A stretch of DNA of 41,979 bases from Armatimonadota bacterium (GTDB lineage Bacteria; Armatimonadota; Zipacnadia; Zipacnadales; UBA11051): positions 1 to 41,979 of the forward strand of contig JABLXH010000046.1 in NCBI GenBank assembly GCA_013178155.1, in the 5' to 3' direction. The notes below the pieces were generated by a model. That model was not told the DNA's origin. It made no database searches and worked only from the letters and a program-made list of their open reading frames with translations. The position numbers were made by a program, and so were the translations under genes. Below, piece after piece: positions 1 to 41,979 of this stretch. The stretch's first letter is position 1, and each line of letters starts with the position of its first letter.

Positions 1-217
1 CCAGGGGCGCGCGGTCCTGCGTGCGGCGAGGTGAAGGGCGAGGCGGATGGTGTTAGCATAGGGCCTGCGATCGAGCTACGTGTCAAGTGGCTATTGACCG
101 ATGTCTCAGGAACCGTGACTTGAGCGCGGAGGAGGAGCTACGCCGGCTAGCCACGAAACTCTAGGAGCGTGGTTGTGTTCTTTGAATGGTGACTTCGCCG
201 TCTACGGGGGAAGCAAG

Positions 218-1453
218 ATGGACTGTGGAGACCCAAGCATTCATGTACGTGCAAAGGCGCTGTTGTCTTCTGGCGATTTCGGCCAGGTAGTTCAGCTTCT
301 CGCGCCCTGGGTCGAGAGTCACGGAGACGACGCGCTGGCGTGGGAACTTCTCGCCCGATCCTATTCTGAGCTCCGGGACTGGGAGCACGCACGGATCGCC
401 GCATTCGAGGTTGCGCGTCTGCGTCCCAACTCGGCTGCTGCTTGGTGCAACTACGGCATAACGCTACGCAAGCTCAACAGGCGTACCGAAGCGCGCCGTG
501 CGCTGCGGCGTGCGCTCCAGATAGACCCCGAGCATGAGAGAGCCAAGCGGGAGTTGTCGGGGCTTCAGGGCGGAGCGGCTGGAGCTGAAGCGGGTCTGAC
601 AGCACCGCCCGTGTACCCCGAGGTCAGACACCCGCCAAGCGCCGAGGAAGTGTCGCAATGCAGGCATTGCCGCCGGAAAGTCCCTTCGGTCGTGCTCGCG
701 GAAAATGATGGTCTGTGTGGCTCATGCCTGCGGGGCGAGCTGACCGCAGGCGCTGCTCCTGTCGTAGCTGTGTCGCGTGGCGTGCCCGTGCCAATCTTCA
801 TTGCGATATCGCTCATCGCCGTTGCCGTAATGGGTGCGAGCCTCATCCTTCGGGGTCGCGGGTCGGGCGATATGCCGCAATCAGGCCGGACCGCGCAGAC
901 CGCCTCGAAGACCGCGGACCCCGTCACCAAGAGCCATGGAAAGACACCGTCATACTCACTGGAGACCGCAACGCGTACCCTGGTGTCGGGGCTCCCGCCT
1001 GCGAGTTCGGGAAAGTCTAGCAGGCCAGCACTTCCGCTTACCCGGCAACAGGGTGCCAGCACTCTCCCGGACCTCCCAACGCCGCCATGTGCACCGCCAC
1101 TAACCTCCTCGGGACAGGATACGCCGGTACCAAGCAGTCTCCCCTTCACCGAACTCCCAGGCACTCAGGAGCACCCGCTCATCGTCATGACAAACGATTC
1201 CTGGGAGGCTATAGGCATGATCTTCAGCGGGCCCACCTACCGGGAAGTGATGATGCTACCTTTCCAGACCGTGACGCTCGAGCTGCCGTTCGGCGAGTAC
1301 CGGCTGGCGCAATGGGGAGAGACCATCCCGGTGCGCTATGGAATCGGCGTCTTCCGACGTTACAAGCGCTATGAGGCGACTTGGGTGATCGTCACGAAGC
1401 CTGCCTGGATGCCGACCGAACCGCTCACTATGGGGGACATCGAGCTCCCCTAG
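218..1453 (+). CDS. TPR / zinc-ribbon membrane protein of unknown function
   Basis: Role unknown. Reading from the ATG at 218 gives 411 residues. In order I see TPR-like helical repeats (about 11-112, typical A/L/W spacing and a final ALQIDPEHERAK stretch), a CxxC...CxxC zinc ribbon (about 148-170, CRHC and CGSC), and one hydrophobic segment (about 190-211). A Ser/Pro/Thr-rich low-complexity linker follows, then a C-terminal beta-rich domain of about 90 residues. The layout suggests a cytoplasmic TPR and zinc-ribbon half, one membrane pass and an exported C-terminal domain. I chose ATG 218 because a purine-rich GGGGGAA lies 6-12 bases upstream; an in-frame TTG at 173 would add 15 residues but lacks a good site. 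Bases 1-217 hold nothing I can assign. It could be a scaffold or envelope sensor, but that is a guess. Confidence 0.75.
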   Translation: MDCGDPSIHVRAKALLSSGDFGQVVQLLAPWVESHGDDALAWELLARSYSELRDWEHARIAAFEVARLRPNSAAAWCNYGITLRKLNRRTEARRALRRALQIDPEHERAKRELSGLQGGAAGAEAGLTAPPVYPEVRHPPSAEEVSQCRHCRRKVPSVVLAENDGLCGSCLRGELTAGAAPVVAVSRGVPVPIFIAISLIAVAVMGASLILRGRGSGDMPQSGRTAQTASKTADPVTKSHGKTPSYSLETATRTLVSGLPPASSGKSSRPALPLTRQQGASTLPDLPTPPCAPPLTSSGQDTPVPSSLPFTELPGTQEHPLIVMTNDSWEAIGMIFSGPTYREVMMLPFQTVTLELPFGEYRLAQWGETIPVRYGIGVFRRYKRYEATWVIVTKPAWMPTEPLTMGDIELP

Positions 1454-1548
1454 AGAGCGAGCCCGGGGAGGCAAGTGGTGTGCTCCCCCAAGGTCCCCCC
1501 TCCCCTTCCGACGAACCTCCCTCCCTCAACCCCTCGGGAGGTTTTGCC

Positions 1549-2967
1549 ATGCCTGTCAAGCCTGTGGTGGTGCCGAATGGGCCCTTTGAGGCCACCTGGG
1601 AGTCGCTGCTTTCCTACTCGCCGCCGGAGTGGTATGTGGATGGGAAGTTCGGCATCTTCATCCACTGGGGGCCGTACTGCGTGCCCGCCTTCGGCAACGA
1701 GTGGTATCCGCGTCAGATGTACCAGCAGGGCAGCGCGGAGTTCGAGCACCACCTCAAGACCTACGGGCCCCACGACCAGTTCGGCTACAAGGACTTCATC
1801 CCCATGTTCCGGGCGGAAAAGTTCGATGCCGGGAAGTGGGCCGACCTGTTCGCGAAGGCCGGGGCGCGGTTCGTGGTGCCGGTGGCCGAGCACCATGACG
1901 GCTTTGCGATGTATGACAGCGGGTTCTCGAAGTGGTGCGCGACGAAGATGGGACCGAAGCGGGACATCATCGGCGAACTGGCGGCGGCGATCCGCGAGCG
2001 TGGCATGGTCTTCGGCGTCTCGACCCACCGGGCCGAGCACTGGTGGTTTATGAACGGCGGTATGAAGTTCCCCTCGGATGTGCAGGACCCCCGGTACGCC
2101 GAGTTCTACGGCCCCGCCGCGCCGGATGGCTCCATGCCCGATGCCGCGTTCCTGGAGGACTGGCTGGCGCGCACCTGCGAGATTGTGGACAAGTACCGGC
2201 CACAGCTCGTGTGGTTTGACTGGTGGATCGAGAACGCGGTGTTCAAGCCCTACCTGAAGCGCTTCGCGGCGTACCTGTACAACCGCGGATGGGAGTGGGG
2301 CCTGGGCACGGCCATCAACTACAAGAACGACGCCTTCCCGCCCGGCACGGCGGTCTGGGACATCGAGCGCGGCGGCCTGAGCAAGCTGCACCCATTCTTT
2401 TGGCAGACCGACACGGCGGTGGCGAAGAACTCGTGGGGCTATGTGGAGCCCATGGACTACAAGACGCCCACGAGCATCATCGGCGACCTGGTGGACATCG
2501 TCAGCAAGAACGGGGCGCTGCTGCTCAACATCGGCCCCAAGGCTGACGGGACCATCCCGGCGGGCGACCGGGAGATCCTGCTGGCCATCGGGAAGTGGCT
2601 AAGGGTGAATGGCGAGGCCATCTATGGCACGCGGCCCTGGAAGGTCTTTGGCGAGGGCCCGACGCAATCGCTGGAGGGTCACTTCACTGATACGCAACGC
2701 GCGGACTACACGGCCCAGGACATCCGCTTCACCGCCCGGGGCAGGAACGTGTTGTATGCGACGCTGCTGGCCTGGCCGCGAGGTGAGGTGACCATCCGGT
2801 CGCTGGGCACAGGGCTGCGGCTGTACGAGGGGCAGGTGCGCGACGTGCGCCTTCTCGGGAGCCGGGAGAAGGTGCAGTGGAGCCACGAGAACGAGGGGCT
2901 GAGGGTGAAGCTGCCGGCGAAGGCGCCATGCGAGAGCGCATACTGCCTGCGGATTGAGAGGGCCTAG
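1549..2967 (+). CDS. Alpha-L-fucosidase, GH29 family (cytoplasmic)
   Basis: Retaining glycosidase predicted to release L-fucose from fucosylated oligosaccharides. The 472-residue product shows the GH29 pattern: FGIFIHWGPY near residue 30, WYPRQMY, AEHHDGFAMYDS, and VWFDWW with Asp224 as the likely nucleophile, followed by LLLNIGPKADG and a C-terminal beta-sandwich. There is no signal peptide, so it should act in the cytoplasm on imported oligosaccharide, which fits the sugar ABC importer 2.5 kb downstream. The ATG at 1549 is preceded by GGGAGG at 1536-1541; longer in-frame reading back to 1381 runs into the previous gene and is not needed. It converges on the glycyl radical enzyme with 6 bases between stops. 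Family assignment is firm; the exact linkage cannot be read from sequence. Confidence 0.93.
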   Translation: MPVKPVVVPNGPFEATWESLLSYSPPEWYVDGKFGIFIHWGPYCVPAFGNEWYPRQMYQQGSAEFEHHLKTYGPHDQFGYKDFIPMFRAEKFDAGKWADLFAKAGARFVVPVAEHHDGFAMYDSGFSKWCATKMGPKRDIIGELAAAIRERGMVFGVSTHRAEHWWFMNGGMKFPSDVQDPRYAEFYGPAAPDGSMPDAAFLEDWLARTCEIVDKYRPQLVWFDWWIENAVFKPYLKRFAAYLYNRGWEWGLGTAINYKNDAFPPGTAVWDIERGGLSKLHPFFWQTDTAVAKNSWGYVEPMDYKTPTSIIGDLVDIVSKNGALLLNIGPKADGTIPAGDREILLAIGKWLRVNGEAIYGTRPWKVFGEGPTQSLEGHFTDTQRADYTAQDIRFTARGRNVLYATLLAWPRGEVTIRSLGTGLRLYEGQVRDVRLLGSREKVQWSHENEGLRVKLPAKAPCESAYCLRIERA

Positions 2968-2973
2968 GTCCCT

Positions 2974-5301
2974 TCAGCGCTCGTGCTTGGTGCGGGCGAT
3001 GATGTGGTCCTGCAGGTCCTTGCCGAGCAGCACGAACTGCTGGCTGAAGCCCGAGACGCGTACGCACAGGCTGGCGTACCGCTCCGGGTCCTCCTGGGCG
3101 GCCAGCAGGTCCTCGACGGTGACGCAGTTGATCTGCATCTGCCCCACGCCCCGGGCTACGGCGGTCGCCAGCAGGTCCGTGAAGGCCTCATGCCCCGCCT
3201 CGCTAGCCAGCAGCGTAGGATGGGCCTCCAGAATGGCAGAACTGCTGGCGGCAACCAGGTGATGGGGGATTTTCGCCAGCGTGTTGAGCACCGCTGTGAA
3301 ACCCTCGCGGTCGCGGCCCTGAGTGGGTGAGAGGCTGTAGGCCAGCGGTTCGCCGGCGCGGCGGCCGTCGGGGGAGGCACCGGTCAGTTGCCCGTGGCTG
3401 ATCATCAGGGTGAAGGTGAAGAGGTGGACATGGAACCCGCCACCGGAGGGCGTCTGGTAGCGGCCCAGCAGTTCGCAGTACTGCCGGGCCAGGTCGGCAG
3501 CGTAGCGGTCGGGCAGTTCCTGGTCATTGCCATACTTGGGCACCCGCCGCAGCACGTATTGCCGCAGGTCCTCGGCGCCCTCCCAGTTCGCCCGTAGAGC
3601 CACCAGCAAGTCAGCGCCACTGACGACCCTCTCGGTGAAGACGGCCTGCTCGAGCGCGGCCAGACTGTCGGCCACGTTCGGAAGGCCCATGGCGGCGGAT
3701 GAATGGTAGTTGTACCGCGCCCCGCCTTCCAGGATGTCCATTCCCCGGCTGATGCAGTCCTCGGTCAGAAGTGAGAGATATGGGAGTCGCCACGAGCTGC
3801 GGTGAGCGAGCTCGGCAGCATTGGAGCCGTATACCGCCAGCTCGACGGCGTGGTCGAGCTGGCGCTCGTAGGCGCTTAGCACGTCGGCCATGGAGCTGAA
3901 CTCGGCGAGGGTTCCGGTCTGCGGCCCGATCTGCCGGTCGGTGAGCAGGCAGCGCCCGTCGTTGAGGGCCAACTCGAGAACCTTCTGCAGGTTGATCCAG
4001 TGGCTGACGGCATGGGGGTTGCAGCGGCCGGGGATGGTGATCTCGATGCAGCCGATGGCGGCGTAGTCGCGGGCGTCCTCGGCGGGGATGCCCTTGGCGA
4101 TGAGCGCCGGCACGAGCGTCTCGTCGTTGAAGAAGAAGGGGATGCCGCCGCCGCGCCCGACGAGGTCCACACACCGGCGGAGGAAGGGCCGGGGCGTCTG
4201 GCGGTGCAGGCGAGCGGAGAGGCAGCGGACGAAGCCGAGACCCTCGGTGACATCCAGCACCAGGTAGCTCAGGGGGTTAGTGGCATCGCTGCCATCGGGC
4301 CGCAAGCCGCCGACCATGGCCTGCTGCACATCGTAGGACTGGTAGAGCTTGCACCATAGCGCGGCCAGCAGTTCGGCCGCCTGGGCGAGGTCGCAGCGTC
4401 CCGCCTGCAGGTCGGTCTCCAGGTACGGCCAGCAGAACTGGTCCAGCCGCCCGATGCTGTTGGCGTTGACGCTGTCCTCCCAGACGGTGATCATGTGGGC
4501 AAAGAGCAGCGCCTGGAGTGCCTCGCGGAAGGTACGGGCCGGGCCGGCTGGCACTTGGTCGCAGACGGCAGCCAGCGCTTCCCACTCCGCCCGTTCGGCC
4601 GGGTCAGGGGCCTGGCGCGCCAACTCGCGGCAGTGACCCGCGTAGCGCCGCCCGAGCTCAATCCCGGCCTCACAGAGCGCCTGGTAGGCCACGAGGTTGG
4701 CCCGCCTGGCGGCAGCGTTGGGGTCTGTCAACGGCAGGTCCGCCAGGGCCTGCTGGACCTGGGCCAGAAGGCCGCGGAAGCCCACCCGCAGCACCCGCTC
4801 ATAGCCGCGGACGCTGTGGTTCAGGTCTGTGCCCCAGACCGAGATGAGCCCCGTGGCATGGGCCTCATGGTACCCTTCGGGCCAGACGGTGGCCGGCAGC
4901 GGGCCCTGGACAAAGGGCCAGGGCTCGCACCAGGCGATGAGCTGCTCCTTTTTGGCATCGCTCAAGAGCGCGTGCTCGCGCACCCGGGCCTCGAAATCCG
5001 GGGGCTTCGTGGCACTGAACCACGGCGTCCCGGCGTCCTCGATAATGCTCTGACCAGCCAGCAGGTCCAGCTCGGCAACGCGAGGAGGCATCTGGCTGAT
5101 GACATGGGCCAGGGCGCGGGCTGAGCGGAGAGCGAGAGGCAACCCGTTGCCTCTCATCCAGCCCTCGCAGTAGTAGTACAGCCGCAGCCACGAGTCCTCG
5201 CGCATCTCCGGTGGCTCGGCCAGGGCGCGGGCGCGGAGCGCCGCGACGCGAGGTGAGGGTACGTAGCCGGCAAGCTGCTGGGGAGTCTCAACCGTGGCCA
5301 T
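2974..5301 (-). CDS. Glycyl radical enzyme of the pyruvate formate-lyase superfamily, substrate unknown
   Basis: Predicted oxygen-sensitive radical enzyme of 775 residues, close to the usual 780-850. Near the C-terminus is the glycyl radical loop RVSGFSQQF with Gly751, followed by the family ending LGKDLQDHIIARTKHE. The thiyl loop reads AIGCIEIT, giving Cys418 and Glu420. One Cys followed two residues later by Glu is the pattern of the dehydratase/lyase group (glycerol, propanediol, choline, hydroxyproline enzymes). Pyruvate formate-lyase has two adjacent Cys instead. The Pro that normally follows the Glu (GCVEP) is Ile here. The start at 5301 (MATVETPQQL) has GCGGAG upstream; a longer in-frame start at 5391 would cross the promoter. 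No radical-SAM activating enzyme lies in the window. It is divergent from a sugar importer and convergent with a fucosidase, so a sugar-derived diol or polyol is a plausible substrate, but unproven. Confidence 0.9.
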   Translation of the reverse strand: MATVETPQQLAGYVPSPRVAALRARALAEPPEMREDSWLRLYYYCEGWMRGNGLPLALRSARALAHVISQMPPRVAELDLLAGQSIIEDAGTPWFSATKPPDFEARVREHALLSDAKKEQLIAWCEPWPFVQGPLPATVWPEGYHEAHATGLISVWGTDLNHSVRGYERVLRVGFRGLLAQVQQALADLPLTDPNAAARRANLVAYQALCEAGIELGRRYAGHCRELARQAPDPAERAEWEALAAVCDQVPAGPARTFREALQALLFAHMITVWEDSVNANSIGRLDQFCWPYLETDLQAGRCDLAQAAELLAALWCKLYQSYDVQQAMVGGLRPDGSDATNPLSYLVLDVTEGLGFVRCLSARLHRQTPRPFLRRCVDLVGRGGGIPFFFNDETLVPALIAKGIPAEDARDYAAIGCIEITIPGRCNPHAVSHWINLQKVLELALNDGRCLLTDRQIGPQTGTLAEFSSMADVLSAYERQLDHAVELAVYGSNAAELAHRSSWRLPYLSLLTEDCISRGMDILEGGARYNYHSSAAMGLPNVADSLAALEQAVFTERVVSGADLLVALRANWEGAEDLRQYVLRRVPKYGNDQELPDRYAADLARQYCELLGRYQTPSGGGFHVHLFTFTLMISHGQLTGASPDGRRAGEPLAYSLSPTQGRDREGFTAVLNTLAKIPHHLVAASSSAILEAHPTLLASEAGHEAFTDLLATAVARGVGQMQINCVTVEDLLAAQEDPERYASLCVRVSGFSQQFVLLGKDLQDHIIARTKHER

Positions 5302-5329
5302 AGCACACTCCGCACAAGATATCAGGGCG

Positions 5330-5358
5330 ATTGTACAACCGATCCGGCGGTGAGGCAA
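5330..5358 (-). promoter_or_regulatory. Putative sigma-70 promoter of the glycyl radical enzyme gene
   Basis: Read on the minus strand: TTGCCT (5358-5353), 17 bases, TACAAT (5335-5330). Transcription would begin around 5322, about 20 bases before the ATG at 5301. This argues against the longer in-frame start at 5391. An 8-base palindrome TTGTACAA (5331-5338) overlaps the -10 and could be part of an operator. Confidence 0.5.
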
Positions 5359-5448
5359 TTGGTCGGGGAGGGCGAGGAAGGGTTTCGGCACGCCGTCGCG
5401 AATCCTCCCGGCAGCCGCTCACCCGCACCCGCCTGGAGAGTGATCGCC

Positions 5449-6495
5449 ATGCGAACCGCTCTGTCTCTGGTCCTCATCGCCGCCGCCGTGTTCGCGCTGT
5501 CGTCGTGTGCCAAGCCGCCGGAGCCGACCCCAGACGCCAGCGCCAAGGCCGATCAGGCCGCTCAGCCGGCGCCGGCCGCGACCCAGGGGAAGCTCACCGT
5601 CGCCGTCATTCCCAAAGGCACTACCCACGAGTTCTGGAAGTCCATCCATGCCGGGGCCAACAAGGCGGAGGAGTTCGGCGTGGAGATCGTGTGGAAAGGG
5701 CCGCTCAAGGAAGACAACCGCGACGAGCAGATCAAGATTGTCGAGGACATGACAAGCAAGGGCGTCTCGGGCATCGTACTGGCACCGCTGGATGACACGG
5801 CCCTGCGTCTCCCGGTGCAGGAGGCCACTCGCAAGGGCATCCCTGTGGTCATCATCGACTCGGGCCTGCAGAGCGAGGACTATGTCAGCTTCGTGGCCAC
5901 TGACAACAAGAACGGCGGCAAGATCGCCGGTGAACACCTGGCGAAGCTCCTCGGCGGCAAGGGGAAGGTGATCATGCTGCGCTACCAGGAGGGTTCGGCC
6001 AGCACCATGGAGCGCGAGGCCGGCTTCCTGGAAGCCATGGCCGCGAACCCGGGCATCGAGGTGGTCAGCAGCAACCAGTACGGAGGAGCCACCACCGAGA
6101 CCGCCTACAAGGCCAGTGAGAACGTCCTGGCACCGTACAAGAAGGGCGGCAGGCTGATGGTGGATGGCATCTTCTGCCCCAACGAATCCACCACCTTCGG
6201 CATGCTGCGGGCCCTGCAGGACGCCAAGCTGGCCGGCAAGGTGAAGTTCGTGGGCTTCGACAGCTCCGAGAAGCTCGTGGCGGCGCTGCAGGCGGGGGAG
6301 ATCCATGGTCTGGTCCTGCAGGACCCCATGAATATGGGCTATCTGGGTGTAAAGACCATGGTCGAGCACCTGCAGGGCAAGACCGTCGAGAAGCGCATCT
6401 CCACGGGCGAGAACCTGGCCACTCCGGAGAACATGAACGAGCCGCGGATACAGGAGCTGCTGAAGCCGGACTTCGCCAGGTGGCTCAAGGAGTAG
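5449..6495 (+). CDS. Sugar ABC transporter substrate-binding lipoprotein (RbsB-like, Peripla_BP_4)
   Basis: Extracytoplasmic binding protein delivering a sugar to the ATPase and permease that follow. The 348-residue product starts with a hydrophobic signal and a lipobox ending FALSSC, so Cys20 should be lipidated. A Pro/Ala-rich tether comes next, then a type-1 periplasmic fold beginning LTVAVIPKGTTHEFWKS and containing GIVLAPLDD and GIPVVIIDSG, as in ribose/galactose binders. The ATG at 5449 has GGAG 10 bases upstream (5435-5438). It is first in a three-gene importer operon and divergent from the glycyl radical enzyme across 147 bases. The specificity is unknown; ribose-, xylose- and fucose-type ligands are all compatible with this fold. 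Confidence 0.93.
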   Translation: MRTALSLVLIAAAVFALSSCAKPPEPTPDASAKADQAAQPAPAATQGKLTVAVIPKGTTHEFWKSIHAGANKAEEFGVEIVWKGPLKEDNRDEQIKIVEDMTSKGVSGIVLAPLDDTALRLPVQEATRKGIPVVIIDSGLQSEDYVSFVATDNKNGGKIAGEHLAKLLGGKGKVIMLRYQEGSASTMEREAGFLEAMAANPGIEVVSSNQYGGATTETAYKASENVLAPYKKGGRLMVDGIFCPNESTTFGMLRALQDAKLAGKVKFVGFDSSEKLVAALQAGEIHGLVLQDPMNMGYLGVKTMVEHLQGKTVEKRISTGENLATPENMNEPRIQELLKPDFARWLKE

Positions 6496-6551
6496 AGGCA
6501 GTCGCGCAGGACAGGCTTCCCGCCTGCCAACCCGTCCACGAGAACCCGCGC

Positions 6552-8114
6552 ATGACCGCGACCCGCGTCCCCAGTGCCCCCGAGCGCTTGCAGATGCATG
6601 ACATCTGCAAGCGCTTTGGCTCCACCGTCGCCCTGCAGGAGGTGAGCTTCACGGCGCGCGGCGGCGAGGTGCACGCCCTGGTGGGTGAGAACGGCGCCGG
6701 TAAGAGCACGCTGATGAAAGTGCTTTCGGGAGCCCTCGCGCCCGACTCGGGGACGATGGTCCTGGACGGACTGCCGTACCACCCGCGCGACCCGCTGGAG
6801 GCCCGGCGGCGTGGCGTGGCGATGATCTACCAGGAGCTGTCTCTCGCGCCGCACCTGACAGTGGCCGAGAACATCCTGCTGGGGGTGGAGCCCGGCCGCT
6901 TCGGGCTGGTGGCCCGCCGCGAGATGAGTCGCCGCGCCCAGGAGGCCATGGCGCGTCTTCAGCATCCGGAGATCTCCCCCACAGCGCTGGTGGGCGACCT
7001 GTCTCCCGCGGCGCAGCAGCTAGTGGAGATCGGCCGGTCGCTGGCGGTGGGCTGCCGCGTGCTGGTCCTTGACGAGCCCACCAGCAGCCTGACCAGTCAG
7101 GACGTTGAGCGGCTGTTTGAGGTGATTGGGCACCTCCGCCAGGAGGGCCACGCCATCGTGTACATCTCCCACTTCCTGGAGGAGGTCAAGCGCATTGCTG
7201 ACCGCATCACCGTGCTGCGGGACGGGCGCGTCGTCGGCGGGGCGCCGGCGGCAGAGCTATCGGCAGGAGAGATCGTCAGCCTGATGGTGGGGCGCCGCCT
7301 CGATGAGCTCTACCCGCGGTCGCCGCGCGTGCCCGGAGAGGCGGTCCTGGAGATCCGCGGGCTGCAGGGCGTGCCGCTGCCCCTGGACGCCAGTGTTACC
7401 CTGCGTCGAGGCGAGGTGCTGGGCATCTTCGGCCTGGTGGGCGCTGGCCGTACCGAGCTGCTGCGGACGCTCTTCGGCCTGGCGGCGATCCGCTCCGGTG
7501 AGGTGCGGCTGGGCGTCCATGCCGGACCCGCCTCGCCGCTGCGGCGCTGGCGCCAGGGGGCGGGGTACCTGAGCGAGGACCGTGCCCGCGAGGGCCTGGC
7601 AGTGGGGCTAAGCCTCGCCGACAACCTGACTCTCAGCCACCTCGATGACCTGGGGCCGGCGGGTCTGGTGCTCCCCCGGCGCCAAGAGGCCGCGGCGAAT
7701 CGCTGGGTACGGCAGCTCGGCATCCGCGCCCGTGACGCGCGGCAGAAGGTGGCGTCGCTGTCAGGTGGTAACCAGCAGAAGGTAGCCCTGGCGCGGCTGC
7801 TGCACAGCGATGTGGACGTCCTGCTGCTGGACGAGCCGACCCGCGGCATTGATGTGGCCAGCAAGGCGCTTATCTACGAGCTCATTGACACCCTGGCTGC
7901 CGGCCGGCGCATCGGGGACGCAGCCGGGGCGTTGGAGCGACCGCGAGCCATACTGATGGTCAGCAGTTACCTGCCCGAGCTTCTGGGTGTCTGCGACCGT
8001 ATCGCGGTGATGTGCCGGGGCCGACTGGGCGCGGCACAGGCGGTGGAGGACGTCACGCCCGAGGCGCTGCTGCTGGCCGCCACGGGCCAGGAGGGGGTAT
8101 CTGATGGCGTCTGA
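6552..8114 (+). CDS. Sugar ABC transporter ATPase with two nucleotide-binding domains (RbsA/MglA family)
   Basis: Energises sugar import. The 520 residues contain two ABC domains, as in RbsA and MglA. The first has Walker A GENGAGKST, a degenerate signature LSPAAQQ and Walker B VLVLDEPTSSL. The second has a degenerate Walker A (GLVGAGRTEL), the SEDR motif, signature LSGGNQQK and VLLLDEPTRGID. One good and one degenerate Walker A is typical of this family. The ATG at 6552 has no strong ribosome-binding site and a second ATG exists at 6594, so the start is uncertain by 14 residues. The 3' end overlaps the permease gene by 11 bases, which suggests coupled translation. Confidence 0.94.
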   Translation: MTATRVPSAPERLQMHDICKRFGSTVALQEVSFTARGGEVHALVGENGAGKSTLMKVLSGALAPDSGTMVLDGLPYHPRDPLEARRRGVAMIYQELSLAPHLTVAENILLGVEPGRFGLVARREMSRRAQEAMARLQHPEISPTALVGDLSPAAQQLVEIGRSLAVGCRVLVLDEPTSSLTSQDVERLFEVIGHLRQEGHAIVYISHFLEEVKRIADRITVLRDGRVVGGAPAAELSAGEIVSLMVGRRLDELYPRSPRVPGEAVLEIRGLQGVPLPLDASVTLRRGEVLGIFGLVGAGRTELLRTLFGLAAIRSGEVRLGVHAGPASPLRRWRQGAGYLSEDRAREGLAVGLSLADNLTLSHLDDLGPAGLVLPRRQEAAANRWVRQLGIRARDARQKVASLSGGNQQKVALARLLHSDVDVLLLDEPTRGIDVASKALIYELIDTLAAGRRIGDAAGALERPRAILMVSSYLPELLGVCDRIAVMCRGRLGAAQAVEDVTPEALLLAATGQEGVSDGV

Positions 8115-9096
8115 ACCCCGGCTCGACAGCGCTCGGTCAGGCCTGCCCAGCGGCTGGGTCCAGGCCCTCGGCCCTGTCTTCGGGCTCGCGGGCACTTATC
8201 TGCTCTTCGCGCTCATCGCGCCCGCCAGCTTCCGCTCCCTGGACAACCTGGAGACCATCGCCCGGCAGACCGCCATCGTTGGCGCGGCGGCGCTCGGTAT
8301 GACCATGATCATGGTTGCCGGCGCCATTGACCTGTCGGTGGGCTCGGTGGTCGCCCTGGGGTCGGTGGTCATCGCCTGGCTGCTGCAGTTTGCCGGAGCG
8401 TCTCCGCTGGTGGCGGGCCTCGGCGGTATCCTGGCCGGAACGGTGGTGGGCCTGGTCAGTGGCCTGCTGGTCACCCGCCTGCGGGTCGTGTCCTTCATCG
8501 TGACCCTCGGGATGATGCTGGCGGTACGCGGGCTGGCCAAATCCATCGCCCACGAGCAGAAGATAGACGCGCCGCTGACCTGGCTCAATGACCTGCTCGC
8601 CACGCTCCCGGCCGAACGCCAGTGGATGCTCCTGCCGGCCGGCGTGTGGCTGGTCATTGCCCTGGCGCTGCTGGTGGCGGGCCTGCTGCGCTACACCCGG
8701 CTGGGGCGGCACATCTTTGCTGTCGGCTCCAACGAACAGACCGCGCGCCTGTGCGGGGTGCCGGTGTCCCGGGTGAAGGTGCTGACCTTCTTGCTGGGGG
8801 GATCGTTTTTCGGTCTCGGGGGGCTGCTGCAGTTCTCCCGCCTCACGGTTGGTGACCCCACGGCCGCGGTGGGTCTGGAGCTGGATGTGATCGCGGCGGT
8901 CGTCATCGGCGGCGGCAGTCTCTCGGGGGGCGAGGGCTCCGTATTCGGCTCGCTGGTCGGCGCGCTCATCATGAGCGTCATCCGCTCCGGTTGCACGCAG
9001 ATGGGCTTGCCCAATTGGGTGCAGGAAGTCGTCACCGGCGCGGTCATCGTCGCGGCCGTGGCTCTGGACCGCTGGCGGCACCGACGGGTGGGCTAA
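8104..9096 (+). CDS. Sugar ABC transporter permease (RbsC family)
   Basis: Integral membrane subunit of the importer, 330 residues, with about eight to ten hydrophobic segments. Family signatures include the MTMIMVAGAIDLSVGS loop and, near residue 220, the cytoplasmic stretch GSNEQTARLCGVPVSRVK, which matches RbsC-type permeases (ATPase contact). The ATG lies 11 bases inside the ATPase gene. Only one permease is present, so it should form a homodimer. Its stop overlaps the convergent URO-D gene by 4 bases, leaving no room for a classical terminator between them. Confidence 0.94.
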   Translation: MASEPRLDSARSGLPSGWVQALGPVFGLAGTYLLFALIAPASFRSLDNLETIARQTAIVGAAALGMTMIMVAGAIDLSVGSVVALGSVVIAWLLQFAGASPLVAGLGGILAGTVVGLVSGLLVTRLRVVSFIVTLGMMLAVRGLAKSIAHEQKIDAPLTWLNDLLATLPAERQWMLLPAGVWLVIALALLVAGLLRYTRLGRHIFAVGSNEQTARLCGVPVSRVKVLTFLLGGSFFGLGGLLQFSRLTVGDPTAAVGLELDVIAAVVIGGGSLSGGEGSVFGSLVGALIMSVIRSGCTQMGLPNWVQEVVTGAVIVAAVALDRWRHRRVG

Positions 9097-10208
9097 AGCG
9101 GCTCGCCGGCCAGCAGCTTCTGCTTCAACTCCAGATAATACAGGAAGTTCTCGTAGGGCACATCGTGGGGCACGGTGTGGTCTATGTGCGGGATGAAGCC
9201 GCCCTGCTCCACCACTGGCGCCAGGGTCAGCAGGTGCTCCCGGATCGCCGCGCGGTCCTTTGTCAGCTCCCGCTTATCCACACCACCCAGCAACGCCAGG
9301 CCCGGGAAGTTGCGGCGGATCCGGGCCGGGTCCATGTCCGCCGCTCGCTCCAGCGGCCAGTGCCCGTTGATGCCGCAGTCCATCATCTCGGCCAGCAGCA
9401 CCTCCGTATTGCCATCGCTGTCCAGGGTAATGAGCTCGACCCCGTGGGCCCGCAGACAGTCGTTGAGCGTCTGGTAGCGCGACTTGAAGAACGTGCGGAA
9501 CAGCTCCGGTGAGAACAGCGGACCGTTCTTGAACGCGAAGTCCTCGAAGTAGTTGAAGTGGTCAATGGGCGTGGTCTCCAGGGCCTTGCGCCAGAGCTTC
9601 AGGCAGAAGTCCACGATGAAGTCCAGCATCTCATGCACCAGGTCCGGCTGGTCATAGAAGGCCATTGAGAGCCCCTCGGTGCCCATCCACTGCCGCAGGC
9701 GGCTGTAAAGCCCGATGCACCCGTTGGTGCCGAGGGTCAGAGGGTGCTGACGAACGCTCCAGGCCCGCACCCGCGAATCCCACCACGAGGGGTAACGGAT
9801 GGGCAGGTCCGGGTCATGCCGGGCGGCCATGTCCAAGAAGTCCTGACGGGTCTCCACCGGGAAGCGCAGGTACTGGTCCATGGACGGGCGCGTCCCGCCG
9901 ACCGTGCCCTCCTTCAGCGCTTTGTGCACCACGCCGTCCCCGCCCCGGAAGGTGATGGTGCGCTCGTCTTCCTCCAGCGTCTCGTAAGCGAACTCGGGAA
10001 TCATGCCCATGTGGATCGGGATGAACTCCCGCTGGTCGAGCCCGAAGTACTCCTCGCCCGAGAACCAGTCGCCCGTCAGCACATAGCGCGGCAGGCCCTC
10101 CGCATACCAGCGCTCGTATGTCTGCCCCCAGAGTCCGAGTTCCATGTTGAACACGCGGTCCACCGGCCGAAACGACAAGCAGTTGACGAAGCGCTCACGG
10201 GCGGTCAT
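9093..10208 (-). CDS. Uroporphyrinogen decarboxylase (URO-D) family protein, not HemE
   Basis: A 371-residue protein of the URO-D/MtaA-like superfamily. The family includes haem decarboxylases, corrinoid methyltransferases and many uncharacterised enzymes common near carbohydrate genes. Seen here: N-terminal MTARERFVNCLSFRPVDRV, a strand-loop ELITLDSDGNTEVLL, then INGHWPLERAADMDP and GLALLGGVDKREL, and a C-terminal GGFIPHIDHTVPHDVPYENF. The last stretch marks the uncharacterised URO-D-like group rather than HemE. The start at 10208 is well supported by AGGAGGTG a few bases upstream; extending to 10325 is not. It is divergent from a Gfo/Idh/MocA gene across 140 bases. Function cannot be assigned; a methyltransferase or decarboxylase on a sugar-derived substrate would be guesses. 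Confidence 0.85.
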   Translation of the reverse strand: MTARERFVNCLSFRPVDRVFNMELGLWGQTYERWYAEGLPRYVLTGDWFSGEEYFGLDQREFIPIHMGMIPEFAYETLEEDERTITFRGGDGVVHKALKEGTVGGTRPSMDQYLRFPVETRQDFLDMAARHDPDLPIRYPSWWDSRVRAWSVRQHPLTLGTNGCIGLYSRLRQWMGTEGLSMAFYDQPDLVHEMLDFIVDFCLKLWRKALETTPIDHFNYFEDFAFKNGPLFSPELFRTFFKSRYQTLNDCLRAHGVELITLDSDGNTEVLLAEMMDCGINGHWPLERAADMDPARIRRNFPGLALLGGVDKRELTKDRAAIREHLLTLAPVVEQGGFIPHIDHTVPHDVPYENFLYYLELKQKLLAGEPL

Positions 10209-10243
10209 GGGGCACCTCCTGGGTGGTCCCGGAGGGTTCGTCG

Positions 10244-10267
10244 CCGCGGGAAGCCCACCTTCCGCGG
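10244..10267. promoter_or_regulatory. Inverted repeat in the URO-D / dehydrogenase divergent spacer, possible operator
   Basis: CCGCGG at 10244-10249 is repeated inverted at 10262-10267, with AAG/CTT continuing inward after a one-base bulge. It sits centrally between two divergent starts (10208 minus, 10349 plus), where a shared operator would be expected. In GC-rich DNA such a palindrome could arise by chance. Confidence 0.3.
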
Positions 10268-10348
10268 TGGGAGGATGGCCGAGGAGGAATGCAGGCTGTC
10301 GGGGCGAACCACGCAGCAGCGACACGAACGGGAAAGGGATGAGCCAAC

Positions 10349-11323
10349 ATGGCAGTGCGACTCGGTTTCATCGGCTGTGGCGGGATCGCCAACTGGCACA
10401 TGAACCACCTGGCGGGCCTCAAGAACGTGGAGATGGTGGCCTTCTGCGACACAGACAAGCAGCGGGCCGCCGGCGCCGCCGAGAAGTTCAACAAGGACGC
10501 GAAGGTCTTCAGGGACTACAAGCAGATGTACAAGGAGGCCTGCTTCGATGCGGTCTACATCTGCCTGCCGCCCTTTGCCCACGAGGAGCAGGAGCTCATC
10601 GCGGCCAGGAACGGCATCCATCTGTTCGTTGAGAAGCCGATCGCGCTGGACATGAAGCTGGCCAAGTCCGTGGAGCGGGCGATCGCCAAATCTGGGGTTA
10701 TCTCCACCGCCGGCTTCCAGGACCGCTATCTCGACACCGTGGCGCGGCTCAAGAAGGAGCTCGCCAGCAACCAGCCGGGCCTCATGATGGGTTACTGGAT
10801 GGGCGGCATGCCCGGCGTGTACTGGTGGCGGCGCAAGGAGCTGTCCGGCGGACAGGCCGTCGAGCAGACTATCCACACCTTTGACATGGCCCGCTACCTG
10901 TTTGGCGAGGTGAAGCTGGTCCACGCCGTCTCATCCAAGGGCCTGATGAAGGACGTTCCGAAGTACAACGTCGAGGACGCCAGTGCCGTGAACCTGCAGT
11001 TCAAGAGCGGGCTATGCGGCACGATCTTCTCCTCGTGCTTCGCCCAGGTGGCCAACCGCAACGGGATTGACGTGTGGTGCAAGGAGGTAGCCTACAGCTA
11101 CCACGAACGCGGGGCGCTGACCATCATGCGAGCCGGCAAGGACCCGCTGGTGGTGGAACAGAAGAACGATTACGGCACCGCCATTGACAAAGCCTTCATT
11201 GACGCCATCGTCAAGGGCGACCAGTCGCTGCTGAGGTCCAGCTATGCCGATGCTGCCAAGACGCTGGCCGTGGTGCTGGCGGCCAATGAATCCATGAAGA
11301 CGGGCCAGGCCGTGAAGCTTTAG
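10349..11323 (+). CDS. Gfo/Idh/MocA family NAD(P)-dependent oxidoreductase
   Basis: Predicted to oxidise or reduce a sugar, inositol or related polyol hydroxyl with NAD(P). The 324 residues begin with a Rossmann motif (LGFIGCGGIANWH), followed by the family's FVEKPIALDM, with the conserved EKP around residue 96, and a C-terminal alpha/beta domain. Length is typical (320-400). The ATG at 10349 follows a purine-rich AAAGGGATGAG stretch. There is no Tat signal, so it is cytoplasmic. It is divergent from the URO-D gene and followed by a strong hairpin. It shares only family identity with the second copy at 23715. Confidence 0.92.
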   Translation: MAVRLGFIGCGGIANWHMNHLAGLKNVEMVAFCDTDKQRAAGAAEKFNKDAKVFRDYKQMYKEACFDAVYICLPPFAHEEQELIAARNGIHLFVEKPIALDMKLAKSVERAIAKSGVISTAGFQDRYLDTVARLKKELASNQPGLMMGYWMGGMPGVYWWRRKELSGGQAVEQTIHTFDMARYLFGEVKLVHAVSSKGLMKDVPKYNVEDASAVNLQFKSGLCGTIFSSCFAQVANRNGIDVWCKEVAYSYHERGALTIMRAGKDPLVVEQKNDYGTAIDKAFIDAIVKGDQSLLRSSYADAAKTLAVVLAANESMKTGQAVKL

Positions 11324-11343
11324 GCCAAGGGTGGGCATACCGC

Positions 11344-11377
11344 GCAGACGGCGCCGCTCCCCAGCGGGGCCGTCTGC
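11344..11377. terminator. Bidirectional hairpin terminator between convergent genes
   Basis: GCAGACGGC (11344-11352) pairs exactly with GCCGTCTGC (11369-11377). Inside, after one G/G mismatch, CCGCT (11354-11358) pairs with AGCGG (11363-11367) around a CCCC loop. It fills the 56-base gap between the dehydrogenase and the convergent epimerase-fusion gene. There is no T-run, so termination may be of the hairpin-only kind. Confidence 0.65.
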
Positions 11378-11379
11378 CT

Positions 11380-14064
11380 CTACCGGCGCTGCAATGTCAC
11401 CGTCATCCCCGCCGGAACCGCATTGGTGGGCCCCTGAGCCTCGGACTCGGGCCGCCCCATCAGCGGGTAGCGGACCGTGGGTTCGTCGGTGATGCCCCCG
11501 ATGGGGATCACCGGCTCGTTGCTCGCCGGCCCGGTGATGCGGAAGTGCAGGAGGTTGCCGTCAACGGCCACTTCGCTGACACGGCCGCCGCCGGGCAGTT
11601 CGTGACCCTCCAGGAAGGCGCAACTGGCCGGCGCGATGCGCTGGTCGAAGACGATGGTCGCCCGACCATCGGCTGCGACGGTTCCGCTGACAGCCTTCGG
11701 AGCCGCGAAGTACACTTCCCAGCGCAGCGAGAACTCGTAGTAAGTGGTCGTCTCCGCCCCGAGGTGGCGGCAGGCGCGCTCAAAGCCAGCCATCCACTCC
11801 GGATCGCGGCGCCAGGGCAGTGTCGAGCCGACATCAGCCTGAACCCCCAGCGGGATCTGCGGGTCGGCAGCCCGAGCGGCCGCGGCATAGGGCGCATAGT
11901 GGCGCACGTAGTCAGGGCCGAGCTGGCGGGCACTCCAGTCCGGGGCATGGGTCTGGAGGAAGTGCATGTCCGGCCAGAGTTCAGCCACCAGGCGTGCCGG
12001 ATCCTGGGCCTCGTTCTCGCGGAGGGCCTCCAGACCGCCATCGTGGCGGATTACGATAGTCCAACCGGCGAAGGGCACCCCGGGGAAAGCCCGGCGGAAG
12101 CCGCCCGGCCCGTCCAGCACCTCCCGCTGGAACGCTATCACCGAGTTCACGCGGAACTCCACGTAGTCGCCGTACAGGTTCCGGTCTGTCTGGTAGTAGC
12201 TCGGGCTCTGAGGGTCGGTGAAGTCCGGAAACACCCGGCGCCCTGTGGCACGCCGGAAGGCGGCCTGAAACCCGGGGCTGACGTCGCCAAACACGGGTGA
12301 CAGACCATAGGCGGTCATGCCTTGCTGGGTCGGATAGTGCACCTCATACCACACCAGGCCGTCCAGGTTGTACCGGCTGTAGAAGCGGGTCAGGTGGGCC
12401 TTCCACCAGGCCTGGTACCCCGGATGCACATAGGAAAGGAAGCGGTACCCGCCGATACCTCGGCCGGTGAACTCCATGTGCCATTCCCGGCTCTCTGGCG
12501 GAAAGCGCGCCTCGGCCATGTAGACGCCGCTGGGGAAGAACCCCCCCCAGACCTTCAGGCCTGCCGCGTGGGCTGCATCCGCCAGGTCGGGTGGGTTGAT
12601 GCTGTCTGTCAGGCAGATCAGGTGGATCGTGTCGTAGCCATTGGCCGCGACCTCGGCGGCGATGCTGGCGGCGGAACGCCCCTGGTAGTAGGCAAAGCCG
12701 GTATCCATCTGGACAGCTCGCGCCGGGGTCACCCGGCCCTCGCGACGGGGCACCGGAGGCAACTCCACCTCTCGCAGCGCCCGGTCGCACTCCAGCAGCA
12801 TGCGCGTGGTATGCAGCCCCGCAAACCACGGCTGTCCGCTGCCATCGGCGACAAAGCCGTCTGCGGTGTTGATGTCGCTGTACCAGGCACCGGAGTGGTC
12901 AGGCACAAAGCGCTCGAAGGTGAAACGCAGCACCCGCTCGCAGAGCTTCCAGTAGCGATCCTCGCCAGTTAGCTGGTACATGCGGGCCAACGTGATGGCC
13001 GCCTCGGTATGCGGCCACCACGTGAGCTGGTTGGGGTTCTCCCGCGGTCCGACCCAAGGCCCCCAGGTGTAGACGCGGCCATCGGAACCGATACCGTTGC
13101 GGATGACACCGGCAGTCACTCGCCGCAGCCAGGGCAGGTAATCCCGCGGGTCCCGGCCCAGGGCCCTGATGGCCTCCACCGTGTACGAGACGAGTTCGGC
13201 GTTATGACCGTAAAGCGTCTGCTGCTGCGGGTTCTCGCCCAGCGCGGTTGGCTGCCAGTCGCGGGTGAAGGCCAGGGGCGCATTGCCGGAAGCCACCAGG
13301 GGCGTGTGCGTCGTGAAGATGTCGAGGAGCTCCTCCAGGCGCTGGCGCAGCAGTGCCGAGGGAGCGATGCGAAACAGCCGCGCCATGGCCAGGGCGGCGT
13401 GCATGTTGGTCCCGAGCTGTTTGACCGCGTTCTCCGGGGCATCCAGAGGCAGGTCCACCCGCTCGACGTAGCCGCCGAACTGCCGGTCATGGCCCCGCGC
13501 CTCCAGATCAGCGAAGGTTTCGAGAGCCAGGGCGCGGGCCCGGCTGTCGCTCAGCCGGCCGGCGAGTTCGGCCATGATGTAGATGACGTAGACCTGGGAC
13601 ACGGTCTGCTTTTCGGCGCGCAGCACTCCGTGGCCGTCGTGGGTGGTGGCCACGATCCAGGCGCCATCCGCCGGGTCGCGGAAACCCTCGACCAGGCGCC
13701 CGAAAAGCGCGTCATACTGGTCACGCAAGCGCTCGCGCGTCCCCTGGTCGTCCGTGCGCTCGATAGCGAGGCTATGCACGTACAGTCGCCGCAGCACCCG
13801 GATGATGGGCATGCCGGCGTCCGCAGCCCAGCTCGGTGCCGGGTCCTCGGCGTCGGGGCGAGTGAGCCAGGGGAGCACCTCGTGGTCGAGATGGGCGACC
13901 AGGGCGGCCCGCACGGCTCCCGGTGTGAACTGGGCGGGCAGATGGCGGCTCCCCGGCAAGTCCTCGGCCCACAAGCTCGCGGCGAGCAGCAGGCAGACCA
14001 GCGACATGACGGGTGTAAGATACAGCAAGCTGTCTCTGGGCGGCACCGGCGCAGCTCCCTTCAC
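11380..14064 (-). CDS. Exported fusion: N-acylglucosamine-2-epimerase-like domain plus glycosidase-like barrel
   Basis: An 894-residue two-part protein. After a hydrophobic export signal (about residues 20-33, SLVCLLLAASLWAE), residues about 40-440 look like the alpha/alpha-barrel of the AGE/cellobiose-epimerase superfamily. Features are QLGTNMHAALAMARL, LYGHNAELVSYTVEA, WWPHTEAAITLARMY and HSGAWYSDIN, with His in the GHNAE and WPHTE motifs where catalytic residues of that family sit. Residues about 455-800 look like a TIM-barrel of the glycosidase-like kind (YDTIHLICLTDS, LDGLVWYEVHYPTQ, FAGWTIVIRHDGG). A beta-rich tail ends the protein. The gene begins with GTG overlapping the esterase stop (GTGA), implying coupling; an internal ATG at 14007 would give a cleaner signal peptide. 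Substrate unknown. The two domains suggest sequential handling of an extracellular oligosaccharide. Confidence 0.8.
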   Translation of the reverse strand: MKGAAPVPPRDSLLYLTPVMSLVCLLLAASLWAEDLPGSRHLPAQFTPGAVRAALVAHLDHEVLPWLTRPDAEDPAPSWAADAGMPIIRVLRRLYVHSLAIERTDDQGTRERLRDQYDALFGRLVEGFRDPADGAWIVATTHDGHGVLRAEKQTVSQVYVIYIMAELAGRLSDSRARALALETFADLEARGHDRQFGGYVERVDLPLDAPENAVKQLGTNMHAALAMARLFRIAPSALLRQRLEELLDIFTTHTPLVASGNAPLAFTRDWQPTALGENPQQQTLYGHNAELVSYTVEAIRALGRDPRDYLPWLRRVTAGVIRNGIGSDGRVYTWGPWVGPRENPNQLTWWPHTEAAITLARMYQLTGEDRYWKLCERVLRFTFERFVPDHSGAWYSDINTADGFVADGSGQPWFAGLHTTRMLLECDRALREVELPPVPRREGRVTPARAVQMDTGFAYYQGRSAASIAAEVAANGYDTIHLICLTDSINPPDLADAAHAAGLKVWGGFFPSGVYMAEARFPPESREWHMEFTGRGIGGYRFLSYVHPGYQAWWKAHLTRFYSRYNLDGLVWYEVHYPTQQGMTAYGLSPVFGDVSPGFQAAFRRATGRRVFPDFTDPQSPSYYQTDRNLYGDYVEFRVNSVIAFQREVLDGPGGFRRAFPGVPFAGWTIVIRHDGGLEALRENEAQDPARLVAELWPDMHFLQTHAPDWSARQLGPDYVRHYAPYAAAARAADPQIPLGVQADVGSTLPWRRDPEWMAGFERACRHLGAETTTYYEFSLRWEVYFAAPKAVSGTVAADGRATIVFDQRIAPASCAFLEGHELPGGGRVSEVAVDGNLLHFRITGPASNEPVIPIGGITDEPTVRYPLMGRPESEAQGPTNAVPAGMTVTLQRR

Positions 14065-14894
14065 TTGGCTCCGGCAGTGGCGGCGAGAAAGCCCAGCACC
14101 TCGGGCCAGTTTGCCTCCAGGATCGGCGTGTCATGTCCCCCGTCCGGCGTCTCCATATATCTGACGGTCCGCCCGAGAGCCTGAAGACGCTCGACCAGCG
14201 CCCGCGTCCCGGCCACGGGTATCAGGCCGTCGGCGGCGCCGTGGGACAGGTAGACCGGCATCGTGAGGCGCTCGGCGTGGCGCAGCGCCGACCGTGCGGC
14301 CAGTTCAGCGGCCAGGTCACGCCCCTCCACGGTGTAGTGCAGCTTGATGGCGGCGGCGATGTTACGAAGCGTGGGGTCTGCCGAGGCCGCGACCAGGCCA
14401 TAGAAACTCTCGACGTCGGCGGCGGGGCAGAAGGCGGCAACGCCATCCAGGAGCTCCGCGCGGCGCACGGCGAAAATGAGGGCCGAGGACCCTCCCATGG
14501 AGCCGCCACAGAGGAAGAGGGGCTGTTGCGGCCAGCGTTGGCGCAGACCACCGATGAGGTCAGCCAGTCCTGCCTCGGCCACTGGTCCCATCCACGAGTT
14601 GCCGCCATACCATGCCGTCACATAGGCCCACCGCCGCTGGAGACACTCGCGCCGGAGCTTCCCAAAGGCGTCGTTGTAGATGCCCGTGGTCATGCCCTGG
14701 TTCTCATCGCTGTAGTGCCCGTGTAGGTAGATGAGCACCGCCTGCGGTTCAACCGGGGGCACCTGCAGCAGATAAGGCCAGCGCGAGCCGTCGAGAGTGC
14801 AGTTGAAGCTCTCGCGGATCGGCTCAGACAACGGGTCAGCCGCGGCGGCGGCAGCCAGCAGCAGGGCAGCAGCAGTGACGGACAGCCATGCCAT
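14061..14894 (-). CDS. Exported alpha/beta-hydrolase, prolyl-oligopeptidase-like esterase
   Basis: Predicted secreted serine esterase of 277 residues. An N-terminal hydrophobic signal (residues 4-18) ends near AAAAAD. The alpha/beta fold follows, with oxyanion loop YLHGHYS, nucleophile elbow GGSMGG (Ser132), acid Asp222 in HGAADGLIPV and His254 in DGGHD. This resembles feruloyl/acetyl esterases and the S9-type hydrolase family, so removal of ester groups from plant polysaccharide is plausible. The start at 14894 has TTGGGAGC just upstream. Its stop overlaps the GTG start of the next gene by 4 bases, so the pair is probably one operon. The specific ester cannot be told from sequence. Confidence 0.88.
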   Translation of the reverse strand: MAWLSVTAAALLLAAAAAADPLSEPIRESFNCTLDGSRWPYLLQVPPVEPQAVLIYLHGHYSDENQGMTTGIYNDAFGKLRRECLQRRWAYVTAWYGGNSWMGPVAEAGLADLIGGLRQRWPQQPLFLCGGSMGGSSALIFAVRRAELLDGVAAFCPAADVESFYGLVAASADPTLRNIAAAIKLHYTVEGRDLAAELAARSALRHAERLTMPVYLSHGAADGLIPVAGTRALVERLQALGRTVRYMETPDGGHDTPILEANWPEVLGFLAATAGAK

Positions 14895-14975
14895 GGGGCA
14901 GCTCCCAAGACCAGGCTCTACAGGGCGCTCCTGACTGTTCGCTAGGGTGTTGTGCGAGACCTTTTCCGGACCTGA

Positions 14976-15002
14976 TTAGCACTCTCACCTCGAGAGTGCT
15001 AA
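14976..15002 (+). promoter_or_regulatory. CIRCE operator (HrcA binding site) of groESL
   Basis: A perfect CIRCE: TTAGCACTC (14976-14984), 9 bases, GAGTGCTAA (14994-15002). It is the binding site of the heat-shock repressor HrcA, which must be encoded elsewhere as it is not in this window. It lies immediately upstream of the -35 box rather than over the transcription start. Confidence 0.97.
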
Positions 15003-15009
15003 ATGGCTC

Positions 15010-15038
15010 TTGCGCCAGACGCGGCAATTCGCTATACT
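15010..15038 (+). promoter_or_regulatory. Sigma-70 promoter of groESL
   Basis: TTGCGC (15010-15015), 17 bases, TATACT (15033-15038). Transcription would start near 15045, giving a leader of about 110 bases before the groES GTG. The -35 begins 8 bases after the CIRCE, so HrcA bound there should block polymerase. Confidence 0.8.
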
Positions 15039-15154
15039 GCCCCCTGCCGCCGTCCACGAGGCGCAGTATGGCCTGACTGGCAGTACCGCGCGGGGCCGGC
15101 GGGAACAGCCGGGGTGATCGTCTGTATTGCTACTATGAAGGGAGGTCACTGTAA

Positions 15155-15436
15155 GTGGCTCTGCGTGTTCTAGGAGATCGCGTACTCGTCAAGGTGGATG
15201 AGGCACAGACCACCGAGGGCGGCATCCTGCTGCCCGAGACTGCCCGTGAGAAGCCCCAGTGGGGGACCGTTGTTGGTGTGGGAAAGAAGGTGCTGGAGAA
15301 CGGTACCGAGGTGGACCTGGATGTGGCGCTGGGCGACCGGGTCGTCTTCGCCAAGTACGGCGGCCGCGAGGTCACTGACGGTGGCGAGGAGTTTCTGGTC
15401 CTGGAGTCTAACCAGATCTACGCCAAGCTCGTCTAG
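15155..15436 (+). CDS. groES: Co-chaperonin GroES
   Basis: Heptameric lid of the GroEL chamber, 93 residues, normal length. It begins ALRVLGDRVLVKVDEAQTTEGG and contains the mobile loop TTEGGILLPETAREKPQWGTVV and the usual GDRVVFAKYGG. The start codon is GTG at 15155; GGAGGT at 15141-15146 is correctly spaced 8 bases upstream. It is the first gene behind the CIRCE/promoter pair and is followed by groEL after 60 bases. Confidence 0.98.
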   Translation: MALRVLGDRVLVKVDEAQTTEGGILLPETAREKPQWGTVVGVGKKVLENGTEVDLDVALGDRVVFAKYGGREVTDGGEEFLVLESNQIYAKLV

Positions 15437-15490
15437 CCCATTCCGCCCGGCTGCTGTACCCGGGCTGACTACCGTACGCAAGGAGATTAG

Positions 15491-17113
<1,623 letters not shown>

Positions 17114-17158
17114 GGCAGTCTGACGCGTAACAGGGATTCCAGTACGCCGCAAGGAAAT

Positions 17159-17189
17159 GAGGAGGGTGGGCACCATGCCCGCCCTCCTC
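17159..17189 (+). terminator. Hairpin terminator after groEL
   Basis: GAGGAGGGTGGGC (17159-17171) pairs with GCCCGCCCTCCTC (17177-17189) over 13 base pairs, one of them G-U, around a 5-base ACCAT loop. It follows the groEL stop by 45 bases. There is no T-run afterward. Confidence 0.75.
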
Positions 17190-17251
17190 GGCGTTATAGC
17201 ATACGCATCCTGTGACACGGCGGAGCCCGGGAGCCAACCGCCGCAGGTACC

Positions 17252-17953
17252 ATGATCCCACTAGGCGATAGCATCCGGTCTCTCAGCCGCCCTGTGATGA
17301 GCCACAGCATCATCGTGGTGTGCGTGGCCGTCTGGTTGGCACAGGTCCTGTCACCGGACCATCTGGCGCGCTACGCCTTCGTTCCTGGGGAACTGATCAG
17401 TCCCACGGCCTGGCGTGAGGTCGGTCTGGCCAACATCATCCTGCGCATGTTCACCTCCATGTTCATGCATGACCCCGGCGGGCCCTGGCATCTGGGCTTC
17501 AACATGCTTTTCCTGTGGGTCTTTGGGGATAACGTCGAGGACCGCCTGGGGCACGGGCGCTTCGTGCTGTTCTATCTGGCTTGCGGCGTCGCCGCGGCCC
17601 TGGCCCATTCACTGCTATCGTTTTTCTCCAATGTCCCGATCCTGGGCGCCAGTGGGGCCATCGCCGGGGTGCTCGGGGCCTACTTTGTTCTCTTTCGCGG
17701 TGCCCGTGTGCGGGCCCTGGTGCCCATTTTCTTCCTGTTCACCGTGATGGAGATCCCGGCTTTCGTGTTCCTGGGACTGTGGTTCATCTTCCAGCTCTTC
17801 TCGGGGTTCGGCACCATCGGTGGTACCGGAGGCGGGGTTGCCTTCTGGGCCCATATCGGCGGCTTTGTGGCCGGCTATGCCCTGGCGCGCAGCCTGGCCC
17901 GCCCCAACTCGCGTTTCGTCCGCCCGCGAGTCATTCACATGCGCTATGGCTAG
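17252..17953 (+). CDS. Rhomboid-family intramembrane serine protease
   Basis: Predicted protease that cuts within transmembrane helices. The 233 residues contain about six membrane segments with the catalytic GASGA (Ser134) and the partner His201 in AHIGGF. His80 and Asn84 (HLGFNML) complete the oxyanion region. All key residues are present, so it should be active rather than an inactive relative. A glycine-rich loop (GTIGGTGGG) precedes the last helix. The ATG at 17252 has only a weak purine stretch before it. It begins a plus-strand run continuing with a membrane-anchored thioredoxin-fold protein. Natural substrates cannot be predicted. Confidence 0.93.
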   Translation: MIPLGDSIRSLSRPVMSHSIIVVCVAVWLAQVLSPDHLARYAFVPGELISPTAWREVGLANIILRMFTSMFMHDPGGPWHLGFNMLFLWVFGDNVEDRLGHGRFVLFYLACGVAAALAHSLLSFFSNVPILGASGAIAGVLGAYFVLFRGARVRALVPIFFLFTVMEIPAFVFLGLWFIFQLFSGFGTIGGTGGGVAFWAHIGGFVAGYALARSLARPNSRFVRPRVIHMRYG

Positions 17954-17989
17954 CGGAGTGAGCCTACCTCCGAGACCGGAGACCGCGCC

Positions 17990-18457
17990 ATGAGGAAGGA
18001 CCAGCTCATCATCGTCGCACTGATCGTCGTGTGTGGGATCGGCCTCGTCGTTTTTGGCCGCACGAGACCAGGCCCCGATCCCTACTCGATGGAACACGTG
18101 CGCGAGGCCCTGCTGGCCCGCAAGGTCCCTCTTCATGTGATCATCCGAGAGAGGACCCCAGAGGGCAAGCAGTTCCTCAAGGAAGTCAAGGAGGCCATCG
18201 CCGGCACCAGACCGCAGCGCGTCCAGATCATCGTCACCGACGTAGACGATCCCAACGAGAGGCCGGCGCTAGAGGAGATGCAGATTCGTGAGGCGCCTGC
18301 TGTCGCTGTGCTTGGGCTTGATGGGCAGCTTCAGTACTACCAGGCCGGTGGGTTCGACCAGGAGCGCTTGCGCCATGCCATCGAGGACGGGCTCAAGCGC
18401 CCCCCGATCCGGCCTGAGGACCTCGGAGCCGGGGACTCCGAGGGCCATCACCACTGA
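17990..18457 (+). CDS. Membrane-anchored thioredoxin-fold-like protein without CxxC
   Basis: Role unknown. The 155 residues have one N-terminal membrane segment (about 6-23) and then an alpha/beta domain that reads like a thioredoxin fold: LHVIIRERTPEGKQFLKEVKE, VQIIVTDVDDPN, then an APAVAVLGLDGQ stretch where thioredoxins carry cis-Pro. There is no CxxC, so it should not be a redox enzyme. The protein ends in HHH. Start ATG 17990 follows GGAG by about 10 bases. It sits 36 bases after the rhomboid gene and 38 bases before the glycosyltransferase, suggesting one transcript. Confidence 0.7.
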   Translation: MRKDQLIIVALIVVCGIGLVVFGRTRPGPDPYSMEHVREALLARKVPLHVIIRERTPEGKQFLKEVKEAIAGTRPQRVQIIVTDVDDPNERPALEEMQIREAPAVAVLGLDGQLQYYQAGGFDQERLRHAIEDGLKRPPIRPEDLGAGDSEGHHH

Positions 18458-18495
18458 GTCGTCGCCTGCCGGCCAAGGCTGACCCCGAGGCGCCC

Positions 18496-20097
18496 ATGTC
18501 CACTGCTCCTGCTCGCAGGCCCCGAGACTGGCTCGTTATGGCCGCACTCAGTCTGGGGATCGTGATGGCCGTCTGGGCTCCGCAGTTGCGCGGTCTCTAT
18601 CCTTTCACCTATGACGAGCTGGTCTATCTGCGCAAGACGCGCGCCTATGACCAATGGCTGCGGCAGGGCGTGGCGCAGGCGCAGGCGGGCAATGCCGGCT
18701 GGCTGGTCTCGGCCGAGGCCATAGATGCTGCTGAGGCCCTGCATGACATGCATCCCGGCCTGGTGAAGCTGGTGGGGCTGGTGCCACATTGGCTGGTCCA
18801 GGCCGCCTTGGGCCGTGAGGGCGGAGCCCGCTTCACTGGCAGCCTGTTCCTGGCTCTGGCCTGTTGTACCGTGTACTGGTTCCTGACGCCTCGCTGCGGA
18901 CGGCCCTGGGCGCTCACCGGGGCCCTGGGCCTGGCGCTGCACCCGCGCGTCTTCGGCCACGCCCATTTCCATGCCCTCGACGTGCCCATCATGGCCATGT
19001 CTCTGTTGGCCGCTTTGGCCTGCTATCGGGCGGCCCACGCCAGTCGCTGGCCGGTGGCTGCCGGGGCGTCGGTGCTGGTCGGCCTGGCCCTGGGCACCAA
19101 GCTCAACGCTGTGGCCCTGGTCCCTCATCTCGGGCTATGGCTTGCCCTCTGGCGGCCGGCGGGTACCCGGCGCCTGTTGGCCTGGCTGCCGCTGGCCCTG
19201 CCCGTCTTCCTGCTCTGCTGGCCCTGGCTATGGCCCGACCCAGTGGGGAGGCTGGGTGAGTACATGGCCTTCCACGCCCACCACTACCACCCGGGCGTGA
19301 CCTACCTTGGCCGAGTCTACGCCGGAGACCTGTCCGCTCCGTGGCACTACCCGGTGGTCATGCTGGCGCTGACGATGCCCACGACCTGGCTTTTGCCGGT
19401 GCTGCCGGCCATCATTCAGACGGTCCGGCGGCGCCTGGGTCCGGCGTCTGGCTTTCTGCTCCTGGGACTGGTCTGCAACCTGGGGCTGGCCTGTTGGCCC
19501 ACTGCGGCCCGGTACGGGGGCATCCGGCTCTTCCTGCCGGTGTTGCCCTATGCGCTCATGTTGGCCATGCTGGTGGTCCACCAATGGTACCAGCGGCTGC
19601 GCGCGGACCAGTGGCCGCGGTCAGGTCTGCTGCAGGGTCTGATCGTCACCGGCCTGCTGCTGCCGGGTGTGGCCGGCATCACGAGGCTGTACCCCTACTG
19701 CCTGTCCTACTACTCCGGGCTCTGCGGCGGTCTGCCCGGGGCCAGTCGCCTGGGTCTGGAGCTGACCTACTGGGGCGACGCTTACGGAGGGGCCCGTGAG
19801 TTCATGGCGGCGCCAGCCCAGAGCCGCGCGCGGTTCGTCGCCGCTTCGGAGTTGGCTACGGGGGTAATAGACGCCCTCGTCGCCGCCGGCGAGATTCCTC
19901 CGCAGCACCGGATGCTGGGGCGCTTCGTGCGCGACAGCTTGCCCGCTGACAGCGACTACGTGATCGTTGACAGCCACCCGCCGATGTGGCCGCCGGCGAT
20001 GTTGCCCCTGTTGGCCACCGACAAGCCGGTGGTTCGCGTGCGCCGCGAGGGCGTCACGCTGCTGCGCATCTACCGCAACCCGGCGCGGTCACCGTGA
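18496..20097 (+). CDS. Polytopic glycosyltransferase, GT39/ArnT-like (lipid-linked sugar donor)
   Basis: Likely transfers a sugar from a polyprenyl phosphate donor to a lipid or protein on the outer side of the membrane. The 533 residues hold about ten or more membrane segments. The first outer loop has the acidic motif YPFTYDE (Asp40, Glu41), and a second conserved patch reads HPRVFGHAHFHALDVPIMA. Both are characteristic of the PMT/ArnT-like group. A soluble C-terminal region (about 430-533) follows. Start ATG 18496 is 38 bases after the previous stop. The neighbouring DegT aminotransferase fits surface-glycan modification with amino sugars, but donor and acceptor are unknown. Confidence 0.85.
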   Translation: MSTAPARRPRDWLVMAALSLGIVMAVWAPQLRGLYPFTYDELVYLRKTRAYDQWLRQGVAQAQAGNAGWLVSAEAIDAAEALHDMHPGLVKLVGLVPHWLVQAALGREGGARFTGSLFLALACCTVYWFLTPRCGRPWALTGALGLALHPRVFGHAHFHALDVPIMAMSLLAALACYRAAHASRWPVAAGASVLVGLALGTKLNAVALVPHLGLWLALWRPAGTRRLLAWLPLALPVFLLCWPWLWPDPVGRLGEYMAFHAHHYHPGVTYLGRVYAGDLSAPWHYPVVMLALTMPTTWLLPVLPAIIQTVRRRLGPASGFLLLGLVCNLGLACWPTAARYGGIRLFLPVLPYALMLAMLVVHQWYQRLRADQWPRSGLLQGLIVTGLLLPGVAGITRLYPYCLSYYSGLCGGLPGASRLGLELTYWGDAYGGAREFMAAPAQSRARFVAASELATGVIDALVAAGEIPPQHRMLGRFVRDSLPADSDYVIVDSHPPMWPPAMLPLLATDKPVVRVRREGVTLLRIYRNPARSP

Positions 20098-20180
20098 GGT
20101 CGGGCCCGGCAACTTCGCCCGTCTTGGGCACTCTAATACCAGACCGTGTTGAATGAGGCGTTGAACCAAGGAGTGCCTTT

Positions 20181-21281
20181 GTGAGTATCCCCCTGATAGA
20201 CCTGAAGTTGCAGTACCAGCAGATCCGGCAGGAGGTCCAGACCGCTATCAGCGGGGCCCTGGACAGCATGCAGTTGTTCCTGGGGCCCAACGTCCAACGT
20301 CTGGAGGAGGACTTCGCCAACTTCTGCGGGGTCCAGCACGCCATCGGGGTAGCCAACGGCACCGAGGCGCTGTCGCTGTCGCTGAGGGCACTGGAGATAG
20401 GCCGCGGTGATGAAGTGATCACCGTCTCCTGGACCTTCATCGCCACTCTGGAGGCTATCGTTCACGTCGGCGCCACCCCGGTCGTGGTGGATATTGACCC
20501 AAGGACCTACTGCCTGGACCCGGCGGCCCTCGCCCGGGCCATCACGCCCCGTACCCGCGCCGTCATCCCGGTCCACGTTTTCGGGCACCCGGCCGACATG
20601 GACGCCATCCGTGAGGTCTGCGGGCCCCGGCGCATCCACATCGTCGAGGATGCCTGTCAGGCCCACGGCGCACGCTACCGTAAGCAGCGCGTGGGGTCTC
20701 TGGGCGATGCTGCGGCTTTCAGTTTCTACATGAGCAAGAACCTGGCCGGATACGGCGACGGGGGCATGGTCACGACCAATGACAGTGATGTGGCGCGGCG
20801 GCTGCGGATGCTACGGGACCACGGCCAGGAGCAGCGGGGCGTGTTCAGTATGGTCGGCTACAACTCGCGCCTCGATGAGTTGCAGGCGGCGATCCTGAAC
20901 GTCAAGATGCGACGCCTCGCGAAGTGGCACGAGGCGCGTCGCCATCTGGCAGACTATTACAACGAGAAGCTGTCGGGCCTGGACCTGGTGACACCGCACG
21001 AGGCGCCGGGATGCGAGCACGTATACCATCTGTACGCGATCCGCAGCCCCCGGCGGGACGCGATTGCGGCCAAGCTCCAGGAGGCTGGGATCGGCTTCGC
21101 CATGCACTACAAGGCGCCACCGCACCTGCAGCCGGCGCTGGGCAACTACAACCTGGCACAACTGGACCTGCCCGTCACCCTGCGCTGCGCCGACGAGATC
21201 CTGCAGTTGCCGATGTACCCGGAGCTGACCACAGAGCAGGTGGACCAGGTCTGTGAGGTGGTGAGGAGCGCGCTGGGATAG
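20181..21281 (+). CDS. DegT/DnrJ/EryC1/StrS-family PLP sugar aminotransferase
   Basis: Predicted to convert a nucleotide-linked keto sugar to an amino sugar. The 366-residue protein shows the family order IPLIDLKLQYQQIRQE, GVANGTEALSLSLRAL, the PIHVFG-like VIPVHVFGHPADMD, VEDACQAHGARY, and the PLP lysine Lys186 in SFYMSKNLAGYGDGG. The C-terminal LHYKAPPHLQP-like region (MHYKAPPHLQPAL) is also typical. The start is GTG at 20181 with AAGGAG at 20168-20173. It follows the glycosyltransferase by 83 bases and is convergent with the lipoprotein hydrolase at 21292. Likely role: amino-sugar supply for a cell-surface glycan. Confidence 0.94.
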   Translation: MSIPLIDLKLQYQQIRQEVQTAISGALDSMQLFLGPNVQRLEEDFANFCGVQHAIGVANGTEALSLSLRALEIGRGDEVITVSWTFIATLEAIVHVGATPVVVDIDPRTYCLDPAALARAITPRTRAVIPVHVFGHPADMDAIREVCGPRRIHIVEDACQAHGARYRKQRVGSLGDAAAFSFYMSKNLAGYGDGGMVTTNDSDVARRLRMLRDHGQEQRGVFSMVGYNSRLDELQAAILNVKMRRLAKWHEARRHLADYYNEKLSGLDLVTPHEAPGCEHVYHLYAIRSPRRDAIAAKLQEAGIGFAMHYKAPPHLQPALGNYNLAQLDLPVTLRCADEILQLPMYPELTTEQVDQVCEVVRSALG

Positions 21282-21291
21282 GGGGCCGGCC

Positions 21292-22197
21292 CTACAGGGC
21301 GCGGCCGTCCAGGCGCGGGCGCAGGATCTGCAGAGGGATCCCGAAGCGGTCGAGGATGGTGGGCCCGATGTCCAGGCGGTCGCCGGGGCCCTCGACCTCC
21401 GGATCGTTGGTCGCCAGGAAGATGTGGGGGGCATAGGTGTGGCTGGTGAGGCCCTCGTCAAAGCCGTGGTCCGCCGTGATGTAGACCAACGTCTCCTCGG
21501 CAATGCCCAGGTCGGCTAGCTTGTCCAGGAGCTGGCCGGTGGCGGCGTCCATTTGCCGGATGGCCGCCTCGTACTCCACCGAGTTCTCCCCATAGATGTG
21601 CCCGGCGTTGTCAGCCTCGTAGAAGTGCACGAAGAGGAAGAAGTCGCCCTGGGCGTGCAGGTCTAGCTGGGCGAGGGCCTCCTGTAGCACCACCGGCCAG
21701 TCGTGCAAGCCGTTGATGAACAGGTCCATGTTGTGCTGGGTCAGCGAGTATGGGGTCCCTTCGGGCTCGTTGTCGATGTGACGCTTCTTGGCGACCACGG
21801 CCCCCGTGAAGATGTCGGGGCCGCGGTACTTCTCCAGACGCTCAAAGACCGTCAAGCCCTGCGGGATCGGCGCGAAGCGCTTGTTGGTGTGGACGCGGGT
21901 GATGTCCGGGCGGTAGCCGGTCAGTATCTGGGCCCAGCCGCACTTGGTATCTGTTCGCCCCTGGGTGATGTCGATGTCCACCAGCGCGCCCTGGGCCGCC
22001 AGCCCCATCAGCACCGGCACCTCATTCCGTGCGACCATCTCCTGCAGGTGCTCCCGCTGCACGCCATCCCAGCCCACGAGGATGACCTTGTCGGCGGCGT
22101 CCTCAGGGATAAGTGGGAGATCACTCCCACCACCTCCGCACCCACCCAGGACGGCGGCAAGACCCGCGACAACCAAGGCGAGACTGGTAACACGCAT
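21292..22197 (-). CDS. Alkaline phosphatase / phosphodiesterase superfamily lipoprotein
   Basis: Lipid-anchored hydrolase of the alkaline-phosphatase-like metal fold, 301 residues. A signal ends in lipobox VLGGC (Cys20) followed by Gly-rich residues. Metal-site pattern: Asp44 in VGWDGV, a Thr around residues 82-84 (GRTDTKCGW) as likely nucleophile, then FYEADNAGH (Asp and His), TADHGFDEG (Asp-His), and a final His in SHTYAPHIF. That matches type-I phosphodiesterase, sulfatase and phosphopentomutase relatives; the substrate could be a phosphate or sulfate ester. Start at ATG 22197 is preferred because GGAG lies 14 bases upstream, whereas the in-frame GTG at 22209 would leave only 2 bases. It is divergent from the RidA-like gene. 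Confidence 0.88.
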   Translation of the reverse strand: MRVTSLALVVAGLAAVLGGCGGGGSDLPLIPEDAADKVILVGWDGVQREHLQEMVARNEVPVLMGLAAQGALVDIDITQGRTDTKCGWAQILTGYRPDITRVHTNKRFAPIPQGLTVFERLEKYRGPDIFTGAVVAKKRHIDNEPEGTPYSLTQHNMDLFINGLHDWPVVLQEALAQLDLHAQGDFFLFVHFYEADNAGHIYGENSVEYEAAIRQMDAATGQLLDKLADLGIAEETLVYITADHGFDEGLTSHTYAPHIFLATNDPEVEGPGDRLDIGPTILDRFGIPLQILRPRLDGRAL

Positions 22198-22325
22198 GGG
22201 GAGACACACTCCGTAATCAAGTTATATGACAGTGCCGATGAATTCGCCCGGCTCATGGCGCGCACCTCCCGCAGGAGCCTCTCGTCCCGGCGGCGAATGC
22301 GCAAGGCACTCTTAGGAGGCCACTC

Positions 22326-22715
22326 ATGCTCAAGAGCATCCACTCACCCGACGTGCCGGTGCCCGCCACCCCGTACAGTCAGGCCGTCCTCGCTCAGGGC
22401 AGTCGGCTGCTCTTCATTTCCGGACAGGTCCCCGTGGATGCCGCCGGGCAACTGGTTGGCGCCGGCGACTTCCGGGCGCAGGTGCACCAGGTCTTCCGCA
22501 ACTTGCAGGCGAACCTGGAGGCCGCCGGTGCGAGCTGGCGCAACGTGGCCAAGCTGACCGTGTTTCTGACCGACATCGCCAACTTCCCGGTCTTCAGCGA
22601 GGTCCGGCAGGAGTACCTGCAGCCCGCCTACCCGGCGGCGACAACCGTGGCCATCAGCGCGCTGGTGGCGCCGGAGTGGCTGGTCGAGATCGAGGCCATC
22701 GCGGTGCTGGACTGA
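22326..22715 (+). CDS. RidA/YjgF family protein lacking the RidA arginine
   Basis: Small trimeric-fold protein of 129 residues. It has the RidA landmarks PATPYSQAV, LLFISGQVPVD, VFRNLQANLEAAGASW and the ending VEIEAIAVLD with the conserved Glu. In true RidA deaminases the stretch ending VEVAR carries a catalytic Arg; here the matching stretch TTVAISA ends in Ala. This places it among Rid paralogues rather than the enamine/imine deaminase subgroup. Start ATG 22326 has a perfect AGGAGG at 22314-22319. It leads a short operon with a deacetylase-like protein and a Gfo/Idh/MocA dehydrogenase, so a role in handling a reactive sugar or amino intermediate is possible. Confidence 0.92.
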   Translation: MLKSIHSPDVPVPATPYSQAVLAQGSRLLFISGQVPVDAAGQLVGAGDFRAQVHQVFRNLQANLEAAGASWRNVAKLTVFLTDIANFPVFSEVRQEYLQPAYPAATTVAISALVAPEWLVEIEAIAVLD

Positions 22716-22730
22716 AGGAGCCTAACACCC

Positions 22731-23672
22731 ATGCGGCCGCAGGGCTATCAGCTCAACCGCCGGCAGCTCTTCTTTGCCTACTTCATGGACTGTCAGACGC
22801 CCGGAAAACCGGGCGGGGGCCCGGACCTGACCTGGGAGATGGCCGAGAAGGCTGTCCATGGCATCTGCGAACTCTTCGCCGAGCGCGGGCTGCTGCATTG
22901 CCTGGGCCTTTGCTCCGAGCCCGAGGTGATGCGGCGGCAGGCGGTTCTGTTCCGCGAGATGCAAGACCGCGGCTGCTGGCTGACACTGCATTTCCAGGCC
23001 CGGGCCTATCAGCCGCCGGGTTGCGAGGAACTGCCGTGGGACAGGCCGCTGGCATCCTATGATTACGATGAGCAGTTCGAGCTGTTGCGCATCGCCACCG
23101 ATGACTGGGAGCAGTCCTGCGGGCAGAAGGCCGTCACCTTCAGCGCCTGCTGCGCCCAGGCCAACGACTTCACCCACCCCATCATCGCCGAACTGGGCTA
23201 CCGCCAGTGCTACACCTCGGTGCCAGGCCGCTACTTCCCGGAGGCGCACCAGCGCTGGTGGGGCGCCTACCCGCACTCAAGGCATTGCAGCAGCAAGTCA
23301 CGCCTGATCCCGGGCGAGCTGGACCTCTACGAGGTGCCGCATACCCATGAGCTGAACCCCCGGCCGGGCCCCGTACCCGGCACGTGGACCGTCACTGACT
23401 GCCGTGCCGAACACGAGCTGAGCTACGAGGACACGCTGGCGATGGCCGCGGCCAGCATCGAGGACATGCTACGCCGCGACCACCCGCTGCTGTACCTGCT
23501 GGTCCCGACACACAACACCTGGGACGTGGCGGACCGTACCAGTGGCCGCCGGAAGGCCCTGGAGACGGCCATTGACGTGGCCTATGCGGTGGCGGACCAG
23601 TTCGGGCTTGAGCTTACTCCGGCCAGCCTGCCAGAGTTCCACGCCGAGGCCGATCGCCTCGGGGCTTTCTAG
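22731..23672 (+). CDS. NodB-like / polysaccharide deacetylase-superfamily protein
   Basis: A 313-residue cytoplasmic protein that resembles the NodB/polysaccharide-deacetylase barrel. The first strand gives FAYFMDCQTPG with the metal-ligand Asp, a later strand LTLHFQARAY supplies a His, and a downstream TFSACCAQANDF and LVPTHNTWD fit the remaining core strands. The HxxxH zinc motif is not clear, so activity as a classic deacetylase is doubtful. There is no signal peptide. Start ATG 22731 has AAGGAG 12-17 bases upstream and follows the RidA-like stop by 15 bases. Family call is moderate; function unknown. Confidence 0.6.
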   Translation: MRPQGYQLNRRQLFFAYFMDCQTPGKPGGGPDLTWEMAEKAVHGICELFAERGLLHCLGLCSEPEVMRRQAVLFREMQDRGCWLTLHFQARAYQPPGCEELPWDRPLASYDYDEQFELLRIATDDWEQSCGQKAVTFSACCAQANDFTHPIIAELGYRQCYTSVPGRYFPEAHQRWWGAYPHSRHCSSKSRLIPGELDLYEVPHTHELNPRPGPVPGTWTVTDCRAEHELSYEDTLAMAAASIEDMLRRDHPLLYLLVPTHNTWDVADRTSGRRKALETAIDVAYAVADQFGLELTPASLPEFHAEADRLGAF

Positions 23673-23714
23673 CAGGTGGCTGACAACACGGCACTTACCT
23701 TAGGGGAGGCGAAC

Positions 23715-24707
23715 ATGCCTCTACGCTGGGCGATCATCGGGTGCGGCGACATCGCCAACAAGCGCGTGGCCCCGGCCATGGTTGAGGATCCTGCCAGCGA
23801 GCTGGTGGCCTTCTTCTCCCACACTCTGGCACGGGCGGAGGAGATGCGCGAACGCTTTGGGGCGCGCAAGGCCTACAACGACCTCGACGCCCTGCTGGCC
23901 GACAGCGAGGTCGAGGCCGTCTACATCGCTAGCCCCCAGCACCGGCACTGCGAGGAGACGGTGCGCGCAGCCGCGGCGGGCAAGCACGTCCTGTGCGAGA
24001 AGCCGATGGCGGTCACGCTCGAGGAGTGCCAGCGCATGGTGGCGGCCTGCGCGGAGGCCGGTGTGGCGCTGGCTATCGCTTACTATCGCCGATGGTATCC
24101 CAAGACACGGAAGCTCAAGGAGCTGATCGAGGACGGCGTCATCGGACTGCCGCTCAGCGCGCGGGTCTTCATCGCCGGACGCTACGACCCCGCCCCCGAT
24201 GACTGGAAGCACTGGCGCGTGGAGGCGCAGGCGGGAGGGGGCGCGATGATGGATGTTGGCAGCCACCGTCTGGACATCATCTGCTACCTGCTGGGGTCAC
24301 CCCTGAGCGTCGCCGGCCTCACCGGACGCCTGGCGATGGACTATGAGTCGCCGGACACCGAGTCACTCCTCTGCGAGATGGAGAGCGGCGCCCACGTGGT
24401 AGCCCAGGCCAGTTGGGCCACCGCCATCGGGCCCGATGAGATGGAGATCCACGGTACGCAGGGGTCACTGGTAGCCACCCCCTTCGACGGGAGGCCCGAG
24501 ATCATCCTGCGCGGTGAGGGCGAAGATCAGGTCATAGCGGTGGAGCCGCCCGCCGCCAACATGCACCTGCCGCTGATCGCCTCCTTCGCGGCGCGGGTAT
24601 CCGCCGGCCAGCCACCGGAGTTCGACGGCATTGACGGCATGCAAGCCAGCCGGATCATCAGCGCCGGGTACCGCAGCCACGCGAGTGGGCGTTGGGAGAC
24701 TGCCTGA
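23715..24707 (+). CDS. Gfo/Idh/MocA family oxidoreductase (second copy)
   Basis: NAD(P)-dependent sugar or polyol dehydrogenase, 330 residues. Rossmann motif WAIIGCGDIANKRV at the N-terminus, LCEKPMAVTLEE with the conserved EKP near residue 96, then GGGAMMDVGSHRLDIICYLLG, which is the classic family block carrying the catalytic His region. Start at ATG 23715 is supported by GGGGAGG just upstream; a GTG at 23676 would add 13 unneeded residues. It is the third gene after the RidA-like and NodB-like genes. The 393 bases after it hold two copies of a repeat rather than another gene. Confidence 0.93.
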   Translation: MPLRWAIIGCGDIANKRVAPAMVEDPASELVAFFSHTLARAEEMRERFGARKAYNDLDALLADSEVEAVYIASPQHRHCEETVRAAAAGKHVLCEKPMAVTLEECQRMVAACAEAGVALAIAYYRRWYPKTRKLKELIEDGVIGLPLSARVFIAGRYDPAPDDWKHWRVEAQAGGGAMMDVGSHRLDIICYLLGSPLSVAGLTGRLAMDYESPDTESLLCEMESGAHVVAQASWATAIGPDEMEIHGTQGSLVATPFDGRPEIILRGEGEDQVIAVEPPAANMHLPLIASFAARVSAGQPPEFDGIDGMQASRIISAGYRSHASGRWETA

Positions 24708-24708
24708 G

Positions 24709-24875
24709 TGGGCCGGGCACTGAAGTACCCGGCTGGGGGATAGCGTCCCTGCGGGACGCAGGTCATTCGTCACGGGAGAGGGGAGGGTGCCGCTGCCAGC
24801 CCTGCTGGCAGTGCCATCCCCACGGCGAGGGAGCCTAGCCGCGGCACCGGAGGAGGCTCCTGCGGGAGACGCGTT
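24709..24875. repeat. REP-like repeat, copy A (about 167 bp)
   Basis: First of two tandem units in the 393-base spacer. It opens with GGCCGGGCACTGAAGTACCCGGC (GCCGGG/CCCGGC arms around ACTGAAGT), then a GCGTCCC-TGC-GGGACGC hairpin. Next is the perfect 8-base-pair hairpin CTGCCAGC-CCT-GCTGGCAG (24793-24811), enclosed by GGTGCC...GGCACC. No convincing protein is encoded. Confidence 0.75.
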
Positions 24876-25037
24876 GGGGCCGGGCACTGAAGTACCCGGC
24901 TGGGGGGAGAGCGTCCCTGGGGGACGCGGGGTGTCCGTCGCGGAAAAGGGGGAGGGTGCCACTGCCCGCCGTGCTGGCAGTGCCGTCCCTAGGGGGGGCT
25001 GGTGGTGGCACCGGGGGAGGCCCTCCTGCAGGAACGG
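24876..25037. repeat. REP-like repeat, copy B
   Basis: Second tandem unit, offset 167 bases from copy A with the same order of elements: GCCGGG/CCCGGC, GCGTCCC-TGG-GGGACGC, CTGCCCGC-CGT-GCTGGCAG (24962-24980, one mismatch), GGTGCC...GGCACC. The GTGTCCGTCGCGGAA segment at 24931 is shared with copy C but altered in A. Confidence 0.75.
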
Positions 25038-25038
25038 C

Positions 25039-25058
25039 AGGCCGGCCGGGGCCGGCCT
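25039..25058. terminator. Perfect hairpin, possible terminator of the beta-propeller gene
   Basis: AGGCCGGCC (25039-25047) pairs exactly with GGCCGGCCT (25050-25058) around two bases. It lies 42 bases past the stop of the minus-strand gene that ends at 25101. No T-run on either side, so the terminator role is tentative. Confidence 0.45.
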
Positions 25059-25100
25059 CTCCAGACGGTCGTTTGTGCCAGGAGGCCGCTGACACAGAGG

Positions 25101-25997
25101 CTACCCCGGGAAGAACCCCTGCAGGAACTCCTCCAGCGGGCCGTCGTAGACCGCCTCGGCGAGAAACTCGGTCCCCTGCTGGTTGCCCCAGGCGTAGGTG
25201 ATGATGGTGCGGCCCTGAAACTCGCACAGGTCCATGTCGGAGTTGTTGCGGTTCTCGGCGCTGGCGATATGTGCCCGCTGGGCCTCGGTCAGCCGTGGGT
25301 TGGCGATGAGCTTGTCATCGTCGGAGTGTTCGAGCACGGGGTTCAGAGGGCTGGGCTCCCAGTGCACCAGGTCCGGCGAACGGACAATGTGGGTCGGGTA
25401 CATCGGCCCCGGCAGCGTCTCCAGGTAGACCATGTAGTACCGGCCGTCGCTCAGGTAGCGGATGGAGGGACAGGCGCTGTAGCGGTCGCGGGTGAAGACG
25501 TGGTCCTCCGTGGGCAGCAGCTCCCAGGTCCGCAGGTCATCGGAGCGGGCGAAGAAGATGGTGAAGGGTGCGCCGACCTCGACCGTCGCCCGGCCCACCT
25601 CGAAGGCCATGATGTAGCCGTCACGTCCTCGGCAGACGGACGTGTTGAACATCCCCCACCCCGGCAGGTGCAGGGCTGTCTGGGTCTCCCATTGCTCCAG
25701 GTCGTCGGACCACCAGACGCGGATTTCGTCCCCATCCCAGGTGTTGACCGCATAGGCCCATACCCGGTCGCCCTCGGAATAGGCGCTGCCCAGGTGGTAG
25801 CCGGCCCCGAAGCCGGGCGTGCACTCGCCGGTCTCGTGATCCACCAGGCGCATGTACGAGGCGCCAGTGGTGTTGGGCTGGTAGTAGTGGTCACGGACAT
25901 ACTCGAAGCGGTACAACCGGTCGCGAAAGACCAGCGGCGTGGCCTCCACGAGGTCGCATTCGACCGTACCGAGCTTGCGGATCAGGGGCTTGGGCAT
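25101..25997 (-). CDS. Five-bladed beta-propeller glycosidase-like protein (GH43/GH32-type fold)
   Basis: A 298-residue protein built of repeated propeller blades with Ser/Asp-aromatic motifs such as WWSDDLEQWE, FARSDDLRTWE and VRSPDLVHWEPS. These are typical of the GH32/43/62/68-type superfamily and of related sugar-phosphorylases. There is no signal peptide, so it is cytoplasmic. A single catalytic triad cannot be assigned with confidence. Start at ATG 25997 has AAAGGAGC just upstream; extending to 26102 would read through repeat copy C. It follows the SDR gene on the same strand with copy C in the spacer. Likely substrate: a sugar oligomer, but unproven. Confidence 0.7.
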   Translation of the reverse strand: MPKPLIRKLGTVECDLVEATPLVFRDRLYRFEYVRDHYYQPNTTGASYMRLVDHETGECTPGFGAGYHLGSAYSEGDRVWAYAVNTWDGDEIRVWWSDDLEQWETQTALHLPGWGMFNTSVCRGRDGYIMAFEVGRATVEVGAPFTIFFARSDDLRTWELLPTEDHVFTRDRYSACPSIRYLSDGRYYMVYLETLPGPMYPTHIVRSPDLVHWEPSPLNPVLEHSDDDKLIANPRLTEAQRAHIASAENRNNSDMDLCEFQGRTIITYAWGNQQGTEFLAEAVYDGPLEEFLQGFFPG

Positions 25998-26013
25998 GGG
26001 TGCTCCTTTCCGG

Positions 26014-26089
26014 GCGTTGGGGCCGGGCCCTGAAGTACCCGGCTGGAGGGAGAGTGTCCCTGGGGGACGCGGGGTGTCCGTCGCGGAAG
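26014..26089. repeat. REP-like repeat, copy C (short, about 76 bp)
   Basis: Shares with copy B the string from GTTGGGGCCGGG through GTCCGTCGCGGAA, including the GCCGGG/CCCGGC palindrome and a GTGTCCC-TGG-GGGACGC hairpin. The CTGCCAGC hairpin half is missing. It sits between the SDR stop and the beta-propeller start in what looks like one operon. Confidence 0.75.
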
Positions 26090-26095
26090 ATAGGC

Positions 26096-26863
26096 CTACC
26101 ACGCCGTCCAGCCGCCATCCACCGACAACGTGGTGCCGGTGACCATCCCCGCTTGATCGCTGGCCAGGAAGACCGCGGCTGCGGCCACGTCCTCCGGCTG
26201 CGCGAGCTTGCCGCCCGGTATCTGCTTCAGGACATACTCGCGGAACTCCGGGTTCTCCAGGCGTTTGCGGGTCAGGTTAGTCTCAATGAAGGTCGGCGCA
26301 ATGGCGTTGACCGTGACACCGTGTCGGGCCCACTCCACCGCCAGGGTCCGCACCAGGTTGATGATCGCGCCCTTGCTGGAGCAGTATACGGGCTGGCCGG
26401 GGACGCCCACGAGACCGGATTGGCTGGAAATGAAGATGACCCGGCCCCAGCCCTGGGCGATCATGTGGTGCGCGGCGGCCTGGGCCACGAAGAACCCGCC
26501 CTTCACGTTGACCGCGAAGTGCTCGTCCCACGTCTCAGGCGTGGCCTCCAGGCCGGAGACCGGGCGGTTGATGCCGGCGTTGTTGACCACGATGTCAAGG
26601 CGCCCACACTCCGCCATGACGCGCGCCACGGCGGCGGAGATTTGCTGCTGGTCGGTGATGTCCAGGTCAACGGCCAGCACCTCGGCGCCCTGCGCAGCGA
26701 CCAGAGAGGCGGTCTGCTGGGTGCTTACGCCGGGCTTGTCGGAGACAGCCACGCGGGCGCCCCGCCCACCGAGAGCGACGCTGATGGCCTGCCCCAGGCC
26801 GGTGGCAGCGCCAGTTACCAGTGCCACACGTCCATCCAGTCGGAACCAGTCCTTGGGCTGCAT
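26096..26863 (-). CDS. Short-chain dehydrogenase/reductase (classical SDR)
   Basis: NAD(P)-dependent oxidoreductase, 255 residues, classical SDR layout: VTGAATGLG cofactor loop (residues 16-24), NNAG at 94-97, catalytic Ser147 in ISSQSGL, Tyr160 and Lys164 in YCSSKGA, and a C-terminus ending LSVDGGWTAW. Such proteins near carbohydrate genes are often gluconate- or sugar-5-dehydrogenases, or 3-oxoacyl reductase-like. The start at ATG 26863 has GGGAGTGAG upstream; longer reading to 26968 crosses the divergent iron-operon promoter region. It is the first gene of a two-gene operon with the propeller protein. Confidence 0.92.
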   Translation of the reverse strand: MQPKDWFRLDGRVALVTGAATGLGQAISVALGGRGARVAVSDKPGVSTQQTASLVAAQGAEVLAVDLDITDQQQISAAVARVMAECGRLDIVVNNAGINRPVSGLEATPETWDEHFAVNVKGGFFVAQAAAHHMIAQGWGRVIFISSQSGLVGVPGQPVYCSSKGAIINLVRTLAVEWARHGVTVNAIAPTFIETNLTRKRLENPEFREYVLKQIPGGKLAQPEDVAAAAVFLASDQAGMVTGTTLSVDGGWTAW

Positions 26864-26961
26864 GCACTCACTCCCTGTTCGTTGCCCCACTTGGGAGAAC
26901 TGGACCAGCATTTCCTCGCCGCGCGGGTGCTGTCCTGCCCCGGCGGCCGGCGCCGGTGGCG

Positions 26962-26990
26962 TTGACACGGGCGAGAGGGACCCCTATAAT
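26962..26990 (+). promoter_or_regulatory. Consensus sigma-70 promoter of the iron operon
   Basis: TTGACA (26962-26967), exactly 17 bases, TATAAT (26985-26990): a full-consensus promoter, striking in GC-rich DNA. Transcription should begin near 26997, a few bases before the palindrome at 27000. An in-frame ATG at 26989 overlaps the -10 and so cannot be used. Confidence 0.9.
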
Positions 26991-26999
26991 GGCGGCGGA

Positions 27000-27021
27000 A
27001 AAGTTAAGCAGGCCTAACTTT
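27000..27021 (+). promoter_or_regulatory. Palindromic operator for the DtxR/MntR-type regulator
   Basis: The sequence AAGTTAAGCAGGCCTAACTT (27001-27020) has six-base perfect arms AAGTTA/TAACTT with G and C continuing inward, and one further A/T pair at 27000/27021. It resembles DtxR/IdeR boxes built on TTAGG and CCTAA half-sites. It covers about +4 to +25 of the predicted transcript. The natural reading is that the downstream regulator binds it to shut off its own operon when metal is plentiful. Confidence 0.7.
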
Positions 27022-27042
27022 GTGCGGAGCGCCAATCTCCTG

Positions 27043-27990
27043 ATGCCCAAGACGCCCATCTCAGCGAAGATGGAGGACTACCTCGAGGCCATTCTTCAAC
27101 TCGAGCGAGAGCAGGGGGCCGTGCGAGTCACCGACATCGCTGACCGCCTGCAGGTCACAACCCCCAGTGTGACCGGCGCCCTGAAGACTCTCAAAGCCCG
27201 GGACCTGGTGAAGCATGAGTCTTACGGGGACGTGGTGCTGACCCCCAGGGGGCGAGAGTTGGCCCGCCAGGTCCATGACCGACATCAGGCCATCGTGGAT
27301 TTCCTGAGCAGCGTTCTGCACCTGGCACCGGAGGAGGCCGAGAGCGACGCGTGTGGGTTGGAGCACACCCTGGGTTCGGCGGCTCAGGACCGGCTGGTGT
27401 GCCTGACCCAGTTCCTGCACGACCACCCGGGCCTGTACCAGGAATGGCTTGAGCATCTCGAGCGCCATGTGGCAGGGGAGACAACCAGCCTTCCGTCCGG
27501 TGCACAGCTAGCCGATACAGAGCCTGCAGCAACCACCCTGGATCGCGTGCCACCAGGGATGACGGTGCGTATACGCAAGGTCGGGGGCTCGGGAGCGATT
27601 CGCCGCCGGCTCCTGGACATGGGGCTTCGCACCGGGGTGGAGCTGCGAGTGGCTCGCATCGCTCCCCTGGGTGACCCGGTAGAGATTCACCTGATGGACT
27701 ACCATCTGTCACTGCGCCGGATGGAGGCCGCAGCGATCGAGGTGGAAGTGGTGGCGATGCCCTTGAGCATGGCGCGTGCGGGCCAGCGGGTGGTCATCAC
27801 GGAGCAGCGCGGCCGGGGTCTGATGGGTCAGTTACGGCTCGAGGGGCTGGTCCCCGGCGCCGTTGTTGACGTGGTGCAGGAACTCGGGGGCATCGGCGGC
27901 ATGGTGGTCCGCAGCAATGGCCGAGAGCTGCGCCTCGGGCGCGGGCAGGCACAGCGGCTAACGGTGCGACTGGTCGCGCAGCACGCATGA
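27043..27990 (+). CDS. DtxR/MntR-type metalloregulator fused to two FeoA domains
   Basis: Predicted metal-sensing repressor of the Feo operon, 315 residues. Order: winged helix-turn-helix (about 1-70), dimerisation and metal-binding domain (about 71-140), linker, FeoA domain 1 (about 163-237, with RRRLLDMGL and APLGDPVEIH), FeoA domain 2 (about 240-311, with LRLEGLVPGAVVDV). Ligand pattern: Asp12 and Glu15 (MEDYLEA) as in MntR, His81, then Cys104, Glu107 and His108 (CGLEH) where DtxR has Cys-x-x-Glu-His. It therefore mixes MntR-like and DtxR-like ligands; context favours iron. There is no separate feoA gene, so the fused domains may also serve FeoB. Start at ATG 27043 is just after the operator; its site (GGAG, 13 bases away) is weak. 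FeoB follows by 16 bases. Confidence 0.9.
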   Translation: MPKTPISAKMEDYLEAILQLEREQGAVRVTDIADRLQVTTPSVTGALKTLKARDLVKHESYGDVVLTPRGRELARQVHDRHQAIVDFLSSVLHLAPEEAESDACGLEHTLGSAAQDRLVCLTQFLHDHPGLYQEWLEHLERHVAGETTSLPSGAQLADTEPAATTLDRVPPGMTVRIRKVGGSGAIRRRLLDMGLRTGVELRVARIAPLGDPVEIHLMDYHLSLRRMEAAAIEVEVVAMPLSMARAGQRVVITEQRGRGLMGQLRLEGLVPGAVVDVVQELGGIGGMVVRSNGRELRLGRGQAQRLTVRLVAQHA

Positions 27991-28006
27991 TCTGGCAGGG
28001 CAGTTG

Positions 28007-30082
28007 ATGGCTTCTCCCACCACCCGCCAACTGGTCGTGGCCCTCGCGGGTAACCCCAACTCAGGCAAGACCACACTGTTTAACGCCCTTACCGGCTCGC
28101 GCCAGCACGTGGGCAACTACCCCGGCGTCACCGTGGAGAAGAAGGAGGGCCACCGCGACTTCGGCTCCTACCACATTCGCTTTGTGGACCTGCCGGGCAC
28201 CTACAGCCTGACTGCTTACTCCCTGGAGGAACTCGTCGCCCGCGACTTCATTCTGGTGGACAAGCCTGACGTTGTGGTGGACGTGGTGGATGCCTCCAAC
28301 CTGGAGCGCAACCTGTACCTGGCCAGCATGTTCCTAGAACTGGGCGTACCGCTGGTCCTGGCCGTGAACATGATGGATGTGGCCGAGGCACGGGGACAGG
28401 TGATTGACCTGGCGCTGTTGGCAGAGCTTCTGGGGGTCCGAGCGGTGCCAGTGATCGCCAGCCGGGGGCAGGGCGTGGAGGAGTTGTTGCAGGCGGTTGT
28501 CGAGGCGGCGAGAGAAGGCAATCCGCGGGCGGTACAGGTTCAGTACGGGGGGGAGATCGAAAGCCACCTGGCCCAGTTGACGGAGGCCGTCGAGGCGGAG
28601 GGCGCCCTGGCGCATCTGCCGTCACGGTGGGTGGCGATAAAGCTGCTGGAGAACGACGAGCAGGTTCGCCGGCAGGTGCAGCAGTGCGATAGCAGCGGAC
28701 GCCTCCTGGAAGCGGCACGTGCGGCCCGCAGCCACTTGCAGAGCATCACCGGGGACGACCCTGAAGTCATCATGGCGGAGCGCCGTTACGGATTTGTGAA
28801 TGGTGCCTGCCGCGAGGTCATCACCCTGGCGCAGCAGAGCCGCGTGGACTGGTCCGACAAGGCCGATAGCTTCCTGACCAACCGTGTTCTGGGCCTGCCA
28901 ATCTTCTTCATGTTCATGTGGCTCATGTTTGAGGGCGTCTTCCGCCTGGGGGCGCCGCCAATGGCCTGGCTGGAGAGCTTCTTCGCCTGGTTGCAGGCTA
29001 CGGCCCGGGACAGCCTGCCGCCAGGAGAGCTGCAGTCACTGATTGCCGACGGGGTCATCGGCGGTGTCGGCGGGGTGCTGGTGTTCGTGCCCAACATCAT
29101 GCTGCTGTTTCTGGCTATCTCGCTACTCGAAGACAGTGGCTACATGGCCCGGGCCGCCTTTGTGGTGGATCGCGTGATGCACCAGGTCGGGCTCCACGGC
29201 AAGAGCTTCATTGCGATGCTCCTGGGCTTTGGCTGCAGCGTGCCGGCGATCATGGCCACGCGCTCGCTGGAAAGCCGCCGCGACCGCATCATCACGATCC
29301 TGATCGTGCCTTTGATGAGCTGTGGGGCGCGGCTGCCTGTCTACATCCTCCTGGTGGGAGCCTTTTTCCCGGCGGACGCGGCGGGCAAGGTGATCTTCTC
29401 GGTCTACGTGCTGGGTGTCTTACTGGCGCTGACCATGGCCAAGGTCTTCCGGCGCTTCCTGCTCCCGGGGCCGCCGGAGCCCTTCGTGATGGAGTTGCCG
29501 CCGTACCGCATGCCGACGCTCAGGGGCACGCTTATCCACATGGTCGAGCGCGGCTGGCTTTATGTGCAGAAGGCCGGAACCACCATTCTGGCCATGTCAG
29601 TTCTGATGTGGTTCCTGCTCACCTACCCCAAGGTCGCACCCGAGCCGAACCTGGCGGAGGCCGGAGCGGCTCGCCGGGCCATCGAGCACAGCTACGCCGG
29701 TCGCGTCGGCGCGGCCATCGAGCCGGTGCTGCGGCCGCTGGGGTTCGACGACCGCATCGCCATCGCGCTGTTCTCTGGACTCGCTGCCAAGGAGATCGTC
29801 GTTTCCACACTGGGCACCGTCTTCAGCCTCGAGGGCGCTGAGGACGACACACACCAGCTTCGGCAGGCGTTGGCTAGCGACCCCCAGCTCTCGCCCCTGA
29901 AGGCCTATGCGTTGATGCTCTTCGTGCTGATCTACGTGCCCTGCGTGGCGACCATCGCCGTGATCTACCGGGAGACCTGCTCGTGGCGATGGGCGATGTT
30001 TGCGGTGGGGTACACCACCGCCCTGGCCTGGATCGTGGCCTTCGTTGTGTACCAGGGCGGCCGGCTGGTCGGACTGGGTTAG
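28007..30082 (+). CDS. feoB: Ferrous iron transporter FeoB
   Basis: Imports Fe(II) across the inner membrane, with an N-terminal GTPase. The 691 residues contain G1 AGNPNSGKTT (14-23), G2 VGNYPGVTVEKKEG, G3 DLPGTYSL and G4 NMMD, then the linker helices and about eight to ten membrane segments. Gate motifs are visible, including LLGFGCSVPAIMATRSLE and LIVPLMSCGARLPVY. A full-length single chain, not split. ATG 28007 is preferred over the overlapping TTG 28004. It is co-transcribed with the regulator before it and the cysteine-rich protein after it, 12 bases on. Confidence 0.98.
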   Translation: MASPTTRQLVVALAGNPNSGKTTLFNALTGSRQHVGNYPGVTVEKKEGHRDFGSYHIRFVDLPGTYSLTAYSLEELVARDFILVDKPDVVVDVVDASNLERNLYLASMFLELGVPLVLAVNMMDVAEARGQVIDLALLAELLGVRAVPVIASRGQGVEELLQAVVEAAREGNPRAVQVQYGGEIESHLAQLTEAVEAEGALAHLPSRWVAIKLLENDEQVRRQVQQCDSSGRLLEAARAARSHLQSITGDDPEVIMAERRYGFVNGACREVITLAQQSRVDWSDKADSFLTNRVLGLPIFFMFMWLMFEGVFRLGAPPMAWLESFFAWLQATARDSLPPGELQSLIADGVIGGVGGVLVFVPNIMLLFLAISLLEDSGYMARAAFVVDRVMHQVGLHGKSFIAMLLGFGCSVPAIMATRSLESRRDRIITILIVPLMSCGARLPVYILLVGAFFPADAAGKVIFSVYVLGVLLALTMAKVFRRFLLPGPPEPFVMELPPYRMPTLRGTLIHMVERGWLYVQKAGTTILAMSVLMWFLLTYPKVAPEPNLAEAGAARRAIEHSYAGRVGAAIEPVLRPLGFDDRIAIALFSGLAAKEIVVSTLGTVFSLEGAEDDTHQLRQALASDPQLSPLKAYALMLFVLIYVPCVATIAVIYRETCSWRWAMFAVGYTTALAWIVAFVVYQGGRLVGLG

Positions 30083-30094
30083 GAGGCTGGCATA

Positions 30095-30295
30095 ATGTGG
30101 GAGACGGCGGTCATTGTGGCTCTGGTGGCCCTGGCCATCGCATTCCTGGTCTGGCGCTTCTTCCGCCTGGCTTCAGGCAAGACGGCCTGCCAGGAGGGCG
30201 TCTGTGAGGGCTGCGCCGCCTTCGCCGACTGCCGCGAGAAGCAGCTTGAGACCTGCCCCCTGCGCGAAGACGAGGACGAGGAGCGCCCCGGCTAG
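30095..30295 (+). CDS. FeoB-associated cysteine-rich membrane protein
   Basis: A 66-residue protein typical of the small partner often found after feoB. One membrane helix (about 4-23) is followed by a cysteine cluster: C-x4-C-x2-C-x5-C and a further Cys in ETCPLREDE. The cluster could bind Fe(II) or an iron-sulfur unit and pass iron to or from FeoB; this is known of the family only by association. TAGGAGG precedes ATG 30095. Its TAG stop and the TAG stop of the opposite-strand VOC gene share the same four bases (CTAG). Confidence 0.9.
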   Translation: MWETAVIVALVALAIAFLVWRFFRLASGKTACQEGVCEGCAAFADCREKQLETCPLREDEDEERPG

Positions 30296-30742
30296 CCCAT
30301 CCCCTCCGCGTATTCCGTCTCCTCGGGTAGATCGGTCGGGCTCTCAAACTCCAGGCGGTAGCCATCCGGGTCGGTGAGGTATACCACCCACAGGCCGTTG
30401 CCGACGAACGGTCGCCGGGGCTCCAATCCCCGCTCCGGGGCCGCGTGGTAGAGCGCCAGGGCATCCTCGCACATGAAGCAGACGGTGACGCCCTGGCCCA
30501 GCTTCCCCTCAGGTTGCCCAGGCACCGTGGCCCTCCTGCGGGTACTCCTGCAGCATCAGCGCGGCCCCGCCGTTCTGCAGCCAGCACCAGCGAAGCTGTC
30601 CTTCGGGGCTCCAGTGGTTCGTCATGGAGAACCCGAGTCCGTCCACGTAGAAACGCAGGGATGCCTGGATGTCTGACACCGTCAGGAACGGCACGACCTG
30701 CTTGACGTTGGGACCAGCGGCCACCTCCGGATTCACGCTCAC
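30292..30742 (-). pseudogene. VOC (glyoxalase/bleomycin-resistance) family protein, broken by a single frameshift
   Basis: Two adjacent frames together give one VOC protein. The first covers NVKQVVPFLTVSDIQASLRFY to LMLQEYPQEGHGAWAT, then stops. The second begins within the overlap and runs PEGKLGQGVTVCFMCEDAL to YLTDPDGYRLEFESPTDLPEE. Deleting one A in the minus-strand string GGCAACCTGAGG (about 30514-30525) restores HGAWAPEGKLGQG and one 149-residue protein. The sense is of a real gene with one extra base, either a pseudogene or a sequencing error. The GTG start at 30742 overlaps the ADP-ribosylglycohydrolase stop; a second GTG at 30736 is better placed for GGGGAGGAG. Its activity is unknown. 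Confidence 0.85.
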
Positions 30743-31803
30743 TCCTCCCCTGCGCCCTTTGGGGGACTCGTCTTGGGCCCTTGCCAGTAACGGTCATACA
30801 GCGCCTGCGCCAGGTCCGCGATGACCTCACGCAGTTCCAGGTCCGCGATCCAGCCTGCCGGCAGGGCCTGCTGACCCCACAGCGCGCCCAGCAGGTTTCC
30901 CGTCAGACTACCGGTGCTGTCGCTGTCGCCGCTGTGGTTGGCGGCGAGCACCACACCGTCAGCCCAGTCCCGGGCCACGAGAGCGCAGTAAAGAGCAATG
31001 GCCAGGGCCTCCTCCGCCACCCAGCCCTCGCCCAGTGTCTCCAGCCGGGCCGCCGAGGGGTCGCCGGCTGCCGACAGCGCCACCGCACTCTCGATCGCGC
31101 TGAGCGTCCGGCCATGGCCTGGTTCAGCAGCGAGCAGGTCCCGGGCGTGAGCGATGGCTGCTTTCAGATCGGCCCCGCGGCACACATCGGCGATGATCTG
31201 GGCGAAGCAGCCTGCTGCCAGATAGCCTCCTGGCGCGCCGTGGGTGAGCGCCGCGATGTCGCAGCCCAGTTCGAAGGCCTCGGCAAACGCCAGACCCACG
31301 GGCGCGATGCGCATCAGACCGCCACAACCCCGGCTATCATTGAGCGGGGCGCGGCGCGAGCCGACGGAGGCGGACTTCAGCGCCGAGAGGCAGGTCCCGC
31401 CAGGGGCGCGCCATGCGTTCAAGTCGGGGATGCCCGCCAGCCCGTCGCTGGCAGTCGGGTCGAAGGCGGGATGCGCCGACGTCTCGCCCTGGGTCTTGAG
31501 CCACCGCAGGTACGCCAGGTGAACCGTGCCGACCACGTCCTGGACGCCTCGTGCGCTGCCGCGGTCCCAGGCCTCCACCAGCCCCTCGGCAGTGAACAGC
31601 GTCATCTGGGTGTCATCGGTGATGGCGCCCCGTCGGCCATAGGCCGGGGCGAGGTGGCGCAGGCCCTCAGGCCCAAAGGACTGGCGTATGTCGGCGAGTC
31701 GCAGGAACTCCAGGGGCGCACCCAGGGCATCGCCCAGAGCTCCGCCCAGGAGACACCCGAGGAACCGGTCGCGGGGTTCGGGTGGCGCCGGCTGTGACAT
31801 CAT
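30739..31803 (-). CDS. ADP-ribosylglycohydrolase (ARH/DraG) family protein
   Basis: Predicted to cleave an N- or O-glycosidic bond to ADP-ribose, or a related nucleoside/sugar. The 354 residues contain the family start GGALGDALGAPLEF, ITDDTQMTLFTAEG (two metal-binding Asp), GGLMRIAPVGLAF and SGDSDSTGSLTGNLLGALWG (second metal site). All metal ligands seem intact, so it should be catalytic. It starts at ATG 31803, overlapping the kinase stop as ATGA. Its stop overlaps the next start as GTGA, so the four-gene operon is tightly coupled. Whether the target is protein or a small molecule is unclear; the operon suggests a small-molecule sugar role. Confidence 0.93.
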   Translation of the reverse strand: MMSQPAPPEPRDRFLGCLLGGALGDALGAPLEFLRLADIRQSFGPEGLRHLAPAYGRRGAITDDTQMTLFTAEGLVEAWDRGSARGVQDVVGTVHLAYLRWLKTQGETSAHPAFDPTASDGLAGIPDLNAWRAPGGTCLSALKSASVGSRRAPLNDSRGCGGLMRIAPVGLAFAEAFELGCDIAALTHGAPGGYLAAGCFAQIIADVCRGADLKAAIAHARDLLAAEPGHGRTLSAIESAVALSAAGDPSAARLETLGEGWVAEEALAIALYCALVARDWADGVVLAANHSGDSDSTGSLTGNLLGALWGQQALPAGWIADLELREVIADLAQALYDRYWQGPKTSPPKGAGEE

Positions 31804-33098
31804 GTGGCACACCTCGCTGCTCGCATGAAGAAGTCATCCTGGCCGAAGTTGCCGCCTTTGAGGGCCAGCACCAGGTCTCGGTCAGGCAAGGAGCGGCAGA
31901 GCGGCACTCCGGGGGCGACGTCGCAGAGAATCTCGACCGCCTGGAGCTGCAGCGCTGCGCAGACCGTGCCCGCAGTCTCGCCGCCGGCGACCAGAAGCCG
32001 GCGGATGCCCCGCTCCTGGACCGCCCAGACGGCGAGCCTGGCCAGCAACTCCTCGATGGCAAGCCCCAGGGCGCGGGCGTCCATGCCCGCGGCGGCCGCC
32101 TGCGCCTGCAGGTCGGCCCGGTCCTGTGCCGCCATCGAAGTGGCGACGATGACCAGTTCACTGTGGGTCAGGGCTGCGCCAACCTGGCCTGTCAGGCCGT
32201 CAATCACCTGGCTGGCTGTCTCCCTGAGCAGCCTGGTAAGGTCGGGGCGGACCAGGGCGAAATCAGTGGCAGCAGCCACCTGGCGGAGCGTCTGGGCGGC
32301 GCAACTGCCGGCCAGGGCCAGGACCGGCTCGCGACGGCTTCCTGACCCGCGGGAAGGCCCCGGGGCGGAACGGCGGCGCGGCCCGAGCAGGCCTTCGCGG
32401 CGCCACACCGCGGGTAGCTCGAGGGGCAGGGCGGAGGAGCCTGAGATCAGCGGCAAGTCCCACACCGCGCGGGCGATGAGGCGGGCGTGGCGACGGCTGA
32501 GGCAGTCCACCACCACGTAGGACTGGCCGGCAGACCACCGCGACTGCAGCGCTTCCCGCAGAGCGTCTGGCCCACGCTCGACAGTCTCGTAGCTGACGAG
32601 CGTGACGGGACGGTCCGTCAGGCGCGACAGCCAGCGAACCAGGTTGGAGTCGGTCATGGGATTAAGTGGATGGTCCTTCATGGGCGACTCGTGCAAGGGC
32701 ACGCCGAGCACAAAGTGGTAGCCGTGGCAGGTAGTGCGCCCATTGACGGGGAGGGCCGGGACGACAATGGTGCCGGGAACCCCGCAAAGGTCGGTGGCCA
32801 CGTCAAGCACCGGCCCGATGTTGCCCTCAGGCGTGGAATCAAAGGTCGAGCAGTACTTGTACTGCACCATGTGAGGTTGCAGGCTGCGGGCCATGCGAAA
32901 CAGCCCCTGGGCGTCCAGTCGGGCCTGGGCCGCGGGTACAGACCGCAGCCGCGTGGCGTAGGTGACCGCCTGCCACTCCTCACCCAGGGGGAAACCGGGA
33001 TCGAATACCAGCACAGAGCCTGCGCCAGCCCGGGCCAGCATGCCGGCCTGGTCCGAGGCCCCGGTGAAATCATCGGCGATGCCGACGAGGACCGGCAT
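31800..33098 (-). CDS. Four-carbon acid-sugar kinase family protein (DUF1537/OtnK-like)
   Basis: Predicted to phosphorylate a tetronate or oxo-tetronate. The 432 residues begin VGIADDFTGASDQAG, the family signature, followed by YKYCSTFDSTPEGNIGP near residue 80. The C-terminal half carries the nucleotide-binding region (VAGGETAGTV, then a final GGNFGQDDFF). Length is typical (about 420-440). It starts 1 base after the racemase-like stop (TGAcATG) and overlaps the next gene by ATGA. The known enzymes of this family act in acid-sugar catabolism (3-oxo-tetronate, erythronate, threonate); which of these it uses cannot be read. Confidence 0.93.
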   Translation of the reverse strand: MPVLVGIADDFTGASDQAGMLARAGAGSVLVFDPGFPLGEEWQAVTYATRLRSVPAAQARLDAQGLFRMARSLQPHMVQYKYCSTFDSTPEGNIGPVLDVATDLCGVPGTIVVPALPVNGRTTCHGYHFVLGVPLHESPMKDHPLNPMTDSNLVRWLSRLTDRPVTLVSYETVERGPDALREALQSRWSAGQSYVVVDCLSRRHARLIARAVWDLPLISGSSALPLELPAVWRREGLLGPRRRSAPGPSRGSGSRREPVLALAGSCAAQTLRQVAAATDFALVRPDLTRLLRETASQVIDGLTGQVGAALTHSELVIVATSMAAQDRADLQAQAAAAGMDARALGLAIEELLARLAVWAVQERGIRRLLVAGGETAGTVCAALQLQAVEILCDVAPGVPLCRSLPDRDLVLALKGGNFGQDDFFMRAARCAT

Positions 33099-33099
33099 G

Positions 33100-33780
33100 T
33101 CAGTACACTCCCGCCTGCATGGCCTGAAGCGTCTCGCCCGCGCGCTTTACGCCGCTGCGAGGACTGGAGAGAATGGCCACGGGGCTTGCGACTGGTATCT
33201 GCTCGGCCACGCGAGCCATCGAGGCCTGAGCCAGAACTACGACTTCGACAGCGTTGGGTCCCGAGACCAGCGCCTGCAGCCCCTCCCTCACCAGACGGTC
33301 ATGGCTCTCCTGGTCGCCACGGGCGGCCGCCGCGAAGGCCCCCTCCACCAGCACCGGGCGAATGGTGACATGCCGGTCGGCTTCGAGCGCGCACTGCTGG
33401 ACGAGCTCGACCGTCGGGCGCAGGGTCGAGGGGAGAGTGGCCAGCACGCCGGTAGTCTGCCCTTGCTGAACGGCGGTCTCGGCCATAGGGCGATCCAGAC
33501 GCAGCACGGGGACGTTCACCAGTCGCCGGGCGAGGTCGACACAGGGACCGATGGATGAACAGGTCACGAGAACCAGGTCTGAGCACTCGGCGGCCAACTG
33601 GATCAACGCGCAGACACGGCGCACGATGCCCGGTGTCAGGCCCTGTTCGCGGATGGCGTCCCGCAAAACGGACTCATCCAGGTAGTGGAGCTGCTGGAGG
33701 TCAGGGAACAGCTCGCGGCTCAGCTCCGCGAGACCGGGGATGACACGATGGACCGTGTGAACGAAACCTAACGTCGGCAT
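33100..33780 (-). CDS. Asp/Glu/hydantoin racemase-family protein, second catalytic Cys absent
   Basis: First gene of the acid-sugar operon, 226 residues. The fold is seen in MPTLGFVHTVHRVIPGL, LVLVTCSSIGPCVDLA and VVLAQASMARV. The first catalytic Cys is present in TCSSIG, but the second, normally a Cys in the later ACAGM/GCT-type loop, is Ala in LAQASMA. A two-base racemase mechanism is therefore unlikely; a decarboxylase, isomerase or regulator role is possible. Start at ATG 33780 has AAGGAGC upstream; longer reading to 33924 crosses the divergent nadE leader. Such proteins recur next to DUF1537 kinases, supporting a common pathway. Confidence 0.85.
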   Translation of the reverse strand: MPTLGFVHTVHRVIPGLAELSRELFPDLQQLHYLDESVLRDAIREQGLTPGIVRRVCALIQLAAECSDLVLVTCSSIGPCVDLARRLVNVPVLRLDRPMAETAVQQGQTTGVLATLPSTLRPTVELVQQCALEADRHVTIRPVLVEGAFAAAARGDQESHDRLVREGLQALVSGPNAVEVVVLAQASMARVAEQIPVASPVAILSSPRSGVKRAGETLQAMQAGVY

Positions 33781-33926
33781 GACAGAAGCTCCTTCATGGC
33801 AGGGGGCTCTTTCGCTGTGGGGCTGCGAAGACCCTTCCGTGGGACGGACGGCGCGCACCGGATGGGGGGCAGGTGAACGGGTCCGTCGTTCCGAAATGGG
33901 GGTTACTCGCAGGCTGGAGGACACAG

Positions 33927-35576
33927 ATGAGGGTCACAGTCGCACAGCTCAACACCACCGTCGGCGATGTCGGCGGGAATCTGTCGCGCGCGCACCAGGT
34001 CATTTCCCAGGCCGCGGAGGCCGGCAGCGACCTGGTGGTCTTCACGGAGCTATTCCTCTCCGGCTACCCCCCGCGGGACCTGCTGAACCGCTGCCGGTTT
34101 GTCGAGCGGGTGCAGGCGGGGGCGCAGGAGCTGCTGGAGTCCAGCCGGCAGTACCCCGACCTTGGCATCCTTGTTGGCCTGCCCACGGCCACCGGCCTGA
34201 CGCACGGGCGGGGTCTGCGGAACTCGGCCTATCTGATTGCCAACGGCGAACTCATTGGCGTTCAGCACAAGTCTCTCCTGCCAACGTACGATGTGTTTGA
34301 CGAGGACCGCTACTTCGATCCAGCCTGCGAGCGGACGCCCATCCCGTTCAAGGGGGAGAGGCTTGGCATCTCCATCTGCGAGGATGCCTGGAACGACCCG
34401 GAGCTGTGGCCGCACCAGCGCATGTATGACTGTGACCCGATCGCGGAGCTGGCGGCCAAAGGCGCGACGCTGCTGGTGAACCTGTCCGCCTCGCCCTACA
34501 GCGTCGGCAAGGAGGAGATACGTTTCCGGCTCATCAGCCGCCATGCCACCCGACACGGGCTGCCGTTTGTTTACGTGAACCAGGTCGGTGGCAACGACGA
34601 GCTGATCTTCGATGGCCGCAGCCTTTGTCTGGATGCGCGTGGGGAGCCCATCGCCGTTCTGCCCGGCTTTGAGGAAACGGTCGTGACCGTGGACACCGGG
34701 GCGCCCGGCCAACCAGGAGGGTACACCCCGCTGGAACACATCGCCTCAGTCCACGATGCGCTTGTGCTTGGGCTGCGGGACTATATGCGAAAGTGCGGCT
34801 TCCGTACCGCGGTCATCGGCCTGTCGGGTGGCATTGACTCGTCGGTGGTGTGCTGCCTGGCGGTGGCCGCCCTCGGGCCGGAGAACGTCATGGGCATGTC
34901 CATGCCGTCCATGTACTCGTCGGCGGGAAGCGTGGAGGATCCGCGCATCCTGGCCGCCAACCTCGGCATCGAGTTCCATGTCGTGCCCATCGCTGAAATC
35001 CATGGGGCCTATCTGACGGCGCTGCAGGAGCTCTTCGCCGGCACCGAGCCGGGAGTCGCGGAGGAGAACATCCAGGCCCGCATCCGCGGCAACCTGTGGA
35101 TGGCGGTGTCCAACAAGCGTGGGTCGCTGGCGCTGAGCTGCGGCAACAAGAGTGAGCTGGCTGTCGGCTACTGCACCCTGTACGGCGACATGTCCGGGGG
35201 GCTGAGCGTCATCTCGGATGTGCCCAAGACGATGGTCTACGAGCTGGCGCGGTACATCAACCGGAAGGGCGAGATCATCCCGGCCCGTTGCCTGACGAAG
35301 GCCCCCTCCGCCGAGCTCCGCCCCAACCAGACCGACCAGGACACGCTCCCACCCTATGAGGTCCTGGACGGCATCCTGCAGCTCTATGTCGAGGAGGAGC
35401 TGTGCGCGGAAGACATCGTCGCTCGCGGCTTCGATGAGGGGGTCGTGCGCTGGGTGACGCGGACCATAGACCGCAATGAGTACAAGCGGCGTCAGGCCGC
35501 CCCGGGCCTGCGGGTAACCAGCAAGGCCTTCGGTGTGGGTCGCCGGATGCCGGTGGCGGCGAAGTTCAGTCAGTAG
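33927..35576 (+). CDS. nadE: Glutamine-dependent NAD+ synthetase
   Basis: Makes NAD+ from nicotinate adenine dinucleotide using glutamine nitrogen. The 549 residues join a nitrilase-type amidase with the triad Glu41 (VVFTELF), Lys115 (VQHKSLLPTYDVFDEDRYF) and Cys151 (ISICEDAWND) to a synthetase domain with the PPi-loop GLSGGIDSSVV near residue 310. The C-terminal blocks CGNKSELAVGYCTLYGDMSGG and APSAELRPNQTDQDTLPPY are diagnostic. Start ATG 33927 has GGAGG 6 bases upstream. Divergent from the acid-sugar operon. Confidence 0.97.
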   Translation: MRVTVAQLNTTVGDVGGNLSRAHQVISQAAEAGSDLVVFTELFLSGYPPRDLLNRCRFVERVQAGAQELLESSRQYPDLGILVGLPTATGLTHGRGLRNSAYLIANGELIGVQHKSLLPTYDVFDEDRYFDPACERTPIPFKGERLGISICEDAWNDPELWPHQRMYDCDPIAELAAKGATLLVNLSASPYSVGKEEIRFRLISRHATRHGLPFVYVNQVGGNDELIFDGRSLCLDARGEPIAVLPGFEETVVTVDTGAPGQPGGYTPLEHIASVHDALVLGLRDYMRKCGFRTAVIGLSGGIDSSVVCCLAVAALGPENVMGMSMPSMYSSAGSVEDPRILAANLGIEFHVVPIAEIHGAYLTALQELFAGTEPGVAEENIQARIRGNLWMAVSNKRGSLALSCGNKSELAVGYCTLYGDMSGGLSVISDVPKTMVYELARYINRKGEIIPARCLTKAPSAELRPNQTDQDTLPPYEVLDGILQLYVEEELCAEDIVARGFDEGVVRWVTRTIDRNEYKRRQAAPGLRVTSKAFGVGRRMPVAAKFSQ

Positions 35577-35635
35577 TAAGCTGGTGGGCAACGGGGCAAA
35601 CGGGCCCGGCAACGCCGACAGAGGGTCTGCACCCC

Positions 35636-35740
35636 AGCTCACCGGTGGACATCTCGGCCAGTGCGGCTGTGGTGGATGGGCGCCTGTACTTCGTCAGCGG
35701 CTCCCATCTCTGGAGCCTGGGGCTGGAAAACGCCCGGTAG
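35636..35740 (+). pseudogene. Remnant of a PQQ/beta-propeller-type C-terminus
   Basis: Reading SSPVDISASAAVVDGRLYFVSGSHLWSLGLENAR and then stop, this short open stretch looks like one blade of a PQQ-type or quinoprotein-like propeller. The frame upstream of 35636 does not look like protein, and no start site is seen. It is best viewed as the decayed end of a lost gene between nadE and the mutarotase. Chance cannot be ruled out for so short a segment. Confidence 0.4.
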
Positions 35741-35779
35741 CACCATCACGCGGTTGCCAAGAGGCAAGGAGGACGAACG

Positions 35780-36211
35780 ATGCTCAAAGGGATCTCCCCC
35801 CTGATCAGTCCGGACCTGCTGGCCACGCTGGCACGGATGGGACATGGTGACGAGATCGTGCTGGCGGACGCGCACTTCCCGGGCGAGACCATGAACCAGC
35901 GGGTGGTCCGCGCCGACGGCCTGCGTATTGCGGACCTGCTGGACGCGATCCTGCCGCTCTTTGAGCTAGACGCCTACGTGGAAGACCCGGTGGTGATGAT
36001 GGCCCCGGTGCCGGGTGATGCGCTGAACCCGGAGGTTGAGAGAGCCTATCGGGCGGCCATAGACCGTCACGCACCACAGACGCCGCCCATCGCCCGCGTC
36101 GAGCGCTTTGCCTTCTATGACCGCGCCCGGCAGGCCTTCGCCGTGGTCATGACCGGCGAGACAGCCAAGTACGGTAACATCATCCTGAAGAAAGGCGTGA
36201 CGCCCTGCTAA
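35780..36211 (+). CDS. RbsD/FucU family mutarotase (L-fucose mutarotase-like)
   Basis: Interconverts alpha and beta sugar anomers. The 143 residues match Fuc[23 protein letters not shown] with His22 and Asp30-x-His32, then the C-terminal Tyr/Asn motif [11 protein letters not shown]. Length is that of FucU (about 140). ATG 35780 follows AAGGAGGA. RbsD-type ribose pyranase is the nearest alternative, but the YGNIILKKG ending favours FucU. The fucosidase at 1.5 kb is the other fucose-related gene in the window; they are far apart and not one operon. Confidence 0.92.
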
Positions 36212-36221
36212 GCGTCCCGCG

Positions 36222-36716
36222 TTAGCGCGAGCTCTTCAATAACCGCTCCATGGCCTCGACATCCTGGTAGCCAACGGCCTTCCCCAGGATCTTGCCCTTG
36301 ACGTCAATGGCCACCACAGTGGGGAAGCCGCTGACCTTGAAGTTCTCCACGAGCTGCGGATTGGCATCGCCATCCACCTTCACGCAGACGAAGGGCTCGG
36401 CAGCCGCCACGACCTTGGGGTCGGGCCAGACCTCCTCGTCGAGCTTCCTGCACCAACTGCACCATTCGGCGGTGAAATCCACGAGGATAGGGCGCTTGAG
36501 CTTGATCGCCTGCTGCTTGGCCTGGGCAAAGTCAGTGAACCAACTGATCTTCTTGGTTGCTGTGGCGCTAGAGACCGTCGACTCCTCGGAGGGCAGGGGC
36601 TCGGGAGGGGCCGATCGAACGCCTATCGCCTCACCCGCCGGGGGCTGATTGGGTGGGGTACATCCGGCCAGGCATCCCAGCGCCGCGATCACGGCCACGA
36701 CCACCACGTGTCTCAT
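36222..36716 (-). CDS. Thioredoxin-domain lipoprotein
   Basis: Membrane-tethered thiol protein of 164 residues. The signal ends in lipobox LAGC (Cys19), followed by a Pro/Ser-rich tether, then a thioredoxin fold with active site EWCSWC (Cys86, Cys89), which resembles the DsbD C-terminal domain family. The cis-Pro lies in SGFPTVV. It probably reduces or rearranges disulfides outside the membrane. Start ATG 36716 has AAGGAGGAG upstream; longer reading overlaps the adaptor gene. It is the last gene of a run after Nudix and HlyD. Confidence 0.92.
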   Translation of the reverse strand: MRHVVVVAVIAALGCLAGCTPPNQPPAGEAIGVRSAPPEPLPSEESTVSSATATKKISWFTDFAQAKQQAIKLKRPILVDFTAEWCSWCRKLDEEVWPDPKVVAAAEPFVCVKVDGDANPQLVENFKVSGFPTVVAIDVKGKILGKAVGYQDVEAMERLLKSSR

Positions 36717-36759
36717 ATACTCTCCTCCTTGACCGGCTGCGGGCGCGGTCGGTTCTATC

Positions 36760-38010
36760 TCATCGCACTCGAATACGCGCCACCAGCGGAGTCCCCGGGG
36801 CGGGCAGGACCGTTTCGCCCAGGGGCTGCAAGAAGACCTTGATTCGGCTTCCCAGGCGCTCGACTTGGCTGACGCGGGCCGCAAAGCTCGCGCCTCCCAC
36901 TGGCTCCACGGTCGCGTCCTGCCCGACCTGTACCCGGTTGGCGTCTGCCGCGCTACCCCGGAATACCAGCCGAGAGCCGCCGCTGGCCTCGATCTCGGCC
37001 AACACCTGGCCGGCCCGCACTGTGTCTCCCGGCCGCACCTTGAGTGACACCAGACGGCCCGACCGCGGGGCCTTGACCTGGCTGCGCTCGACGGCCTGCT
37101 CTGCAGTATGGACCGCCGCCTCCGCTTCTTGCTGCCGCGCCTCACGAATCGCTTTCTGCTGGGCCTCCCGTCGGGCCGCCAGGCGCTTGCGTACCTGGGC
37201 CAGCTCCGAGCGGCGCTTCGCCACCGCCTGCGCCTCGCGCTGCAAGGTCTGCAACTGCAGCACCTCGCTGGGGTAGCGATCAGTGGCGGCGCGAGCGTCC
37301 GCCAACTGTGACTGGGTCAAGTCGAGAACCTTCTTGGCGTCCTCCATCTGCAGGCGAGCTCTCACCAGTGCAGGTGGGTCAGCCCCGCCGATGGGCCTGG
37401 TGTTGGCCCTGGCCTTCTCGAAGGCTGCTTTGGCCGCCAGGTACAACCGTTGGGCGCGGTGGGCGTTTTCCTCCGCTCTTTCCCGGAACTTCAGGGCTTC
37501 CGCCGCGGCACTGTGCTGTTGACGATACGACCGTAACCGCAGTTCGGCAGTTTCCAGTGACTCCAGAGTCTTTACCAGGGCCTGCTCGACCTTCTGCAGG
37601 CGCTTGATCTCGGGGTCATTGCGCGCCTGGGCAGTCTTGGCCTTCGCCTGCTCCAGGCGCTTGCGAGCGGCCTGCAGTTCCTTCACCAGGTCCGGGCACT
37701 TGAGCTGGATCAGGGCCTGGCCCTCAGTGACGGGTTGGTCCCCCGTCGTCAGCAGGGCTCCCACCGTGCCGCTGCTCGGCGCTTTGACCTCCTCCGTGCC
37801 AACGGCGCTGACGTTACCGTGTAGCACCAGCTCGCGGCCGGACCGCGGCTCTCCGACGGCCGGCGGCGTGGCGTCGGGGGGGTTGCCCGGGCGGACCCGC
37901 GACAGCAAGCCTGCCAGACCGCCACCCAGCATGCTTCCGAAAGCCAGCAGCGCCACCACCAGCAGGAGGCCCAGGAGTGCAGCGAGTGCAGTTCGCGTCA
38001 GGCGATTCAT
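36760..38010 (-). CDS. HlyD/membrane fusion protein family adaptor
   Basis: Periplasmic adaptor of the HlyD type, 416 residues. One N-terminal membrane segment (about 7-31), a split biotinyl-lipoyl-like domain (VSAVGTEEVKAPSSGTVGALL and, late, VKAPRSGRLVSLKVRPGDTVRAGQ), and between them a long Lys/Arg/Gln/Ala-rich coiled coil (about 110-285). A final beta-barrel region follows. No matching ABC pump or outer-membrane channel is next to it, so its partner must be elsewhere. Start at ATG 38010 is preferred over an in-frame TTG at 38025. The Nudix gene precedes it by 33 bases. Confidence 0.88.
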   Translation of the reverse strand: MNRLTRTALAALLGLLLVVALLAFGSMLGGGLAGLLSRVRPGNPPDATPPAVGEPRSGRELVLHGNVSAVGTEEVKAPSSGTVGALLTTGDQPVTEGQALIQLKCPDLVKELQAARKRLEQAKAKTAQARNDPEIKRLQKVEQALVKTLESLETAELRLRSYRQQHSAAAEALKFRERAEENAHRAQRLYLAAKAAFEKARANTRPIGGADPPALVRARLQMEDAKKVLDLTQSQLADARAATDRYPSEVLQLQTLQREAQAVAKRRSELAQVRKRLAARREAQQKAIREARQQEAEAAVHTAEQAVERSQVKAPRSGRLVSLKVRPGDTVRAGQVLAEIEASGGSRLVFRGSAADANRVQVGQDATVEPVGGASFAARVSQVERLGSRIKVFLQPLGETVLPAPGTPLVARIRVR

Positions 38011-38043
38011 CGAACGTCCCTTCAACAGTGGCAGACGTACCTG

Positions 38044-38469
38044 CTAGATGACGACCCGTCCCAGATACACCGCGCCGGAGTCCGGCTGTCGTGCCAACTC
38101 GCACAGGTCCGCGAGTTGCTCAGGGAAGTGGGGCACCTGCCCCAGCTCCTGGCACGGCACCCACGCGATGGTACGGCCCTCGGTGGGCGGTGCCTGCTCC
38201 TGGCCCGGGAGCAAGCGAGCCGCCAGGTACAGCTCCAGCGTCCGCTTTGCGCCGTGCCAAAGCTCCCGGTAAGCCAGCAACGCTCCGGCCTCCACGGCCA
38301 GTCCGGCCTCCTCAGCCACCTCGCGGGCGATGGCCCCGGGGATCGTCTCGTCAGCTTCGAGACCGCCTCCCGGCGGCACCAGGTAGCCCGGGGCGCCGCG
38401 TTTCGTGCTCACCAGGAGTACCCGGTCCCCCTCCATGACGATCGCTGCGACGCGGACTCGCACTGCCAT
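38044..38469 (-). CDS. Nudix hydrolase
   Basis: A 141-residue pyrophosphohydrolase with a full Nudix box GGLEADETIPGAIAREVAEEAGL (the GX5EX7REUXEEXGU pattern). It would hydrolyse a nucleoside diphosphate linked to some moiety, for example a sugar nucleotide or a damaged nucleotide. The substrate cannot be told from the box. It lies between the metallophosphoesterase (75 bases upstream) and the HlyD adaptor (33 bases downstream) on the same strand. Confidence 0.93.
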   Translation of the reverse strand: MAVRVRVAAIVMEGDRVLLVSTKRGAPGYLVPPGGGLEADETIPGAIAREVAEEAGLAVEAGALLAYRELWHGAKRTLELYLAARLLPGQEQAPPTEGRTIAWVPCQELGQVPHFPEQLADLCELARQPDSGAVYLGRVVI

Positions 38470-38544
38470 GCGGCGGCTCTCTCGGTTGGGTGGTTCGTGG
38501 CCGTGGGCGCTATGAGGTTACCACACCGGGCGCCCGGCGCGCAA

Positions 38545-39399
38545 TCAGGGAGCGCGGCGCAGCTCGATGACCGGCAGCTCCGGGCGGCAATTCAGCCGCA
38601 CCGGCGGGGTGATGCAGCCCAGGCCGCGGCTGACATAGATGCGGCAGCCATCGCGCTCTACCCAGCCGGCGCGGTACTTCTGACCGTAGAGCGAGGGGAC
38701 CCAGGCGCGGAACAGCCAGGGCAGGTAGATCTGACCGCCGTGGGTGTGGCCGGCCAGCCAAAGCCGCGCCCGGCGGTCGTGCTGCTGCTCGAAGACATCC
38801 GGGTTATGGGTGATGACAATGGCAACATCATCCTGACCGACTGCCCGCATCGCCTCGGTCAGACTCGGCCGGGTCTCCATGAGCTCGCCCAGGCCGACCA
38901 GGTAAAGCGCGTTGCGGCCCCCGGCAAGTTGCACGGCGCGCCCCTCGAGGTTCTCGACTCCCGCCCCCAGGATGGCCTGGCGGCTCTCCCCCGCGCCCTC
39001 CCAATGCTCGTGGTTGCCGAGCACGGCGTAGACGCCCAGGGGGGCCTGGAGCCTGCTTAGCTCCTCCCAAACAGGCGCGATGTAGCGGGCGTCACGGTGC
39101 ACCACGTCGCCCAGGATGACGATGACGTCGGGCTGCAGGGCGTTGGTGCGGCTGACGATGGCCCGGACGCGACCTCGCGACAGCCAGGGACCGTGGTGGA
39201 TGTCAGTCAGTACCGCGATGCGGAGGCCCTCGGCCGCCTCGGGCAGCCCACGGATGGGGGCTACGTCCTGGGTTACCTCTATCCACCGAGGTTCGATGCC
39301 CGCTATCCACAGCACTACGGCAAGAAGCAGCGCCACGTCCACCCAGCGGCTCATGCGCCGGCGCGGCCTGGCGACCTGGCTAGACACCGTCGCTGTCAC
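38545..39399 (-). CDS. Membrane-anchored calcineurin-like metallophosphoesterase
   Basis: Predicted dinuclear-metal phosphoesterase, 284 residues. An N-terminal helix (about 20-34) anchors it, followed by the five metal motifs: LTDIHHG, GDVVHR, GNHEHW, ITHNPD and GHTHGGQ. The YaeI-like C-terminus ends in GLGCITPPVRLNC. The start is probably GTG 39399, which overlaps the previous stop (GTGA); the internal ATG at 39354 would remove the basic residues before the anchor. YaeI-type enzymes act on phosphodiester bonds; the target here is unknown. Confidence 0.9.
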   Translation of the reverse strand: MTATVSSQVARPRRRMSRWVDVALLLAVVLWIAGIEPRWIEVTQDVAPIRGLPEAAEGLRIAVLTDIHHGPWLSRGRVRAIVSRTNALQPDVIVILGDVVHRDARYIAPVWEELSRLQAPLGVYAVLGNHEHWEGAGESRQAILGAGVENLEGRAVQLAGGRNALYLVGLGELMETRPSLTEAMRAVGQDDVAIVITHNPDVFEQQHDRRARLWLAGHTHGGQIYLPWLFRAWVPSLYGQKYRAGWVERDGCRIYVSRGLGCITPPVRLNCRPELPVIELRRAP

Positions 39400-40421
39400 T
39401 CGCCCACCCACACCAGCACCTGCTGCAACACCTGGGCACAGTAGCTGCAGGCGTAGCAGCGCTTGTCGCAAGACGTCGTGCGCGCGAACCAGTCCGCGGG
39501 GAAGCGGCGGTTGTCTATGACGTAGCCGCCGAAGCATGGGCCGTGGCCGGGCTCGAAGAGACTGGGCAGGTTGCCGTCATAGCGGCCGGTGCAGTAGGCC
39601 TGGATGACCATCCGCGGGCTCTGGTGCATGCGGGTGGCGAGCTTCATCGTGGAGACATAAGGTTCGTAGTGGTGCACGTCCTCGGGGCGGATCCAGGAGT
39701 TCTGCAGGAAGCTGACCCAGTGTTCCCGGTCGGCGTAGTATTCCCAGCACAGAGCGGGGGCGTGGTCGGCCACGTTGACCAGTTCAGCGACCTCCTGCTC
39801 GTGGGCCACCAGGTTGTCGTGGAAGGTCTGCACAGAGCACCAGTTGAGGCAGCCGGAGTTGGCCAGCAGGTGCAGGCTCTTGCCATGGGCGTCACACCAG
39901 GCTCTGAGTTCGGCCAGGCGCTCCAGGTCGCGGTTGTACTCGCGCTGGACGTGGTAACTGTCGAAGAGGTCGGCGACGTACTCGAAGGCCTTGACGGTGC
40001 CCAGACGCATGTTGATGGAGGCGCGGACATCCAGGGCCGGGAAGTGCTGCTGCAGCAGGCGGGCGATCATGGGCGACATCGTGGTGACTATGTCCAGGCC
40101 GGTCGTCTCCAGGAGATGGTCCACCAGCGAGCCGACACGGTTGGCCAGGAAGCGGGAGTTGCCATAAGCACCGAAGCAAGAGGCATTGAGCAGCAGGTCC
40201 AGCTTGAGGCCCATGGCTCGAAATCGACAGAGATCCGCCTCCAGGCGCTCCTGCGCCTGCCAGTCCACAGCGCCATGGTCCTGGCCCAACGGCGACCGCC
40301 CGCTGGGCATCCCCGGCCAGGCGAAGTAGACCTCCGCGACACAGTCGCCGTGGGTTGACAGAATGTCACCCAGGGACTCTTCGTCCCCACCCGGCAGTTG
40401 ATAGCCCACGGCGAATCTCAT
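39396..40421 (-). CDS. Cysteine-rich protein resembling peptidase U32/UbiU-UbiV family
   Basis: A 341-residue cytoplasmic protein that I place, with caution, near the U32 group. The family-like motif NSGCLNWCSVQTFHDN holds two Cys and a His, and a C-terminal cluster reads CDKRCYACSYC. Several further Cys occur (DCVAEVYF, NASCFGAYGN, AYCTGRY, GPCFGGY). The Cys pattern would suit an iron-sulfur cluster, as in UbiU/UbiV. The start at ATG 40421 has GGGAGCGG upstream. It lies 15 bases after the galactosidase stop and overlaps the phosphoesterase start. A peptidase role is not supported by visible catalytic residues. Confidence 0.6.
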   Translation of the reverse strand: MRFAVGYQLPGGDEESLGDILSTHGDCVAEVYFAWPGMPSGRSPLGQDHGAVDWQAQERLEADLCRFRAMGLKLDLLLNASCFGAYGNSRFLANRVGSLVDHLLETTGLDIVTTMSPMIARLLQQHFPALDVRASINMRLGTVKAFEYVADLFDSYHVQREYNRDLERLAELRAWCDAHGKSLHLLANSGCLNWCSVQTFHDNLVAHEQEVAELVNVADHAPALCWEYYADREHWVSFLQNSWIRPEDVHHYEPYVSTMKLATRMHQSPRMVIQAYCTGRYDGNLPSLFEPGHGPCFGGYVIDNRRFPADWFARTTSCDKRCYACSYCAQVLQQVLVWVGE

Positions 40422-40436
40422 ACCCGCTCCCTGGTG

Positions 40437-41979
40437 CTACCCGGCCCGGCGAAAAGTGACCGACCAGCGCGCTTCAGCGGCGGTGAAGGACAGCGGGACC
40501 TCCAGCACCCTGTCCCGCGACTGACTGTCGCGGGGCGCGTATCCCTCCGGCACATAAACAAAGACGCGCCCGGTCATCCCCGGCATCCGGCGGGCCGTGC
40601 CGCTCAAGGTGAGCTTGGCGGCATCCCAGGCCACGGCGGGCAACTCCACACCGCCCTGCGTGAGGTGCATGTCGGTGCTGAGCACGAACGGCCGATCGAG
40701 CTTCGGCACCACGCGCAGGACACGGCAGGAGGCCGGCGGCACCGGGATGTCGAGACTGAGGCCGACCCCCTCAGCCAGCGACGCCTCGCCCAGGAGGCGC
40801 TCCGCGAAGAAGTCCCAGAGCACCACCGGCTGCCCGGCGGGAAGACCCAGTTGGGCCAGGGCCACCGGCAGGCGAAGCGGTTCCTCCTCCAGGTTGAACA
40901 GCCCGAGGACGTGCCAGGTTCCCCAGGCCGTCTCCACCGGCAGATCCCACACGCGGGCATAGCCGTCGCGGGTGAAGAGGTCCACGGGTCGGGCGCAGCG
41001 CCGGTAGGAGGGGAGGCACTTGGGAATGAGCGCCAGGCGCTCCTCGGGCAACTCCGGCAAGCGGTCGCTCAGGAAGGCCGGCCCGCCGCCGAGGGCCACC
41101 CAGGCCATGCGGATGCGGCTCTCGTCGAGGTTGCCCTGGCCCACTTGCAGATAGTCCGGATCGGACCAGTAGAACTTGCCGCTGACATGGTACCGGCAGG
41201 CAAAGTCATTGGCCCAGCCGCGGAGATGTTCCAGGCCGATGCCGGGGTTGCCCAGGTCCCGGTGCGTCCAGGCCGCGTCGCAGAGGCCGGCCACCTGATT
41301 CAGCGGAGCGTTGCAGGCCATGTAGGCCATCTGCGGGCCCATGCCGGCGCGGAACTCCTCGGCGAAGCGCCGCCACACCGGCGTGCCCAGGGTCAGGTCA
41401 CCGTCGTGGAGCTTGAGGTTCCCCGCCAGCAAGTTGCCCTGGAAGTCGTTCTTCAGGTAGACACAGCCATAGGACCGGGCCTTCTGGCCGGCATCGCGCA
41501 GGAATGCGGCCCCCTCCGGGCTGGTGGGGTCCACGCTGTAGATCTTGCCGTGGGGCTCCCAGAACCAGTAGTCACCCGAGACATGGGGTCCGCCGTCGGG
41601 GCCGCGGGCCAGGATGCCAGGCTGCAGGGTCGCCTCCGGGGCGAACTCGGAGACATTCGTCACCGACATCCATAGACCCAATGACAGGCCCATGGCGCGT
41701 AGCTGTTCACTGAGCCAGGGAAGACCGTGGGGGAACCGGTCGTTGGGCACCCAGTGGCCTACCACGTCGCGGTACTGCCAGCCGTGGTCTATCTGCAGGT
41801 TGGTGCAGCCCAGCGGGGCGAAGCGTTCGCGAATGATGCGTGCGTTGGCCAGCACGAGGTCTTCGCTGATCTCCAGGCGGTAGGCATACCAGGAGTTCCA
41901 GCCCGAGGGGCAGTGGCCGGGCGGGCGCGGGTTGTTGACGGCCATGACGGTGTCCGCCCAGCGTTCCAGGGCTGCGTGG
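40437..41979 (-). CDS. Alpha-galactosidase-like glycosidase (GH36/GH27), partial at right edge
   Basis: Retaining glycosidase of clan GH-D. Visible motifs: CPSGWNSWYAY, LQIDHGWQYRDVVGHW, KIYSVDPTSP, VYLKNDFQG whose Asp (41445-41447) is the likely nucleophile, and YWSDPDYLQ which may carry the acid/base. A C-terminal beta-sandwich ends at 40437. The ORF does not begin at the ATG at 41945: upstream codons remain open and sensible (AALERWADTV), so the true start and probably an N-terminal domain lie past the edge. No signal peptide can be judged. It is the upstream end of a minus-strand run leading into the U32-like gene. Confidence 0.85.
   Translation of the reverse strand, partial: HAALERWADTVMAVNNPRPPGHCPSGWNSWYAYRLEISEDLVLANARIIRERFAPLGCTNLQIDHGWQYRDVVGHWVPNDRFPHGLPWLSEQLRAMGLSLGLWMSVTNVSEFAPEATLQPGILARGPDGGPHVSGDYWFWEPHGKIYSVDPTSPEGAAFLRDAGQKARSYGCVYLKNDFQGNLLAGNLKLHDGDLTLGTPVWRRFAEEFRAGMGPQMAYMACNAPLNQVAGLCDAAWTHRDLGNPGIGLEHLRGWANDFACRYHVSGKFYWSDPDYLQVGQGNLDESRIRMAWVALGGGPAFLSDRLPELPEERLALIPKCLPSYRRCARPVDLFTRDGYARVWDLPVETAWGTWHVLGLFNLEEEPLRLPVALAQLGLPAGQPVVLWDFFAERLLGEASLAEGVGLSLDIPVPPASCRVLRVVPKLDRPFVLSTDMHLTQGGVELPAVAWDAAKLTLSGTARRMPGMTGRVFVYVPEGYAPRDSQSRDRVLEVPLSFTAAEARWSVTFRRAG

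Follow-up and report, generated by a model that had tools for sequence, protein, structure and literature searches.

Gene organization of the feo locus

The window (the whole 41,979-nt stretch of Armatimonadota DNA that was analyzed) carries a feo operon in which one open reading frame, the dtxR-feoA1-feoA2 fusion gene, is followed by feoB and by the gene of a small FeoB-associated protein (Table 1). The ATG of feoB begins 16 nt past the stop codon of the fusion gene. Both PF01325 and PF02742 scored over their cut-offs in the fusion protein, so the domain pair of DtxR/MntR-type regulators is present, and FeoA was matched in two stretches (E 1.4e-28 for the whole protein), each of which lies above the Pfam FeoA cut-off of 23 bits. 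A preliminary description of the locus had proposed that a single ORF joins a DtxR/MntR-type repressor to two C-terminal FeoA domains; this observation is confirmed, being borne out by Pfam and by the predicted fold.

Table 1. Positions of the genes, domains and regulatory elements of the feo operon in the window
Feature	Position	Strand	Evidence or remark
Sigma-70 promoter (TTGACA, 17-bp spacer, TATAAT)	26962..26990	+	12/12 consensus bases
Palindrome AAAGTTAAGCAGGCCTAACTTT, candidate repressor operator	27000..27021		At about the transcription start
dtxR-feoA1-feoA2 fusion gene	27043..27990	+	315 aa; ORF list and Pfam
Winged-helix DNA-binding domain, aa 7-62	27061..27228	+	Pfam PF01325 (Fe_dep_repress), E 2.2e-13
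Metal-binding and dimerization domain, aa 67-129	27241..27429	+	Pfam PF02742 (Fe_dep_repr_C), E 1e-13
Flexible linker, aa 130-164	27430..27534	+	pLDDT <50 at aa 153-159
FeoA1 domain, aa 165-235, APLGDP type	27535..27747	+	74.1 bits
FeoA2 domain, aa 239-309	27757..27969	+	37.3 bits
Met239 codon, start codon of relatives' free feoA2 (MPLSM...), possible internal start	27757..27759	+	
feoB	28007..30082	+	TIGR00437, E 2.4e-190; alternative TTG start at 28004
Small FeoB-associated Cys-rich protein, 66 aa	30095..30295	+	PF12669, E 1.3e-4, 22.6 bits, below the cut-off of 27

Promoter and candidate operator

The sigma-70 promoter was the sole promoter-like site between positions 26800 and 30500, a region in which shuffled sequences gave a mean of 0.4. 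The palindrome, with the core AGTTA-N8-TAACT, lies just downstream of this promoter and is unique in the window. With up to three mismatches allowed, AGTTAGN6CTAACT turned up in front of the orthologous gene at 28 of 30 loci in the phylum set, where dinucleotide shuffles predict 1.2, and in 51 of 80 upstream regions across phyla, where 6.3 were expected, although both counts overstate the evidence because related loci are not independent. The spacing between the palindrome and TTGAC formed several discrete classes, in which the palindrome either overlaps the -10 box or lies past it; a stretch of DNA that was merely inherited would not behave in this way.

Perfect copies of AGTTA-N8-TAACT occur twice in the 5.5-Mb genome, once in the feo operon and once at C183:1014. 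The second copy was rejected as a regulon member; its core is AT-rich and unrelated, its neighbors are a PNPOx-like gene on one side and an Rrf2-like gene (for an Rrf2-family regulator) on the other, and it is probably the site of another regulator. No wider regulon was evident among the one-mismatch sites examined, which fell in or beside unrelated genes.

Judging from the DNA sequence, the fusion protein is very probably an autorepressor of its own feo operon that would act at this candidate operator. The part of the preliminary description that concerned metal sensing and transcription is supported by the promoter, by the conserved candidate operator and by the conserved metal ligands described below.

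Predicted structure of the fusion protein

The AlphaFold model of the full fusion protein had a mean pLDDT of 89.9, with values mostly between 85 and 96 over both FeoA domains. The repressor part of the model (aa 7-147) superposed on Bacillus subtilis MntR (2f5c; Z 17.1, 2.8 A, 140 residues), FeoA1 (aa 164-237) on the FeoA protein 7r7b (Z 14.2, rmsd 1.2 A), and the two FeoA domains together (aa 164-315) on 2k5i, a tandem FeoA of solved structure (Z 13.5, 5.7 A). FeoA2 modelled alone (with free FeoA2 relatives) superposed on the FeoA protein 3e19 (Z 14.6, rmsd 1.1 A, 74 residues). The preliminary description had named a second domain without the FeoA fold as an observation that would speak against it; the agreement with a solved FeoA at Z 14.6, together with the profile score of 37.3 bits, rules out that the second domain is something other than FeoA.

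The same FeoA2 model also resembled the third domains of the DtxR-type repressors 5zr6 and 4o6j (Z about 13.7), so that the fold cannot separate FeoA from the SH3-like domain of a repressor. Sequence comparison is the better discriminator. A search of the PDB with the FeoA1 sequence gave 11 matches, all of them FeoA proteins and none a DtxR third domain, and the FeoA2 profile had FeoA as its best match (77 bits), with a weak match of 24 bits to the third domain of IdeR. The identification of FeoA1 as a plain DtxR third domain is accordingly not favored by the PDB sequence matches, the fold alone being indecisive.

Metal site and metal identity

The ligand set D12, E15, H81, C104, E107 and H108 was invariant in 16 aligned sequences. 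In an alignment to MntR (6kta), D12, E15, H81, E107 and H108 are as in MntR, whereas C104 takes the place of MntR Glu99 and corresponds to Cys102 of DtxR/IdeR. The predicted metal site is a mixed MntR/DtxR ligand set. The ligands D19, C108, E111 and H112 of PgMntR from Porphyromonas gingivalis constitute the same mixed set (PMC4805248). PgMntR bound both Mn and Fe; its binding to DNA was tighter with Mn2+, and it was released by Fe2+ at high concentration (PMC4805248).

The system may serve manganese and not iron. Its fusion protein would then be a repressor of the MntR-FeoA kind controlling a FeoB that transports Mn, the situation described for the PG1044/FB2 operon of P. gingivalis. The D/C/E/H ligand set and the composition match those of PgMntR, whose operon partner FB2 carries Mn (PMC4805248), and the closest solved structure to the DtxR part is MntR. 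In addition, no Nramp/MntH was found in the genome from which the window comes (G000), and the two Fur-family regulators of that genome could take care of iron. However, the Cys at the position of MntR Glu99 is the residue of the iron regulators DtxR and IdeR, which makes the site mixed; PgMntR itself binds both metals; and membership in the FeoB family does not settle the metal. We regard a manganese system as possible rather than probable.

FeoA domains as possible repressor parts or possible partners of FeoB

A whole-genome profile search of G000 (5.53 Mb, 211 contigs, 95.6% complete) gave exactly two FeoA matches, both within the ORF at 27043-27990. Fe_dep_repr_C and FeoB_C gave one match each in this genome, the fusion gene and the feoB gene downstream of it, respectively. 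No free feoA was found outside the fusion gene across the assembly (95.6% complete, 211 contigs), which rules out a free feoA elsewhere within the assembly and extends the earlier statement that none is present from the window to the whole assembly. A free FeoA was likewise absent from the second genome with a fused gene (G001), and thus from both of the only fused cases found. A free FeoA2 gene is present in most relatives, so the lack of a free FeoA goes with the fusion and not with the wider family.

In the phylum, G042, G043, G044, G279, G280, G282, G289 and G290 each have just one FeoA, which is bound to the repressor and has feoB adjacent. Regulation of FeoB at the membrane, as the preliminary description proposed, is plausible because several near-complete genomes have no FeoA besides the repressor-bound one, which feoB adjoins. 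In the natural FeoA-FeoB fusion of Bacteroides fragilis, FeoA stabilizes GTP-bound FeoB (PMC8980893). Whether the FeoA domains of the fusion protein functionally engage FeoB seems to us an evenly balanced question.

C-terminal SH3- or FeoA-like domains that have no transport role are common in DtxR-type repressors. Both FeoA domains may have a structural role within the repressor, comparable to that of the SH3-like third domain in DtxR, and make no contact with FeoB, which would work without FeoA; the fusion protein would then serve solely as a metal-dependent repressor. The FeoA fold is the same as that of the third domain of DtxR-type repressors, and the DtxR-FeoA1 fusion is ancient and widespread, with FeoA1 in the same register after the repressor. 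Furthermore, PgMntR without its last FeoA domain loses the binding of both Mn and DNA (PMC4805248), which suggests that FeoA domains may belong to the repressor. On the other hand, the PDB matches of FeoA1 are free FeoA proteins and include no DtxR third domain. The DtxR part itself corresponds to a two-domain MntR, complete with a C-terminal helix of its own, and is set off from FeoA1 by a flexible linker. Most relatives have FeoA2 as a free protein beside feoB, so the repressor cannot require it there as a covalently attached part. We lean against a purely structural role.

Origin of the fusion gene

The usual order in relatives is dtxR-feoA1, a separate feoA2 and then feoB. The dtxR-feoA1 gene of these relatives ends about 245 aa in, and feoA2 either follows within a few bases or overlaps it in another frame. 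This two-gene layout was seen across the best 80 loci from all GTDB species, in many phyla, some of these loci not being readable as far as feoB. In some of the 80 loci feoB directly follows dtxR-feoA1, and the triple fusion dtxR-feoA1-feoA2 was found in none of them. The nearest named relatives are metagenome assemblies of Candidatus Zipacnadia, WS1 and Armatimonadota.

Within a set of 291 genomes from the phylum, the fused gene was confined to G000 and G001. G286 and G287 also looked fused at first, but both have a separate feoA2. G001 is an independent genome from another genus of the same family, and its gene has the same one-ORF layout with 48% identity. The two were sisters in the tree with support of 100/99, both on long branches between which some attraction is possible. 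The other members of the family (one genus, five genomes) retain two genes.

Profiles built from the FeoA1 and the free FeoA2 sequences of relatives assigned the two domains to separate sources. The first FeoA of the window scored 96.5 bits against the FeoA1 profile versus 36.8 bits against the FeoA2 profile, and the second scored 39.5 bits against the free-FeoA2 profile versus 11.5 bits against the FeoA1 profile; the FeoA domains of G001 sorted in the same manner. The junction in the window, at which ...EVEVVA is followed by MPLSMARAG..., is gap-free, and the FeoA2 part begins exactly at the MPLSM start of free feoA2. The junction in G001 is worded differently (IVEQPLSQ), and the start codon is gone. 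FeoA2 is the more divergent of the two domains, and its counterpart in G001 is degraded near the conserved LGRGMA stretch, a point that counts against the overall proposal set out below. The fusion gene almost certainly represents the in-frame joining of dtxR-feoA1 with the next gene of the operon, feoA2, and a single fusion event in the family of G000 and G001 is the simplest account.

The position of the junction bears on a further reading, in which translation also starts internally at Met239 and yields a separate FeoA2, leaving the cell with a free FeoA. The Met239 codon coincides exactly with the start codon of free feoA2 in relatives, and purine-rich GAGGTGGAAGTGGTGGCG lies upstream of it. 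In G001, however, that start codon is absent, and FeoA2 is covalently fused there unless a downstream GTG is used. Internal initiation seems unlikely to us. An assembly or base-calling error that joined truly separate genes is highly improbable and was rejected, although the assembly is incomplete and in 211 contigs and the genes are separate and in different frames in most relatives. G001 shows this fusion too, at 48% identity and with a junction that reads differently, and its grouping with G000 is supported in the tree. In addition, the gap-free junction of the window places the start of FeoA2 exactly at its conserved beginning.

Variation among relatives and a second twin-FeoA group

The linker between the DtxR part and FeoA1 carries the motif CPRGG..W..HL..RW...CxxxCxxC in all 14 unfused sequences of alignment A1 (e.g., L008, L013 and L023) and in neither of the two fused ones. 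Looser, related Cys patterns were seen in other phyla. In the unfused relatives the motif could bind Zn or an Fe-S cluster.

Gene content at the locus also varies within the phylum. In G009 (L034), G014 (L032) and G045 (L033), the DtxR part is encoded by a short gene of its own that lacks FeoA1; in G045, a separate feoA and feoB lie right behind this short dtxR gene. G034 (L011), G036 (L009) and G042 (L028) encode a repressor-FeoA1 protein with an Arg/Gly-rich tail and have feoB directly downstream, and no feoA2 was found between the two genes in these three genomes.

A distinct group of twin-FeoA proteins is represented by L035:976-1989 (G025), by L138-L142 and by further genomes of the phylum. 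Its members have an N-terminal hydrophobic segment, a DtxR-like region, a metal-binding domain with a DPHGDPIP motif, and two FeoA domains; the winged helix was not recognized by Pfam in G025. The next gene was feoB in all six loci examined. From its sequence, the N-terminal segment looks like a transmembrane helix, and a membrane-anchored protein of this kind would be a better match than the window protein for a sensor that acts at FeoB. The FeoB proteins beside the regulators of L138-L142 begin with CESCALRxxLVxMG, a possible metal-binding N-terminus.

Proposed regulation and its implications

Taken as a whole, we somewhat favor the proposal that the product of this two-gene fusion is a metal-responsive autorepressor that carries the only FeoA domains of the organism and has FeoB as its partner. 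The analysis establishes the domain content, the fusion origin, the conservation of ligands and operator, and the lack of any other FeoA; the identity of the metal, the repression and the contact with FeoB are inferred, as follows. Fe2+ (or Mn2+) would fill the D12/H81/C104/E107/H108 site, and the dimer would then bind the palindrome (27000-27021) and block the promoter (26962-26990). When the metal is scarce, the repressor would leave the DNA and the feo operon would be expressed. The DNA-free protein may then provide FeoB with a FeoA partner by way of its two SH3-like domains.

Transport-coupled sequestration operates in other bacterial regulators. A corresponding two-state switch, in which the metal-loaded repressor sits on DNA, the protein at the membrane is a FeoA subunit required by FeoB, and active FeoB titrates the repressor off the promoter, is speculative here, and we doubt it. 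If it were true, transport activity would feed back on transcription, and the repressor would be the sole FeoA in the wider dtxR-feoA1 family.

The function of FeoA is still debated, and in the dtxR-feoA family FeoA is tied to the repressor of the operon. The two fused genomes aside, at least eight relatives have a repressor-bound FeoA as their sole FeoA beside feoB, which offers a clean test of its role. If the repressor-bound FeoA is needed for transport by FeoB, the repressor is also a transporter subunit; if it is not needed, either FeoB requires no FeoA there or the primary role of the FeoA-like domains is in regulation. The DtxR-FeoA proteins were taken out by hand from a published count of FeoA fusions (PMC8980893), so that this group was overlooked.

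Comparison with known systems

DtxR-FeoA fusions adjoining feoB occur in many phyla. PgMntR (PG1044) of P. gingivalis, a DtxR protein with twin FeoA domains, was characterized in 2016, and the study listed 41 homologues, spread over 13 genera and three phyla (PMC4805248). It shares with the window protein a DtxR/MntR repressor with two C-terminal FeoA domains, the D/C/E/H primary metal site and a feoB gene in the operon. However, the published residue list of PgMntR, with D132 and H134 and the first-FeoA ligands H166, D169 and E170, suggests a three-domain DtxR type with an extra FeoA, whereas the window protein consists of a two-domain MntR-type repressor, then a FeoA1 that resembles free FeoA, then FeoA2. 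Set apart by this residue list, the two proteins probably have the same domain set by separate derivation.

The two-gene form found in Zipacnadia, Deltaproteobacteria, Planctomycetota, Nitrospirota and others has the same repressor, FeoA1, FeoA2, gene order and operator palindrome, but its feoA2 is separate and, within the class, its linker has the conserved Cys motif that the fused proteins lack. B. subtilis and B. halodurans MntR share the fold of aa 5-147 (Z 17.1) and five of the six metal ligands with the window protein; they have no FeoA domains and have Glu99 instead of Cys.

Among proteins without a repressor part, the tandem FeoA of Clostridium thermocellum (PDB 2k5i) likewise has two FeoA domains head to tail. 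FeoA-FeoA proteins, which account for 791 of 28,444 FeoA entries (approximately 3%; PMC8980893), have two FeoA domains like the window protein but also lack a repressor. In B. fragilis FeoAB, FeoA is again covalently joined to another Feo component, although the partner is the transporter and not a regulator (PMC8980893). A study of Feo evolution mentioned "FeoA with an additional domain" (PMC8749426). The layout itself is already known, and the architecture is less novel than the preliminary description assumed; what is specific to the window is the origin of the fusion.
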